64,000 nucleotides of DNA from Diabrotica undecimpunctata (lineage: Eukaryota > Arthropoda > Insecta > Coleoptera > Chrysomelidae): positions 117,158,049-117,222,048 of the forward strand of contig NC_092808.1 of the NCBI RefSeq assembly GCF_040954645.1. The letters run 5' to 3'. Positions 1-64,000 of the stretch are shown here, in pieces. Position 1 is the stretch's first letter. Every line of letters begins with the position of its first letter. The notes beneath the pieces are model-generated. The model was not told the origin of the DNA, ran no database searches, and saw only the letters and a program-made list of their open reading frames with translations. The position numbers and the translations under genes were made by a program.

Positions 1-585
1 ATACAAGGGGCCTGCAAAATATAACATTACAATGGAAATTTTTATTAACGTTAATAAAATATTTTAATATTTCAAAGTGGTGCGTTAATTTCTTGAAGAA
101 GTGTAAATACGTCAAGTATTAAAATTTCAAGCACCATATGAATATTTTGTAATATTTATTTAATATATAAAATATTTCTTTAATTTAAAAATGTTGAGAT
201 TATAACTGGATAATGTTGTACAAAAAGGAGTTACCCTACACTGTTTCTTTTATTATAGTATACCTATGATATGCTATTAAATCGTTTAAAATTTGAAATA
301 CTTTTTCAACGCAATTTAAAAAAAAATACCAATTAATTTTGTTTAAAAATATAAAATGTTGGATAAATCCCTTTTACTTTTAAGGTTATAAAAGAAAGTA
401 AGTTTTTTTAAGTAACAGTAACCCATATACTAATTATAAAACATGTTTTATTAGTACAAAATGTCAGACAAAATATTTGATAATAGATAATTAAAAATAT
501 TATTAAATATTATTTATAAAATTTATAAAATATTATTTTATCCATTCTGTACAAACTCTTTTGTATCCAGTATGCAATTGCTTCC
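1..585. other. AT-rich sequence, no gene seen
   Basis: Strongly AT-rich with many A and T runs. No reading frame of interest in any frame and no recognisable repeat. Confidence 0.5.
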
Positions 586-589
586 CAAA

Positions 590-1317
590 AGGTGAGTTTT
601 AACATGCACTGATTGTTGGCGCAATTCCGCTGGTTGATTGGCACATAAAAACAATTTAAATCAACTAGCACCACTAAAATGACGCCATTGATATGCCAGC
701 TAAGTAAAAGCAGTTGTAGTTATTGGCGCCAGTTCTCGTCTTTTTAAGCGATGTTTTTGTATTATCTGCTACAAAGTTAAGCCTAAAGCTAAAAGCATCA
801 AGAAATTGGTCTACAGAGGAAATAAAAGAGTATTTAGAGCTGTACGAAGAATATCCTGGCCTATGAAACAACAAACTTCCGTCATATAAAGATAGAAATC
901 AAAGGGATTCGGATCTATGCAAAATGGTTTTTGGTTATGTCGGACACTGTAAAAAAATTTGATTTAATTGATATAAAATCCAAAATACGCAGCATTCGAA
1001 ATGCGGGTCTTTATGACCTAACTCTTCTATTAAACTATTAGATGCTCCTAACGTACTTCGACGTGATATCCATGGACGTACCCACAATATGCGCTTCTTT
1101 TTTCTCAGATGTTTTCGTCAGTGTTTTTTGCATTTCTAATACTAAAATTTCACAGTCACATAAATACCTGCACGCACTATTGCAGTTAACGCCATTTTAA
1201 ATACTACGCTCGTTTAAAACAGAAATGTGTAGAAACCAATGCTACCGCCAGTAATAATGGCGCCTGAAAATTGTCATGCTACTGGTGCCAATAATCAGTG
1301 CATGTAGAAACCCACCT
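590..1317 (+). mobile_element. Decayed PIF/Harbinger-like element with terminal inverted repeats
   Basis: The left end (from 590) and the reverse complement of the right end (to 1317) share about 31 bases with four mismatches; the shared core is ACATGCACTGATT followed by TTGGC. A second pair of short inverted blocks containing GGCGCC lies inside (about 714-735 and 1238-1258). The interior holds a MADF-like remnant, as expected for PIF/Harbinger elements, which encode a MADF/Myb-type protein beside the transposase. No transposase is visible, so this is a deletion derivative. I could not find a convincing 3-bp target duplication. The superfamily assignment is inferred from the MADF remnant. Confidence 0.55.
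785..1005 (+). pseudogene. MADF-domain protein remnant
   Basis: The conceptual translation reads NWSTEEIKEYLELYEEYPGL, a stop, then NNKLPSYKDRNQRD and later DLIDIKSKIRSIRNA. This matches the MADF pattern (helix with Tyr-Pro-x-Leu-Trp, then a Tyr-Lys motif and a basic Lys-Ile-Lys-Ser-Ile-Arg helix). The usual Trp after the YPxL position is now a stop codon (tga), and further stops follow, so the gene is dead. MADF domains bind DNA; in Harbinger elements the protein helps the transposase reach the nucleus and its target. Only the MADF part survives. Confidence 0.55.
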
Positions 1318-2850
1318 TAATGTACCTTTTAGCAACAAGGACACCTATCTCTAATATAACAAACTGTGTATGTGCTTCCAAAGAAATGTCGCCATAGATC
1401 AATACACCTCAAAACACTAAACTATGCTCTAAGAGAGCAACAAAATTGGGCATAGCGTTATTTAGGCCTTTTCCAAACTCCTTAGCGACTGTCGCTAGGT
1501 TCATATTTCGTAAAATAAGACTTATCTGTAAACAAAACGTTTCAAGCACTTTATCATATACTGGATGAAACACTTATCATTATGCAGAGCGACAACTTGC
1601 GCTACCTGATCTTGCCTAATTGGAAATTATTATTTGTTACTTTGTTATTAAAAACACTTTTCTTTTCGGAAAAAGCAGCCAACTAAACATCAAAAAGGAA
1701 TACAACCAAGGCAACAAACATTTTATAAGTAAATATTCGATTTATCGATAGCAGATTGTAACGATATAATTTGCCTACCACATTGGGTATCACTTATAGG
1801 GGGTTGAAAGTGGGGACTGAGCAATGCTTGGGCTGGAGATAGGGTAAGCAAACAAACCGAAACCTTTTCCAATGGCCACTCTTGTTTTGGTTGAAAAGTT
1901 GGGTCGTAAGTAAGTGAACGAAGGATGTAGTGGAAAGGGGTAACTACAAAGGAAGAAATCAAAAAAATCCCTACAGAGATTTCCTGGGCAACAAAACACA
2001 AGAAGGTTTCTAAACTATTTGAATTGGATCCCGTTTAAAATAATTATCTTGCTGGACAGAAAGAAAGGATTTTCTTTCCTAAAAAATATTAAAGGATGAA
2101 AATCTTTTTAAAGGAAATAATTCCACAACTCCTGGTTTAGAGAGAAACATTACATATTTATTATTACTTTACATCAACAGTTATTACAAAAAATACTAAC
2201 AAAATTTATTAACAAACTTTACAGGTTGGGCGACAGCTGTAACAATTTTGCAACTAGTTGTAACTATTAAAATAATTATTAGAAATGAAAATTTTCTAAA
2301 TTTTTCAACGGAGCTTACATTGAGGTTAACCTTTAAACAAAACAGAATTTAAAATTATGGTTATGTATCAAATGACAGAAAAGGATAATACTGACTGTCA
2401 TATGTCAAAATGAAATATCAAACCTTTTTGAAATATTAATTAAATGTTAAAATTAGTTATATTTAAAAGAAGACTAATATAACAATTAGCTAATCCATAA
2501 AACTTTTATTTTATTTATTTATAATTTTTTAGTTTGTCATGAAAGCAAATCTTTTTTATTAATAAAAAATGGTTTAATTTTTTACTTTGATATTTTTAAT
2601 AAAAAGTACCTGGTATGGTACCACTGGCTGGTGTATTTCCTTTAAGAAAGTTTTTGGGATTGGAATTGAATAATAAATACTGCAAACAACACACAACTGT
2701 GTCCTACACAAACTGAAAATAGTATAGGGTGTTTATGGGACACGAGGACAAGTTCTGTGAGGTAGAAAATTGATTCGGGCTTCGGATTATCCTGGATGAC
2801 AACAAACTGTAATCTTCAAACTCGGTCACTCAATTCCTTCTTAAAACCGT
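1318..2850. other. No gene recognised
   Basis: Short open frames occur on the minus strand near 1723-2001, but they have no domain I recognise and overlap in two frames. The rest is AT-rich with stops in all frames. Confidence 0.4.
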
Positions 2851-3111
2851 ATGGACCTCTCAAATGGATGGAAACGCCGCCTTACAAATCCCTCACATAG
2901 AGCACAGCACAAACAATCGGTGACTAACTCAACAACAACTGCCAAATGGCATCTTGAGCCCAAATTCATCTCTCAACTAAAAAAAATTGCCGGCTTTGAC
3001 TACACGCCGATAGCTATCTCTTCCAAATCCAAATCTCCTCTCCTAACTCTCCTCTTAATGCTACTACACTTCATTTACATTACTGAATTCTCGGTAACAA
3101 AAAACGAATAA
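2851..3111 (+). CDS. Unrecognised 86-codon open frame
   Basis: The frame opens with MDLSNGWKRRLTNPSHRAQ and ends in a hydrophobic stretch (LLTLLLMLLHFIYI, about residues 64-77) followed by TEFSVTKNE. The region is less AT-rich than its surroundings, which is the only reason to list it. I recognise no family. The basic start and hydrophobic end could be chance. It may be a leftover of a retroelement leader. I consider it more likely not to be a real gene. Confidence 0.12.
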   Translation: MDLSNGWKRRLTNPSHRAQHKQSVTNSTTTAKWHLEPKFISQLKKIAGFDYTPIAISSKSKSPLLTLLLMLLHFIYITEFSVTKNE

Positions 3112-3481
3112 TGAATAACATTACGAATTTGAAAAAAGAAAAATCCGCACTAAACAATGACCTGACTCCTATCCCTGATATCCTGATATCTTTTTCTGTA
3201 TGTATAACACATTTACATGATTTACAATATGTATAAAATAATTATAAAGGTAATTTAATTTTTATTCATCCCCAATCCGAACTATTTTCTGCTTCATAAC
3301 ATTTTACAAACATTATCCCACGAGATTAAATGATTTTAGCAGAGTCTAGACCAGTGTAATTATTCAACCGTGATAAACACTATAATTTATGTAGTATCAT
3401 ATAACCGGTATAGTCCGGGAGCTAGCATCAAATTTAACAGGAACATTTTGGCATGGCTGTTTTTTTAATATATAGTCACTT

Positions 3482-4233
3482 GTTCCAAAGGAACAAGAAG
3501 AAGAGGAACAATCTGGCTTTAGAGCGGGAAGGATCTGCACCGATAATGTGTTTGTTTTGAAACAAATAATAGAAAAAAGATCAAGTACCAACCAACCTTA
3601 TGTTTATAGACCTTCAGAAGGCCTATGATACTGTACCCGCTAAAAAGCTATGGAAAGTTTTGCAGAAAACAAACATTAACCACACAGTAATTAACGCCCT
3701 TAAACAGCTTTATAAAGGATCAACGTCGGGAATAAAAATTGGAAATAGACTTTCAAAAAAATTTCCTGTAAACAAGGGACTCCGGCAGGGGTGTTGCATA
3801 TCCCCCACATTGTTTAAAATCTACGTGGTGAAAGCAGTGTATCAGTGGAAGAGAAAGTGCAGAGGAATGGGTATTGACCTAGGAGAAACTTGCCTATATA
3901 CCCTACAGTTTGCAGACGATCAAGTCCTTATAGCCAACGATAAAGAAGACCTGACATATATGGCCAGAAAACTACAGGAAGAATACAAAAAGTGGGGTTT
4001 AGAACTCAATACACAAAAAACAAAATATCTCCCAATAGGCGCAGAACTATCCAACATTCAGATGGACACAATCGAAATTGCATTCTGCACTGAATATGCC
4101 TACCTAGGAATTGATTTCGACACCACAGGCACAGGCAATAGGGAAATTAGAAAACGAATAACCCAGGCCCGTAGAACAGTTGGATGCCTTAACGGAATTG
4201 TTTGGAGCTCAGAAATTGGTAAAAGACGAAAAT

Positions 4234-4267
<34 letters not shown>

Positions 4268-4686
4268 TCTCTCATAAAAACCAGCTTAACCTATGGTACA
4301 GAGACATGGAGACTAACAGAAAGCAATAAAAAAAAACTCGAAGCAACAGAAATGGATGTATTTAGACGATCACTTCGAATATCTAGGGCAGACAGAATTA
4401 GAAACGATGAAATAAGAAATAGGATGGGGTAGATGGATCAATGGCAACAGACATAGAAAGGAAACAACTTATATGGTATGGCCATGTTCAAAAAATGCCA
4501 GAAACAAGACTACCAAAAATCGCCATGAAATGGATACCACCAAATCGTAAGAAACGAAGAAGACCAAAAAGAACGTGGAAGGAGGGAATAACAAAGGCAA
4601 TGAGCTCCCGAGACTTGACCGAAGAACAATGGAATGATAGAAATTCGTGGAAATTAGGCATTGAACAACGACGCAAAACGTTTTGA
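3482..4686 (+). pseudogene. RTE-type LINE reverse transcriptase fragment
   Basis: Starting near EEEQSGFRAGR and continuing with FIDLQKAYDTVP, KGLRQGCCISPTLF and the catalytic LQFADDQVLIA, this is the palm of a non-LTR reverse transcriptase of the RTE-like group common in insects. After the palm come a thumb-like stretch with YAYLGIDF and the C-terminal tail (LTYGTETWRL, then LIWYGHVQKMPETRLPK and a basic RRPKRTWKE block). It is broken by a frameshift near 3598, a (TA)n tract at 4237-4264 and a stop near 4431. The 5' part (endonuclease and fingers) is missing, the usual 5' truncation of LINE copies. A second (TA)n tract lies directly after its stop. Confidence 0.88.
4237..4264. repeat. (TA)n microsatellite inside the LINE
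   Basis: Twenty-eight bases of alternating A and T interrupt the LINE coding sequence between the thumb and the C-terminal tail. Confidence 0.97.
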
Positions 4687-4687
4687 A

Positions 4688-4691
<4 letters not shown>

Positions 4692-4775
<84 letters not shown>
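4692..4775. repeat. (TA)n microsatellite
   Basis: Eighty-four bases of uninterrupted alternating TA, beginning five bases after the LINE stop codon, so it may be the 3' tail of that LINE or an expansion of it. Confidence 0.97.
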
Positions 4776-4777
<2 letters not shown>

Positions 4778-4920
4778 AAAAGGATAATGCGAGTGAATAA
4801 TAAAAGTAAAAAGTAATGGCATGTCTCGCAAAACAGAAAACCAAAAATGGTATATCGATGGAAGACAACCGTATATACGTATTTCTGACTATTGGTCGTC
4901 TTCAGTACGGTGCAGCCAAG

Positions 4921-5345
4921 TTAGAAAAGGAGCATATTAACTTGGGAAAGGATCACTACAGGAGCATAGGATTCACTATCAAAATTATCTTCAATAATTG
5001 CAATATCTTCTGGTTCTGATAATTCGCCCGTGTCTTCTGCTATTTCTGAAAAATATGAAATATGATAAAAGTATACAACATATACAATACCTGATATATC
5101 GCCATTTTCATTAAAAACGCTAGTCAACGTCGGTAACTGGAAACATTGGAATATAAATTTTCCATCTTGTTCTTACCCATCCATTATTATCAGTTGGTGA
5201 AGACGAATTTGGAATAGCAAGATTGGTGTTACTACATAGCTATGCAGTATAAGTCTTTAGCAATAAATCTTGTTGCAATTCTCTTTTACATGGAGGCAAC
5301 ATGGGTCCTTTAAAATTCTATTCTGTTAACCTTTTCTTTTGAGGC
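4921..5345 (-). pseudogene. Possible N-terminal piece of a piggyBac-like gene
   Basis: Read on the minus strand, a start-like MLPPCKRELQQDLL near 5300 leads, after stops, into an acidic tract (SEIAEDTGELSEPEDIAIIE) of the kind found at the N terminus of piggyBac-type transposases. A 45-base GT...AG segment (5046-5090 on the minus strand) could be a small intron, joining NENGDIS to EIAEDTG. A TTAA at 5326-5329 and two copies of a GAGGCAAC motif (about 5293 and 5341) lie at its upstream side. No catalytic region is present. The family call is inference only. Confidence 0.25.
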
Positions 5346-5468
5346 AACTTAGTGCCTTTTTGAAAAAGCTGCTACGCGTACGAGATACACATTATTTTGT
5401 ATTCAAAGTGTTATAACTGTATATGTAAAAAACAATTTCTTCTAAAGTTGCGGACTCTCTTTAAGTAT
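5346..5468. other. Left flank of the Gypsy insertion
   Basis: No gene seen. The last four bases (5465-5468, GTAT) are the left copy of the target site duplication of the Gypsy element; the right copy is at 11619-11622. Confidence 0.75.
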
Positions 5469-5815
5469 TGTTGTGAATTTATTAATTGTTAAGTCTTTAA
5501 TTTATAATGTCTTGTTCTTATCTTAATTCATTAAAAAGCACAATGACTGATATTTATTTATTTTCACTAAACATACATAATTTATTAAAAAGCGAACGTA
5601 ACATTTTATCGCGAGCGCGTCGTCCGAATTAACTGCCCTCCATATAAAAATGTTGTATTTATATACGAAATCCTGATATACTAGAACAGCATCGAAAGAT
5701 CGAGAAGCTTGGCCGGCTCATTCACCATAATTTTGGTTCTAGACTTCCACCGAAATTTCTACAATAAAACAGAATAATTAGTCATAAAAGTTAGGCCAGT
5801 ATATTTATCGTAACA
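5469..5815 (-). repeat. 3' LTR of the Gypsy element
   Basis: 347 bp; read on the minus strand it begins TGTTACG and ends AACA, giving TGTT...AACA ends. It carries AATAAA motifs in its last part. The stop codon of the gag-pol ORF (5805-5807) lies inside it. Confidence 0.97.
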
Positions 5816-8800
5816 TTGCCCCCCTCTTAAAAGATGGTTCCTCCTGGAACCTTGTCGGGACTGGAACCGGAACTGTATGCTGGTATCGGCAACTGGACCC
5901 TCTTTTACAACTTCCAGTTGTATAAAAATGACAAGGGACGGTTTTCTCTCCGCACCAGTAACTATGCGGATTGCAACAGACTAACACCTGGACTTCGGTG
6001 TCTTTAAAGATCTCCTCCACCATATTTCGGATAACCCTCCAATCTAATTGGCGGCACTCCAACTTTGGCATGGCTAACTTTTGCACGTCGGACTCTAGTA
6101 CGTGCCCTCTCAATTGAAGTAAGGCTTCCCATACATCTCGGTAGGTAGGTTGGTCACGGGCAGTGTCTTTTGTTACCAGGTAGAAAAGGTAACGTGATGC
6201 ATCTTGGAGTTTCAAGGTTTTACCGGGAGCTGGCACTTGGCATTGAAGTTCTGCAACTCGACCAAACTTCCTTCGAAAGACGGATGCCAACCCTGGTGCG
6301 TCTTTGATACTGGCCGGGATGGTAAGGGCCAGCGAGTAGTCATCGGGGAGCGCGAGTAGATCTTGCTTTTCTTCAGTGGTAACACCATGTCTCGCTTTAC
6401 CGGTACCTCCATAGGCACCCATGAATTCCTCAAACGTGAGGTCAGACACATCTTGGACTTGGTTTACTTCCACTTCTTCATCTACGTCGTGGTCACCTTC
6501 GAAAGATGCCAACCGGTTATGGTGTACTATCATCGGCTTTCCCCTCGGAATCTTGCTTATTCGGTAGATGACATCGTTGATCTTCTCCATGATGAGGTAT
6601 GGACCTTCCCAAAACTGCTGCAATTTGGGAGAACAACCTTTTCGCTTCTTGGGATTATACAGCCATACTTTGTCGTTCTTCTTAAAGCAACCCTTTTCGG
6701 CTTGTGTATCGTACCGTTTCTTCATTCGGTCGCTAGCAATCTGAAGGTGGGAACGGACCAACTCATGTACATCGTCCATTCTTCTTCGTAATTCGATCAC
6801 ATAATCTTCACCTGCTACATCTTCTCCAGGTCGACACCCAAATTCTAGATCACAAGGTAGTCGCATTTCGCGTCCGAATAGGACTCTGGCTGGTGTCTGG
6901 CCCGTTGATTCGTTAACAGCAGATCTGTAGGCCATTGTGAAGAACGGAAGGTATTGGTCCCAGTCTCGCTGATGATCGGACACCATCTTTGTCAAATACT
7001 TGCCAACTGTCCTATTCATTCGTTCTACCATACCATCCGATTGCGGATGATACGCGGTAGTTCTTGTTTTCTTCATGCCTAGTCTATCACATATTCCTTG
7101 AAATAGATCACTTTCGAAGTTCCTGCCTTGGTCACTATGGATCTCCAAAGGCACTCCAAATCGGCTGATATATTCTTGGATCAACTTATCTGCAACGGTG
7201 GCGGCCTTCTGGTCTGGAAGTGCGTAAATCTCGACCCACTTAGTGAAGTAATCCATTACTACCAACATGTACTTGCCCCCATTTTCACTTTCTGGAAATG
7301 GCCCTGCAATGTCCAAAGCTATTCTTTCAAACGGGCTTCCAACATTATATTGTCTCATAGGAGCTCTCCTTTTCCGGTGAGGCCCGTTACTCGTAGCACA
7401 AATAGTACATTTCTTACACCAGTCTTTTACGTCGTCGGAACTGTTCATCCAATAAAACCGTTCCCGAATTCGCTGAAGGGTTTTCCTTACACCAAAATGC
7501 CCTCCCGATGGACTGTCGTGTAACTGACGAAGTACTTCGGCTATTCTGCTCTTTGGAATCACCAACTGTCTTCTTTTCTCTGAACCGTCATCATTTTCCA
7601 GGACTCGTTTGAGCAAGCCATCTTCGATGATAAATGAGTCCCACTGGGCCCAATACGTCTTAACTACTGAGCATAGGTTTGATATTTCCTGCCAAGGTGG
7701 TCGACGGTTTTCCTCTTTCCATTTTCGGATTTTCTGTATAACTGGATCTCTCTCTTGTTCTTCCCTTATCTTAGTGGGCGTCCAGTCGTCGTTGACAATC
7801 GTCGTTCTTAGCACTGCTGCTTCCTTGGATTCCGTTTTGTTGCAGTGGGGACACTCTGCTGGGCATGGCCGTCTGGAAAGAGAATCAGCGTTTCTGTGGC
7901 TAACTCCGGCTCGGTGCTCAATCTTAAAATCGTATTCTTGGAGTCGTTCGATCCACCTGGCTATCTGACCCTCTGGATTCTTAAACTGCATCAACCACTT
8001 AAGGGCGGCATGGTCGGTTCGGATTAGAAACTTTCTTCCATAGAGGTATTGATAGAAGTGCTCTACTGATTTCACTACTGCCAGAAGTTCTCTTCTCGTG
8101 ACGCAATAATTCCGCTCAGGTTTTGAAAGAACTTTACTAAAATATCCGAGGACTCGTTCCTGTCCTCCTTGAATCTGAGACAGCACTCCTCCAATTCCCA
8201 CATTACTTGCATCTGTATCTAAGATGAACTCTCCTTCTGGCAGTGGATACCCTAAAATTGGTGCTGTTATTAAATGCTTTTTCAAGGTCTCAAAGGCATT
8301 TTGGCAGTCTATATCCCAGCGGTATTCTCTTGCTTCCTCTGTAAGTCGCGTTAATGGCTTAGCGATATCTGCAAACTTCTCAATAAACCTCCGGTAGTAA
8401 GTACATAGTCCAAGAAAACTTCTCACTTGATGTTTGTCAGTTGGTTTTGGCCATTCCTTAATGGAATCGATTTTTCCCTTATCCACGGCCACTCCTTCTT
8501 TACTGACTATATGACCCAGATAATTGACTTTACCTTGAAATAGCTGGCACTTTTTGGGGTTTAGCATCAATTGGGCAGCTTTAAGTCGATTAAAAACGTT
8601 TTCTAAATTCCTCAAATGATCTTCGAATGTCTCCCCCAAGACGATTATGTCATCTAAATAAACCAGGCATGTTTTCCAAGATAACCCTCTCAACACATTT
8701 TCCATAAGCCTCTCAAATGTCGCAGGAGCATTACAAAGTCCAAATGGCATAACGTTGAATTGCCACAATCCAGATCCTGTGGTGAAGGCTGTCTTTTCTT

Positions 8801-11195
8801 TATCGACTGGGTCCATTTCTACCTGCCAGTATCCAGACTTCAAATCTAAAGTAGAAAACAATTTACTTCCAGCCAATGTGTCCAATGTGTCATCGATCCG
8901 AGGCAGAGGATAACTATCTTTCTTGGTAACGTTGTTCAGCAAACGGTAATCCACACAGAACCTCGTCGTTCCGTCTTTCTTCTTAACCAGGACCACCGGA
9001 GAGACCCATGGACTCGTAGAAGGTTCTATCACCCCGTCTTTCTTCATTTCCTGAACAATCGTTTCAGCTTCCTCTCTCTTCGCCTGTGGTAATCGTCGAG
9101 CTGTTTGACGAATTGGCTTAGCATTACCAGTATCAATTTTATGCTTAACAACGGTAGTTCTTCCCGTCTTTCCTCCTTTCGGTACGAAAATATCACGATA
9201 CTGCCGAAGAAATTCCCTTAATTTCCTTTTCTCCATCTGATTTAGAGACTGTCCTGCAACTGCAACCATTTGGTCGAATTTGTCGTTGGAATTATCAGAT
9301 GTTGTCGCCTGACGAATTATGGATGTCACAGGTACACAAGTTCCTACTTTTGTCTCTTTCTTTATGGTCACTGGGTAGTCGTTGACATTGATAAGTCTCA
9401 CAGGAATTTCTTTAGCCGAAGTCACCAATTCCTTTCCAATTATGATTCCACGGCCAACCTCATCGTCGTGGTTCCAAGGCTCCATCATAACAGGTCTCCC
9501 TTCGTCTACAATTCCCTGTAGTCGCGCTACTATGATCGTTTCGCTTCTCGCAGGTACGACTGTATCTTCTGTAATGGCTGCTTGCACAGTGTTGTCATTA
9601 TGTGGATGGAGAAATACCTCCTCGTTGCCAACTTTGATTACCTTATTCTTAAAATCCAATTGGAATCCATGCATATTCATTACGTCCATTCCTAATATAA
9701 CATCCTCTTCGATGTCAGCAACTATAACAGTATGGACAAACTTTTCTGCCCCAATTCCCAATTGTACCTGGATTTCTCCATGAGTGTTGGCATTTTCACC
9801 TGTAGCGGTCCGAAGTCGTAACCTCGTTGGTAACAGTTTCTTTCGGCTGTTTATAACTGTCGGGCGTATAATGGTTCTGGTCGCTCCGGTATCCACCAAC
9901 AACGTATGCTTTTTACCATTTATGTCTCCATCTACATATACACTATCTTCACGACATTTCAAAGAAGCTATTAGTATAAGAGGGTCTTTGGAAGAGTTCC
10001 GGGTCGAAGCTGCCCCCCTAAGGTTGACTCGTTCTGGTTTTCCTGATGGTGAGTTTCTTGATTTTATGGTCTTCTTTTTCTTGCATGTCATGCTTTTCAT
10101 CAAATTAAAGAGCTGGTCAAGTTTATCTTCATCTCCTTCCTCTTTTACAGTCCTAACTTTACTGTAACCGCCAGAGGCCTGCGTAGCTGACTCGTATTCG
10201 AGGGCGGCGGATAAAACATCAACCAGCGTCTTGTGACGAGCTAATCGTAGTGTTCTCTGCATTTCATGATCACGAAGACCATCAATAAACGTTTGAACGG
10301 CCAATTTTTCCATCATGTCTTCGGGAGCTGTTGGATAAGCATATCGTACTAATCTGGCAATATCTACCTCATATTCTTGAAGAGCCTCATCTTTCTTCTG
10401 TCTACGATTTTTAAGCTGCGACTGATATACATGTTCCAAATGTTCGTGGCCATATCGCATATTTAACCTCTTCTTCAGTTGTTCGAAATCATCGGTCTCC
10501 TCTACGGCTATGGTCTGAAGCACATCTAAGGCATCTCCTCGAAGAGCGATAGTCAGGTTTACAGCCTTTTCTTTTTCAGACCATCCATTTGCTCTTGCGG
10601 CTGATTCGAACTGTTTCATGTAGTTGTTCCATGATGATTTTCCGTCGAAAGTTGGGACTTTAACATGAATAGAACCTCCACTTCCTTCAAATTTCGGCCG
10701 TGTCTCCAACTTAAATTTCGTCTCGTCTTCTTTTATCTCCACTGTAATCGGATTGTTACCTCTCTCTGCTGTCCCTGTTTCTTCCATCTTCCTTTCCATC
10801 TGTTTAATCTTTTCTTCGAAGGCCAACTTATCGGCAGCAACTTGGTTTTTTAACGAAGATATTCTATCGTCCAGGGCAGACATCTCAGAAGTGACTTTAG
10901 AGATTTCCGAAGAGATGTTAGCAGAGACTTTGCTTTCCAGAGAAGAAATCTCGTTAGAAACTTTGCTTTCTAAAGAAGCGATGTCGCCGGATACTTTGTT
11001 CTCCAATTTCGAAATCGACGAGATGACAGCATCATGTTTGTCTTCAAATATATAAGTCTCTGGGTCTAGTCCTTCTTCTAGCAAAGCGTTCTTTAGTCGT
11101 TGGACTAACTCAGCCTTTTTTCCGGTGGAAGATAATTCTCTGTCTTCAAGATGTCTTCTTAAATTAGTCACTGTCAGCTCATAAATCGTAGCCAT
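5805..11195 (-). CDS. Gag-Pol polyprotein with SAP, macro and CCCH domains
   Basis: One uninterrupted 1796-residue frame from ATG at 11195 (a GTG two codons upstream is less likely); it serves as Gag and Pol together, with no frameshift. Domains in order: SAP-like helix-extended-helix about 4-42; coiled coil about 56-140 with repeated SSLESKVS-type units; Gag core about 178-343; protease with DTGA at 435-438 and ILGMDV at 500-505; reverse transcriptase with YLDD 846-849; RNase H with D993, E1036, D1061; integrase zinc site H1226, H1233, C1263, C1266; DDE triad D1295, D1355, E1391 (spacings 59 and 35); GPY/F module about 1530; then a TARG1-like macro domain about 1609-1741 and a CCCH finger C1755, C1763, C1769, H1773. 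No CCHC knuckle follows the Gag core. All polymerase and integrase catalytic residues are present. The last residues are encoded by the polypurine tract and LTR. Confidence 0.96.
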   Translation of the reverse strand: MATIYELTVTNLRRHLEDRELSSTGKKAELVQRLKNALLEEGLDPETYIFEDKHDAVISSISKLENKVSGDIASLESKVSNEISSLESKVSANISSEISKVTSEMSALDDRISSLKNQVAADKLAFEEKIKQMERKMEETGTAERGNNPITVEIKEDETKFKLETRPKFEGSGGSIHVKVPTFDGKSSWNNYMKQFESAARANGWSEKEKAVNLTIALRGDALDVLQTIAVEETDDFEQLKKRLNMRYGHEHLEHVYQSQLKNRRQKKDEALQEYEVDIARLVRYAYPTAPEDMMEKLAVQTFIDGLRDHEMQRTLRLARHKTLVDVLSAALEYESATQASGGYSKVRTVKEEGDEDKLDQLFNLMKSMTCKKKKTIKSRNSPSGKPERVNLRGAASTRNSSKDPLILIASLKCREDSVYVDGDINGKKHTLLVDTGATRTIIRPTVINSRKKLLPTRLRLRTATGENANTHGEIQVQLGIGAEKFVHTVIVADIEEDVILGMDVMNMHGFQLDFKNKVIKVGNEEVFLHPHNDNTVQAAITEDTVVPARSETIIVARLQGIVDEGRPVMMEPWNHDDEVGRGIIIGKELVTSAKEIPVRLINVNDYPVTIKKETKVGTCVPVTSIIRQATTSDNSNDKFDQMVAVAGQSLNQMEKRKLREFLRQYRDIFVPKGGKTGRTTVVKHKIDTGNAKPIRQTARRLPQAKREEAETIVQEMKKDGVIEPSTSPWVSPVVLVKKKDGTTRFCVDYRLLNNVTKKDSYPLPRIDDTLDTLAGSKLFSTLDLKSGYWQVEMDPVDKEKTAFTTGSGLWQFNVMPFGLCNAPATFERLMENVLRGLSWKTCLVYLDDIIVLGETFEDHLRNLENVFNRLKAAQLMLNPKKCQLFQGKVNYLGHIVSKEGVAVDKGKIDSIKEWPKPTDKHQVRSFLGLCTYYRRFIEKFADIAKPLTRLTEEAREYRWDIDCQNAFETLKKHLITAPILGYPLPEGEFILDTDASNVGIGGVLSQIQGGQERVLGYFSKVLSKPERNYCVTRRELLAVVKSVEHFYQYLYGRKFLIRTDHAALKWLMQFKNPEGQIARWIERLQEYDFKIEHRAGVSHRNADSLSRRPCPAECPHCNKTESKEAAVLRTTIVNDDWTPTKIREEQERDPVIQKIRKWKEENRRPPWQEISNLCSVVKTYWAQWDSFIIEDGLLKRVLENDDGSEKRRQLVIPKSRIAEVLRQLHDSPSGGHFGVRKTLQRIRERFYWMNSSDDVKDWCKKCTICATSNGPHRKRRAPMRQYNVGSPFERIALDIAGPFPESENGGKYMLVVMDYFTKWVEIYALPDQKAATVADKLIQEYISRFGVPLEIHSDQGRNFESDLFQGICDRLGMKKTRTTAYHPQSDGMVERMNRTVGKYLTKMVSDHQRDWDQYLPFFTMAYRSAVNESTGQTPARVLFGREMRLPCDLEFGCRPGEDVAGEDYVIELRRRMDDVHELVRSHLQIASDRMKKRYDTQAEKGCFKKNDKVWLYNPKKRKGCSPKLQQFWEGPYLIMEKINDVIYRISKIPRGKPMIVHHNRLASFEGDHDVDEEVEVNQVQDVSDLTFEEFMGAYGGTGKARHGVTTEEKQDLLALPDDYSLALTIPASIKDAPGLASVFRRKFGRVAELQCQVPAPGKTLKLQDASRYLFYLVTKDTARDQPTYRDVWEALLQLRGHVLESDVQKLAMPKLECRQLDWRVIRNMVEEIFKDTEVQVLVCCNPHSYWCGEKTVPCHFYTTGSCKRGSSCRYQHTVPVPVPTRFQEEPSFKRGAMLR
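5816..5828 (-). promoter_or_regulatory. Polypurine tract (plus-strand primer)
   Basis: Read on the minus strand this is AAGAGGGGGGCAA, directly before the 3' LTR start TGTTACG. It is the expected primer for plus-strand DNA synthesis and is also translated as part of the gag-pol frame. Confidence 0.9.
5877..5933 (-). other. CCCH zinc finger coding segment
   Basis: Encodes CHFYTTGSCKRGSSCRYQH, a C-x7-C-x5-C-x3-H finger as in RNA-binding CCCH proteins. It is the only clear zinc-binding module outside integrase in this polyprotein and may stand in for the missing Gag knuckle (inference). Confidence 0.85.
5976..6377 (-). other. TARG1/OARD1-like macro domain coding segment
   Basis: The translation contains APGLASVFRRKFGRVAEL, then RYLFYLVTKDTARDQPTY, then LAMPKLECRQLDW and NMVEEIF. 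This order and wording matches the TARG1 (OARD1) branch of macro domains: the glycine loop before a Phe-x-x-Lys-Phe-Gly helix, the Arg-Tyr-hydrophobic-Tyr-Leu-hydrophobic-Thr-Lys strand, and the Met-Pro strand. The lysine equivalent to the TARG1 catalytic lysine is kept (K1676). The GCGLD loop that carries the TARG1 catalytic aspartate is shortened to ECR, so hydrolase activity is doubtful while ADP-ribose binding remains possible. Confidence 0.82.
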
Positions 11196-11251
11196 TTTCA
11201 CAATTTATTTTATATTCACTTATATTATTATTATAAGTCTAATTTATGTTC

Positions 11252-11269
11252 GATCTCACTCTGACACCA
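11252..11269 (-). promoter_or_regulatory. Primer binding site
   Basis: Two bases inside the 5' LTR, the minus strand reads TGGTGTCAGAGTGAGATC. TGG is the usual start, complementary to a tRNA CCA end. I cannot name the tRNA with confidence. Confidence 0.75.
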
Positions 11270-11271
11270 TT

Positions 11272-11618
11272 TGTTGTGAATTTATTAATTGTTAAGTCTT
11301 TAATTTATAATGTCTTGTTCTTATCTTAATTCATTAAAAAGCACAATGACTGATATTTATTTATTTTCACTAAACATACATAATTTATTAAAAAGCGAAC
11401 GTAACATTTTATCGCGAGCGCGTCGTCCGAATTAACTGCCCTCCATATAAAAATGTTGTATTTATATACGAAATCCTGATATACTAGAACAGCATCGAAA
11501 GATCGAGAAGCTTGGCCGGCTCATTCACCATAATTTTGGTTCTAGACTTCCACCGAAATTTCTACAATAAAACAGAATAATTAGTCATAAAAGTTAGGCC
11601 AGTATATTTATCGTAACA
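11272..11618 (-). repeat. 5' LTR of the Gypsy element
   Basis: 347 bp, same sequence as 5469-5815. It is followed in the plus-strand direction by the GTAT target duplication (11619-11622). Confidence 0.97.
11458..11468 (-). promoter_or_regulatory. Candidate TATA box of the 5' LTR
   Basis: The minus strand reads TATATAAATAC in the middle of the LTR, with AATAAA-type signals downstream (near 11396-11401 and 11363-11368), a plausible U3-R layout. The transcription start is not known. Confidence 0.45.
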
Positions 11619-11622
11619 GTAT

Positions 11623-12490
11623 TAAAGTGTATTGCTTGAGATATTAATCAAAGCTTTGATATATTTAGAATTTTTAGTTCTAATAATTCATAAGGTTTAT
11701 TTTTGCCTTTTTTGCAAAAAGGTGGATTATATTACAAACGGTAACATCGATTGAAATGTTTTCCTATAAGAAAACTATTAACAGATATACTTGCCAATAA
11801 TTCGCTATTTACCATAATATATGTAATTACACTTTCATCGATGAATTTCCCAATCACTTTAAATATGCCATCATAATAATTTTATGAAGAGATCCAATAT
11901 GAATAAATAATTTATCAAAATTGGGTTTTGTCTAGCTCTGTGTTGGCAGAGCTATTTTTGCAATGCCAAACCGTTCGTTACTTCGATATTATCCATATAA
12001 CATTCAGAAGCTGCCTTTAGAGCTTGATTCATGGTCTTAAAAAACTGAAGAATTGGTAGGCGAACAATTTATTGCTGTAAGATATGATATCTTCTGTACA
12101 TTAGTAGTACCTTTATATATTAAACTATTAAATACCACCCACGAAGGCATTTTAGGCAATTTTAGTAGATGACTAGATACCCAAGTGTAATTAATGTTTT
12201 TAATGGTTCATCGCACTATCGTAAAGGACTATCGAAAGGCAGCGAAAGGCAGAAATTTATCGTAATATCTAGATTTCGTATCCTACGGCATTAATGCATG
12301 AGTTATTGTATCTAAAGATCGTTGCCTCTTTCTAGATACATCATGGCACGTAGCTCCAATTTCATCATCACTAGTAACAGATTAATTTTCTGCATTTTCT
12401 CATGATTTAACAATATCTTGAAATATTTTGCCTACTGCATCATGGCACTATAAAAAACTAATAATCCCCCCTATAATTTAAATGACATGT
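11623..12490. other. No gene recognised
   Basis: AT-rich right flank of the Gypsy element. No domain or repeat recognised. Confidence 0.4.
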
Positions 12491-12499
12491 GCGTAGGAA

Positions 12500-13335
12500 C
12501 ACGCATTGTGGATCCCACAATCCCATTGTGTGGGGATTGTAACCGGGGCGAAGTTTCTGGGGATATATTTGGATGCAGGATTAACCTGGGAACAACATAT
12601 AGTTAATCTATCGAAAAAGCTTTCCCGACAACTTTTCCTCTTCAGGAACCTTGTACAAGTAACTTTCAGGGAAACTATTTTAACAGCTTATCATAGTAAT
12701 TTCCATTCTCATCTGATATATGCTATTCTCTTCTGGGGCCACTCTTGTCATATTGATAAAGTGTTTGCACAACAAAGAAAGTGTGTTCGTATTATCTCTG
12801 GGCCCTGTTATAGAGCAGACTGTAGAAACTTCTTTAGGGCTTTTAAAATATTAACTTTACCTTGTGTATACATTATGCAGTGTCTGTTGAACATTATATA
12901 AAATCTTAGCCAATACAATGGGCATGTAGATTTTCACAATTATTCCACCAGATTTAACAATAATCCTATACCAGAATTTGGCTGACTTGAGAGATCCAGA
13001 AATGGTTTAAGGTATTTAGCCATAAAATTCTACAACTTAGTGCCAACTAGAATAAACACTCTTAATTTTCTTCAGTTTAAGGCAAAAATTAAGAGTTACC
13101 TTATAGTGAATGTCTTTTTTACATATGAGGAGTATTTTACTTCCAATTTTAATTTGTTGTAATTATCAACAGTATAAGTTAAAACACTGTATTTATGTTT
13201 TATGTTTTATATTTAGATTTATGTGTATATTAATTATATTGACATATATTTTTTTATCTTTGACTTGTAAAAAATACTTTTGTATTAATTTCTTACCAAT
13301 AAACCATTTATATATCGATCTATCTATCTATATAT
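12500..13335 (+). pseudogene. 3' end of a Jockey/CR1-type LINE
   Basis: The frame contains AKFLGIYLDAGLTWEQHIVN, the typical post-palm motif of Jockey/CR1-type reverse transcriptases, then ILTAYHSNFHSHLIYAILFW and FRAFKILTLPCVYIMQCL, the conserved C-terminal tail. After a stop near 12901 the tail continues in pieces (YLAIKFYNLVPTRI, LQFKAKIKSYL). The last 120 bases are an AT-rich 3' UTR with CAATAAA, ending in a short TATC repeat near 13315-13335. The palm and everything before it are missing, so this is a 5'-truncated copy. Confidence 0.82.
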
Positions 13336-13409
13336 CCCAACTATGTTAATGATAGTATTAAGCCTGAAAAGCCTTAAAGCCTATCCGAGGTATCAGAGGC
13401 TAAATGACA

Positions 13410-14560
13410 AGTTATTGATGAATGCAAAAAGGAAATTCTTGAAGCTGAGACAACTGATGCATTTGCAAATGATATAAATTTGTCACTTGATATTAGCAAA
13501 GTTGATCAACCAGCAGATTCTTCAACATTAGTTTTGGATAATGTAGCGACCGAAACATTTGACATACAAGAACCATTTACATCCACTTCTACAAATGCAT
13601 GTTTTAAACCAACCAAAAGAGCTCGATCTCCATTGCCAACTCTTGAAGATACTGGGTCATTAATTCAACCTAATGATGGTGGTTTCACTGGAGGAGGTAA
13701 GATTATATAGAAAACATATTTACACGTTAGGTATATTATCTTTTTTATTGCGGCTATGAATACAGTATCAAAAAACTCGAAAGGTCTTTCCAAATTGACG
13801 TGGCCTAATCGCTCACTGCGTTTACATGTAAATAAGGTGGCTTTTCGTGGCGATTCATCCCTTCCTACAAAAGTCAAACAACTTCAAACACCGATGCAAT
13901 TCTTTAATTATTTTTTTAACGACGATATCGTTAAACTGATTGCTGAAGAGACAAACCGTTGTGCTTTCAACACCATTCAGCACAACTGCAGACGTAATAA
14001 GACATTACATTGGTATAATGCTGTACATCTCTATATATCGCTATCCCAACATAGGTAGTTATTGGGAAAATAATCCTTTTGTGGAAATTTATAACTGTAT
14101 GACATCGAAACAATTTATTGTTATAAAGAAGTATTTTTCCGTTTAAGATGAATCACAACGAAAGAAGAAAGGTGAACCAGGATATGATTCATTATTTCCG
14201 GATTCGTACGCTAGCTAACAAACTAAATGATAGGTTTGATTACATCCCCAAAACGGCTAGAATTTGTGTTGATGAACAGATGCGCTCCACAAAAACGAAA
14301 CGCCATTTGCGTCAGTATATGGCAAATAAGCTGCACAAATGGAATGTGGAATTGTTTGTTCTATGTGATTCACATGGTTTTGCCTATCGTTTCGAAATTT
14401 AGAATGGTGCTGGAGATAATGTACTCTTGCCTGGTATACCAGACCTAGGAGCAACATCAAATATTGTGGTTCATTTATCACAAACGATTCCTAATTTTTT
14501 ATTTGTACCTTATCATATACCTCTACATATAAAGAAAGCAGAGGGTTTTTCATAAAATAC
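13410..14560 (+). pseudogene. piggyBac-like transposase, N-terminal half
   Basis: An acidic N-terminal part (about 13410-13697) is joined, after a likely GT...AG intron (about 13698-13766), to the piggyBac domain: LQTPMQFFNYFFNDDIVKLI with ETNRCAF, then GIMLYISIYRYPNIGSYW in another frame, then ARICVDEQMRSTKTKRHLRQY, YMANKLHKWNVELFVLCDSH. VDEQM carries the first catalytic aspartate. At least two frameshifts (near 13985 and 14145) and several stops show the gene is dead. The second and third catalytic aspartate regions are missing or unreadable. The C-terminal part reappears at 15309, beyond an inserted LINE. Confidence 0.85.
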
Positions 14561-14619
14561 ATAACCTTAAGTTATGGGATCGACGTAAGAACTGTATTAT
14601 AGAAGGATAACCAATATGA

Positions 14620-15308
14620 TAACCAAAAACTAAAACTAAAACTAAAACTTTAGTATTTTCAAAGACACCAATAAACGTACAGGTGTATGCCAAGGGTCAA
14701 ATAATAGAACAGGTAAATTCCATAAAATATTTGGGAACAAATATCAATAGTCAGCGTAATCCAAAAAAAGAAATCCTATCAAGAATCGAACAAGCAAGGA
14801 AAACATTCATGAGCATTAAAACATTTTTTACAAGATCAGACCTTAGTCTACAGCTTAGAATCCGAATGATCAGATGTTACGTTTTTTCTGTCTTACTGTA
14901 TGCCTGTGAAAGTTGGACAATGGACTCTGAAATAGAAAAAAGAATAGATGCCTTTGAGATGTATATATACAGACGAATGTTGAGGATTCCATGGGTACAA
15001 AGAGTTACTAATGTTGAGGTACTTCGTCGCATGTGTAAACAAAAATAATTACTAAGAATAATCAAAAAAAGGAAAATGCAATACTTGGGTCATGTGCTGA
15101 GAGGCGAAAGATATGAATTACTTCAAGTTATACTGGAAGGAAAAGTACAGGGCAAAAGATCAGTAGGAAGACGCTAGAACTCGTGGCTGAAAGACCTGAG
15201 GAGATGGTTCGACCGCTCATCCGCAGAGATCTTTCGCGCAGGAGTTTCCAAAACTACAATTGCCATTTGGATCGCCAACCCTCGAAAGGAGACGGCGCAA
15301 TGAGAAGA
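14620..15308 (+). mobile_element. RTE-type LINE 3' fragment inserted in the piggyBac-like gene
   Basis: Reads TLVFSKTPINVQVYAKGQII, SIKYLGTNIN, LRIRMIRCYVFSVLLYACES and RRMLRIPWVQRVTNVEVLRR, the C-terminal tail of RTE-like elements, and after a stop near 15046 continues with YLGHVLRGERYELLQVILEG and IAIWIANPRKETAQ. It ends near a GAGAAGAAG tail, directly followed by piggyBac coding sequence. The palm is missing. Confidence 0.85.
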
Positions 15309-15835
15309 AGAACCAATATGTCCGCCTGGCATCGACATATGTTGGCATTGAACCTTTTATAAGAACTACTCGAAATCAACAAAAAGCAAAAGTACCTCGG
15401 TATGATAGGAAGCAAAAAAACAACACATTGAAGTTGATTGTCCCCTAATCATACGTAAATATATTGCTGTTCATTCATACTAATCACATTCGAGCAAAAA
15501 GCTGAAATATTACGATTCATATATTCTATCATTTTCTCGACATGGCTGCCACAAACGCATTCATACTATATAAACGTATATGTGCCCAAAAGGCAAATCA
15601 TTTCAGTGACTGTTGTGAAGAGAAGAGGCGTCTGTCATTTCCAGAATTCTGTGAGGAGATAGCATCTGGCCTTGTTTCTTTCAAGGAAAAACGAAATATA
15701 GGTCGACCATCATTAGCTCGAAATGGTGAACCTTGTTCTGCTAGTAAAACTAGTTTATCTAGTGTTGGAAAAAGAGCAGTTAATCAAGTTGGTGATGTAC
15801 GTTTTGATATTGAAAACCACCCTCAAAAATAACAT
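15309..15835 (+). pseudogene. piggyBac-like transposase, C-terminal part
   Basis: Begins NQYVRLASTYVGIEPFIR and KVPRYDRKQK, a pattern seen just before the GGVDLLD motif in piggyBac-type proteins. The catalytic GGVD segment itself is gone. After stops, FYHFLDMAATNAFILYKRI and EFCEEIASGL follow, the known C-terminal helices. It is in line with the N-terminal half at 13410-14560, the LINE lying between. Two or three stops lie between the pieces. Confidence 0.83.
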
Positions 15836-16984
15836 GTTCTATACTCGTTTCTCTCAATAAAACTTGTTATATATTAAACATCTACCAAAGTTATTTTTTA
15901 CTTATAACCCGACAAAACAGTCTGTAGACGGTCTTCACTATTATTCATCAAGGAATCATTCTAGACAAGATTTTTAGTAGAGAGTTTAAAAATATGTTAC
16001 GTTTGCCTATATTTACTTGAAAAAAAAATATCAACTTCAACAGATAGTTTTTACGATCTTGCCTGTTAGAGGGCTAATTCCATCATTAATTAATTTTATC
16101 AGAAATGCAAAAAAAGTGGTATTGTATAAAGAAATATACAGCATGAAATTTTCCAAATAAATAATAATTTTTATGTTTTCAGGCAAATAGATTTTGTCTG
16201 ATGCCATGATACACACATGCCACACTAAACTAAACGCTAAATGGAGTTTTATTTCCAGAGAATATACTGCTATTAGAACCTTATTTTTACAAAAAAATTT
16301 ACTTCTTTTTTGCTAATTTCTTTTCAATTGTTTACTTATATTAGACAAAAATTGTATTGTTTTTATATCATTTAGTTGGAGTACAGAATATGTCCATAAT
16401 AACTGAAAAATGTATAAGACAAGGAGCATACAATCTTAAATTATAAGATTTTCTCTAAACAAAAAAACATCAAACGAAATATAATGGTCTTTTTTCTTTT
16501 GAAGTATAAAAGAAGTCGCTCGAAATTGTATTTTAAATGCATTGTTTTTAGGTCCCTTTAAGATTTAAGACTTTTTCCATGTTAATCTGTTACATGAAAC
16601 AAATTCATATTATACTTAAGCTAAACTGACTGGATTATTTTATTTTTCATCGACAATTAAATAAATAATAATAAAAACTATTGTTACTTGTTTTGCTTTC
16701 CACAAAAAGTAACTGTATATTCATTCATATATCGTCGGTATACTGCGAAAACCAGGTAAATGACAAATTTTAAAATATTGAGTTAAGTATACCAAAATTC
16801 TCAGCTTTTTCCGCTCTACATATAGGTAAACCCCAATAAATAATACGACTTACCATTCAGCAGCTAATTTATGTAATAAACAAATAAGTTACACCCAACC
16901 AATTTTTCGTTTTCAAATAAAACAATATATCTCTTATTACTTCCATAAAATTAAAGTTCTGTTGCATGTAAAACACATTAACTT
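15836..16984. other. No gene recognised
   Basis: AT-rich. Small open frames occur on the minus strand (16037-16225, 16869-17057) but show no family resemblance. Confidence 0.4.
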
Positions 16985-17675
16985 GTCTAGCATTGAATAG
17001 TTTATTTCTGAGGTGCATCGATGTCAATGAACGATTTTGTGTAGAATTAAGAACCAAAAAACGGTCATCAATTGCGGTTGTGCACCTTGGACGTCCTTGA
17101 CCAGGCTTTCGTACAAAATTTCATGTTTTGCGGTACCTTTTTATAGTATTCGAAACTATAGATTCAGTTCTGCTGAGACGTCGCGAGCCGACGAAAATCC
17201 TCACGCCATAAAAACGTTTCATCGCCAAAGTACTTTCAAAGTTAATGTTTGGCAGGAATTGTGGATAACAATCTAATAGGCCCAGTATTTCTTTCCAACA
17301 ATTTACAATCTTGGCAAACGATTTACAAGAATATTTGGAAGAAGTGAATGTTGCAATAAGGCCAAATATGTGGTTTCTACAAGAGAGCGCTCCACCGCAT
17401 TACAGTAATGAAGTCCGGGAATACCTTTGCAGGCAGTATCCTGGTCGGTGGATTGGAAGGGGTCGTGACGCACCTATTTCTTGGCCACCCAGAAGTCCAG
17501 ATCTTAATCCCATGGTCTTTTGCTTTTGGGGTTTATAAAAGAGAAAGTGTATTCTGTAACAATAGAGGACCAAGAACAATTGAGGGTTAAAATAATCGAA
17601 GCTACAAATCAATTTCGTCAGAAAAATATGATTTTTTAGCGCAAACTGTTTTTTGAAAAAAGTGATAAAAGGCAA
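16985..17675 (+). pseudogene. IS630/mariner-type transposase remnant
   Basis: The clearest part is ANDLQEYLEEVNVAIRPNMW, FLQESAPPHYSNEVREYL and PPRSPDLNPMVFCFWG at 17311-17538. This is the C-terminal catalytic half of an insect IS630/Tc1/mariner-type transposase: the FQQDGAPPH motif with its aspartate (here changed to Glu-Ser) and the SPDLNP motif. Upstream (16985-17280) frames with stops read FLRCIDVNERF and similar, matching the preceding region. The second catalytic Asp of the DGAPPH motif is lost (QESAPPH), and the frame shifts after 17538 (RAKIIEATN-like tail at 17580-17640). Confidence 0.82.
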
Positions 17676-18035
17676 AAAAAATTTAAAAATAATGTGTTAA
17701 AAATAATTCGTTTAATTTGAACGTATTCAAAAGTTTGGTGGGATTTAGGGCTGCGCACCCAGCTTAAACTTTTTCTGTGCGCTTAAATTTTATTGTTTTT
17801 TTTTTATGAAAAATTCTTTCAGAACAAGAAAGTAACGTGTCCATTTTTAGTACAAAATTTCAAATAGTTTAGGAGATAATGCAAAAAAAACAATTTTTAT
17901 TTTGTAACTTCAAAGGGCTGTAACTTTTTTTGTGTACCCATTTGTACTAAGGTAAGTTGGATTCAATCAATTTATTTTTGTCCCCTGAATGCATGATTTA
18001 ATTTATGACATACCTTTTTGAAACATCCTGTATAC
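17676..18035 (+). mobile_element. Probable 3' end of the mariner-like element
   Basis: Non-coding AT-rich sequence ending in GAAACATCCTGTA near 18021-18033. Inverted, this gives TACAGGATGTTTC, close to the ACAGGGTGTTTC ends common in insect IS630/mariner-like elements. The matching left end was not found. Confidence 0.4.
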
Positions 18036-18357
18036 TTTTAACATTTACCCAAAATTATGACTTTAACAAATCATTTGATGATGCTTTCTTAAATTTTAGG
18101 TAATTAATTCTAATTTGGATCTACCTATTGTTTTGTATTATAAGACTGAAGTCTGGTAAAACTTAATTTCATATATTTACAAACTAAATTCAAAAATATA
18201 GAATGTATCTTGCCAATATATTGGCAGGTCAAATATTTAAATTTTATTAGGAATTATTTTTATTTTTAATAAGAGTATATTTTTTGTTTTATTCTTTTAA
18301 ACAAGTGCTCTTTTATTTTTAATTCAACCAAAAAAAATTGATCACACTATTAAAAGC
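18036..18357. other. No gene recognised
   Basis: AT-rich with no coding signal. Confidence 0.4.
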
Positions 18358-18401
18358 CGATACAAATACACCGCGTTATAAAGGTCAGTGTATTTGTATC
18401 G
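18358..18401. repeat. Perfect 14-bp inverted repeat
   Basis: CGATACAAATACAC at 18358-18371 is exactly reversed and complemented at 18388-18401, with a 16-base spacer. Confidence 0.95.
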
Positions 18402-19180
18402 AATTTATGTTAATGTATAAGAAATAAACCGGGTATACGTATGGAAAACAAAAATTGACGTACGGCGATGCATATGCCATGCGTTGTTATGTGTTTCTAA
18501 ATAGTTTTCTCGGTTTCTGTTTAGGTATCAGACAGGATCTGAGAATTTACCTTGTACGAGGAAATGTTGACAAGTTTAGCGCTTTATGTAGTTTGCAATA
18601 TCTTATTCAAAACTTAACTTTCTGTACATTACAACAACCAAAACATTTCTCGTGCCTTCAAGATGCCCTAGTATTATACCTTATGATATATATGTTATTT
18701 AATTCAATGTTATTATGGGGTGTATAATAAATAAAACAACGTTATTAACGCAACTATGTTTATTCTGATTCTTATTATACGTTACAAGTAATAGATTACA
18801 TTATTAAACTGTCTATATTTATATGGTATCATCAAGAAGTACCCTAAAAAGCACATTCCAATCATTGACGTATAACGGGTATAAACTAATAAACGAATTC
18901 TAATTATCTACAGGGTATGTATAATCGGATTATCACAGCTAGGGTAGTAAGTACATTTTATCCTCAAGGATTGGAATGTTCCAACGAGCCCTAACAACTA
19001 TCTTTTTGACTCTCATTCTCATTCGTTTTCAGAACAATACATCTATATGAGTAAATTAATAGTTTTTAAATAAAAATGTGTTTCCAAACTTTGTTAATCA
19101 TTCTGTATAAAGTAATCTACTAATATTTAATAAAAATCTTTTTTATTATTAAACACTAAAATGTACTGTTTTCCAAAATT

Positions 19181-19184
<4 letters not shown>
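18402..19184. other. No gene recognised
   Basis: One open frame at 18455-18727 has no family resemblance. CATTCCAATC near 18856 and its inverted form GGATTGGAATG near 18969 could be ends of a small element, but the match is short. Confidence 0.35.

Positions 19185-19231
<47 letters not shown>
19185..19231. repeat. (TA)n microsatellite
   Basis: Alternating AT directly before the first Penelope-like fragment. Confidence 0.97.
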
Positions 19232-19234
<3 letters not shown>

Positions 19235-19239
19235 AGAAC

Positions 19240-19625
19240 CCAGAACCTTAGGTAAGTTATTTTCTAAGACAAAAACTCCATTGGCCCCTCTAGGACAAAC
19301 TAATGTCGTCTATCAAGTACCCTGTGCAGAGTGCAACTCCTGCTACATTGGCCAGACCAGCTGCTCCCTTCAAGGTCGACTAACGTAACACAAAAGCGAC
19401 ATTAGGATTTCTAAACCATCTTGTGCCCTTGCACAGCATGCTATTTCAACCAAACACAGTATCGACTTCACGAATACCAAAATACTGTGCAAACAACAAA
19501 ATCATCATAAGCGATCCATCCTTGAAATGTGTCAAATTCTTAAACATCCATCCTCCCTAAATAAGAGAACCGACATCGACAACTTGAGTCAGATATATCA
19601 CTCCCTCATCATTCAAAATAAATAA
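19240..19625 (+). pseudogene. Penelope-like element, GIY-YIG endonuclease end
   Basis: Reads NVVYQVPCAECNSCYIGQTS, LQGRLT, stop, HKSDIRISKPSCALAQHAI. The Cys-x2-Cys, then YIG(Q/E)T and a distant R-x3-H, are the GIY-YIG endonuclease of Penelope-like elements, preceded by the typical VVY-x-(V/I)-x-C strand. The C-terminal tail follows to the stop at 19623-19625. The internal stop replaces the Arg/Gln after GRLT. The reverse transcriptase part is absent from this copy. Confidence 0.85.
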
Positions 19626-19758
19626 GAAAACCCCTTACAAGACAATAACTTTAATCCCATTTTTCGTTCCAAATTTTTTTTTGTTTGTTTTTTAAAGAAA
19701 AAGGAATAAATGAATCCTTTTAAAAAAAAAGAGTCCTTAAGAATCGTAATCCGCACCA

Positions 19759-19854
19759 AACACATTTAACGTAGAATGCATGAAGTCAGCAGGTAGTGCC
19801 AAGATTAAGTCATCCACTACCTGCAGACTCCATACATTCTACGTTAAATGTGTT
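19759..19854. repeat. 40-bp inverted repeat at the start of the second Penelope copy
   Basis: Arm 19759-19798 and arm 19815-19854 are inverted copies with about three mismatches, separated by 16 bases. The right arm is Penelope coding sequence (residues LPADSIHSTLNVF), so the left arm is an antisense copy of the same stretch. Confidence 0.92.
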
Positions 19855-20708
19855 CAACCAACAAAACCCACACTTGCAATTCACGTGCGAGGAGGAGTGG
19901 GAGGGATCTTTGCCTTTCCTTGACATGAGATTGCATAGATGTGAGGATAATGTTGTGAAAACACAATGGTATAGAAAACCCATATGTAGCAATAGATTCA
20001 TAAGCTACCACTCCCACCATCCTCCTAGGATGAAAACTAATTTAGTCCTAGCGATGAAAGAACGTGTCAAAAGGTTATCTCATCCGGATTATCTCCAACA
20101 TGATCTCAACCTCTTACGTAATATTTTTGTTGAAAATTCATATCCTCTAAGACTGATTAATAAATTAATTTTTAATGTTTCCTTTGTTGATAGAAACAAC
20201 AGACTTACTATGTCACAATCAGTGCCCTCAGCACAAAATAATTCTGCTCCAACAAGTGTGTATTTTTATGCCCTTCCATATATTCCAAAACTAACCGTTG
20301 AACTCACTAAGATTTTTAAAGACTTTAAGAATATCAAAATAGCTAACAAGAACATCAAAACCAGACGTCAGCTGTATAGCAAAATAAAACAACCCCTAAC
20401 CACTCTAGAGACTACAGATGTTGTTGATTGCATTCAATGTACTGAATGTCCATCCACGTACATTGGTGAAACTGGAAGGAATCTGTCTAGCCATATTATT
20501 TCTCATAAGAGTGATTGTAGATTAAACAAACCTACTTGTGCTTTGGCAGAGCATACTATCGATCTAGACCATAAGATAGATTTCAACAATGTAAAAATAT
20601 AAAAAAAAAATAGAGATGGTACATATCAGCAAGAGTGATAATAACAATCTTAATAAGAGATCTGAGATCCAGAATCTTAGCAAAATTTACAATTATATTG
20701 ACTTTTGA
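19796..20708 (+). pseudogene. Penelope-like element, RT C-terminus and GIY-YIG domain
   Basis: A 268-codon open frame. It starts after the RT palm, in the segment LQFTCEEEWEGSLPFLDMRL followed by TQWYRKPICSNRFISYHSHHPP, which is highly typical of Penelope-like proteins between the RT and the linker. Then comes a linker (LRNIFVENSYPLRLINKLIF) and the endonuclease: DCIQCTECPSTYIGETGRNL and ISHKSDCRLNKPTCALAEH. In the first strand the usual VVY is VVD. A frameshift at the A-run near 20601 moves the tail (NKRSEIQNLSKIYNYIDF, stop 20706-20708) into another frame. The RT core is missing. Confidence 0.88.
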
Positions 20709-21315
20709 CCGAGCTATTTTGCATCTCAGAGTTTTCTTTGTTTCTTTTCTTTTTTTAAAAATTTCAGTATTATTTGAATACTTGTGATCAAACTTCAGTT
20801 ATCAATTTAGTTTTGTTTTGTTTGAGTTATTATTTTTTCTAAACCTATTTACTAAATACTATTTTCTTTCGATTGCTTATGTTATAAATAACATTTTTAA
20901 TTTCCCGCTTATTTTTAAGTTGGTAATACAGTTGGTAGTACTCAAAATTCATAAACAGTATTTTGTGAGATGTTATTTTCAAAGTTGTTTTTTGTATTTT
21001 CTCCTATTTAAACAATAATTGTCCACCCACTTTCTCTTTCTGCTCGTGAAATGTGACTGAAATCAAGCCTGCAGTGACGACTGTTTTAACATGTCGTCCT
21101 TCATTCTGTTTTTAACTTTTAACGTATTTAGTAATTTTTAAAGTGTTTTCTTAACAGTAACTTTTTTAAGTTTAGTTGCAACTTCAGTACTATCATGTTA
21201 TTTAACGTTGTTGTTTATGCTACGAATCGTACATTCGGGTAAGTTTTTTATAGTTTTTTATAGCCTTTTTTGGGCACCATTCAAATTGTTACAACATAGT
21301 AATATTCTTTGTAGA
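20709..21315 (+). other. Probable 3' non-coding region of the Penelope-like element
   Basis: No gene seen. The stretch links the Penelope C-terminus to the hammerhead-like hairpin at 21316, so it is probably the element's 3' part. This is inference from position. Confidence 0.4.
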
Positions 21316-21352
21316 CCTTGATAAAGGTGGCAAAAAACCACCGAAAGCTTGG
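21316..21352 (+). ncRNA. Degenerate hammerhead-like core
   Basis: CTTGATAAA, then hairpin GGTGG (21326-21330) / CCACC (21338-21342), then GAAAGCTTGG. This follows the hammerhead order (CTGATGA, stem II, GAAA, stem III) with changes at the conserved C and second G, so it is probably inactive. Lies about 600 bases after the Penelope coding end. Confidence 0.55.
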
Positions 21353-21474
21353 ATTCAGAATAAATAGTACGCCTTAGCAAAGCTCTGTTTTTATTGACTA
21401 CCACACCCAAAAAGAAAAAAGTATTTACATATGTTTTTTCCAAACTAGTCAAAAAACTTTGGACTACTTTTTCT

Positions 21475-21477
<3 letters not shown>

Positions 21478-21537
<60 letters not shown>
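21478..21537. repeat. (TA)n microsatellite
   Basis: Sixty bases of alternating TA between the hammerhead-like hairpin and the next LINE. Confidence 0.97.
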
Positions 21538-21539
<2 letters not shown>

Positions 21540-24070
21540 AAGGTCACAAAGAAAAACGATATCAACATCATAATGGGCGATTTTAATGCCAAAGTCGGTA
21601 GGGGTAGATGTGGTAATGCGGTCGGTGATTTCGGTCTGGGTAACAAAAATGAGCGAGGAGAGTTACTAATTGAATTTTGTAATGACAACAATTTCGTCAC
21701 ATACAATTCGTGGTATCAACTCCCACCAAGAAGATTGTATTTATGACGAGCACCAGGAGATCGTCCAGGTCATATGTTACGAAATCAAATTGATTACATT
21801 TTAATAAACAAAAGATTCCGCAACTATACAAAAAGAGTGGCCGCTTACCCTGGTGCGGACATTTCGTCTGACCACAACCCCCTAATACCGAATGTAAGGC
21901 TTCGATTGGCAAAGGTTAAAAAGCCATCTAATAAAAAATACATAAACACTAGAGAATTAATGAGAGGTGAAGAGCTTAGATCCACATACAGAAAGCACAT
22001 CAACGAGAACTTGAGAAACATACATATTATATAATATTAGAGGAACATACAAGGAACACACAAGGAAATTGCTTACAGGAAACCTGTGAGAAAATAAAAA
22101 TAGCTATAGTCGAGGCTGACGAAGTAGTCGCAAGTCAAATAAAAAGAAATCACAAAAACGAGTGGATGACGGAAGAGATACTTGATCTAATGGAGCAACG
22201 CAGACAGTACAAAATACATTAGAATCAACAGAAATACAAGGAAATCTAACGTACGATAAGAGTAAGAATTAAAAACGCAAAGAAAAGCTGGATGAAAGAA
22301 CGTTGTGAAGAATTGGAATCACTACAAAAAAAGAGAGACAGCTTCGGACTACCAGCATAAAAAGGTCAAAAAACTTTGGGTATATACAAGAAACACCATG
22401 AGACTCGCCTGAAGAATGATCAAGAAAACTACGTTCATATCCAGGAAGAACTAGCTAAGATCTGGGCAAACTATGGTTCGTCCCTCTGTGTGGATAATAG
22501 ACCGAATCTTCCAACTACTAACTTACCCACGAAAAATTTATCCGCCCCTCCCATTATCCGAGGTGGAGTACGCTATGAAAGTAGCAAAACTAGGCAAGGC
22601 CCCTGGACTGGATGTAATTACTACGGAAGCCATAAAAATGTTGGAAAATGATAACATCGACATGCTGGTAACAATTTTCAATGCCATATATAACACCGGC
22701 CACATTCCAACGGATTGGCTTTGTTCAACCTTTGTGATGATCCCTAAATCACAAAGAGCGACAGAATGTAAAGACCACAGACTGATAAGTTTAATGAGCC
22801 ATTTGCTTAAGTGTTTAGTTTAGTCTTAAGTGTTTCTTCGCATCCTTTACACAAGAATATTCAGAAAGCTGAAAGATCTAAGCGGTGAGACACAATTTGG
22901 TTTCAAGAGCGGACTGGGTACACGTGAAGCAGCTTTCTGCGTGAATACCCTTGTACAAAACTGCATGAATCATTCCTCGATTATGAAAAAGCGTTTGACA
23001 CCGTAAAACATGACGCAACGATAAAAATGCTACATTGACGAGAAAGATATAAGAGTTATCTAGAATCTCTATTGGAATCAAAAATCACGAGTGAGACTGA
23101 ACAAATCAACCAACACAGAAGAATTTGAAATTTTAAGAGGGGTGTGATAGGTGTGTATTTTGTCTCCTATGCTCTTCAAGCTCTATGTGGAAAACATTTT
23201 TGCAGAGACACTGGAAGGCTCTGAGTGTGGAATAAAGGTAAACGGGTTCCCGATAAATAACATTCGTTACGCCGACGACACCGCGATAATAACAAACAAC
23301 GAACATGATATGCAGTTGATATTAAATAAAATAAACACCGTAGGAAAAATATATGGCTTGAAGATAAATGCTGGAAAAACTAAATGCATGGCAATAAAAA
23401 AAACGCACTTTTAAGAATACAACTGCAAGTAGATAATGCTCCAATCGATCAAGTAAAAATATTTAAATACTTGGGAATGATGATGAATGATTAATGGGAT
23501 CCTCAACAAGAAATAAAATGCCGCACCGAAGAAGCAAGACAAGCTTTTATCAAATTTAAACCTTTACTATTTAACCGCAATCTTTCCTTGAATCTCCGCT
23601 ACAGAATGGTTAAATGCTATGTATGGTCCATATTGTTATACGACATGGAAACATGGAAGTTAAGAGTACCTTCCATTATTAAGTTGGAGGCCTTCGAAAT
23701 GTGGACGCTGCGAGGAATGTTCCGCATACCATGGACAGATAGGGTGAGAAATGAGGAAGTCTTAAGAAAGGCAAATACTGAGAGAGAACTACTCAATTTG
23801 ATCAAGGTACGAAAAATTGGATAGCTCGGCCATATTCTGAAAGGAAAAAATACGCAATCGCTTAATGAATCATCCAGGGAAAGATTGAAGGCAAGGCAAA
23901 CTGGACACGCATTGGCGATCTTTTGCATGCCGCAAAAGACAGACGTCTGGCCTTATGATAGTTCGATTGTTGGCTTCGCTACAATTTATTCAAACAAAGG
24001 TACAAGCAACATAACAATAAAATTTTATGAATATTTACACAGGTGGGAATGTTCACAAGAAACTAAATGA
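21538..24070 (+). pseudogene. RTE-type LINE, endonuclease to C-terminus
   Basis: The longest LINE copy here. In order: endonuclease with INIIMGDFNAKVGRGR, LRNQIDYILINKRF and ISSDHNPLIPNVRLRL; linker; RT fingers with MKVAKLGKAPGLDVITTEAI and IPTDWLCSTFVMIPKSQR; GETQFGFKSGLGTREAAF; palm with ILSPMLFKLYVENIF and NIRYADDTAIITNNEH; thumb with MVKCYVWSILLYDMETWKL and FRIPWTDRVRNEEVLR; and the tail ending near 24068. The first 5' part of the endonuclease is replaced by the (TA)n tract. Stops and frameshifts near 21744, 22034, 22823, 22985, 23149, 23412 and 23822 kill it, although catalytic YADD and the DFN/SDH endonuclease residues remain. Confidence 0.9.
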
Positions 24071-24398
24071 CAGCAAATTGCGCACCCGATGTAACCACAG
24101 TTAATTGAATGGATAATATAAATATGTATACTATGTAATGAATCTATACCTGAAAACTGCTTTTTTTCTATTAAGTTATTGTATTGTAAGTATTGGTATA
24201 TTGTAGTGTATTGTACAGGCGCCAATATTGTACAACCGTCCATTATTGTACAAGCATTCTTTTGTCGTTTAGTGAAACTAGTTACTACCTAGAGTTGAGT
24301 GCTTAAGTTTTACAACGTCCACATTTGTCGATTTTGTTTTATAGAAATTTTTTGTATTTTATGATATTTCAGTATAGTTTTCTACTTCCATACGTAAG
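24071..24398. other. Non-coding; possible left end of the pogo-like element
   Basis: Three copies of ATTGTACA-type motifs occur at about 24210, 24225 and 24243. Inverted forms (GGTACAAT) occur at the right side of the pogo-like gene near 29510-29570, so this may be its outer left end with the hAT inserted behind it. The last eight bases with 24406 form the hAT target duplication (24399-24406). Confidence 0.35.
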
Positions 24399-25015
24399 GT
24401 TACAGCCATGGGCGCCCATAGGGGGTGGGGCAAGAGGGGGCAGATGCCCCCCCCCTATCATTAGTAATATTATTTAAAAAATCAGTATGTATGTAAGTAT
24501 ATTTAAAAAAAATACATTATTTACGCATATTGTGGCGAGAAACTTGCAACAATACCAATAATTATTATAGATTATAATAACATCAAAGTAGTAGAACAGG
24601 AAAGTAACATCACCAAAAGACTTTTTCTTGAAATGGCCTACATTTGCCAAAATAATAATACAATGAATCATAAAACGGATATTGGTCATCTAAATGAAAT
24701 GTTCTCCTATTTGTTACTACTAGATAAATGTAATATTAACACAAACAACAATTTATCAATTGACATTTAAAAGAATTTTGTCAAAATAATGTCACGTATT
24801 TATTTAGAATAATTAAGTGTTTTTGTATTTACAGTAATAATTTTTTTAAAATTTTAAACATAAAAATAGTTTTTATATATTAAAATAGATGAGAGACCAT
24901 GATAAATTTTATCAATATTATAATAGATCTTTGTTGATACAACCTCGTTAAGTTTGTAAGTAGAAACAATTTTTAATTAATTATACCAACACCAACAATT
25001 TCTTAATCACATTTG

Positions 25016-25062
25016 TAGCTCCCTGATGAAGGACATAACCAATGTCCGAAAGCTTGGAATAA
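25016..25062 (+). ncRNA. Hammerhead ribozyme core, well conserved
   Basis: CTGATGA at 25023-25029, stem II GGACAT (25031-25036) with ATGTCC (25042-25047), then GAAA at 25048-25051 followed by GCTTGG. The bases before the core (TCC) can pair with GGA after the palindrome AAGCTT, giving a short stem I. All conserved hammerhead positions I can check are present. The very short self-complementary stem III suggests a dimeric form. Confidence 0.75.
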
Positions 25063-25153
25063 AAATTTAAAAGAGTACACATTTCATTTTTATTGCTGCA
25101 AACCCACTATTTAACGTTTACTTCCTTACGTTGTCAGCAAATACTTCTGGTTC

Positions 25154-25154
<1 letters not shown>

Positions 25155-25203
<49 letters not shown>
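25155..25203. repeat. (TA)n microsatellite
   Basis: Alternating TA that separates the hammerhead segment from the truncated hAT transposase. Confidence 0.97.
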
Positions 25204-25205
<2 letters not shown>

Positions 25206-25209
25206 AAAA

Positions 25210-26775
25210 AATATACTTCACATAGAGTTCAAAATGAGCTAATAAATATATGTGGCTTAGTTGTTCGACGGCAAATTATCGAAAAAATAAACCATCCAAA
25301 CACAATCGCATTTTCCTTGCTTGCCGATGAGACTGCAGATATATCTGGAGTCGAACAACTATCTATTGGGGTGAGATATGTTGAAAAACAAACAGTTAAC
25401 GGAAATATAATTCATGAAGATTTTTTGGGTTTTGTACCATTAAATGAATTAAATGCTAAATCAACAGCACTTGAAATTTTAACATTTCTTTCAAAAAATT
25501 TATTTAAATGTGGAAAAATTGGTGGGGTTGGGATTTGATGGATGTGCAACTATGGCTGGCCAAGAGGGTGGTGTTCAAAAAATAATTAGAGAAAAACATC
25601 CCAAAGCATTATTTTTTCATTGTGCCTCACACAAATTAAATCTGGTTGTTAATGATTTAAATACTGTTAGAGAAATTCAGAATTGTGTGGGAATTATTAA
25701 AGATGTCATCAAATTTTTTCGTGATAGTACTTTGAGACGGCGATTAGCACCAAACATACCTTTGTTATCCGAAACTCGCTGGTCATCAAAATACAAATCT
25801 ATTCGAATATTTTCAGAAAATTTTATTGAAATCAAAAATGTTTTAGAAACAATAATAGCAGATAACAAATTTAATTGCTCAACAAGATCAAGAGCACAGC
25901 AGCTTTCAAGTGCCACATCTGATTCCACTTTTATAATTTCCCTAAATTTGATTTGCAAATATTCTTCTTTCTTAGAACCCATAGTAAACATTTTACAAAC
26001 TAAATCAATAGATATGCTGGCAGTTAAAAATCATATACAGTTATTTCTTGATATGATAACAAAGCATAGACAAGAAGCGGAAACAACTTTTAAAACAATT
26101 TTTGACAAGAGTACAAATGATGCCGAATCTCTAAGTATTACCCTTGAAAAACCACGAACCGCTCCTAGAAAGCAAACACAACGGTCAAACCATGCGGTTA
26201 ATTCCGCTGAAGACTTTTTTAGAGTGTCATTATTTATTCCGTACCTAGATTTTTTAATTAGTTCTCTTGGTGTCAGATTTTCAGAAGACAATAATCCTGA
26301 TATGTTATTGTATAACTTGCATCCCAAACACATAATAAAATTAACTGAAGCAGACCTCTCCAAAATAATAGAAATCATAAATAATTTATACAAAATTACT
26401 AATCTAAAAGAACAGGCATCATTGTGGCTCTATTATTGGAAAAATCAAACCAATTTAGATGTAGAAGATATTTCAATGATAGAGCTACTAGACCATTGCC
26501 TATTTTACCCAGCTATAGCCCAAGCTATAGAAATTTCTCTGTGCCTTCCTCCCACTACATGCACGATTGAAAGATCATTTTCAACTCTTCGAAGGGTTAA
26601 AACCTGGATTAGGTCCACTATAAGTGAACAAAGATTAGATGGACTATGTATGATGAGCGTTCATAGAAATAAAATAGAAAACAATCGAAATAATTTTATT
26701 AAAAAAGTAATAGATGAGTTTGGACAAAAGCCCAGAAACCTTCAGTTTTTATTTTCACAAGATACAGAGCACTAG
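25210..26775 (+). pseudogene. hAT transposase, N-terminally truncated
   Basis: Begins in the RNase H-like fold with SHRVQNELINICGLVVRRQI and IAFSLLADETADISGVEQLS (first catalytic Asp region), continues after a one-base frameshift near 25515 with LVGLGFDGCATMAGQEGGVQ (second Asp) and FFHCASHKLNLVVNDL (CxxH motif), a long insertion domain, SETRWSSKYKS, and the C-terminal dimerisation region with CTIERSFSTLRRVKTW and EQRLDGLCMMSVHR. This is the ZMYM1-like or 52-kDa-repressor-like branch of hAT. The BED zinc finger and start are missing, lost at the (TA)n junction. From 25510 to the stop at 26775 the frame is fully open. Confidence 0.92.
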
Positions 26776-27544
26776 CCTGTCAAACAATATCAAGTTTACT
26801 TTTTACGTTTTGTTGGGTTTAAAATTTTACCATTTTAGATTCTATTGGAAAATTATTCGTTTCAATAAATTATAATACATACAATAATAACTGAAAAAAA
26901 ATGTTAATTTTTTTATAATAAATTATAACAAATAAATTTTTAATTAAATTTCTTCAATTGTTTACAACATAGTACAAATTTTTAATGTCAAATGTAAATA
27001 AGTTGGCACCCAGCGAAGTATTTGAAGATTGCACACATTTGACTATTTATGCAATTTCGGCTAAACCTGATAGTAGAAGGGTGTACACCCTACCCTAACC
27101 CTTTCAACGTAGTACAGTTTTGAATATTTGTTTTAATTTCCTAGTAAAAGAAATTTTTCAATTTAGATATTATGTTTACTTACATATTATTTAAACTACA
27201 CTATTGCTTGTGTTGCATTTCGTATCTCAGAGTACCTGCTTTTTTTATTACTATTTTTTAACACCCTTGCTTAAAATTAATTTTTTTATTCCTACATAAA
27301 AAATTTTGTATAATAAAATTTGTATGTATAAAGTCATACCATAAAATATGTTGTTAATAATTTTTTGTTTAAGATTACTTTTACTTTTCTGGTATTTCTT
27401 TACTGTTTGTAAATCAGGTTTATATTTTTGCATTTTTGCAATCGGCTATTTTAGTTTTTATTAAGTTGTATGGATCAAAATAAAAATTTGAGTCGACTTG
27501 CCCCCCCCCCTGGATTTTGATATATGGGCGCCCATGGTTACAGC

Positions 27545-27679
27545 ATCTGTAAAGGTATATGCAAACCTTTTTGATTCATAAATACAAGAAAATCATGTAT
27601 TTAGGTGTATAAAACTGAATTGTTTTATTTTGCCGGACCATTTCTAGGTTAGGAATCAGTTTATTTACATAAAGTGCAA
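27545..27679. other. Right flank of the hAT
   Basis: No gene seen. Confidence 0.4.
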
Positions 27680-27824
27680 GTTTCCCGTATTTTACCATGA
27701 CGAGTTGCCCATATTGTACCGATACAATTTTAGAAACCATTGGGTATTTAAGACATACTTATTTTTAAAAATAAATAAATAAATAAGACACACCGTTCTT
27801 GTGTGTTTAGAAACTTGCAATGTG

Positions 27825-29335
27825 GACAACATGAGCAGAGCTCTTCAAACATTTCGTAATGGAGACATGTATTTAAAATAATTAAGACAGTATGGAGTTT
27901 CTAAGCCTATCTTGTTCCGTCACCTTAAGAGGACCAATGTCGAGACAAATGAAGAAACGAAGGCTTTTGGCCGAAGCAGTGTGTGTGTGTGCTGTTGGTT
28001 TCTTTTGATTGTGACCGAAGCAGTGTGTTACCAGCAGTAGTGGAGAAGGAGCTAGTTGATCACATTTTAAGACTGGAGATCTTGATGTTTGGCCTTACGA
28101 TTAATGATGTTCGACGGCTTGCATTTCAAATCGTCGATAAAAATCAAAGACCACATAATTTTAATAAGGAATCCCAAATAGCAGAAAGGAAGTGGTTTTA
28201 TTCTTTCAAAGCTTGTCATAAGGACATAATCAATAAGAATTAAAAGAATTCAATAAAAGTAATTTTTACATATTTTTCGACTTTCTGGAAATAATTATTG
28301 ATGAGAATAATATTGATGCAACTCGCATATTTAACGTTGACGAAACGGGTGTCAGAACTGTGCATAAAAAATGCCAAAAGGTTCTAACACAAAAAGGTAA
28401 AAGGCAAGTTGGGTCAGTGTCCAGTGGAGAACGTGAAGTCAACACGACAGTTATTTGCTCTGCGAGTGCTTCAGGAATTTACGTTCCACCTATGCTTATA
28501 TTTAAGCGTATGTGAATGAACAATCATTTGATGGTTTCATTTGGTCATTTTATTGATTCTTTAAACCCAACAGTGAAAAAAAACGTTATTTTGGTACATA
28601 ATGGGCATATAACGCACTCCAAGAACCTTGAAGCAATTTTACGTGCTAAAGAGCACGGTTTAATAATGCTAAAATTGCCTGGACATAAGACCCATCGCGT
28701 GCAGCCTTTGAATAGATCATTATTTAAGCCTTTCAAAGGCTACTACACTCAATCAGTTGAAAAGTGGCTTCGATCGAACCCCTGATTATGTATTACACAA
28801 CTTCTGGTAGCTGGCTTAATTACTGAAGCTTATGGGAGAGCAGGAAGCATTGAAATTGTAGTCAATGGTTTCCGAAGTAGTGAAGCATGACCTGTTAATC
28901 GCATGGTCTTTAAAGATCATGACTTTTGTGCGGATGAAAATTTAAATGACCATAAAGGCAGTGAAACTCGGGAAGATGGTGAAAATGAAGAGTTTAATAA
29001 GACAAACAAGTAACCACTTAGGTCTACTAAAAAACGCGTGAAGCAAGTCCAAAATTTACATTTTAATTGATTCAATTTCCCCGATACTGATGCCTCATCC
29101 AAAATTCAAGAGGGAAACAGCACAAAAGGCAATGGTTTTGACGGACAGTCCCCATATGATAAATTAGAATTAGCTAAACAGCTACAATTAGCGCAGGAAC
29201 AGACAAAACAAATAAAAATGAAATTGGGTAAGGTTAAACCGAAATCGTCCAAGAAACTTCTAAGTGCTCCAAGAATAAAACTAGAAGGTAAAACTAGTCT
29301 TAAAAGAAACGAAAAAATTCTGTTCTAAAAACAAT
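27825..29335 (+). pseudogene. pogo-type (DDE_1) transposase remnant
   Basis: Helix-turn-helix part with SRALQTFRNGDMYLK and YGVSKPILFRHLK (27835-27930); middle with ILRLEILMFGLTINDVRRLA (27983-28243); catalytic core with ATRIFNVDETGVRTVHKK (first Asp kept), SASGIYVPPMLIFKRM, then VILVHNGHITHSKNLEAI where the usual LDGH reads HNGH, and KLPGHKTHRVQPLNRSLF where the usual QPLD reads QPLN. So two of the three catalytic Asp positions are Asn. Frameshifts and stops near 28240, 28515 and 28785 confirm decay. A C-terminal Lys-rich region follows (KLGKVKPKSSKKLL). Confidence 0.83.
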
Positions 29336-29369
29336 TCTTCTAGCTCAAATCAACCTAACGTTATTATAG

Positions 29370-29480
29370 AGATGTGTGTTGATAAGTGGTTCTATTAATT
29401 AAAGACATAATACAATGCACCAAATGCCGTTCATGGAGCCACAAACTTTGTGCGGGAGTCCCTGAAACTAGAAACTGATC
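29370..29480 (+). pseudogene. C-terminal zinc-binding tail of the pogo-like gene
   Basis: Reads CTKCRSWSHKLCAGVPE (C-x2-C-x4-H-x2-C), a PHD/CxxC-like tail common at the end of pogo-type transposases. It is in a different frame from the core. Confidence 0.5.
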
Positions 29481-29570
29481 CCTCTATATAGGTTACTACG
29501 GGTACAATTCGGGAAACCCATGGTACAATAAAGGCAACTAGTTTTCTAAATTGTACCACTTGCAACCTAA

Positions 29571-30763
29571 CAAAAAAATATACTTTTTTAGCATTAAAAT
29601 CAATGATATCAAGTTACAAACATTATGATGTGTGTGTACATGTTTATTATTTATGCTAATACATCGTTCAGTTAAATATGACTTTTTTGAATTCCAATAA
29701 CACCGGCTAAGATTCAATATAAACAGTGTATTGATTTTTTGGAATAAGTCGATTTTGAAAATTTTGTGAGCAAATGTGATACTGTTTAGTACAAAATGGT
29801 TGGCCATTTGAACATTTGATATTAGTTTATATTTGGTAAATAATTGTTATAATTAAATTTCCTATTTTAATCCGCCTTTATATAATAATGCACTACAATA
29901 ATACTGAGAATTCAGATGATTTTTGCATAATAAGATAAAGTCATTATAAACAGTTGACAGCAGATGTGAAATATACCTGAGTTGACAACAATAACAAAGA
30001 TTATATTTATTTAGTACGAGCTTCAGCCTGGGAGATTTTACTTTAGACGTAAAATAATTGGAGAAGCAGAAATATAAGCAGTTAAGGATCTCTGATTGCA
30101 TTTCCTATTGTGTTCTACTATTTGCTCTATGTAATTATGTATTACCGGTGGTGAACAAATTTAGAAGGAAAGAACTGTTTCGTTTATTGGAAGTTGGTTA
30201 TAAAGAATGTGTCTCTCTTTTTTTTTTCTGTGGATTTCAATTTATTTCGAATCTCATTTTAACGCGAAATAAATATTTGGAATTGAAGCTTTTGTGTCAG
30301 AATAATAGTCCTTAAACTCAGTATTAAAAATGTTATTCAATACTTATACTGGAGGTTTCTGTATTAAATCGATACAAGACACTCACGGATTTGAAACTAC
30401 AAAAAATGTATAAACAAAACTTTAATTTACATTGAATTAAAGGTTTTTTACACTAAAAGCTAAATATATCATCCCGCACAAACAAGCTGGGTCATTTTGA
30501 CGCATCCGGTAGGCCAAATATGTCAAAATATGATTAATTTTACCTTATTACAACCTGACAAATGATTTTGTTGGAATCGTTTATTAAAAATATTCTTCGG
30601 GTTTAATCAAGGCAAAAAAATAAAACAAAATGAAAATTTGAAGTCAAATAACTGTCAAAGTCAGAGTATATATACACTCACCAGCACGAAAAATGGAACA
30701 TTTGCATTTTTAAAATAAAAATTTTAAATTTTAATTCTCTTTTCATTCCTATTTCAGAAGCCT
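29571..30763. other. No gene recognised
   Basis: AT-rich. Open frames at 29538-29807 and 29862-30101 (minus) and 30058-30315 (plus) have no recognisable domain and biased AT codons; I regard them as chance. Confidence 0.4.
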
Positions 30764-30777
30764 AAATCAGCTCCTAA

Positions 30778-31772
30778 GTAGAAAGTAGAATCCGGATACA
30801 AAATGAATTAACGGAAACAATAGATGTGAAAAAGGGACTACACCAGGGAGACGCTCTATCATGCATCTTGTTCAACATCGTGCTCGAGAAAATACTGAGG
30901 GACACAACAGTCAATACACGAGGAACAATCATTAATAAAAGCGTGCAAATACTAGCATTTGCAGATGATGTTGACATAATCGCAAGATTAAGAAGAGAAA
31001 TGATAGAGGCATACAACCAAATAGAACGAGCTGCACAAAATAGTGGTCTTAAAATCAATCAGACCAAAACAAAATATATGCAGGTAAGAAAAAACGCAGA
31101 AATAAGGCAGCCACAAAATATAACAATAGGAGAATACAACATAGAGGAGGTAAAAAACTTTATATACTTGGGATCCCTAGTCACGTCTGATAATAACGTT
31201 ACGGAGGAAGTGAAGAGGCGAATATTTATTGCAAATAAATGTTACCATGGCTTAATTAGACACCTAAGATCAGATAACGTCGCAAGAAAGACAAAATGCC
31301 AAATATATAAAACCCTAATAAGACCGGTACTCACATATGGCTCAGAAACCTGGACACTTACTAAAAGAGAGGAAACGTTGTTAGCCACCTTCGAAAGAAA
31401 AATCTTGCGACACATATATAAGGGCACAAAAGAAAACAGAATATGGCGAAGACGATACAACTCTGAACTATACAAAATATACCAGGATCCGGATATTATA
31501 ACATTCATCAAAATAGGACGGCTGCATTGGATAGGACATGTAGAAAGAATGGAAGAAGGCGAAATATCAAACAAAATATTCAAATAGATGCCAGTAGGAA
31601 AAAGAACAAGAGGAAGACCGAAACTGAGATACTTAGAACAAATAGAAAATGATATAACAACCTTAAAAATAAAAAACTGGAGAAAAAAAGCACGAAACAG
31701 ATCGTAATGGAGAAGAATCCTAGAACAGGCCAAGACCCAAAAAGGGTTGTCGAGCCAGTGATGTTAATGATG
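30778..31772 (+). mobile_element. RTE-type LINE insertion with 14-bp target duplication
   Basis: AAATCAGCTCCTAA occurs at 30764-30777 and again at 31773-31786, directly bounding the LINE. The copy begins in the RT palm, so it is 5'-truncated, and ends with a TGATGTTAATG tail. Confidence 0.88.
30790..31707 (+). pseudogene. RTE-type reverse transcriptase, palm to C-terminus
   Basis: A 253-codon open frame from 30826: VKKGLHQGDALSCILFNIVL, VQILAFADDVDIIAR (catalytic FADD), LKINQTKTKYM, NFIYLGSLVTSDN, KTLIRPVLTYGSETWTL, RLHWIGHVERMEEGEISNKI, then a stop at 31585 (where Lys-Met-Pro would continue) and PVGKRTRGRPKLRYLEQIEN. The RNA-binding C-terminal basic motif GKRTRGRP is kept. The catalytic site is intact but fingers and endonuclease are missing. 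Confidence 0.9.
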
Positions 31773-31786
31773 AAATCAGCTCCTAA

Positions 31787-32285
31787 AAAGAAAACAAAAA
31801 CTGATGACAAAGAAATTGGTAAAATTAATCCATCTGCCCATTCAAGTATTTAAAAATTAATTTGTGCCAATCCAGAAAAAATTTTGTTATCAGCATTACA
31901 AATAATTGCCTTCCTAGAAAATTCCCTTGTGAGTAGTGATCCTCTCAAAGAAGCTCATAATTTCACTATGAATATCCATTCTCTCCTCGAAGATCTTACA
32001 CAAATATACCAAACTATATCCGATAGATCACTTAAAAATCGCATTACAAGAATAACGAAAAGCTAAAATGTACATTAAATTCTATAGACGCTGACTAACT
32101 TACCAGCCTTACGTCCAATAATTCATGACTCTAACTGCAATGAGATCGATCTTTTCTAAAAATTACGCAATTAGTGCAAGGTATGTTCTTTCTACTAGCT
32201 AAGTCAGTTTTTAAATTCACTATTTTACAATGGAACTGCGACGGATACTATCCGCGCCTTAAACACATTCAGTACTTCATTTTGT
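31787..32285 (+). pseudogene. LINE ORF1 end and ORF2 start (Jockey/I-like)
   Basis: After the inserted RTE copy, KKKTKTDDKEIGKINPSAH then, in another frame, LSALQIIAFLENSLVSSD, HNFTMNIHSLLEDLTQIYQT and ISDRSLKNRITRI. This is the C-terminal region of a LINE ORF1 (Gag-like). About 150 bases later FTILQWNCDGYYPRLKHIQ is the first motif (QWN) of the ORF2 endonuclease. The copy is cut off at about 32285-32385 where the next LINE inserted. Confidence 0.6.
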
Positions 32286-32385
32286 TCACTTATTCAATAT
32301 TTTCATTTTTTTTTATCTGCATCATTGTCATGACTTTAGCCGTCTTGCTGATAACAATAGTTTTTATTTTCAGTAAGTTTATTAT

Positions 32386-33849
32386 AAAGTAATACCCAGA
32401 GAATGGACAAATGCAGTAATTATACCTATATACAAGAAAGGAAACACAAGAGACTGTAGGAACTATAGAGGTATATCACTACTATGTGTAGCAGCAAAAG
32501 TATACGAAACCATAATAGAAAGGAAAATTAGAAAAGAAATAGAACATAAATTAGAGGATGTACAAAGTGGATTCAGGAAAGGACACAACACACAAGACCA
32601 TATATTCACCATGTAACAAGTAATAGAAAAAGCCTTAAAGAAAAATAAAGAAATACATCTAAGCTTTATAGACATGGAAAAAGCATTCGACTTAGTCAAA
32701 AGAAAAGATATATGGGAAAGCCTAAAGAAGAAACAAGTAAGTGAAGAACTGATAGAAGCAACAAAAAGTATATACATGAAAACAACAAATACAGTAAGAA
32801 TGTTAAATATACAGTCAGAACCATTTGAAACAACCCAAGGAGTTAGACAAGGGGGAAGTCTCAGCCCAGTACTATTCATAAATGTAATAGATGAGATAGT
32901 GAAATAATGTAAGAAAACATTCAAGAAATACTGCATCGGTTGGAACAAAATGCAAATGATAAGTGCTGAGATGTGTATATTTGCAGACGACATAGTATTA
33001 ATTGCGGAAACTGCAGAAAAACTGAAATACAACTTAGAGAAATGGAACCTAGAAGCAAGCAAATACAACTTAAACGTAAACAAAGAGAAGACTCAAATAA
33101 TGAAAATATCAAGGAAACAAGGGACGGAAGATCAAATAGAAGTAATGATAGATCAACAAAAAATAATACAGACAAATTCATACAAATACTTAGGAACAGT
33201 AATCAACAACAAAGGAGACATCGAGGATGATCTTAACAACAGAATGGAAAACACAGGAAAACTATTCCAAGCACTAAATAGAGGATTCCTTAATAACAAA
33301 GAAATATCAACAAAGACCAAGATGACAATATACAAAACAATATATAGACCTACAGTGACATATGGAGCAGAAAATTGGATATTAAACAAAAGACATCAGA
33401 GCAGAATTCAGGCAGCAGATATGAAATACCTTAGAAGAACGATAGGAGTAAAAAGAACTGATAGAATCAGAAATGAAGAAATAAGAGAAAGACTCAAAAT
33501 CAAACCGATATTCGAGTCAATCAAAGAGAAAAAATTGGCATGGTTCGGACATCTAACCCGGATGGACAATAATAGACAAGTAAAAAGAGTTTGGGACGCC
33601 AAACCAATAGGGAAGAACAGAAGAGGAAGACCCATTAAAGAATGGAACAGTGACATCTCGCAGATACTGCAGAGTAAGGGTAAGACTTGGCAGGAAGCAA
33701 CACAGATGGGATCCAATAGGAAGGAATGGAGAAAGTTCGTTAAGAGCTAGGACACCTCAGAAGACTGTCAAATATTGCAATTTAATGAATTGTATTTTAA
33801 ACGGCCCAACACCGAAAGGTACAAATGGGTTCTACTGATTAAGTAAGTA
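32386..33849 (+). mobile_element. RTE-type LINE insertion with (TAAG)n tail and target duplication
   Basis: AGTAAGTTTATTAT occurs at 32372-32385 and again at 33850-33863. The right copy follows a TAAG repeat tail, so its first bases are ambiguous. The element starts in the RT fingers and ends after the C-terminal tail. Confidence 0.8.
32395..33750 (+). pseudogene. RTE-type reverse transcriptase, fingers to C-terminus
   Basis: REWTNAVIIPIYKKGNTRDC, NYRGISLLCVAAKVYE, DVQSGFRKGHNTQDHIF (then a stop at 32614), LSFIDMEKAFDLVKRKDI, TTQGVRQGGSLSPVLF, a stop at 32905, then CIFADDIVLIAETAEK (catalytic FADD), SYKYLGTVINNKGDI, TIYRPTVTYGAENWIL, LRRTIGVKRTDRIRNEEI, LAWFGHLTRMDNNRQVKRVW and GKNRRGRPIKEW. 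Only two internal stops disturb a region of about 450 codons, and the last 266 codons (32950-33750) are open, so this copy is fairly young. Confidence 0.92.
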
Positions 33850-33863
33850 AGTAAGTTTATTAT

Positions 33864-34262
33864 TAAACCAAACTGGTTCCCAGTATCACAAATTGTGTTT
33901 AGTAGCGTCTGAAGATCTTTCTTACTTCCAGCGATAATGACTGTATCGTCAGCATAACGAATGTAATTTATATTTTCACCATTTATCTTGATCTTGATAT
34001 ATTAAATAGTAATGGTGAAAGTACACAGCCTTGTTCCACACCTCTAGTTATCTATTGCGCATCCGTTCTATTTTTATCTAATTTTACCACAGCCTGTTTA
34101 TTTTAATTTTGTAAAAAGCTTTTTTATAGTCTATTAATGTCATAAAATGATCATTTTTTTGGTCTCGACATATTTGAGCAAACTATACCGAGCTACTAAT
34201 GTTCCGAAACCATTACGAAAGCCAAAATGTCTATTACTCCTCGCACTGCCTCGCACTTTCTA
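33864..34262 (-). pseudogene. RTE-type LINE fragment, RT palm, minus strand
   Basis: On the minus strand: RHFGFRNGFGT, TLIDYKKAF, RGVEQGCVLSPLLFNI, INYIRYADDTVIIAGSKKDL (catalytic YADD) and LLNTICDTGNQFGL. Several stops and a deletion between YKKAF and RGVEQGC. It is cut by the target duplication of the previous LINE at its end. Confidence 0.85.
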
Positions 34263-35200
34263 AATATTCTTGCATATATAATCATTAAAAATGTTTTCAA
34301 TACTTGTGATATTAACATGGTTAATCTATAGTCATTACAGTGTTTGGGATTCTTGGTTTTTGGTGACCACTCAAACTGATTATCGGCGTTTCAACTCTAT
34401 TCACAGTGCGACCCATACCTTACCTAGTCTATTCTTATTATGTCTAGGAAAATACCGAAGGAATAAAAAAAAAACAAGTTTTGGGTCAGAATCCATACCA
34501 GTTTTTGAATTGGTGACAAAGCCGGCCTTGCAACATCTCATATAATAATTAATCATGACTTCAAATAATACCCCGAAAACTACTCATGCTTCATCATACA
34601 TCTCATATTCGAGTGTAAAAAAATTATATAAAAACCGTATTATAACATCGTAATAAACTGCATACCTTTCAGTGTTTCGTTTATTTTTGACAACGGTACA
34701 TTGTATTGTCCTCCACTATTATAAAATAGATTTGTAATGTATTATCATTGTTAGATGCATGAAAAATTATGGTGGAGGCACAAAAGTAAATAACACATCC
34801 ACCAAAAAAAGTATCTAAATGTTGATTAAATAAAAACAACAAATCGAGGTTTTACCTCGACAAATCTAAAATAAAATTGAACGTGATAAATGAACGTGAA
34901 TACTGCTACTCGCTATTTACTTGTATATTATATTAAAGTAATATTCAATTATTATTATTTTTTCCTGTGTTGGAAACCATTTTTATCTAACGTTGTTCTA
35001 ACAAAACTGTTAAAAATTGTTAAAGTTTATAACCGATCTTCCCAATTTCATATACTTAATAATTCATCATTTAGCTAAAATTTGTGGTAACTACATTATC
35101 AATAAGCTATATGCTAAAAGGATTTCACAACCAGCCCTACTGACAATTTTTTTGATGGCTTTTAATTTATTCCAGTCGTCAGAGATGAAAATACCTCTAG
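34263..35200. other. No gene recognised
   Basis: AT-rich, possibly including more of the minus-strand LINE up to about 34300. The open frame at 34291-34545 has no family resemblance. Confidence 0.35.
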
Positions 35201-35204
35201 ACAT

Positions 35205-36270
35205 TATACGAATAAGCTGAATTTTGCTGAGAATGTCAATTTTGTCACCCCAAATTTTACCACTTTTTCTCCCGGCTGTCTCCTAAAACGCCCCCTTGTA
35301 GTGGGAGAAAACAGAAAAAATCTAATAATCAAAAATACGTACGCCCTACAAAAAAAAAATTTTTCAAATAAAAAATGTAGCTGAGATAATTTTAAATAAA
35401 AATTTTTATTAGCACTTTTTGTGTGGCACGAATCGGTCTCAAGTGACCACTGGTTTTGAATGTCAGTTACGCGCACGAAATCAATTCTATTAAAATGTAT
35501 ATCAACTCGACGGTAAAAATTCGATATCTGTTGATCAAAGTGTCCCATCGACAAAAATCAAAATGCGTTTTAATGGTAAAGAGTGCAGCTTTTGTAAGCA
35601 ATTTTTGTGTTTTGCCGGAAATAAATCAGTTTTTATAAAGGTGTTTAATTAATAAACATTGTGAGATTTTTGCCATTTTTTACGATTCTCATGGGATTAA
35701 AAAAATTTAAAACGTTTAAAACTGCTTCTTTTTAATTGCTCAAGTATGTTGTTTAAAACTACACTCAAAATTTAAATCTCATGTTATAGGTTTTGAATAT
35801 TAGGCTTTAGCAATAAAAATTCCTGTACGACCGGTCAATGAAAGTGAATAATTTTATTGATCTTATGGGAATCGTAAAAAAAAGGAAAAAATCGCGAAAC
35901 GTTTATATATTTAACACCTTTTTAATTTTGTCAAAGGACACTCTGATCAAAAGATATCTAATTGACACAAATTTTATTTAAAATTGATTTCGCGCTCGTA
36001 ACTGACATTCAAAATTACCGGTCGCTTCAAACGTTGTTTCTGAAAGAACGGTTCGTGCTGCACAAAAGTGCTAATAAACATTTTTGTTCCAAATTATCTC
36101 ATCCACATTTTTTAATCGAAACATTTTTTACTACGGCGGCGGCGTACAGATTTTTAATAAATTGATTTTTTTTCGGGGTAAAAGTGGTCAACTTTTTTGC
36201 ATATCGTTTGGGGTCTCATAATTGACATTTTCTTAAAAATTCAGCTTGTTCATATGATTTTTAGACGTCA
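35205..36270. mobile_element. Foldback element with long diverged inverted arms
   Basis: The left arm (about 35210-35700) and the reverse complement of the right arm (about 35840-36265) align along nearly their full length at very roughly three-quarters identity by eye. Matching landmarks: AGCTGAATTTT at 35216 against the inverted form at 36235; TTTATTAGCACTTTT at 35406 against 36068; TTTTGAATGTCAGTTACG at 35454 against about 36010; TACGATTC near 35684 against GAATCGTA near 35870. No coding sequence. It resembles foldback or long-TIR non-autonomous elements; the parent is unknown. Confidence 0.7.
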
Positions 36271-36690
36271 AACCTTTGACGACTGTACTAATTTCATATT
36301 TTGGAATTCTATTAATAATTTTGATTAAAACGTTTTTTTATTGTACGGGCGGACTGTAAAATGCTTTTTAGTCCACACAGCCCTAAACTAGACTATTATA
36401 TAATTGGTTATAGAATTAGCAATAAAAGTGCAATAATAAATTGGAATAATATAAATAATTTAATTATTCAAATATAATTGTAAGGACTCGTATATAAAGA
36501 TTTGTCATTAAAAATAGAACCATTTAAAAATGTTAAAAATTATTATACTATAAATACTTAACAAAATCAATATTCCTACATATTGTATAGGAATATTACT
36601 ATTCCTAAATATCATTGGAAATTAAAAGCAAGCGCCTGTCATTTCTTAATTTACAATATTTTAAAAGTCATATTTTATAAGTTGATTATG
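36271..36690. other. No gene recognised
   Basis: AT-rich; nothing seen. Confidence 0.4.
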
Positions 36691-36789
36691 CGTAAAACTA
36701 CAGAAAAGTCAATATTTTCAAAACCTTTTTTATTAGATATAAGAATTTGAAATACATAAACCTACAAGTCCATAATCCATTTATCAAGC

Positions 36790-38140
36790 AAATCCCGACA
36801 TATCCGATAATTATAGGCTCCCAAAAATGTACCTTAGATGCAAATACCGACAGGTCCATTCTCGTTTTAAATGCAAAAGCCGACACTTCCAATCCGCCAA
36901 TAGATGCGTAGTATTTTACTCGCCACCTGATTTCGGTTGACAACGTGTTAGCCAAGCAGATCAGTTTAGTTTATGCTTTTAAGTAAGTTGTTTGCAGTGT
37001 GTGTAATAAATTGCTAAAATAATGGATTCATTGGCAACTTCAAATACTGTTGGACAGTTTATTAATGTAAAACAGTGTGATGTGACAAAGGCTCGAAAAA
37101 GAGCGAAGGTCGAAACAAGAAGAGAAAAGGCAAAACGTGCAAGGTATAACCTATAATATTAGAATAAATTAGTACATTATTTGTGATCAAATAATTATTT
37201 TTAGGTATGCTGCCAAAACATTACCTGTGTACCACACTTGCGGCCATAAAAGCCATATCAACCATTTCAATGTACATCTCATCTGTCCATGAACGATGTA
37301 AGAGACTTTCATTCAACTTTTTATCAAAATAAGGATAAAAGGGGACAAGACATGTTCATTTTCCGCCACATTAACTCACATATCCCGGTAAGACAAAGGA
37401 AACGAACAGCCAACAAAAATAAACCAAACCAAAACATCTTGTATTTTATCCTACAAATTGAAGAGAAGTGACAGCCTAATTGTTCCTGTATGTCGAACAG
37501 AGTAAGTCAAAGAGAGTAATCATTACAAGAGGACAAACAGTACCACTTATAAGGGGTGAGGCATTTTACAAAACTGACTTATGCGCACCCAAAAGCTTAT
37601 GCAAAAGAGGGAAAAAAGTCCCACAAATTAGTTCAAGAACACTGAAGGCTAAGATAGCGATTAAAGAAGATAAGAAAAAAAGTATTACTAAGCTATTGGA
37701 GAAACACTACTGAAAGGGATGGCAAGATAGAGATAAACTAGTATTTTTCAAAGAAGTATTTCACGAAGCTATAGAGGAGAGACAAGGCAGTGAGGCAAAC
37801 GAAGAGGAAGATCATTGCGAAGCAGAAACAGTTAGCTTTGCAATATAAAATAGTGGATAAGTGTTATCTTGCGTTGTTGAGTAATTAAACTTATGTTTCT
37901 AATAGATTTCGATTTTCTTTTCTTTCAAAATATTAAATTCATCTGCAAACCCCGACATGTCCAAAATATATCATACAATTACCTGTTTCTGGGGGCCCCT
38001 AGATTTTTTCAAAGTGTTTTTTTATGTATTATTAACAAAAACCTCAATTTTCTCAAAAAATCGCTGTTTAATTTAATAGGATATAGATTTTACAAGTTTT
38101 TCTTCATTATCTCAAATCTCATTTACCTGGACTTGTCGGG
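36790..38140 (+). mobile_element. Deleted copy of an uncharacterised insect transposon-like family
   Basis: An 11-bp motif CCGACANNTCC occurs at 36795-36805, 36847-36857, 36880-36890 and 37952-37962, and inverted at 38129-38139, around the broken gene at 37022-37848. Such repeats at both sides look like transposase-binding subterminal repeats. The encoded protein belongs to the same broad family as those at 54.9 kb and 57.1-59.9 kb. Confidence 0.5.
37022..37848 (+). pseudogene. Broken gene of the DUF7869-type family
   Basis: Exon 1 (37022-37143) reads MDSLATSNTVGQFINVKQCD and a basic stretch KARKRAKVETRREKAKRARY. A GT...AG intron (37144-37204) keeps the frame into YAAKTLPVYHTCGHKSHINH. A frameshift near 37289 leads to MNDVRDFHSTFYQNKDKRGQ and FIFRHINSHIPVRQRKR, then stops. 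From 37480 another frame gives KRVIITRGQTVPLIRGEAFY, like the C-terminal end of these proteins. So N and C termini remain and the central, presumably catalytic, part is deleted. From memory I connect the family with Pfam DUF7869 proteins of insects; its biochemical role is not established. Confidence 0.5.
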
Positions 38141-38849
38141 TTTTGAATCTAGGCGACTGATATATCCTATTCGCAAGTTAAAATAATATATTGTTTTTTA
38201 CATATTTAACTCCTTAATTTTTATATTAGGTATAGCTGACAGTAAATTCAAGTTACTAACAGTAGCGGATCCAAGGGGGGTCATGGGGGTCATGACCCCC
38301 CAAACAAAATTAAATATCAATCAAATAATCCTAAAAAAAAAATTAAAACCCATTAACCCTATAAGCTGGAAGTCAAGAGTTGAAATGATTCAAACTCATT
38401 TATTCTAGGGTGTAGAATTATGCGGAAGCCTTTTTACATTGTTCTTTAAAAAATCAACAATTCTGAATACAGTAATACCTCGACTAACGCTACCCCGACT
38501 TCCGCGAATTTAGAGTTACGCGATGTTCAAATTTTATCAATTCGTCATTTGAATGCCAGAAAATTATCGATGAGATAGAATTACCGCCCACAAATTAATG
38601 CTCATTCAATGGACATGACATGACTTTTCGCACGAAATCAGCACATTTTTATTTTGTATTAGGTATTTCTTAACTTCAGTTTTGTCTACGAATTGGTTGT
38701 TTGTAATTTGAATATGTACATAGTATAATTGTTGAGAGTATGTGCTACATTTTATAATTTATCTATAATAAATAAAATCAAAGTAAATATTGTTGTTGCA
38801 TTAGCTCTGTCTGATACGTTAGTAAATACAAATTAAGGAACTGGGGGCT

Positions 38850-39777
38850 GCTGTACAAGGTATGTGTTAAACTCGTTGGGTTGAAAGGCATGAAGGTCAT
38901 CTTCAGTTCCAGGGCGAATCAATCATCAAAATATATAACGCTCTGACACAATTTCTACGTGGAAGGACAGTAAAATATCAGCTAATGCATTTTCATTAAT
39001 GCAAACTATTAGAAGCCCAAAATTTCTCATTTCAGTAGTTTGTCTTAGTGATGTTTTAGGTACAACTGTATCACTGAATCGTCTTCTTCAGTCACTACAA
39101 TAAAAGATCAAATGCTGAATCTGTTTTACGCAAACTTTACTATGAAGTAAAGGAAATAGCTGAACAACTAGGCATTGAATTGAAGATGCCTCGTATAGTT
39201 TCTCGTAACACCTGTCGTCAAAACCAACCTGCTATCTCTTGCGAAGAATATTTCCGAAGATCTATTTATTTACCCCTTTTAGTCAATATCTTAACTGACT
39301 TAAAAGAACGACTTTGACCGAAAGTTATAAATCCATTTAATCTTCGAGTTGTTTTACCTAAAACTAATAACACACCAAAAGATAACGTTGCATTAAAAAA
39401 AATTGATGACACCTTCCAGGATATTATTGGACCATCTACTGCATATTCCACAGTAGAACAAGAGTTTTCACTGTAGATTCAAAAGTGGAAAAGAGTCGTG
39501 CAAAATAATGGAAAACTTCCTGATTCTACTTTAGAAGTATTAGAAAACTGCGATATTCATATGTATCTAAATATCAGAATATTTCTGCAAATATTAATTC
39601 AGCAGAGCGTAGTTTTTCTACGCTTAAGCGTCTAAAGAATTGGCTTAGAAATAGAACTTCGGAGAAAAGGTTAACTGGTTTAGCACTCATCAATGTGCAC
39701 CCTGAAATTTCTCTAGATGTTGATGCAATCATAGAGCACTTTGCTAAATCGGATAGGCGTAAAGAATACATTTTATA
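38850..39777 (+). pseudogene. hAT transposase remnant, C-terminal half
   Basis: Pieces in several frames: WIERHEGHLQFQ (38877), KLYYEVKEIAEQLGIELKMP and RIVSRNTCRQNQPAISCEEY then RRSIYLPLLVNILTDLKERL (39120-39317), then INPFNLRVVLPK, and finally INSAERSFSTLKRLKNWLRN with EKRLTGLALINVHPEISLDV to the stop at 39777. The last part is the hAT dimerisation region (the E-R-x-F-S motif carries the catalytic Glu context). Many stops and frameshifts. The longest open frames here lie on the other strand and are shadows. Confidence 0.85.
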
Positions 39778-39999
39778 AAATTATATAATATTTACTAATC
39801 TTAATCTTATAGTATTTTTAATCACTGAATTTGTTGCCGGCTGTTGCTGACAATTCGTGAGAAAAATTTCAATACCGAGTAAAAAAATATTTCACTCACT
39901 TGTAGCCTAATATGCCTAATTATAGAAATGATTATTCTTAAATTATATTATTATTTTGTTAAATAAATTTATTTAAATAAAATGCTGTTTTAACTTTTT

Positions 40000-40205
40000 C
40001 TTAAGGCTCCTTCTTAATTACGGAAAGCTGGCTATAACTATAGCAAATTTTCTTTCTATCTTAAGCTTTCTCTTAGTATCGAATATGTGTTCATGCCTGT
40101 CCAGTCCCTTACATTCTTCCTGAACCTCTTTTTCCTTCTACTTTCCCTTCCATTATGAGTCGTAGAAAGTTATATTTTCCTTCTCTATAAATATGTCCTA
40201 TATAA
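40000..40205 (-). mobile_element. 3' end of an RTE-type LINE inside the hAT
   Basis: On the minus strand: FLRLIMEGKVEGKRGSGRM followed by remains of the IANLR-type tail. This is the end of the RTE C-terminal tail (compare LLQVILEGKVQGKRSVGRR at 15124-15180). Very short copy, with stops. Confidence 0.6.
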
Positions 40206-40639
40206 CTTGTTTAAGGAATGTTTAATACATTCATTAATGTTTACATTTACATTGAGTTATTGCATTTAAATGACTTATCTTTGATTTATACTTATTTATC
40301 CTTGACTTGTTCTTGATTTTATAGCTATAGGATAGGTGGGTTTAAATTAATTGTCTTTAAAATACCTAGTTTAAATTGACAGTTGATTTTTCAGTATTTA
40401 TATTTTAATAACTTTTATTTGGTTTAATAGTCTTGTACACTGGATGTTACTGTCATAGAGTATGTGAGTTTAAATTATTTTTTTTTTGGTTTAAGTTTAA
40501 GACCTCTTAATGTTGTACCCTTCTTTGCACATGTAGGTTATTTGGGTTTTAATAACTTCTCATTGGTTTAATATATCGCTTAAAATAATTATTAAGGAAA
40601 TGGTTCACTTATATGAGGCACAAAATTATATCAACAAAT

Positions 40640-40797
40640 AATCCTATATCAAAATCACCCTCACGACCCATGACCTACCCCCTACCCCCCCCCTCGACCC
40701 GTCCGCAACAAAAATTTCTGGGGATCAGCCACTGAAAGGTGCAAAAATCTAAATCCTATATCAAATTCACCCTCAAGACCCATGATCCTCCCCCTAC
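40640..40797. repeat. Two direct copies of a hAT right-end segment
   Basis: About 46 bases starting AATCCTATATCAAA at 40640 recur at 40752 with a few changes, both followed by C-rich tracts. The second lies outside the hAT terminal CAGCCACTG. Confidence 0.8.
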
Positions 40798-41530
40798 AAA
40801 AATGATAATTTTACTATGCGTGAGTTGCAAAAGGTGGTCTTAACTTCTTATTAAACAAATTATAAAAAAATTCAAAAAATTAGATATTTTTCCTATTTTC
40901 GTATATATCTTAAGAACGATTAGATTTAGAATAATTTTGTATTGGACATTACAGTTAAAAAAAAAGGTTTTTTGTGAGTTTATTTTAAAGACTAAAATCA
41001 AACTTACGCCCTTTATATTTCAAAAAAGAAAACTCTTTAATATGTTTAATCATCACATAAAATTTTATTAAAATAAATTTTAAAAATTTTGCGAAATAAA
41101 TTTGCAATCTAATTTTTTTTTAATGAATAATTTTTAAAATTATTCAGGTCAACAACTAAAACTTTTAGATACTTAAAAATTTGTTTACATATTTATAGAA
41201 GAATATTCAAAAATTCAAACCCATTTTGAAAAATAATTAAAATTCGTTGATTAGAAGAGCCTCGGGAATTTTTTTAAAAATTGTATAAATTTTAAGCTTA
41301 TAAAGAATTCGAACAGCTTTATCAATTGTTGATCGGTTTTAATATTCGAAACGGATATTAGAAGTACATAGAAAGTCGATTCGAAAAAAAAAGAAAAAAT
41401 AAGATAATCGGTTCATTGGTTCCGGAGTTATGATCGGTAAAAGTTGACTGCGATTTACAATAAAAGTGTAAGGTTTCTTAAGATAATATGCTGATATATC
41501 AAAAACTCTAAAGATAATAAGACAGGCGGA
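40798..41530. other. No gene recognised
   Basis: Very AT-rich with A-runs; no coding signal. Confidence 0.4.
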
Positions 41531-41534
41531 TTAG

Positions 41535-41945
41535 AAGAAATACCTATGTAGAACTGGTAAACCTACTGAAAGAGGATTATTTGAAAACATTGGAAAATTT
41601 GTTCAACACGGTGTACAATACAGGAATAATACCGTAAGAGTGACTGAAGGCAGCGTTTGTAACCATCCCTAAAAACAGGCAGTAAAAGAGTAGTCTGACT
41701 ATTAAACACTCAACCTCATGAGTCTTACTTTAAAAGTGCTGCTTTAGGTAATAGATAAGAGAATCTACGAAAAGTTAGAGGAGAAGATTAGTGAGACACA
41801 GTTCGGGTTCCGAAATGGAATGGGTACTGGAGAAGGACTATTTGCCATTAACATACTGGTTAAGCGATGTCGTTATGTAAACATTGACATACATTTGTGC
41901 TTTGTGGGTCACTAAAAAGCTTTCGTATTGGAACCAAAGTGTATA
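41535..41945 (+). pseudogene. RTE-type LINE fragment, RT fingers
   Basis: LVNLLKEDYLKTLENLFNTV, YNTGIIP, stop, WLKAAFVTIPKNRQ; then in another frame TLNLMSLTLKVLL, DKRIYEKLEEKISETQFGFR and NGMGTGEGLFAINILVKRC. It stops before the palm, where the usual FVDYEKAF reads as CFVGH, stop, KAF. Both ends truncated, several stops. Confidence 0.78.
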
Positions 41946-43014
41946 GGTTGTAAAATATATAGGGTATCCCATATAAAAAACGTAAGCTGGTGTTAACTTT
42001 TGTCATTAAGATGACTTTAAAAAAATGGTATGCCACTTAACCCTTCCATAATTAATTTTGAGTGCAGTATTGCTAACTTATTCAGTTTTCCAGGTATATC
42101 CCCCAATGCTCATAAAGATATTCGGGTAAATCGCTAAAGAGCTAAATTCAAAATCCAGTAGAGCAAAATTACGATACGCCACGTTTTATTAGGTCAACTA
42201 AATTCTGGCCACTGCCAACCTAGACTAAAAAGATAACGGAGCATTTTGGAGGAAATTTAAAGTGTCGACAAAACAAAAAGTACCAATTCCCCCACAACTT
42301 TTATTTAATAACCAGTTCCTAAAAGGTGATCAAATGACAATTCTAAACTGTCTTTGTTACTCCATAAATTTGTTTACGACCCTAGATTTAAGTTTGACTT
42401 TTCAACACTGGCAGATCAATCTAAAATACGATCTAAAACCACCATTACCGACATAAAATTTATGCTATCCCACTAATGCCACCTGTAGATCAAGAAGCTA
42501 TAGAGAATACGTACTGTATGTATGTAGTCAGCTACATACAGGTTACAGCTGTTATAGACACAGCTACATTCAATACATCAGGTCCTGACAAATCCCCAAG
42601 AATTGCTTAAAACAAGCATCATCCACAACCTCCAATCAATAAAAGTTGTGGATGATGCTTGAAGATTATCAATGCATCCTTCAATATCTGCTACTTCCCA
42701 AATTATTAAAAAGTAGTCAACAACATAATGCTCCCGAAAAGCTAAACTCTGACGAATCTAGACTTGTACAAGCCGATTTATTGACTTAACATTTTAAGAG
42801 GTAAAGTATACAATACACATTCTCAATATCCAATTAATTCAGCTTTCCATAAGTTACACAAATGACGTAACAATATCACGAGATACAGCTATAATCGCCA
42901 TCCATAAGATTTTTTCTTATCTGAACAGGAGTTACACCCTTAAAACTATTCCTAGCCAAGCCTCCAGGGAATAAAACATACTACAAACTATCTGTTCACA
43001 TTTCATCCGACACC
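41946..43014. other. Unresolved, possibly decayed LINE material
   Basis: Starts with TAGGGTATCCCATAT near 41959, which could be a transposon end. Around 42570 TSGPDKSPRIA and near 42860 YTNDVTISRDTAIIAIHKI resemble LINE reverse transcriptase motifs (the second like a degraded FADDTAI segment), but no continuous similarity can be followed. Confidence 0.3.
42613..42661. repeat. Perfect 17-bp inverted repeat
   Basis: CAAGCATCATCCACAAC at 42613-42629 is exactly inverted at 42645-42661, with a 15-base spacer. Confidence 0.96.
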
Positions 43015-43018
43015 TTAA

Positions 43019-45057
43019 CCTCCTGAGACCCAGAGTATTTTTTTAAATATTTTCAAAGTATTTTGGATTTTTGCCGTTTTATTTGACTTATACTTACAGC
43101 AAAAAATGACAAAAAAAATATGCCATGGAAAATATGGCTTTTCTCAATGCCATATACATATGACATTGGGTCTATCTATTAAGAAAATAAACTCGAACAT
43201 AAGAAAGAAAGACTACAATAAATACTCATATCTTTTAACAATCTTTTATTAGTCATTATTTTTATACACAGTACAATGTATTAGACCTCAGTCTTTGGTA
43301 TGAAACTTTAAAAAACAATTTCTTTTTCGTGTTCTACATAAAAATATCTTACATTTTGTACAAAATGCAGTTGTGGTATTTTTACAATTGATCTTTCTGC
43401 AACTATTTTGTTTATCAGCATAGTCCACTAAATGTTCAGCCTTATGAAGTCGTTTAACTTCGGCAGGTATGGGTTGAATTTCGACTCTTCGTTTTTTATG
43501 TTTTGGCTCCAGGTCTTCGTAGTCGCTACATGTTTCAGAATCGGAGGACTGTGTGTTGTCCAAAATCATCTGCTCTCCCATATCTAATTTGAATGATCTC
43601 AATTGAGGAATGGTTTTGGTTGGTACATGTTTTTCGTTTTGTACTGCTCTGTATTGATACCAAGAGTTGCAAACTGCTAAATCTAGCATGTGGCTGATGA
43701 AACGAATTGTCCACTGCCATCATTCTGTCAACAAGGTCAACTCCGCCCATGAACCGGTTATAGTTTTTGATCACCTCAGGTCTATTAACCATTTCGTATT
43801 CCTTTTTACATTTTGACCATCTTCTGCATTGATCTGGGTTGTTAGCAGCATGGTATGTTGACAGAATCGTAACAGGTGTGTTCTCTAACCAGCGAGTTAT
43901 GGCAATACTTCCATCACCTCGAACCTTCGTTTCTGATGTGCCTCTTGGATTTTTCGTGAACTGTTTTTCTGGTGAAAAGATACAATTCCGAGGAACTCTC
44001 CTGTTTACAATCGTGCCTGTTGCGTGGAAACCTCTTTCTAGTAATATATCAGCAAGTTTTATTGTCGTAAAATAACGATCAAAGTAAAGGTGATGACCAG
44101 GAACAAGACTTTCACACAAACTCAGAATTGCTGATTCACCCAAGCCATATTTCTGTGTTGTAAGCTCTGGGAATGTTGAATCACCCTGATATACTATCAT
44201 ATCGCATACTAACCTATTGGGATTGGCAAGTACAAAAACCTTAATACCAACAGGGTTTGGTTTTCCTGGGCAGTATTGACGAATTCCGCAATGACCGCTG
44301 AAAGGTATTATCATTTCATCTATACTTATATTATCAGATCTTATTTGAGCATGACAACCATTTAATATACTGTTGAACAGAGGTAAAACTTTCCAAATTT
44401 TGTTTATTCTTTGTTGATCATTGATTTCATCATCATAAACAACCTTTAGAGATGTTCTGATTGTAAAAAATCGGATTCGCGTCATAGCATTTTTGACGAT
44501 TGAAACACCATACTTTCTCGACCAATACATTCTAATCGTCGGGAGCTCTATAGCACTCATAACAAATAGGATGCCAATAAATGTTTTTAACTCTTTACTT
44601 GTCAACTTCAGCTCTGTTCCTTTTCTTTCTACATATGTTCTATTTGTTGCTACAGTCATGGTTTCCAATATGCGGTCATCAATATATTGCTTAAAAAAAT
44701 CTTCGGGAGTCCATAACTGACAATCCATATCTTTAAACCTTGGCACCACGACTACAACCTGCTCTGATAGATCTACGAAACGTACGTGTTTTTTGTGTTA
44801 GTGACGATGAGAGTGATAATACTGACTCAGATGGAGCCTCTGAGGTTTCTTCTGAGGTGTCCGAGTTGTCTGAAAAATTTATGTAGTCAGAATCGTCATT
44901 ATCTGATTTTGGCGACACAACTAAGGCATCTTCTTCATCATCGGAAAGGTTTAAATCCGATTCGTAAAGAAGCTGTTCAAGTTCTTATTGGGTTAGTGCT
45001 GCAACAAATGAAACATTTGTTACATTGTCGAAAGTCATACAACATTGTCAGTATACA
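43019..45057 (-). mobile_element. piggyBac-like element
   Basis: A nearly complete piggyBac transposase on the minus strand, with TTAA at 43015-43018 and 45058-45061, the target typical of piggyBac. The terminal repeats could not be matched convincingly. GACATTGGGTCT near 43164 and, inverted, TACATAGGGTCTTAA near 45059 share a motif, so the ends may lie a little differently. Confidence 0.6.
43288..44996 (-). pseudogene. piggyBac-type transposase, nearly intact
   Basis: N-terminal acidic region (LNLSDDEEDALVV near 44950; then SDNDDSDYINFSDNSD), a one-base shift near 44745, then a 400-codon open frame: DMDCQLWTPEDFFKQYIDDR, LTSKELKTFIGILFVMSAIE with LPTIRMYW, SDNISIDEMIIPFSGHCGIR (first catalytic Asp in IDEM), GHHLYFDRYFTTIKLADILL (second Asp in YFDR), NYNRFMGGVDLVDRMM (third Asp in GGVDL). 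A frameshift near 43700 leads into LDLAVCNSWYQYR and the C-terminal Cys-rich domain (CRKINCKNTTTAFCTKCKIF then LCRTRKRNCFLKFH). All three catalytic Asp are present; only about two shifts and one stop (in TQ-stop-ELEQ) spoil it. A likely splice acceptor TTTGTTGCAG precedes the N-terminal part at about 44997. Confidence 0.88.
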
Positions 45058-45545
45058 TTAAGACCCTATGTAATACCTATATGACATAAGCTAAAGGGGG
45101 TTGAGTCCCCATGTAATACCTATTACGTGCCACAATCAAAATATGTCCTCATGAATTTACAAAATAAAGATCGAATAGCAAAAACTGATTATCTAGATAT
45201 ACAATAAATATTAAAATATGTACAAAAAGTATATGATGACATTAATATTTTATGATTACTTACGTCGTGAACGAGGACGGTAGGACGGTCATACTAATTT
45301 GTCGACATATGTAAGTAACGGCATGACTGACAAATAAATTGATATTCGGGAAAAATGTTTTTTAAAACTTTTTTACCGTCACAAAATAAATTGCTGATTT
45401 CGAGCTTCGGACACAGACAGAGGTTTTATTTGGTTTCCCGCTTTTAAGAAATAATCATACTTGTCCATAAAGAGGTAATTCTTAACAAACCCATTATCGA
45501 TATTTTGACGATTTTCTTCATTAAATTCGCATTTGCATTAAAATA
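45058..45545. other. No gene recognised
   Basis: Contains two direct copies of an ATGTAATACCTAT motif (45068 and 45113), possibly part of the piggyBac end. No coding signal. Confidence 0.4.
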
Positions 45546-45559
45546 CATTACAGTAATGC

Positions 45560-45741
45560 ATTGATTAGTGATCAGTGTAATAGTGTCTGGGGGCTTGGAA
45601 AACTGAGACCTCAAAAGCCCTGAAGAAGACATCAGAGAGGGTGTCGAAAGCTCGGCGCAGTGATAATCGACGCGGTTCAACCCGGAAGCCCGTTAAGTTT
45701 ATTATTAATTCTTGTAATAATCTTGGCTTTAGGTTTACTAT

Positions 45742-45743
<2 letters not shown>
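45560..45743 (+). repeat. Hammerhead-bearing repeat unit A
   Basis: Shares with units B and C the order: AGTGTCTGGGGGC-like start, CTGAGA, the hammerhead-like core at 45620-45650, and ATCGACGCGGTTCAACCCGG. Core: CTGAAGA, stem GACA/TGTC, GAAAGCTCGG. Directly followed by a (TA)n tract. Confidence 0.85.

Positions 45744-45826
<83 letters not shown>
45744..45826. repeat. (TA)n microsatellite
   Basis: Eighty-three bases of alternating TA between units A and B. Confidence 0.97.
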
Positions 45827-45828
<2 letters not shown>

Positions 45829-46030
45829 GAAAAGATTTCGGCGGTTAGTACAATTAAACCTAGAGCTAAGATTAATACTATTATAAAAATTAATATTAAA
45901 CTCACCAGTCTTCCGGGTTGAACCGCGTCGATATCCATTGGCCGAGCTTTCGACATCATCTCTAATGTCTTCTTCAGGGTTTTCTAATTCTCAGTCTCCC
46001 GAGCCCCCAGACACTACTACACTCACTACT
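45827..46030 (-). repeat. Hammerhead-bearing repeat unit B
   Basis: Inverted copy of the same repeat. Its core on the minus strand (about 45941-45979) reads CTGAAGAAGACATTAGAG and then TGTCGAAAGCTCGG. Its tail, like that of unit A, faces the (TA)n tract at 45744-45826. Confidence 0.85.
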
Positions 46031-46164
46031 CAGTAGTGCAGTAACTAGTGAGTGTAGTAGTGGAGCTGGGGAGACTGAGACCTAGGAAGCCCTGAAGAAG
46101 ACATCAGAGAGGATGTCGAAAGCTCGGCCCAGTGGATATCGACGCGGTTCGACCCGGAAGAATA

Positions 46165-46167
<3 letters not shown>
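46031..46167 (+). repeat. Hammerhead-bearing repeat unit C
   Basis: Third copy, head to head with unit B. Core at about 46091-46127: CCCTGAAGAAGACATCAG then TGTCGAAAGCTCGG. Followed by a second (TA)n tract. Confidence 0.85.

Positions 46168-46229
<62 letters not shown>
46168..46229. repeat. (TA)n microsatellite
   Basis: About sixty bases of alternating TA directly after unit C. Confidence 0.97.
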
Positions 46230-46233
<4 letters not shown>

Positions 46234-47955
46234 TTAAAAAAATAATTGTTTTCATTTTAAGCGCAACACAAACCTACAACATTCTCAACAAACTTAAAAA
46301 TACGAAAAATGGTTCTATTTTTGACATTTTAGATATTACTATACATTGTTAAGATACGTGGTTACAAAAAAGGGGTGGCTATTACTAAAAAATGTGATTG
46401 GTGACCGGTTTATCAGTTATCATGATTACAAATGCTTATAGCTAATGCTTGTTTATTTTAGTTTTATTACGAAGATGTAACATTGCAAATTTGGTGTTTG
46501 TCATAGACGTGTTTTTTGTGATTTGAGCAAATAGTTTATGCCATGACATTTACTTATTGGCAAATCAGTCTTATTTTCGTGTAATTTTACCTGGGGAGAT
46601 ATTGCGGCGACCACCTAGAACAAAATAAAACTATTAATAGATATTTGTGAAAAAATACTGTTTACGTATATATAAATGTTTAATAATAATAACATTCAAT
46701 AATCAATATTCGAAAAAAGATATAAGATACTTCATGAAAATTATATATTTTTATTCATCTGAATAATGCATATGTTCTAAATTTGAATTATAACTTATAC
46801 CGACGTAAGCAATCTTAAAAGTCAATCTGAACATACTATATTACAATATAACCATTATACAGGGTGGGTATGATTTAAGCCAACTTGCTATAGTAAATTG
46901 TTGATATTAAGCAAGATACAGAGAAAGATGAAATTTACAATTTTATTTTCTTTACAATTTTTACATTTGTGGACATTTATATATTAAAATTTATAATTGG
47001 GGGCGTTTTAGTATGTGGAATTATAATTTGATTCATACTTTAATGTAGCTTATTCGCAATGTGCAAGTTCCGAAGAGCGACACCTAGTAGCAAAAATCAG
47101 CGAAGGTGTTTTTATAAATGTGTGTTATAAAATACCTTTTCAACCAACTATCATATCCACTGTAAAATACAATTAATAATTGCATAATGACAACCTAAAG
47201 TACACTTTTACTAAAGTTCATTTTAGACTAAATTGCAAAACTGTACCTTTTGTCAATCCAAACCTTTCAAAGAAACATATATCTCATTGGTTTAAATAAT
47301 TAATTCTTTTCCTGTCAACTTTTGGGTGGCGTAATCCGAACTTAAAGAAATATTTAGCATTTTTTTAAATAAAAAAAATAAAACTGTAAAAAAACTTAAA
47401 CCGACATGATTATTATTGAAATTTACACTTAAATTAAATTTTAATTTAATGTTCATGTCAAACTTATTACGAAATCGGGGGTAAGAATGCAGAATTTGGG
47501 TTATGTAACTTACTTCTGCTATATTATAATATAAATACACTTTTCTAGTTGCATTAATTTGTGATTAGAAATTGGAAACTGATAGAACTTGAATTTAGTA
47601 TGTTTTGTTGTAATTCTACAATTTATAACACAGCATTTGGGAAATCCCATTTTCTTTAATAACTACTTATGAAATATGCTAACAAAGTTGCAAGATTTCA
47701 CCGCAGCACTCACACGTTTGTTTCTCGTATCCCTTCTAAATACTTGCACACAGCGAATAGAGGACGCCACAAATGCCACGTAATATGTGGCATACATTTG
47801 TGCTTAACTTTTTTATCTTCAAGTTGGCGCTATTTGTGTCAAAAAATATCAAAGATAGATTATTTCAACAAAAAACGGTATTAATTTTAATAACTCTGAT
47901 TTAACGGTTTAATTACTACAGGCAACGAAGGAAAAACAGACAAAAAGATTAATTC
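46230..47955. other. No gene; possible transposon end at 46859
   Basis: ACAGGGTGGGTATGATTTAA at 46859 resembles the start of IS630/mariner-type elements and may belong with the minus-strand transposase piece at 47960-48420. Open frames at 47292-47540 and 47669-47884 show no family resemblance. Confidence 0.35.
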
Positions 47956-47959
47956 TTTT

Positions 47960-48420
47960 GAATTTTAGTATGAAATACCTTTAACTATAGTTTCCGAAAT
48001 ATTAAAGAATAAAGGATTTAACATCAAATAGTTTACGTTTTACGAAGCTGCTGCAGTAGTTATTTCTTCCCAAACTTGGTTACAATTTTTTAGGAAGTTC
48101 TTCTAGACACGTTGTTTCATTGTTCACCATATACCAAAATTAAGTAGATTAAATTCTGGACTACGTGGTGGGCAAGGAAGATGACTACCACGCCCAATCC
48201 AGCGTTCGTATGGTATTTAAGTATCTTCTCAATGTCCTTGTGTCATGTGGGGGTGCACCATTTTGCATTAACCACATATTTTGCCTTAAGGGTAATGGCA
48301 TTTCTTCCAAAAAATCAATGAAATCACTTTATAACAAATGAAATTACTTCTCACCATTCAAATTACGAGTTAACTGGCATAGCCCTAAAAGATGATTACC
48401 AATGATTACATACCTTTTCC
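47960..48420 (-). pseudogene. IS630/mariner-type transposase remnant
   Basis: On the minus strand: FIDFLEEMPLPLRQNMWLMQ, NGAPPHDTRTLRRYL (the QQDGAPPH catalytic motif with Asp changed to Asn), then in other frames TLDWAW and a degraded SPDLNP region, and YCSSF/LLQQLRKT near the end. Same superfamily as 16985-17675 but a separate, more decayed copy. Confidence 0.68.
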
Positions 48421-49284
48421 AATGCCTTTTTCTATTATCATGAGTAAAGTGTCCAGAAATAATTATCCCTTAAATTAAAAACACGTGTAAATGTAGCTTA
48501 TAAAGTTAAATCCTAAAATTTACAATTTTGAATATTACAATTTTTTAACTTCTCGTGAAAGCAATATATTTAAAAAAAATGTTTGTCTTTACTTTAAATT
48601 TAAACACAAAAAAGTTACCTGGACTGCACTGGGGTTTTACACTAAAATTCTGAAACTATAACTGGAACTAAACAAACTGCTTCAGGAATAAAACAGAAAA
48701 GGCGAGATTGAAGAAGCACTTATGCAACTTTAGACTGGACTTCTTAAAAAAAACAGGAAACTGGAACATCAGAATTGTCGCAGGGACACAAATCTATTAA
48801 ATACTTTTTTAATCTCCTCTGTAACTACACATACTTCACACTTTACTTTAACCGCTACAATTTCCATGAAAAGGGGCAAAAACAGAAAACTTTACAAATT
48901 CGACGACTAAATTTGGATCTAGACCTAAGCCGACTGTCTTTTACAGCGACTCAAGTAAGAATGAGCAATTATCTTCTAAAATTCATCGCGTAAGTTAAAA
49001 TAAACAAAACGCTGGGTATAAAAGAACGTGACGTGAAAAGAACGAAATATTATTTGGGTTTTAACTTAAAATTATTCGTTATTATAATACATATATGAGA
49101 GGATTTCAATTTAATACATATACGAGGGGATTCCAATACATATATCAAGGAATTTATATATCAAAGAATTTGTAAATGCTACAATCGTTCTTGTTTTTGT
49201 TATTCTAAATATTGTTTTAAGTCTTTAAGGAATTCCTCCACGTCACCAGATGGTGAAATAATAATAATAATAACTTGAATAAGT
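48421..49284. other. No gene recognised
   Basis: A (TAA)n run lies at 49255-49274. The open frame at 48775-48993 has no family resemblance. Confidence 0.4.
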
Positions 49285-49679
49285 AATTCAATTGTTTGAG
49301 AATGCCCAATCATTACCTTTTTATGCAAAAAAGTAATGGTTTTTTTATATATACTGCTACCCCGTCATTTCTATTGAAATTTTAATGACTATAGAAGAAT
49401 ATGTATTCATGGTTATTGTAATATTGTACATCACATAGTTTCAGTTAGTACTATCATATCAAAATCTGAATTTAGTTGACTTAATACTGCACTAAACTCA
49501 TCAATGTTTTTTGTTAAGCTTCTAATATTTTGGTGAATTATTTTTAAGTTAATTTGATTATTTTTCGGTTTAATAAACTCATTTAGTTGCACCATTTCAT
49601 TTATCTCGTAAGTATTATAAGGTTCACAATCTATATCTCTTATAAAATTGATCCATTCTAATGGATTACACAAAATTTA
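49285..49679 (-). pseudogene. LINE ORF2 start, endonuclease N-terminus (Jockey/CR1-like)
   Basis: Minus strand: NQINLKIIHQNIRSLTKNID, FSAVLSQLNSDFDMIVLTET, then after a shift NRNDGVAVYIKKPLLF. The NIRS and LTET motifs and the (N)DGV-x-VYIK strand are the first part of the APE-type endonuclease. The frame from 49673 to 49431 is open. Everything downstream is missing. Confidence 0.82.
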
Positions 49680-49696
49680 ATAAAACAACTATAATA

Positions 49697-49698
<2 letters not shown>

Positions 49699-49755
<57 letters not shown>
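49699..49755. repeat. (TA)n microsatellite
   Basis: Alternating TA at the outer left side of the inverted repeat. Confidence 0.97.
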
Positions 49756-49757
<2 letters not shown>

Positions 49758-49850
49758 AAAGTATTCAACTAGTGAATTCAGAGGTTTAATCGGTCATTCA
49801 GGATGGCAAATAAAAAAAGAAGTCAACTACTTCATAAGTTTATTGAAGAC

Positions 49851-49881
49851 GTTTCGCTCTATATTTCTAAAGCTTCATCAG
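49851..49881 (-). ncRNA. Hammerhead ribozyme core, left arm
   Basis: Minus strand: CTGATGA (49881-49875), stem II with GCTTT and AGAGC, GAAA (49855-49852), then CGTC. Same as the copy at 50047. Confidence 0.75.
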
Positions 49882-50043
49882 TTCTAACTCAATATGTAGT
49901 ATGTTATCGATGTTATCATATCTACTGTACACTTTACTCCTTATTTAAAACTAACTTAACTAACTTATTTAAAATTAACTTAAATAAGGAGTAAAGTGTA
50001 CAGTAGATATGATAACATCGATAACATACTACATATTGAGTTA

Positions 50044-50083
50044 GAACTGATGAAGCTTTAGAAATATAGAGCGAAACGTCTTC
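50044..50083 (+). ncRNA. Hammerhead ribozyme core, right arm
   Basis: CTGATGA 50047-50053, stem II GCTTT (50055-50059) with AGAGC (50068-50072), GAAA 50073-50076, then the self-complementary ACGT followed by C. GAA before the core can pair with TTC after ACGTC as stem I. All conserved core bases present. Confidence 0.75.
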
Positions 50084-50199
50084 AATAAACTTATGAAGTA
50101 GTTGACTTCTTTTTTTATTTGCCAACCTGAATGACCGATTAAACCTCTGAATTCACTAGTTGAATACTTTAGAAATATAAATTGACGGTCGTAGTCTTT

Positions 50200-50302
<103 letters not shown>

Positions 50303-50362
50303 ACAAATCACAATGTATAGAACAAATGTCGAATATCGAATGTTACTTAAATTTTTTTCTAA

Positions 50363-51040
50363 GATCTGTAAACTAATTTTCGAAACCGAATTCAGATTTT
50401 TGCTTTAATCTGTGCCTTCTAAGAATTGCAAGGCAAAACATAGGTTGATAAAGATGTTAATAGGGACATGGGGAATCTAAAAATTGCATTCCACAGAAAA
50501 GATTTATATTCACTTTCAGATCGACTGTGAATAGGCGTCTCTGATGATCCCTATTATGGTAAAATACGTATAAGCGGATACACAGACGCACTGTACGTGA
50601 AATCAAATCTTAACTGTCTTTTTCCTTTTATTCCGATATACTCTGTACGACTACTAGAAACCAAATTCGCTAAGGATTTTTGTTTAGTTGAGGAAACATG
50701 TCGTGGAATGCAATTTTTAGACTTCCCATGTCTATATTAACATCTTTATCAACGTCTGTTTTGCCTTGCAATTCTTAGAAGGTACAGATTAAAGCAAAAA
50801 TCTGAATTTGGTTTCAAAAATTAGTTTACGGATTTTAATATAAGATGTCGCTATTTGCGTCAACACGAAGCCATGTTAGAGTTGCTTTCTAAGACAGAAA
50901 AGATTTATTTTCACTTTCAGAGCGACTGTGAATATCTGTCTCTGATGATCCCTATTAGGGTTAAATACGTATAAGCGAATACACAGACGCACTGTACGTG
51001 AAATGAAATCTTAACTGTCTTTTTCCTTTTTTTTTGAGAG
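50363..51040. repeat. Mosaic repeat: one inverted and one direct duplication
   Basis: Block X at about 50363-50495 (from ATCTGTAAACTAATTTTCG) is inverted at about 50703-50838. Block Y at about 50496-50640 (from AGAAAAGATTTAT) is repeated in direct orientation at about 50897-51040. Block Y contains CTGATGATCCCTATTA, then AAATACGTATAAGCG, a hammerhead-like core with the GAAA degraded. Confidence 0.9.
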
Positions 51041-51984
51041 TTTATAACCACGTGATTTTTGAGTCTTATATTACCGTACTCTTCTTAGCAAACTAATCAA
51101 TTTGGTGCTTGTGTTTTGTAAATATTGCGGAAACGTAAATTTTTATATGCATGTATGCATTTAGACGGACAACACACGACATCACGATGACCACTACACT
51201 CCTTCTATAGGGTCAGGATTGAAGGGAGAGATGCATTTCAGTGTATGTGTAATAAAATTAAATTCAGTTAAATCCATTTGGAACTTTTTTTTTATTATAT
51301 TTTTTTATCTATTTTTTTATTTTATTTTTGTTTGTTTTTTTTTATTTTTATTTGTTTTTTTATTAAACTAATACTAATATGTATCATTTGTTCCTCTTTA
51401 ATCCATTTTATTTGTAATCACTTAAGCATTTAATTGTCAGTTGCAAAATCGATTAGCGCAGTATTATATAAATTGATTGCAATTGATAATTGATGAATTG
51501 CATGGTATAAAATGTATGGCCATTAATTAAAAAACATTGTTTTGCACGTTTGTGTATCCTATAAAATACGACAGATGTAAAGTTTGTTTAGCAGAAAATG
51601 GTTGACGTCAATTAGTACGGTCGTAAATATTATTAAATTTATCTGACTTGGCCCATTGTTAAGACCAGTCCGGAGCGATAAGCAAACGAGGTAGACAATT
51701 TTGGTCTTTTGACAATTAACACTGACTAGGTAGTACTCCTATAATAAAGCAAAGGATCTACAAAATTTACAATAATTACGACGACAAAAACAAAAAACGG
51801 ATGTAAAATATATTGCTTTGCCTTATATACCCGAAATTAACGTTTTCAAATGAGTTTTAAAATAAATTAAATCTATTTTAATTGTTAAGATTATAGAAAA
51901 ACAAACATTAATAATCATTTGTGGTTTTGAAAAGAACTGTTTTTTTTTTTTAAACGTAACATTTGTAGATTTGATGACAGTATC
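51041..51984. other. No gene recognised
   Basis: Includes a T-rich tract at about 51288-51365. No coding signal. Confidence 0.4.
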
Positions 51985-52666
51985 ACTCCACACATAGTTT
52001 TGTTTCATGATTTTTTTATAGAAAATGACTTTAAAACTTCTAAAAGCTCTTGTTTGGTGTAACATTCTTCAAAATACATATCATTCGCCTCCATGTAATT
52101 TTGAATTTCCAATTTAGTATTATACGAGTTTGGAGCCTTACTTAGTTGGCGACTGTGATAGCTTGCATTGTCCATTACTGTCACGCTATTCTGAGGAAAG
52201 TTTGGCATAAGATTATTTTTGAACAATTCTTCAAAAAGTTCTGGCATTGTATCTTCATGGTAGTCGACGCAAGAGTCTTTAATATTCTTTGGAGAAAGCC
52301 ACAGGGAATTTGGAACCCAACCATTTTCAAATTGGCAAATCCTTTAGGTCGTGTTGAATGTGTGTCAAACTATGTCGAGGTAAATTATCAGACGATTTTC
52401 AGAACGGAATTTTCGTATCGAAGTTATATACTCATAACGCCATTTTTGTAATCTGTGACATTCCATAATTACTTGTCTTTTGTCAATTATACGATATCGA
52501 AAGATCATACTTTTCACAATTTTCCATAAGCTGGTGAAGCTACAGCTTATTTGGGTTTCGTCAACATTGAGGCATTGATTCAGAGCTCTTAATGTAGGCA
52601 TGCATTGCTCTTTGTACTTGGTATAGACTTTTCGACGTATAAAGTCCTTATCTTGTGAGGACATCT
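51985..52666 (-). pseudogene. IS630/Tc1-type transposase remnant with internal deletion
   Basis: Minus strand from 52664: ECHRLQKWRYEYITSIRKFR then ENRLIIYLDIV, where IFYLDET is normal (first catalytic Asp in YLD). A deletion removes the middle of the catalytic domain. From about 52275: DYHEDTMPELFEELFKNNLM, SVTVMDNASYHSRQLSKAPN (second Asp in MDN), then YTKQELLEVLKSFSIKKS to the stop. It belongs to a different branch from the copies at 17 kb and 48 kb, as shown by DNASYHSRQ in place of DGAPPH. Confidence 0.82.
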
Positions 52667-52684
52667 CGACATCTCGACAGGAAA

Positions 52685-53330
52685 GTCAACTTCAGGAAGA
52701 ACACGCAACAAATCAAGGTAAAAGCAAATATTGCTAAAAAACTAATACTTCATTATATTTTTAGGTCCAATCCACTATCGAAGGCCAAGAAAATCCAGTT
52801 ATACCAGACCTATGTTAGATCTGTAATACTATAAGCTGTTCCAGTGTGGATCTCCACCTCAGAAAACAACTGAAAGAAGCTAGAAGCTACAGAAACGTCA
52901 TGCTACAGGATCATCGATGGATCAACATGAGAAGAAAGAATAACAAATGCAACCATCAGAGAAAGGCTCTAGTATACATCACTGAGGAAGGTGGCTGAGA
53001 ATAGGGTAAGATACTTCTTCCACCAAGCCACAAGAAGACTCCTAAAGACCACGGACATTCTCGCCAAGAATCGAATCCAGAGAATGTACAGATCAAAACA
53101 CAGACTGATCGTCTATATAATGAGGGTCTAGCCGGGTGGTTGCCGAAGACAGCCAATCAGGAAAGTAGGTACGATGCCGAAAACAAGTACCTACAGAAAA
53201 AGAAGCCAAGGAGTCCATGACAGAAAAATCCAAGATCCGAAAGGAAGCAGTTCAGCCAGTAGGTGGTCCAGAAGCGACAAGTTAAGAAAGAAGGCTAATA
53301 TATCTTAGTAAATGTAAATTATATTAAGGC
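52685..53330 (+). pseudogene. Jockey-type LINE C-terminal fragment
   Basis: Reads NPLSKAKKIQLYQTYVRSVI, then AVPVWISTSENN, KKLEATETSCYRIIDGST and a tail with YFFHQATRRL. Jockey-type elements end in this way (PL-x-x-KxxLYKTYIRP, Y-A-x-PVW). Stops at the conserved positions show decay. A hammerhead-like segment follows at 53390. Confidence 0.6.
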
Positions 53331-53387
53331 AATAAACGTTTCTATTTTTTTTTATTTTTATTTTAATTTTTTATTATATAAAGAGAT

Positions 53388-53421
53388 CACTTGAGAAAGG
53401 CACTCTGCCGAAACAGCTGCA
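53388..53421 (+). ncRNA. Degenerate hammerhead-like core
   Basis: CTTGAGA, stem GGCA with TGCC, then GAAACAGCTG. The CTGATGA box is altered, so this is at best an inactive relative. Confidence 0.4.
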
Positions 53422-53479
53422 GTGATAATACAGTATAATAAACTTTGTAGTTTTTTAGTAGAAGTTTTAAAAACAAAAC

Positions 53480-54388
53480 TTTTCAGTGTCTCATTTTTAT
53501 TATTAAGTTTTTACTGTACAAATGTATTTTATATTTTTACACCTTTATAATGTAAGTATATATTACATCACAAGAACTGTAATTCTATAATCTTGATAAA
53601 AGTCTCTAATTTCGAGCTTTTGAATATATTTTTAATCTTTTTGACAGATATTAGGAAAGGTAATTTCTTAAAACGAAAGCGCTGTTTTTTTACTGAAACA
53701 AACCCCTAGAGCTCAACTCAACACAATCAACGGTTGTTCCAGAATCGTTAGGTACATATCCCCAAGGAAAAAAGAAAAAAAAGAGGTCACTCGTTTTTGT
53801 TTGCTCTCTTTTTTATCGTCTGAAATTGCACGTGACCTCAGTCACCCTAAAGATTAAGGAGAATTTGTGACGAAAATAATGGTGAAAAGTGATATAAACA
53901 CCACAAGATATACGAGAAGGTTTCTAAATTATTAGGCGTTACGTTGGCTGCAAATCGTAGAGTTTTACAGTTCATTTGAGATAAAAATAAAAGTGAAAAG
54001 TGACATATAAATACCGCAGTAAATACGAGCACATTTCTAAATTATTAGTCATCGACTATAAATCGTACAGTTCTAAAATGAAGGTTCTGAAACTGTTTTT
54101 TTTTTGTGACATGTCTAAGATAAAATATTATGTTTATATGGGATTAAGTCACAATAATTGTCGGCTTAGTGACACAAAACTGTATCTCAAAAATGACTAC
54201 TTTTCAGGAGAGCTTATTTAAGGTTTTTAAAAAAATGATTTGAATTTTGTAATGACCTGTAGTTTGTTCTCAACTTTTTTTTTCCGAATTATTAATCTTA
54301 GAAATGTATTCTTTACGGTAATACAATCATACGCAACAATGGATAAATTGTGTTTTTAAAATATCAAGAATTAGATAAAGTAGCGGAG
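53480..54388. other. No gene recognised
   Basis: Two partly similar stretches around GACGAAAATAATGGTG (53870) and AAATAAAAGTGAAAAGTGACAT (53985) share words such as AAAAGTGA-ATA and TTTCTAAATTATTAG, suggesting an old tandem duplication of about 120 bp. No coding signal. Confidence 0.35.
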
Positions 54389-54392
54389 ATAC

Positions 54393-55326
54393 CGCACCCT
54401 CAGTGCAAGACTGCAGTAACTCAATATCTTATGAAAATGAAGTAATCATGGAATTCGATTGTAAACATGCATATCTATCCCCTGTAAAACTTTAGTAACT
54501 TTTAAATGCTTAACAGGCTAAATATTACAGCAACAACAGTTTAACTATTTTGCTTTTTTGTTCATAAGTTCCATGCAAAACTGTTGTAATTCTAATGTAA
54601 CAGAGTTACAACAGTTTTGCACGGAACATTGCAATGGTTTCGATACCAAGCAATGAAAGGCACGAAAAAAGTAAGATATATAAATCGTAGTATTCTAATA
54701 TCTATATCTGTGTTGTTTAATTTTAGTATACAGGTAGCTATCTGATTTCTTAGAATTTATTAAATGTAAAGTTTAGTACCATACTAAACCCCGATTGCTG
54801 TTGGGCATTATTTTTTCTTTACTAACCCTACGATTTATTTGAATTTATTAAACGTATATGACAAACCCGGGGAATTACCAAATGCCAAAAAGAAAGATTT
54901 ATTATACTTATGCCATTCGGATATGATACCAGAAGCCCACCATAGTTTTTATAAAATCATTTTGGCCCAAGACGATATACGAGAAGAGGACAAAAACTAA
55001 CAGAAAGTGTGTCTACACTTTTTACAATTTTCTCGGTGCAAAAGTGTTGTAACTTTAAAATTTTAATACTAAATGTGTAGTGATTAACAATTTTCTCCGT
55101 GCAAAAGTGCAAAATTTCTAATTTTTTAGCATTAATATTATTTTATTTAATTTTTATTTTTGGTTACTGTAATATAGGCTGAAAAGCATGCAAAATCATA
55201 ATTAAATTTTAATTTTTTCTAAAACTTGTGTCTTATTTCACCGATATTAGCACAAAAATAAACAAAAACGGTTTTATTTTGAAACTTACTTATTCTGACT
55301 TACTGCAGTCTTGCACTGAGGGTGCG
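54393..55326 (+). mobile_element. DNA transposon with perfect 27-bp terminal inverted repeats
   Basis: The left end (54393-54419, CGCACCCTCAGTGC...) is exactly inverted at 55300-55326. Flanks 54389-54392 and 55327-55330 are both ATAC, a probable 4-bp target duplication. Subterminal copies of a TGCAAAAN-TGTTGTAA motif occur in both orientations, with a 22-bp inverted pair at 54568-54589 and 54606-54627. The interior keeps only the C-terminal end of a DUF7869-type protein, so it is a non-autonomous deletion derivative of 934 bp. Confidence 0.88.
54855..55000 (+). pseudogene. C-terminal remnant of a DUF7869-type protein
   Basis: NKPGELPNAKKKDLLYLCHS and DMIPEAHHSFYKIILAQDD, then a stop. The pattern (K-x2-DL-x2-LC, then IP-x2-HH-x-FY) is the C-terminal end of this family; compare KYKDLEELCNKGIIPSQYY on the minus strand near 57240. 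Confidence 0.55.
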
Positions 55327-55375
55327 ATACATGTTTGTGCTCTTAATTGAAAAGTCTTTTATTATAGAGACTTAC

Positions 55376-55620
55376 GTAGGTACCATTTTATTTTAGAAAA
55401 GCTTAATCTTAATCATATTACAAAGTCATTTGTATTTGAGTGATATCGATAAATTTCGAGAGATGAACATACTGAGTGGCAAATATAAAAATTAAAAGTA
55501 CAATAGATTAAAATTTATTAATCTCTACCTGGTCCGAAAACTTAACCACGCGGTTTAAATGCAAATGACTTTGTAGTAGGATTAAGACTAAGCTTTTCTA
55601 AAATGAAATGGTATCTACTT
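55376..55620. mobile_element. MITE-like element with long inverted ends
   Basis: The stretch from GTAGGTACCATTTTATTTTA (55376) to about 55437 is inverted at about 55556-55620 with roughly seven mismatches in 62 bases. Total 245 bp, no coding sequence. It lies only 46 bases from the preceding transposon. Confidence 0.75.
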
Positions 55621-55670
55621 GTAATTCTTTGTTGCTGTAGCATTATAATCTAATTTCACAACTGAGGGTT

Positions 55671-56805
55671 TGTAACGTTATAAACGTCACATCTCTATTA
55701 ATTTATATTTTAATAATTATTTCATTTTAATTTCTTTATTAATTTATTAATTTCTTTATCTTCAGTTTAATTTTTACTATTTTTTTGTTTATAAAAATAG
55801 TTGGCGCCCCTGTTTTTCTCTTCTTCCTCTGTCTTTATTTTCTCTCTTTCTGTCCCATAGAATAAATATTTGCCCTCTCACTTTTGTTCGGCAGACTATT
55901 CTGTTCCGTGTTGACTGACAAGCTAGTTTCATGATATCTATAGCAATATCCTATGACATCTGTGCTAACTTCATTCAGTCTCCCACTTTCTGTCAAAACA
56001 ACTTTTCTGTAGTGGGATTATTTTTTGCCTCTTTTTGAAATTTATAAAAGAAGGCAAAAATTATTATAAGACTCATTTGTATAGTCTACAAATTCTCTTG
56101 GGGTAAGTACTTTCATTGTGATATTTATTCTATAATCCTGACCGCATTTCCAATGTAACCTTACTTTCTTTCGAAAGCACATTTTTTTTTCTGATATATG
56201 CATTAGGACTCTTTAACAGAATTTAACTAAGTAGTAACATTCATATTTCATTTTATCCTTGCCATACGCTATTTGTTTAAGTGTAATTTTGTAAGATGGC
56301 AAGGAAGTTAAACCTTTCTTTTTGATGTGTTTCTAATGCATGTTGTTTCTTATCCTTTTAGTTTATTGGAGATATAAAACTTATTGGTTTACTGGACAAT
56401 TTAATTGGTTTATTGGTTTTATTGGCATATTTGGAGTTCAATAATTGGTCCGGACATACAGCCACGTGTGACTGCAGCTCTCCAGAAGCCACAACTTCTA
56501 ATTGGAGGATCCAACAGCTAGAACACACAAGCCGCCCATCGAAGCAATAAGTAACACTTATAACTGTTAAGCTTTGGCAGGGTTAATTATTGTTTTTTTT
56601 TATTGATTTAAATAAATATGATTGGTTAAAATTTGTCTTATTTGCTATCAACTGAGAACTCAGGTTCAATCCCTAGTTTAAGACAAGACGAACTCACCCT
56701 TGAGATACTGAGCTAGGCAAGGTATAGACGATAAGCTCCCATGGTTGATTGAGGTAATATTTTTACAATAGTATTTCAATTCTCTTTGGTAGTCTTATCG
56801 TTACA
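55671..56805 (+). repeat. Solo LTR of a retrotransposon
   Basis: Starts TGTAACG and ends CGTTACA, a perfect 7-bp inverted end of the TG...CA type, and is flanked by GGTT on both sides (55667-55670 and 56806-56809). Inside are a TATA-like TTTATAAAAGAAGG at about 56041 and an AATAAA near 56611, in a plausible U3-R-U5 order. No coding sequence and no second LTR in the window, hence a solo LTR, probably formed by recombination. A 4-bp duplication suits Gypsy-type elements. Orientation is taken from the TATA and AATAAA order. Confidence 0.62.
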
Positions 56806-56914
56806 GGTTACCCAATTTACTAATAATAGTAATAAAAATGATAATCATAATTTATGTTATTACTTTATATTGTTCTGGAGCTATTTTCTTGTCGCATTAA
56901 ATAGTATTTAAACA

Positions 56915-57056
56915 TCTCGATGGGAATAACCACAATATATTTATTAAAAAAAGAAACTTTTTAAAATGTTTAAATAATGATTTCTGAATTAGAAGTCGAA
57001 ACGTCAATAAAGTTTCTTTTTTAATAGATATATTGTGGTTATTCCCATCGAGACGA
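56915..57056. repeat. Hairpin repeat with degenerate hammerhead-like loop
   Basis: Arm 56915-56960 (TCTCGATGGGAATAACCACA...) is inverted at about 57011-57055 with about two differences. The loop has ATAATGA, a hairpin TTTCT/AGAAG, then TCGAAACGTCAATAAAG. GAAACGTC equals the sequence after the hammerhead cores at 50 kb. Confidence 0.8.
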
Positions 57057-57110
57057 TTATAACTTGATTTAAAATCATAAAAATTTTTTTTTATTAAACA
57101 TAATCTTTCA
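57057..57110. other. Short spacer
   Basis: AT-rich; nothing seen. Confidence 0.4.
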
Positions 57111-57114
57111 AAAC

Positions 57115-57880
57115 ATTTTCAAAACAATAAATTTAATTCTGTCAACAACTTTGCACATCTTATCGATTGTCCTTATTGTTGGTAAGCAACGACTTATAGA
57201 AGAGATAATACTGGGAAGGAATAATGCCTTTATTGCACAGCTCTTCTAAATCCTTATATTTTTCCTCTTTCATTGGCCCTTGTCCTGCATATGCCGTTGT
57301 TAAGTTTGGCATGGAAAATTTCCTAGTTTCTTTTCAGATAACCTGAAATTTTCATTTTCCTTGTTTTATTTAAAAAATGTATGTTTATTATCGTCTTTCC
57401 TGTACTTCAGTCATGTTAATTTTAGCCCATTTATACTACTACTATGGATGTCTACTTTTTTGTTTTTTAATAAAATTGTTACAAAATCTTTGAAGTCATA
57501 AATTTCTTCCTGTCCAATCTCGTGTACAGTGTATTTTGATTTCTTTGACGCCATTCTTACAATGGAGTACCACCCAGTGGAGTCAAATATGTCCACATTT
57601 TTTTATGCTTTCTCAATATGACCATAGACCGAGTCACAACTCCATCATCGAATGGCCAGATTCAAAAAAACAATGGTCAATTTTTTGAATCTTTATGTCT
57701 GAACAGCATAAAGCAACATATCAGATACATTTACGGTGCGATTTTGGCCACCACACGTGTCACTTACTCTTGTCATAACAGAACTTCAAATACAACGGAC
57801 CACCCTGCTAAACATAATAAACAAGTTATCAAATCCACAGTTGCTACCTGCAATCACCATTCAGTGCAATAAAATTAATG
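57115..57880 (-). pseudogene. DUF7869-type protein, C-terminal half
   Basis: Minus strand from about 57690: FFESGHSMM, then VDIFDSTGWYSIVRMASKKS (57596 on), KYTVHEIGQEEIYDFKDFVT, ILLKNKKVDIHSSSINGLKL, and near 57290 NLTTAYAGQGPMKEEKYKDL and EELCNKGIIPSQYYLFYKSL. In these proteins FFESGHS, a Trp-Tyr helix and the IP-x2-Y-x2-FY end follow in this order, so the reading is consistent. Stops and shifts break it; the part before FFESGHS is too decayed to read. Confidence 0.6.
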
Positions 57881-57884
57881 CCAC

Positions 57885-58170
57885 AAAAATGTAACTCAAT
57901 ATCAGCTTATTTATAGTACGAAAACATAGTATCACAGAAATGTAACAACACTTACATTTCTGTGACACTAAATGATTGCTAAGAAATGTAGTTACGAAAA
58001 CTCCTTACTGGGGTTTTAGTTGTTCGAAGAGATACAGTTTTGTATCACTCAATAGAACTCACTAAAGTAAGTTCAATGGTGTAGATATCTCAAAACGGGA
58101 AAAAATGTAGTTACATTTTGGTGTCACTAAGCCGATTTTGTGTCACTATATTATTATAATTGATTGTAAT
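57885..58170. repeat. Cluster of short repeated motifs, probably subterminal
   Basis: Variants of CACAGAAATGTAAC occur in both orientations: 57883, 57932, inverted at 57952-57967, and 58114-58125. An 18-bp inverted pair is at 57928-57945 and 57952-57969. TGTAACTCAATATC at 57891 equals GTAACTCAATATC next to the left end of the 54.4-kb transposon, tying this cluster to the same family. Confidence 0.6.
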
Positions 58171-58895
58171 GAAAATTACACTTTATAATTGTTATTTGAC
58201 ATTTCGATTTTCGTTGATCCTGGTCAATTTTACATTAAATTTAATGCAGTTTAGCTATAAACAAATTTGAAAACACAAGAAGCTTACCAGACCCACTGAC
58301 CAATTTTTATCAAATATTCCATAGCCACTAAAACTTGCGTATACAAAAAAAAATTGATCCAACATGTTTGACACAATTGTAATTAGATGTGGAGCCACTT
58401 TTAACCTACAAGTGAGTTAAATATCAAATGAATTAGATTTTTGATGGGTCTCATAACCCTTTAACAGTAAGTGGCAATAATAGAAGCCAGAACAGTATGG
58501 TCAAGTAAGCCACGTAAATGCAACTAATACAAAGCAACTAAGCCCTCACAGGCTTTTATAGTTGCCACATACCCTACCCCCTCCAAAATTAGATACAAGT
58601 GGCTTCGCTGTGTGGCACTAACTATTTCGAGCTGCTTTCTGATTTCGAAAGCGTTTTATTATGCTGTGCCCAAGTTTATATTACAACGAATTGTAAGTAT
58701 AATTTTCATTATATGAACGGTCTCGGGAGAAAACCATGAATGTAACAAATTAACTAAAATTGAGTTAAGTAAGCCATCTAGTAAGTTTTGTTAATATCTA
58801 TGTTTGGACATTTCAAATAAGGAAGAAAACAGTGCGTGTCACGAGGTATTACAGTTTTTAAATAAAACGCGTAAACTGCTGAAATACCGAATGTC
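58171..58895. other. No gene; further short repeated motifs
   Basis: Variants of AGTGGCA and GTTGCCAC with AAATGCAACTAA recur between 58470 and 58620. Otherwise no signal. Confidence 0.35.
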
Positions 58896-58899
58896 CACT

Positions 58900-59883
58900 C
58901 AGCAGCTCCAGAAAATGTAATTGGCATCCATGTCTTGCAAACGGTTATGTCAGTGTAGTAAATACATCGTTATAACCCCGTGCTTTTGCAGTTCTGTTTG
59001 GTTAGTTAATTTATTTAAAACAATTATGGTAGATAGTGGAAACATATCCACTAAAAAGAGAGTAAAAATGGGCAGGTTATACGAAGTCATGAAAAAAATG
59101 GAGCTTCAGATCATTTTAATTCATTGATATCTCATAATAAACAAAATGTGTATTTGTGTTCTCTTATATCATTAGTAAACGAACAGAGGCGGCGATCTAG
59201 AGCCAAAAATGTACATGATGCAATATATCATGATGCAGCCTATATGTACAGGGTCACAGTTCAGCCAAAATCAACTGCTAATGCTGAGGATGAGAAAAAA
59301 AAATTACGAAGAAGTACAAGTTTGTGCCAAGTTTTTTCGTGCAGTTCATGGTATTACAGGGGCAAAACTTCAACATCTACAGAAAGAGTTAAAGCAGCCT
59401 GGCACGGCTCCTAAAGATAAAAGGGGCGGAATAAATTATAACAAACTGAAGCGGAGTAGTTTTAATAGTGTTCACGAGCATATTATCCAGTCATTTAAAT
59501 CAAGAAGTAGCCACTATAGCTTACATGATAATAAAGGTAAAACCTACTTGCCTGAAACTTTAAATATAATGAAAATGTTTTCTCTGTTTAAAGAAAAATA
59601 TCCGAAAGTTACAATTTTTTATTAAAGTTACAGAGAAATGTTTAGACAAAAATATAACATTAGTTTCGGTTATCCGCGATCGAATGCCTGCAGTCAATGT
59701 GACGAAATTACTGCAAAAATGAAAGCAGCTAAAACAGACCAGAAAAGTGGACGTACTGAAATAACCAAATTAAAAGCACTTAGAGAGCTCCATCTTCGTA
59801 TGGCTCTAGCGTTTTATGACAGGAAAAAGGAAAAGACAGTAGTGAGCTCAATGAGAAAAGTTATTTTTGCAGTCAGACAATGA
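58900..59883 (+). pseudogene. DUF7869-type protein, N-terminal half
   Basis: Pieces in two or three frames: AKNVHDAIYHDAAYMYRVTV; then CAKFFRAVHGITGAKLQHLQ with KELKQPGTAPKDKRGGINYN, NSVHEHIIQSFKSRSSHYSL and DNKGKTYLPETLNIMKMFSL, a stop at 59623, and MFRQKYNISFGYPRSNACSQ-CDEITAKMKAAKTD. The order FFR-x2-HGIT, KRGG, SRSSHYS, YLPE-LNI, FNISFGYPR-x2-C-x2-CD is the hallmark of this insect family. The Cys pair may bind a metal. It ends at 59881 before the presumed catalytic region. It is in opposite orientation to the C-terminal half at 57115-57880. Confidence 0.65.
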
Positions 59884-60530
59884 ATAACCAGAAATCACAC
59901 AGTCTGTAAATATATTTTTTAAATGAATACCAAAAAGTTCACAAAAAGTTATACGTGTTAATTTGAGCTTTTTTATGCATGTAACATCAAATTAGATGTA
60001 GCCAAAGTTAGATGAACAAACATTTATTCCACAAAATAATGGAAAGCGAAATGTGAAAAGTTAACTGAAACTTTTGAATTAGTCTGCTCTTGTCCTTTTT
60101 TGTGACATCTGTATGAAAATGAAATTTGCGTTACATGCATCATATACCAACTTTTGAATTTTAAATTTGTATTTCTCACGGAAACAACATACGTAATTGA
60201 AGTGTTTAACTGAATACTTAAATCATTTGATGTCTCTAATATGTTCTGTTAGATTGGAAACATTTCTACGTTTGGTGTATAATATGGTGTGCTCCTTAGT
60301 TGATTTTGTTTAAAAATTATTTGATTGAGAGAATCAACTTTCCGATGAGCGATTAGAAGAATGTTGGGAAAGTCTGATATATAACGGTTAAAAAAAATGT
60401 CAAACAAAATTTTCATTTTCATAATTCATAAATAAGTTACGTGCAGAATTATCATTCGCACTTATCATAGTTACAAGATATTTAAATTTATATACACGTC
60501 CGATATTTTGACCGTCCATAATAAATTTTT
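59884..60530. other. No gene recognised
   Basis: AT-rich; nothing seen. Confidence 0.4.
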
Positions 60531-62900
60531 TTTAGATAAGTATGTTTATTTACAACCTCACCATTACAGGGTATTAAGTAAATGTGTTACTGATTTTTGG
60601 CGTGAAGCAGAGACATCTTATGATGTCTCATCTTACTCTAATTTGGTTTAGTTTAAAAGTAGGTCTTGCCATGTTCTATCTAGTCTTCTTGTGGCGGGAC
60701 AATTGTTGAATAATTCCCTTACTAGCTAATTTTTGGTGGTGAAAATTACGTTAATTTTGTGATATCGTGGCTCGATGGATTTCTTCTCTAATGAAAGGAA
60801 TCTTTAAGGTCGTAGTGAAGTGTTTGATTACTTACGTACTATGGTGCATCCACTATCGATCTTAGCACTTTAGACTGAAATCTTTTTTTTTTTTTTAATA
60901 TTGCCAGATAGGTTTGAGTATGACTTTGTGTACAAGAATTTTGTTTTGGATGTTGAGTTTTGATTTACCTCCAAGAAGTCAATATATTTGCCGCAATTTA
61001 AGTCGAGCTGTCTTCTTTTGGTCTGGATATGTTTCTTCCAAGTGAGACTTTGGTAAAGATGGAGGTCAAAGTATCTAACGTCTGTCACTGTTGGTATTCT
61101 TACATTGTCCATTATTACAGATGGGCATGTATTGTGGTGGTAGGTAAATGTTATTTGAGTTGATTTTGTTTTGTTTACTTTTGTTTACCATTTTGTATAC
61201 CAATCACTGAGATGTCCAGATGATGTTGCGGGTCTTGTGAGGCTTGTATGGGATCTTCGTTTACATCTAGTATTGATATATCGTCAGCAAAGGAAACTTA
61301 GTCTATGGTATATCGGCTGTGTAGAGTGAGTAAAGCAGCGGTCCGAGAACACTCCCCTGCGGAACTCCGGAGTTTATAGGACAGAGATTGGATTATTGGT
61401 CATTGAATTTTTGAGAGAAATGTCTATTTGATATGTACGATTTGAGCAGGAGCAAATAGTTTTTCATTTTTACCTGAATCACGTTTACTACTCATTTTTA
61501 CTTTGTAAAGCAGACCTCTGTGCCATACTTAGTTAAACTCTTGTAAGATGTCTAGAAATATAGTTTAGCAGTCTTTTCTTCAAGACCTTTTGATATTTTA
61601 TTTTTCATTCGACTTATCGGGTAGTGTAATGATTTTCCCGAAAACCAAACTGATGTTTCGGTAGTAATGTAGCCCATGATCTGAATGTATACTTTGTAGC
61701 AGTAATCTTTCCAAACCTACTGGATTGGGGTAGGCTGATGGTCAAAAAGATGTTACCTCATTGTGCTTTTTTCCTGGCCTAAGCATCATAATGATTTCAT
61801 CGAATGTCCATATTTTTGGAAAGTATGATAAGCTTAGCATGCGGTTAATATAACTGTTAGGTAATGGTCTTGCGAAGAAATTGTTTTAGTATTTGTGTCG
61901 AGATTGAATCATAACCTGGGGCCTATTGGGTACTGGGATATTTGACATGCTACGCTAATTAGTTCTTCCGCTTCTTCATCCTGGCTCGGTTTAAAATACC
62001 TTTGAAAGATGTTCAGCAAATACGTTCGCTTTTTCTTTATTGAAAATGACCCATTCGACCTTTGCCTTCTTAGTCGCCTCTCATAACATTTGATCATTTT
62101 CTATAATGTTTATAATGTAATATTCAAAAGTTTTGTTGTTTGTTTTGGTCTAATGGCTACTCCAAGTTGCCTACGATGTCTGTTGTATATATGTTGAACT
62201 AGGCTATGTCTGGCTCTTTGCTAGATTCTCCTAGCACGACGTTTTTCAGCAATGAGTTGTCGAATGTGCAGGGGAACTTTTGTGTTCCCCTGCACATTCA
62301 CATGTGTTAGTCTGCTTTCTGTTCGTGGTGTAGATTGCCATGCCGCAAAAGCGTGGTGAAGCAGCTGTTGTATCTATGTTATGTGGAGATTTGATCCGAA
62401 AATTAAGATAAGATTAGTGTTTCCTTTTAGGTAGGATTGAAAATCTGCTCATGGTGGGTTGTTTATAGTGGTGCTCTTCCTCATAATGACTGGTGCATGA
62501 TCCAATGAGAGATAGTAGCTGTATTTTATTAGACAGTTGTTTTTGTCCCTTTGCTTATTTAGTAGTTTAGTAGATCTAGAAGTTTTTTGGGGTTACTCGG
62601 CCAGTACGTAGGGATTCCATTGGTGTGGCAATCATAGTTGTTGTCGGTCATTGCTTTTAGAAGATTACGACCTTTTATTGTGAGTCTTGAGCCCCAGTGT
62701 GTGTGCTTCGCATTCCAGTCTCCCCCAGTTACGAATTTACTGCCAGTTAATTGGAAGAAGGTTTTGTATTCATCTGTGGAGATTCCTTGACAAGATGGGC
62801 TGTAGATTGCAGATATGTTAAAGTGCCATGGCGTTTCATTCACTTAAACGATTGCTGATTGAATTTTTTATGTTGCATATTTCGGCAATTCATGCCGCTG
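60531..62900 (-). pseudogene. Jockey-type LINE, decayed, with poly(A) end
   Basis: Minus strand, from 62843: TPWHFNISAIYSPSCQGIST, GSKFVTGGDWNAKHTHWGSR and NGIPTYWPSNPKKLLDLL are the Jockey endonuclease (GDWNAKH motif). From 62090: FKPSQDEEAEELISVACQIS; then PIQ-type fingers, SGVPQGSVLGPLLYSLYTAD (RT motif 4) near 61330-61385. The following FADD segment is deleted or unreadable. Near 61110: MDNVRIPTVTDVRYFDLHLY and LTWKKHIQTKRRQLDL, then the C-terminal tail. The 3' UTR ends in TAAAAAAAA (60531-60538 in reverse). Heavily broken by stops and shifts throughout. Confidence 0.83.
62262..62299. repeat. Perfect 16-bp inverted repeat in the LINE
   Basis: GAATGTGCAGGGGAAC (62262-62277) is exactly inverted at 62284-62299, with only six bases between. 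Confidence 0.96.
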
Positions 62901-63179
62901 CAGCGATATGTAGCTGCGGATGATTTTCGCTGAGCCACCATGAGCTCTACTAACGGGGGGACGTGTGCAGTATGTGGTAAAGAGCGAAAAATCGAACGTA
63001 GTTATATAGGTAAAGTATATTTCTCAAATAAGCAATAAATATATTTTATTCAGGTTTTAAAAAGTAACTACTTCCTGCTTATGGATTAGCAGGCCGTTAG
63101 AATTTTATGTTGCAATTCTAAGTGTTTAAAAATTTTTTAGTTAAAGACTTGTGTTAGTCCTCAAATAGTATATGGACAA
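62901..63179. other. No gene recognised
   Basis: Junction between the minus-strand Jockey element and the plus-strand LINE; may contain the Jockey 5' remainder. Confidence 0.35.
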
Positions 63180-64000
63180 AAACAAAAGCCATATTGCATA
63201 ATGCTGCGAAAAACATTACAAGTGATAGAGAAGAAAGAAGGAAACAATGGATAACAGACTCCACATGGACTAAAATACAGGAGAGGAAGTGCTTAAAAGC
63301 CACAGGACTGAACAGTGAAAGTGATAAAGAGGCATATAAAGCGCTGAACGGTCAAATAAAACGACTCTGCAAAAAAGGACAAAAACACACACTTGAACAA
63401 AATCGGCATGGAAATAGAAGGGCATAAAACCAAAACTGAGACCAGAGACATGTTTAAAAAAATGAAGCAGATAACACGTTCCTTTACACCAAACTACCTT
63501 GCTATCAAAGATGATAACGGAACTCTACTCACTTTTAAAAAAGATATTTTACACAGATGGAAAGAATGCTGCCCCATCACAACAAGAAGATGCCAGTTTT
63601 GTGACGAAACCTGACGTACTTAAAAGTCAAGTTAAAGCAGCAATTATGAGGCAAAAAAGTCAGAAAGCTGCCGGTCCAGATAACATACCTATTGAAATGA
63701 TTTGAGCCCTAGATGACGTTGGAGTGGATATAATACATCAAATTTGTCAAAGAGTGTGGGAGACAGGTAAATGACCTGAGGACTGGACACAATCACTATA
63801 TATTCCCATACATCTTGGGATCTGTATAATAAGGGAACGAAAGATTTATGTAGCAACTATCGCACAATTGCTCTAATTGCGCATTGCAGTAAGATACTCT
63901 TACACATAATTCTTGAGAGGATAAAGCCCTTTTTACTACCTAACATTGCGGAGGAACAAGCAGGTTTCGTCCCCGGACGTGGTACTAGAGAACAAATTTA
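63180..64000 (+). pseudogene. RTE-type LINE, linker and RT fingers, runs off the window
   Basis: RKQWITDSTWTKIQERKCLK, MFKKMKQITRSFTPNYLAIK, SFVTKPDVLKSQVKAAIMRQ with KAAGPDNIPIEMI (RT motif 1), a stop at 63703, EDWTQSLYIPIH, then in another frame NYRTIALIAHCSKILLHIIL and EEQAGFVPGRGTREQI up to the last base. Frameshifts near 63410, 63500-63600 and 63830. The palm would lie beyond 64000. Confidence 0.85.

Follow-up and report, generated by a model that had tools for sequence, protein, structure and literature searches.

Results

Structure of the element

The window analyzed here is a 64,000-nucleotide stretch of Diabrotica undecimpunctata DNA (contig NC_092808.1, positions 117,158,049 to 117,222,048), which carries on its minus strand an LTR retrotransposon bounded by a 5' LTR (11272..11618, -) and a 3' LTR (5469..5815, -), each of 347 bp and of the form TG...CA. 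The LTR pair is 100% identical (exact repeat 5468-5815 and 11271-11618, from which one base was trimmed off) and is enclosed by the target-site duplication GTAT in the flanking sequence (5465..5468 and 11619..11622, no strand assigned). Two further candidate signals were picked out by eye: a primer-binding site, TGGTGTCAGAGTGAGATCG, two bases inward of the 5' LTR (11251..11269, -), which looks like what we take to be the 3' end of tRNA-Leu, and a polypurine tract, AAGAGGGGGGCAA, touching the 3' LTR (5816..5828, -). A single gag-pol ORF of 1,798 aa (5805..11201, -; GTG at 11201, first ATG at 11195) is open without internal stop and has its stop codon within the 3' LTR. Where it crosses the polypurine tract (window 5805-5828) it encodes a conserved tail (KRGAMLR; SLKEGVML in relatives), and this conservation is partly dictated by the tract, since the ORF passes through it and ends inside the 3' LTR.

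Along the ORF, with all positions on the minus strand, Pfam matches begin with a SAP domain of DNA-binding type at the N-terminus (11082..11177; PF02037, E=9.5e-07); the N-terminus of a Gag is an unusual location for a DNA-binding module. The N-terminus of P0009, one of the related proteins described below, matches the SAP piece weakly (35% over 62% of the piece, score 35). Gag (10269..10553; PF03732, E=8e-08), aspartic protease (9675..9935; PF13975, E=9e-12), reverse transcriptase (8505..8987; PF00078, E=5e-39), RNase H (7932..8240; PF17917, E=1e-34) and the integrase zinc-binding H2C2 domain (7386..7559; PF17921, E=6e-21) follow in order. The integrase core (rve, 7044..7331; PF00665) was matched as two adjoining pieces with E=2.4e-05 and 0.15, both under the Pfam cut-off because the domain was divided between query pieces. 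Downstream lie the integrase C-terminal p58_C/GPY module (6507..6605; PF22938, E=3e-13), directly behind it a macro domain of the TARG1/OARD1 type (5976..6365), and finally a CCCH zinc finger with the spacing C-x7-C-x5-C-x3-H (5877..5933; PF00642, E=9.6e-07, above the cut-off), also supported by matches to CPSF4 fingers in a phmmer search of PDB sequences. One regular expression found no CCHC knuckle in the first 667 residues of the window protein (9201-11201, -), nor in P0009, P0011 and P0014; the C-terminal CCCH finger, where present, might act as a stand-in for nucleocapsid RNA binding. None of the four pieces that together span the ORF gave a Pfam match to an envelope domain.

The order PR-RT-RNaseH-IN with a GPY/p58_C integrase tail, together with TG...CA LTRs, a short target-site duplication, a primer-binding site and a polypurine tract, assigns the element to Ty3/Gypsy, and its LTR, duplication, primer-binding-site and polypurine signs suggest that it is young and complete. 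Elsewhere the window contains a 404-residue ORF with a DDE_Tnp_1_7 transposase domain (43538-44749, -; E=9e-58), presumably of the piggyBac type, a hAT dimerisation region (25510-26772, +) and three reverse-transcriptase fragments of other elements (3600-4274, 30826-31584 and 32950-33747, +).

A TARG1-type macro domain behind the integrase

When the region 5856-6377 was compared with PDB sequences by phmmer, the five best matches were all human TARG1/C6orf130 (E 7e-22 to 1e-21, about 81 bits), a similarity far above chance, and a profile built from 11 relatives matched with E=1.4e-40. With the general Pfam Macro model the window copy gave no match at E<=1, which is no negative result, since the TARG1 match stands at E=7e-22 and six of the 11 members of alignment A2 are matched by Pfam Macro (best 7.8e-07). 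The predicted structure is a macro domain that folds with high confidence; a first fold made from a shallow alignment with long flanks gave pLDDT 48.9 and was set aside. In both sequence and fold the domain thus falls in the TARG1 branch of the ALC1-like macrodomains. A sequence-only reading of this DNA had proposed a TARG1-branch macro domain fused to a Gypsy polyprotein, and the PDB comparison, the relatives' profile, the predicted fold and the presence of the same fusion in related elements bear this out; a profile of relatives matched where Pfam Macro, which it had named as a check, did not at E<=1, and the predicted structure has the fold that it expected. All five motifs that it listed (FRRKFG, RYLFYLVTK, PTY, LAMP and EEIF) are found in the sequence. 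It had mentioned neither the CCCH finger nor a lost second catalytic loop.

The available part of PMC7050489 describes the human TARG1 mechanism, in which Lys84 makes the attack on the ribose and the resulting intermediate is resolved with the help of an acidic residue at position 125; that residue is given there as Glu125, and it is an aspartate in the human sequence aligned here. The lysine equivalent to TARG1 Lys84, which the sequence-only reading had already pointed to as the key residue, aligns at 6168-6170 (-) and is kept in 13/13 element rows. The second catalytic loop of the window copy is changed: LECRQLDW (6039..6062, -) stands in the alignment against IGCGLDRLQW of TARG1, so that the aspartate and both GCG glycines are missing and the loop is two residues shorter (a two-residue deletion plus substitutions). 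Twelve element rows cover this loop, P0004 stopping short of it and P0007, a chimeric gene model, being left out. The GCG-x-D loop is intact in seven of them (P0005 and P0009-P0014) and lost in the other five (window, P0002, P0003, P0006 and P0008), which have ECxxLxW instead, again two residues shorter. Among the comparators (human TARG1 plus 14 bacterial or viral-contig sequences) the lysine is present in 15/15 rows and the loop in 14/14 covering rows. Lacking the acidic partner at position 125 and the GCG loop, the window domain is for that reason classed as a TARG1 homologue rather than an established TARG1 enzyme.

At the first loop TARG1 reads MGAGIA. Among the seven loop-bearing elements the equivalent is SRGIA or TRGIA in six and SRGTA in P0005; the GAG of TARG1 is absent from all 11 element rows. 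The serine position of the TARG1 HCIS motif is alanine in six and threonine in one of the seven loop-bearing relatives. Judged by its residues, the loop-bearing branch is likely to be competent as a hydrolase, a judgment short of certainty because its first loop differs from that of TARG1.

Related polyproteins

At least 13 related proteins carry recognizable similarity, six from 33 candidates in one protein search and seven from 973 in another; the latter search used a 1,132-aa query piece, and a 931-aa piece returned none of 363, so that the searches are not exhaustive and the count is a lower bound. A length rule accounts for P0009 alone among those missed with the 931-aa query, the other six (1,205-1,446 aa) being within the length range. 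The integrase C-terminus is joined to the macro domain in all nine junction-spanning polyproteins or fragments (window, P0002 and P0008-P0014). P0008 is 82% identical to the window element over 1,340 columns, and P0009-P0014 are 54-61% identical over 1,197-1,827 columns. The CCCH finger occurs in five of the nine that reach that far (window, P0002, P0008, P0009 and P0010) and is absent from P0011-P0014.

Four short models are named 'ADP-ribose glycohydrolase OARD1-like' in the database: P0003, P0004 and P0006 from Diabrotica and P0005 from Nilaparvata lugens. P0003 and P0004, both of Diabrotica virgifera, are 75% and 83% identical to the window protein, P0006 (D. undecimpunctata) is 48% identical with an inner stretch missing, and P0005 is 44% identical. 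P0003 contains the element linker FMGAYGGTGKARHG, P0004 has the element end TGKARHG, P0006 carries the integrase-tail end HHNRLAPF, and the start of P0005, MANLEMS, resembles the linker MANLDLS of polyprotein P0012; by these marks all four appear to be Gypsy element tails rather than host TARG1 genes. P0007, whose gene model bears the name of a tachykinin receptor and holds a short piece, was kept out of counts and trees. The database labels Klebsiella pneumoniae (P0009) and Erysiphe pulchra (P0011) were rejected as hosts, being probably due to contamination.

Viral contigs scanned with the window protein alone yielded two stretches that fit a pattern and no relatives. Scans with alignment A2 gave six of 49 viral and eight of 54 prokaryote stretches at 28-35% identity, which serve as comparators only, and a plasmid scan gave three bacterial records at 24-28%.

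History of the macro domain

The AU test did not reject the pol topology for the macro alignment of eight elements (p=0.44), with several nodes of the macro and pol trees weak (49-74% support) and the partial domains of P0004 and P0006 excluded. In a wider tree, a split with 100% support set 11 element macro domains apart from the 15 comparators (human, bacterial and viral-contig). One old capture followed by shared descent with pol is the best-fitting and simplest reading, and it is supported as far as these trees reach; several independent captures from arthropod TARG1 genes also remain compatible with them, because the human protein is the sole animal cellular TARG1 in the tree.

Measured on the pol topology, the rate of the macro domain is 4.3 times that of pol inside the window pair, 4.0 times on its stem and 2.6 times elsewhere. 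The resulting rate ratio of 1.65 has a bootstrap range of 0.98-2.88 and exceeds 1 in 95/100 replicates, which makes mild relaxation of the macro domain in the window branch suggestive, not established. The faster evolution fits relaxation as well as it fits a new role.

Discussion

Comparison with known macro domains

The window domain shares the fold and branch of TARG1/OARD1/C6orf130 (ALC1-like class), with 33-35% identity and a conserved lysine; it differs from TARG1 in being fused to gag-pol and in having lost the GCG-LD loop. The macrodomain of DarG, antitoxin of DarT, is the second-best fold match to the window domain, and according to the available part of PMC7050489 it keeps the lysine alone of the TARG1 catalytic pair. 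The window alignment resembles that description (PMC7050489) in having the lysine without its acidic partner. The identity to DarG is 15-24%, however, and DarG belongs to a bacterial two-gene system, whereas the window domain belongs to the C-terminal part of a retrotransposon polyprotein, with no operon linking it to a DarT toxin.

Capture of a macro domain by an LTR retroelement has precedent, since epsilon-like endogenous retroviruses of fish carry macro-domain ORFs, attributed to Basta et al. 2009 in the available part of a review (PMC4977317). In the fish retroviruses, as far as that source goes, the macro domains are additional ORFs, whereas here the domain is fused to the integrase within a Gypsy polyprotein (PMC4977317). 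Other conflict genes (TRADD-N) fused to retrotransposons are mentioned in the available text of PMC8195603; a further candidate precedent, PMC12222879, was rejected, the 'transposon' in its available part being a vector. Among the open-access matches listed (titles and abstract starts) there was no integrase-fused macro domain in a Gypsy or other LTR retrotransposon, in agreement with the sequence-only reading, which knew of no described Gypsy family with this arrangement; the fish endogenous retroviruses are the nearest precedent.

A Foldseek search of BFVD gave as its best viral match Kadipiro virus VP8, with a TARG1-like fold at 35% identity and a TM of 0.91 (query length). TARG1-like folds are also predicted for several proteins from thrips-named viruses, and the matches include macro domains of phages and alphaviruses. 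Unlike the Gypsy element, these arthropod-linked viruses are RNA viruses, Kadipiro virus presumably among them, and some of the listed viruses are presumably known from arthropods. These viral TARG1-like domains are presumed to be captures separate from that of the Gypsy element. Repeated use against ADP-ribosylation in arthropods is plausible, because TARG1-like folds are found in several arthropod-linked viruses.

Proposed function and alternative explanations

We tentatively favor, at somewhat short of even probability, a single capture of TARG1 that was inherited with pol, served ancestrally as an eraser of ADP-ribose, and has become a non-hydrolytic binding or scaffold module in the window branch. 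A Ty3/Gypsy lineage would have taken up a TARG1 gene once and set it into the single gag-pol frame after the integrase; the captured domain would have descended together with pol ever since. Its ancestral role was most likely ADP-ribose removal, because the lysine-aspartate pair and the GCG loop are intact in 7/12 rows; the substrates could have been element cDNA or RNA ends, the integration complex, or restricting host proteins. Tied to the integrase, an eraser would be placed on the cDNA and at its ends; for the loop-bearing family this would favor the clearing of ADP-ribose from cDNA, RNA or the integration complex, or the undoing of a host PARP response. TARG1 strips ADP-ribose from proteins and nucleic-acid ends (available part of PMC7050489), and from thymidine in DNA with Lys84 required (available part of PMC8501950).

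In the window branch the second loop would have collapsed while fold and lysine were retained. Ordinary TARG1 chemistry is unlikely in the window element because the catalytic loop is lost; the family is probably hydrolytic by origin and the window branch probably a hydrolase no longer. With its loop glycines gone, the domain is also less likely to bind ADP-ribose in the ordinary way. The fold, the lysine and the CCCH finger are kept, and for this reason a binding or scaffolding module is suggested, in which the domain may now act at the C-terminus of the integrase together with the CCCH nucleic-acid finger. Of the role in ADP-ribose biology put forward by the sequence-only reading, the part that concerns the family stands, a counter-ADP-ribosylation function being plausible in view of the loop in seven relatives, and the part that concerns the window copy is weakened by the loss of that loop.

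Nothing was found in favor of an artefact, be it a similarity by chance or a Gypsy element wrongly assembled with a host gene, and it has next to no probability: the E-value to TARG1 is 7e-22, identical LTRs and a target-site duplication enclose one open ORF, and the same junction in nine polyproteins or fragments from separate records refutes it. The loop-less domain could instead be a degenerate passenger without function, in a frame kept only for what lies downstream, the CCCH finger and the polypurine-coded tail. Loss of the loop in all five covering members of the window branch, a macro rate relative to pol 1.65 times higher there, and a macro identity between window and P0008 (68%) no higher than that of the linker (69%) speak for such decay; yet the predicted model still folds with high confidence, the lysine is unchanged, the comparison of window with P0002 gives 74% for the macro domain against 53% for the linker, and the bootstrap range of the rate ratio reaches just below 1. 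We consider the passenger explanation unlikely, if far from negligible.

Two other explanations would give the domain an activity of its own. By analogy with DarG, a lysine-only hydrolase might free ADP-ribose from single-stranded DNA, e.g., the cDNA of the element; this seems improbable, as the window branch also lacks both loop glycines and is two residues shorter. Alternatively, the domain might be a reader that tethers the integrase to ADP-ribosylated chromatin or DNA breaks in the manner of a chromodomain. Chromoviruses carry a chromodomain at the integrase C-terminus, where it serves targeting, and the window element likewise has a captured domain at that place; the chromodomain is of another fold and has another ligand than the macro domain, and none was found after the integrase among the Pfam matches at E<=1 to the C-terminal pieces. 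Integration targeting would fit the position of the macro domain directly behind the integrase C-terminus and the retention of the fold while the loop was lost, and chromodomains are a known accessory domain of LTR-element polyproteins in the available part of PMC6338049. Against it, the GCG-x-D loop is still present in seven relatives and the missing loop glycines should weaken ADP-ribose binding, which leaves a targeting reader distinctly improbable.

Implications

Short insect models annotated as 'ADP-ribose glycohydrolase OARD1-like' can be transposon tails, and such annotations should be read with this in mind. According to the available part of PMC7050489, which also discusses viral macrodomains, TARG1 alone among the ALC1-like members in animals has hydrolytic activity, and whether a DarT-like enzyme writes the DNA mark erased by TARG1 in human cells is an open question in the available part of PMC8501950. 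An element dependent on TARG1-type activity would make such ADP-ribosylated substrates testable. In RNA viruses, macro domains are known to serve against host defence. It is a broader and in our estimate unlikely proposition that an insect Gypsy lineage has long carried a TARG1-derived eraser against host ADP-ribosylation, one branch of which turned into a non-hydrolytic binder. If true, the eraser reading implies an ADP-ribosylation-based restriction of retrotransposons in insects, and the inheritance of a TARG1 module by a whole retrotransposon family would suggest that ADP-ribosylation puts retroelements, too, under pressure.
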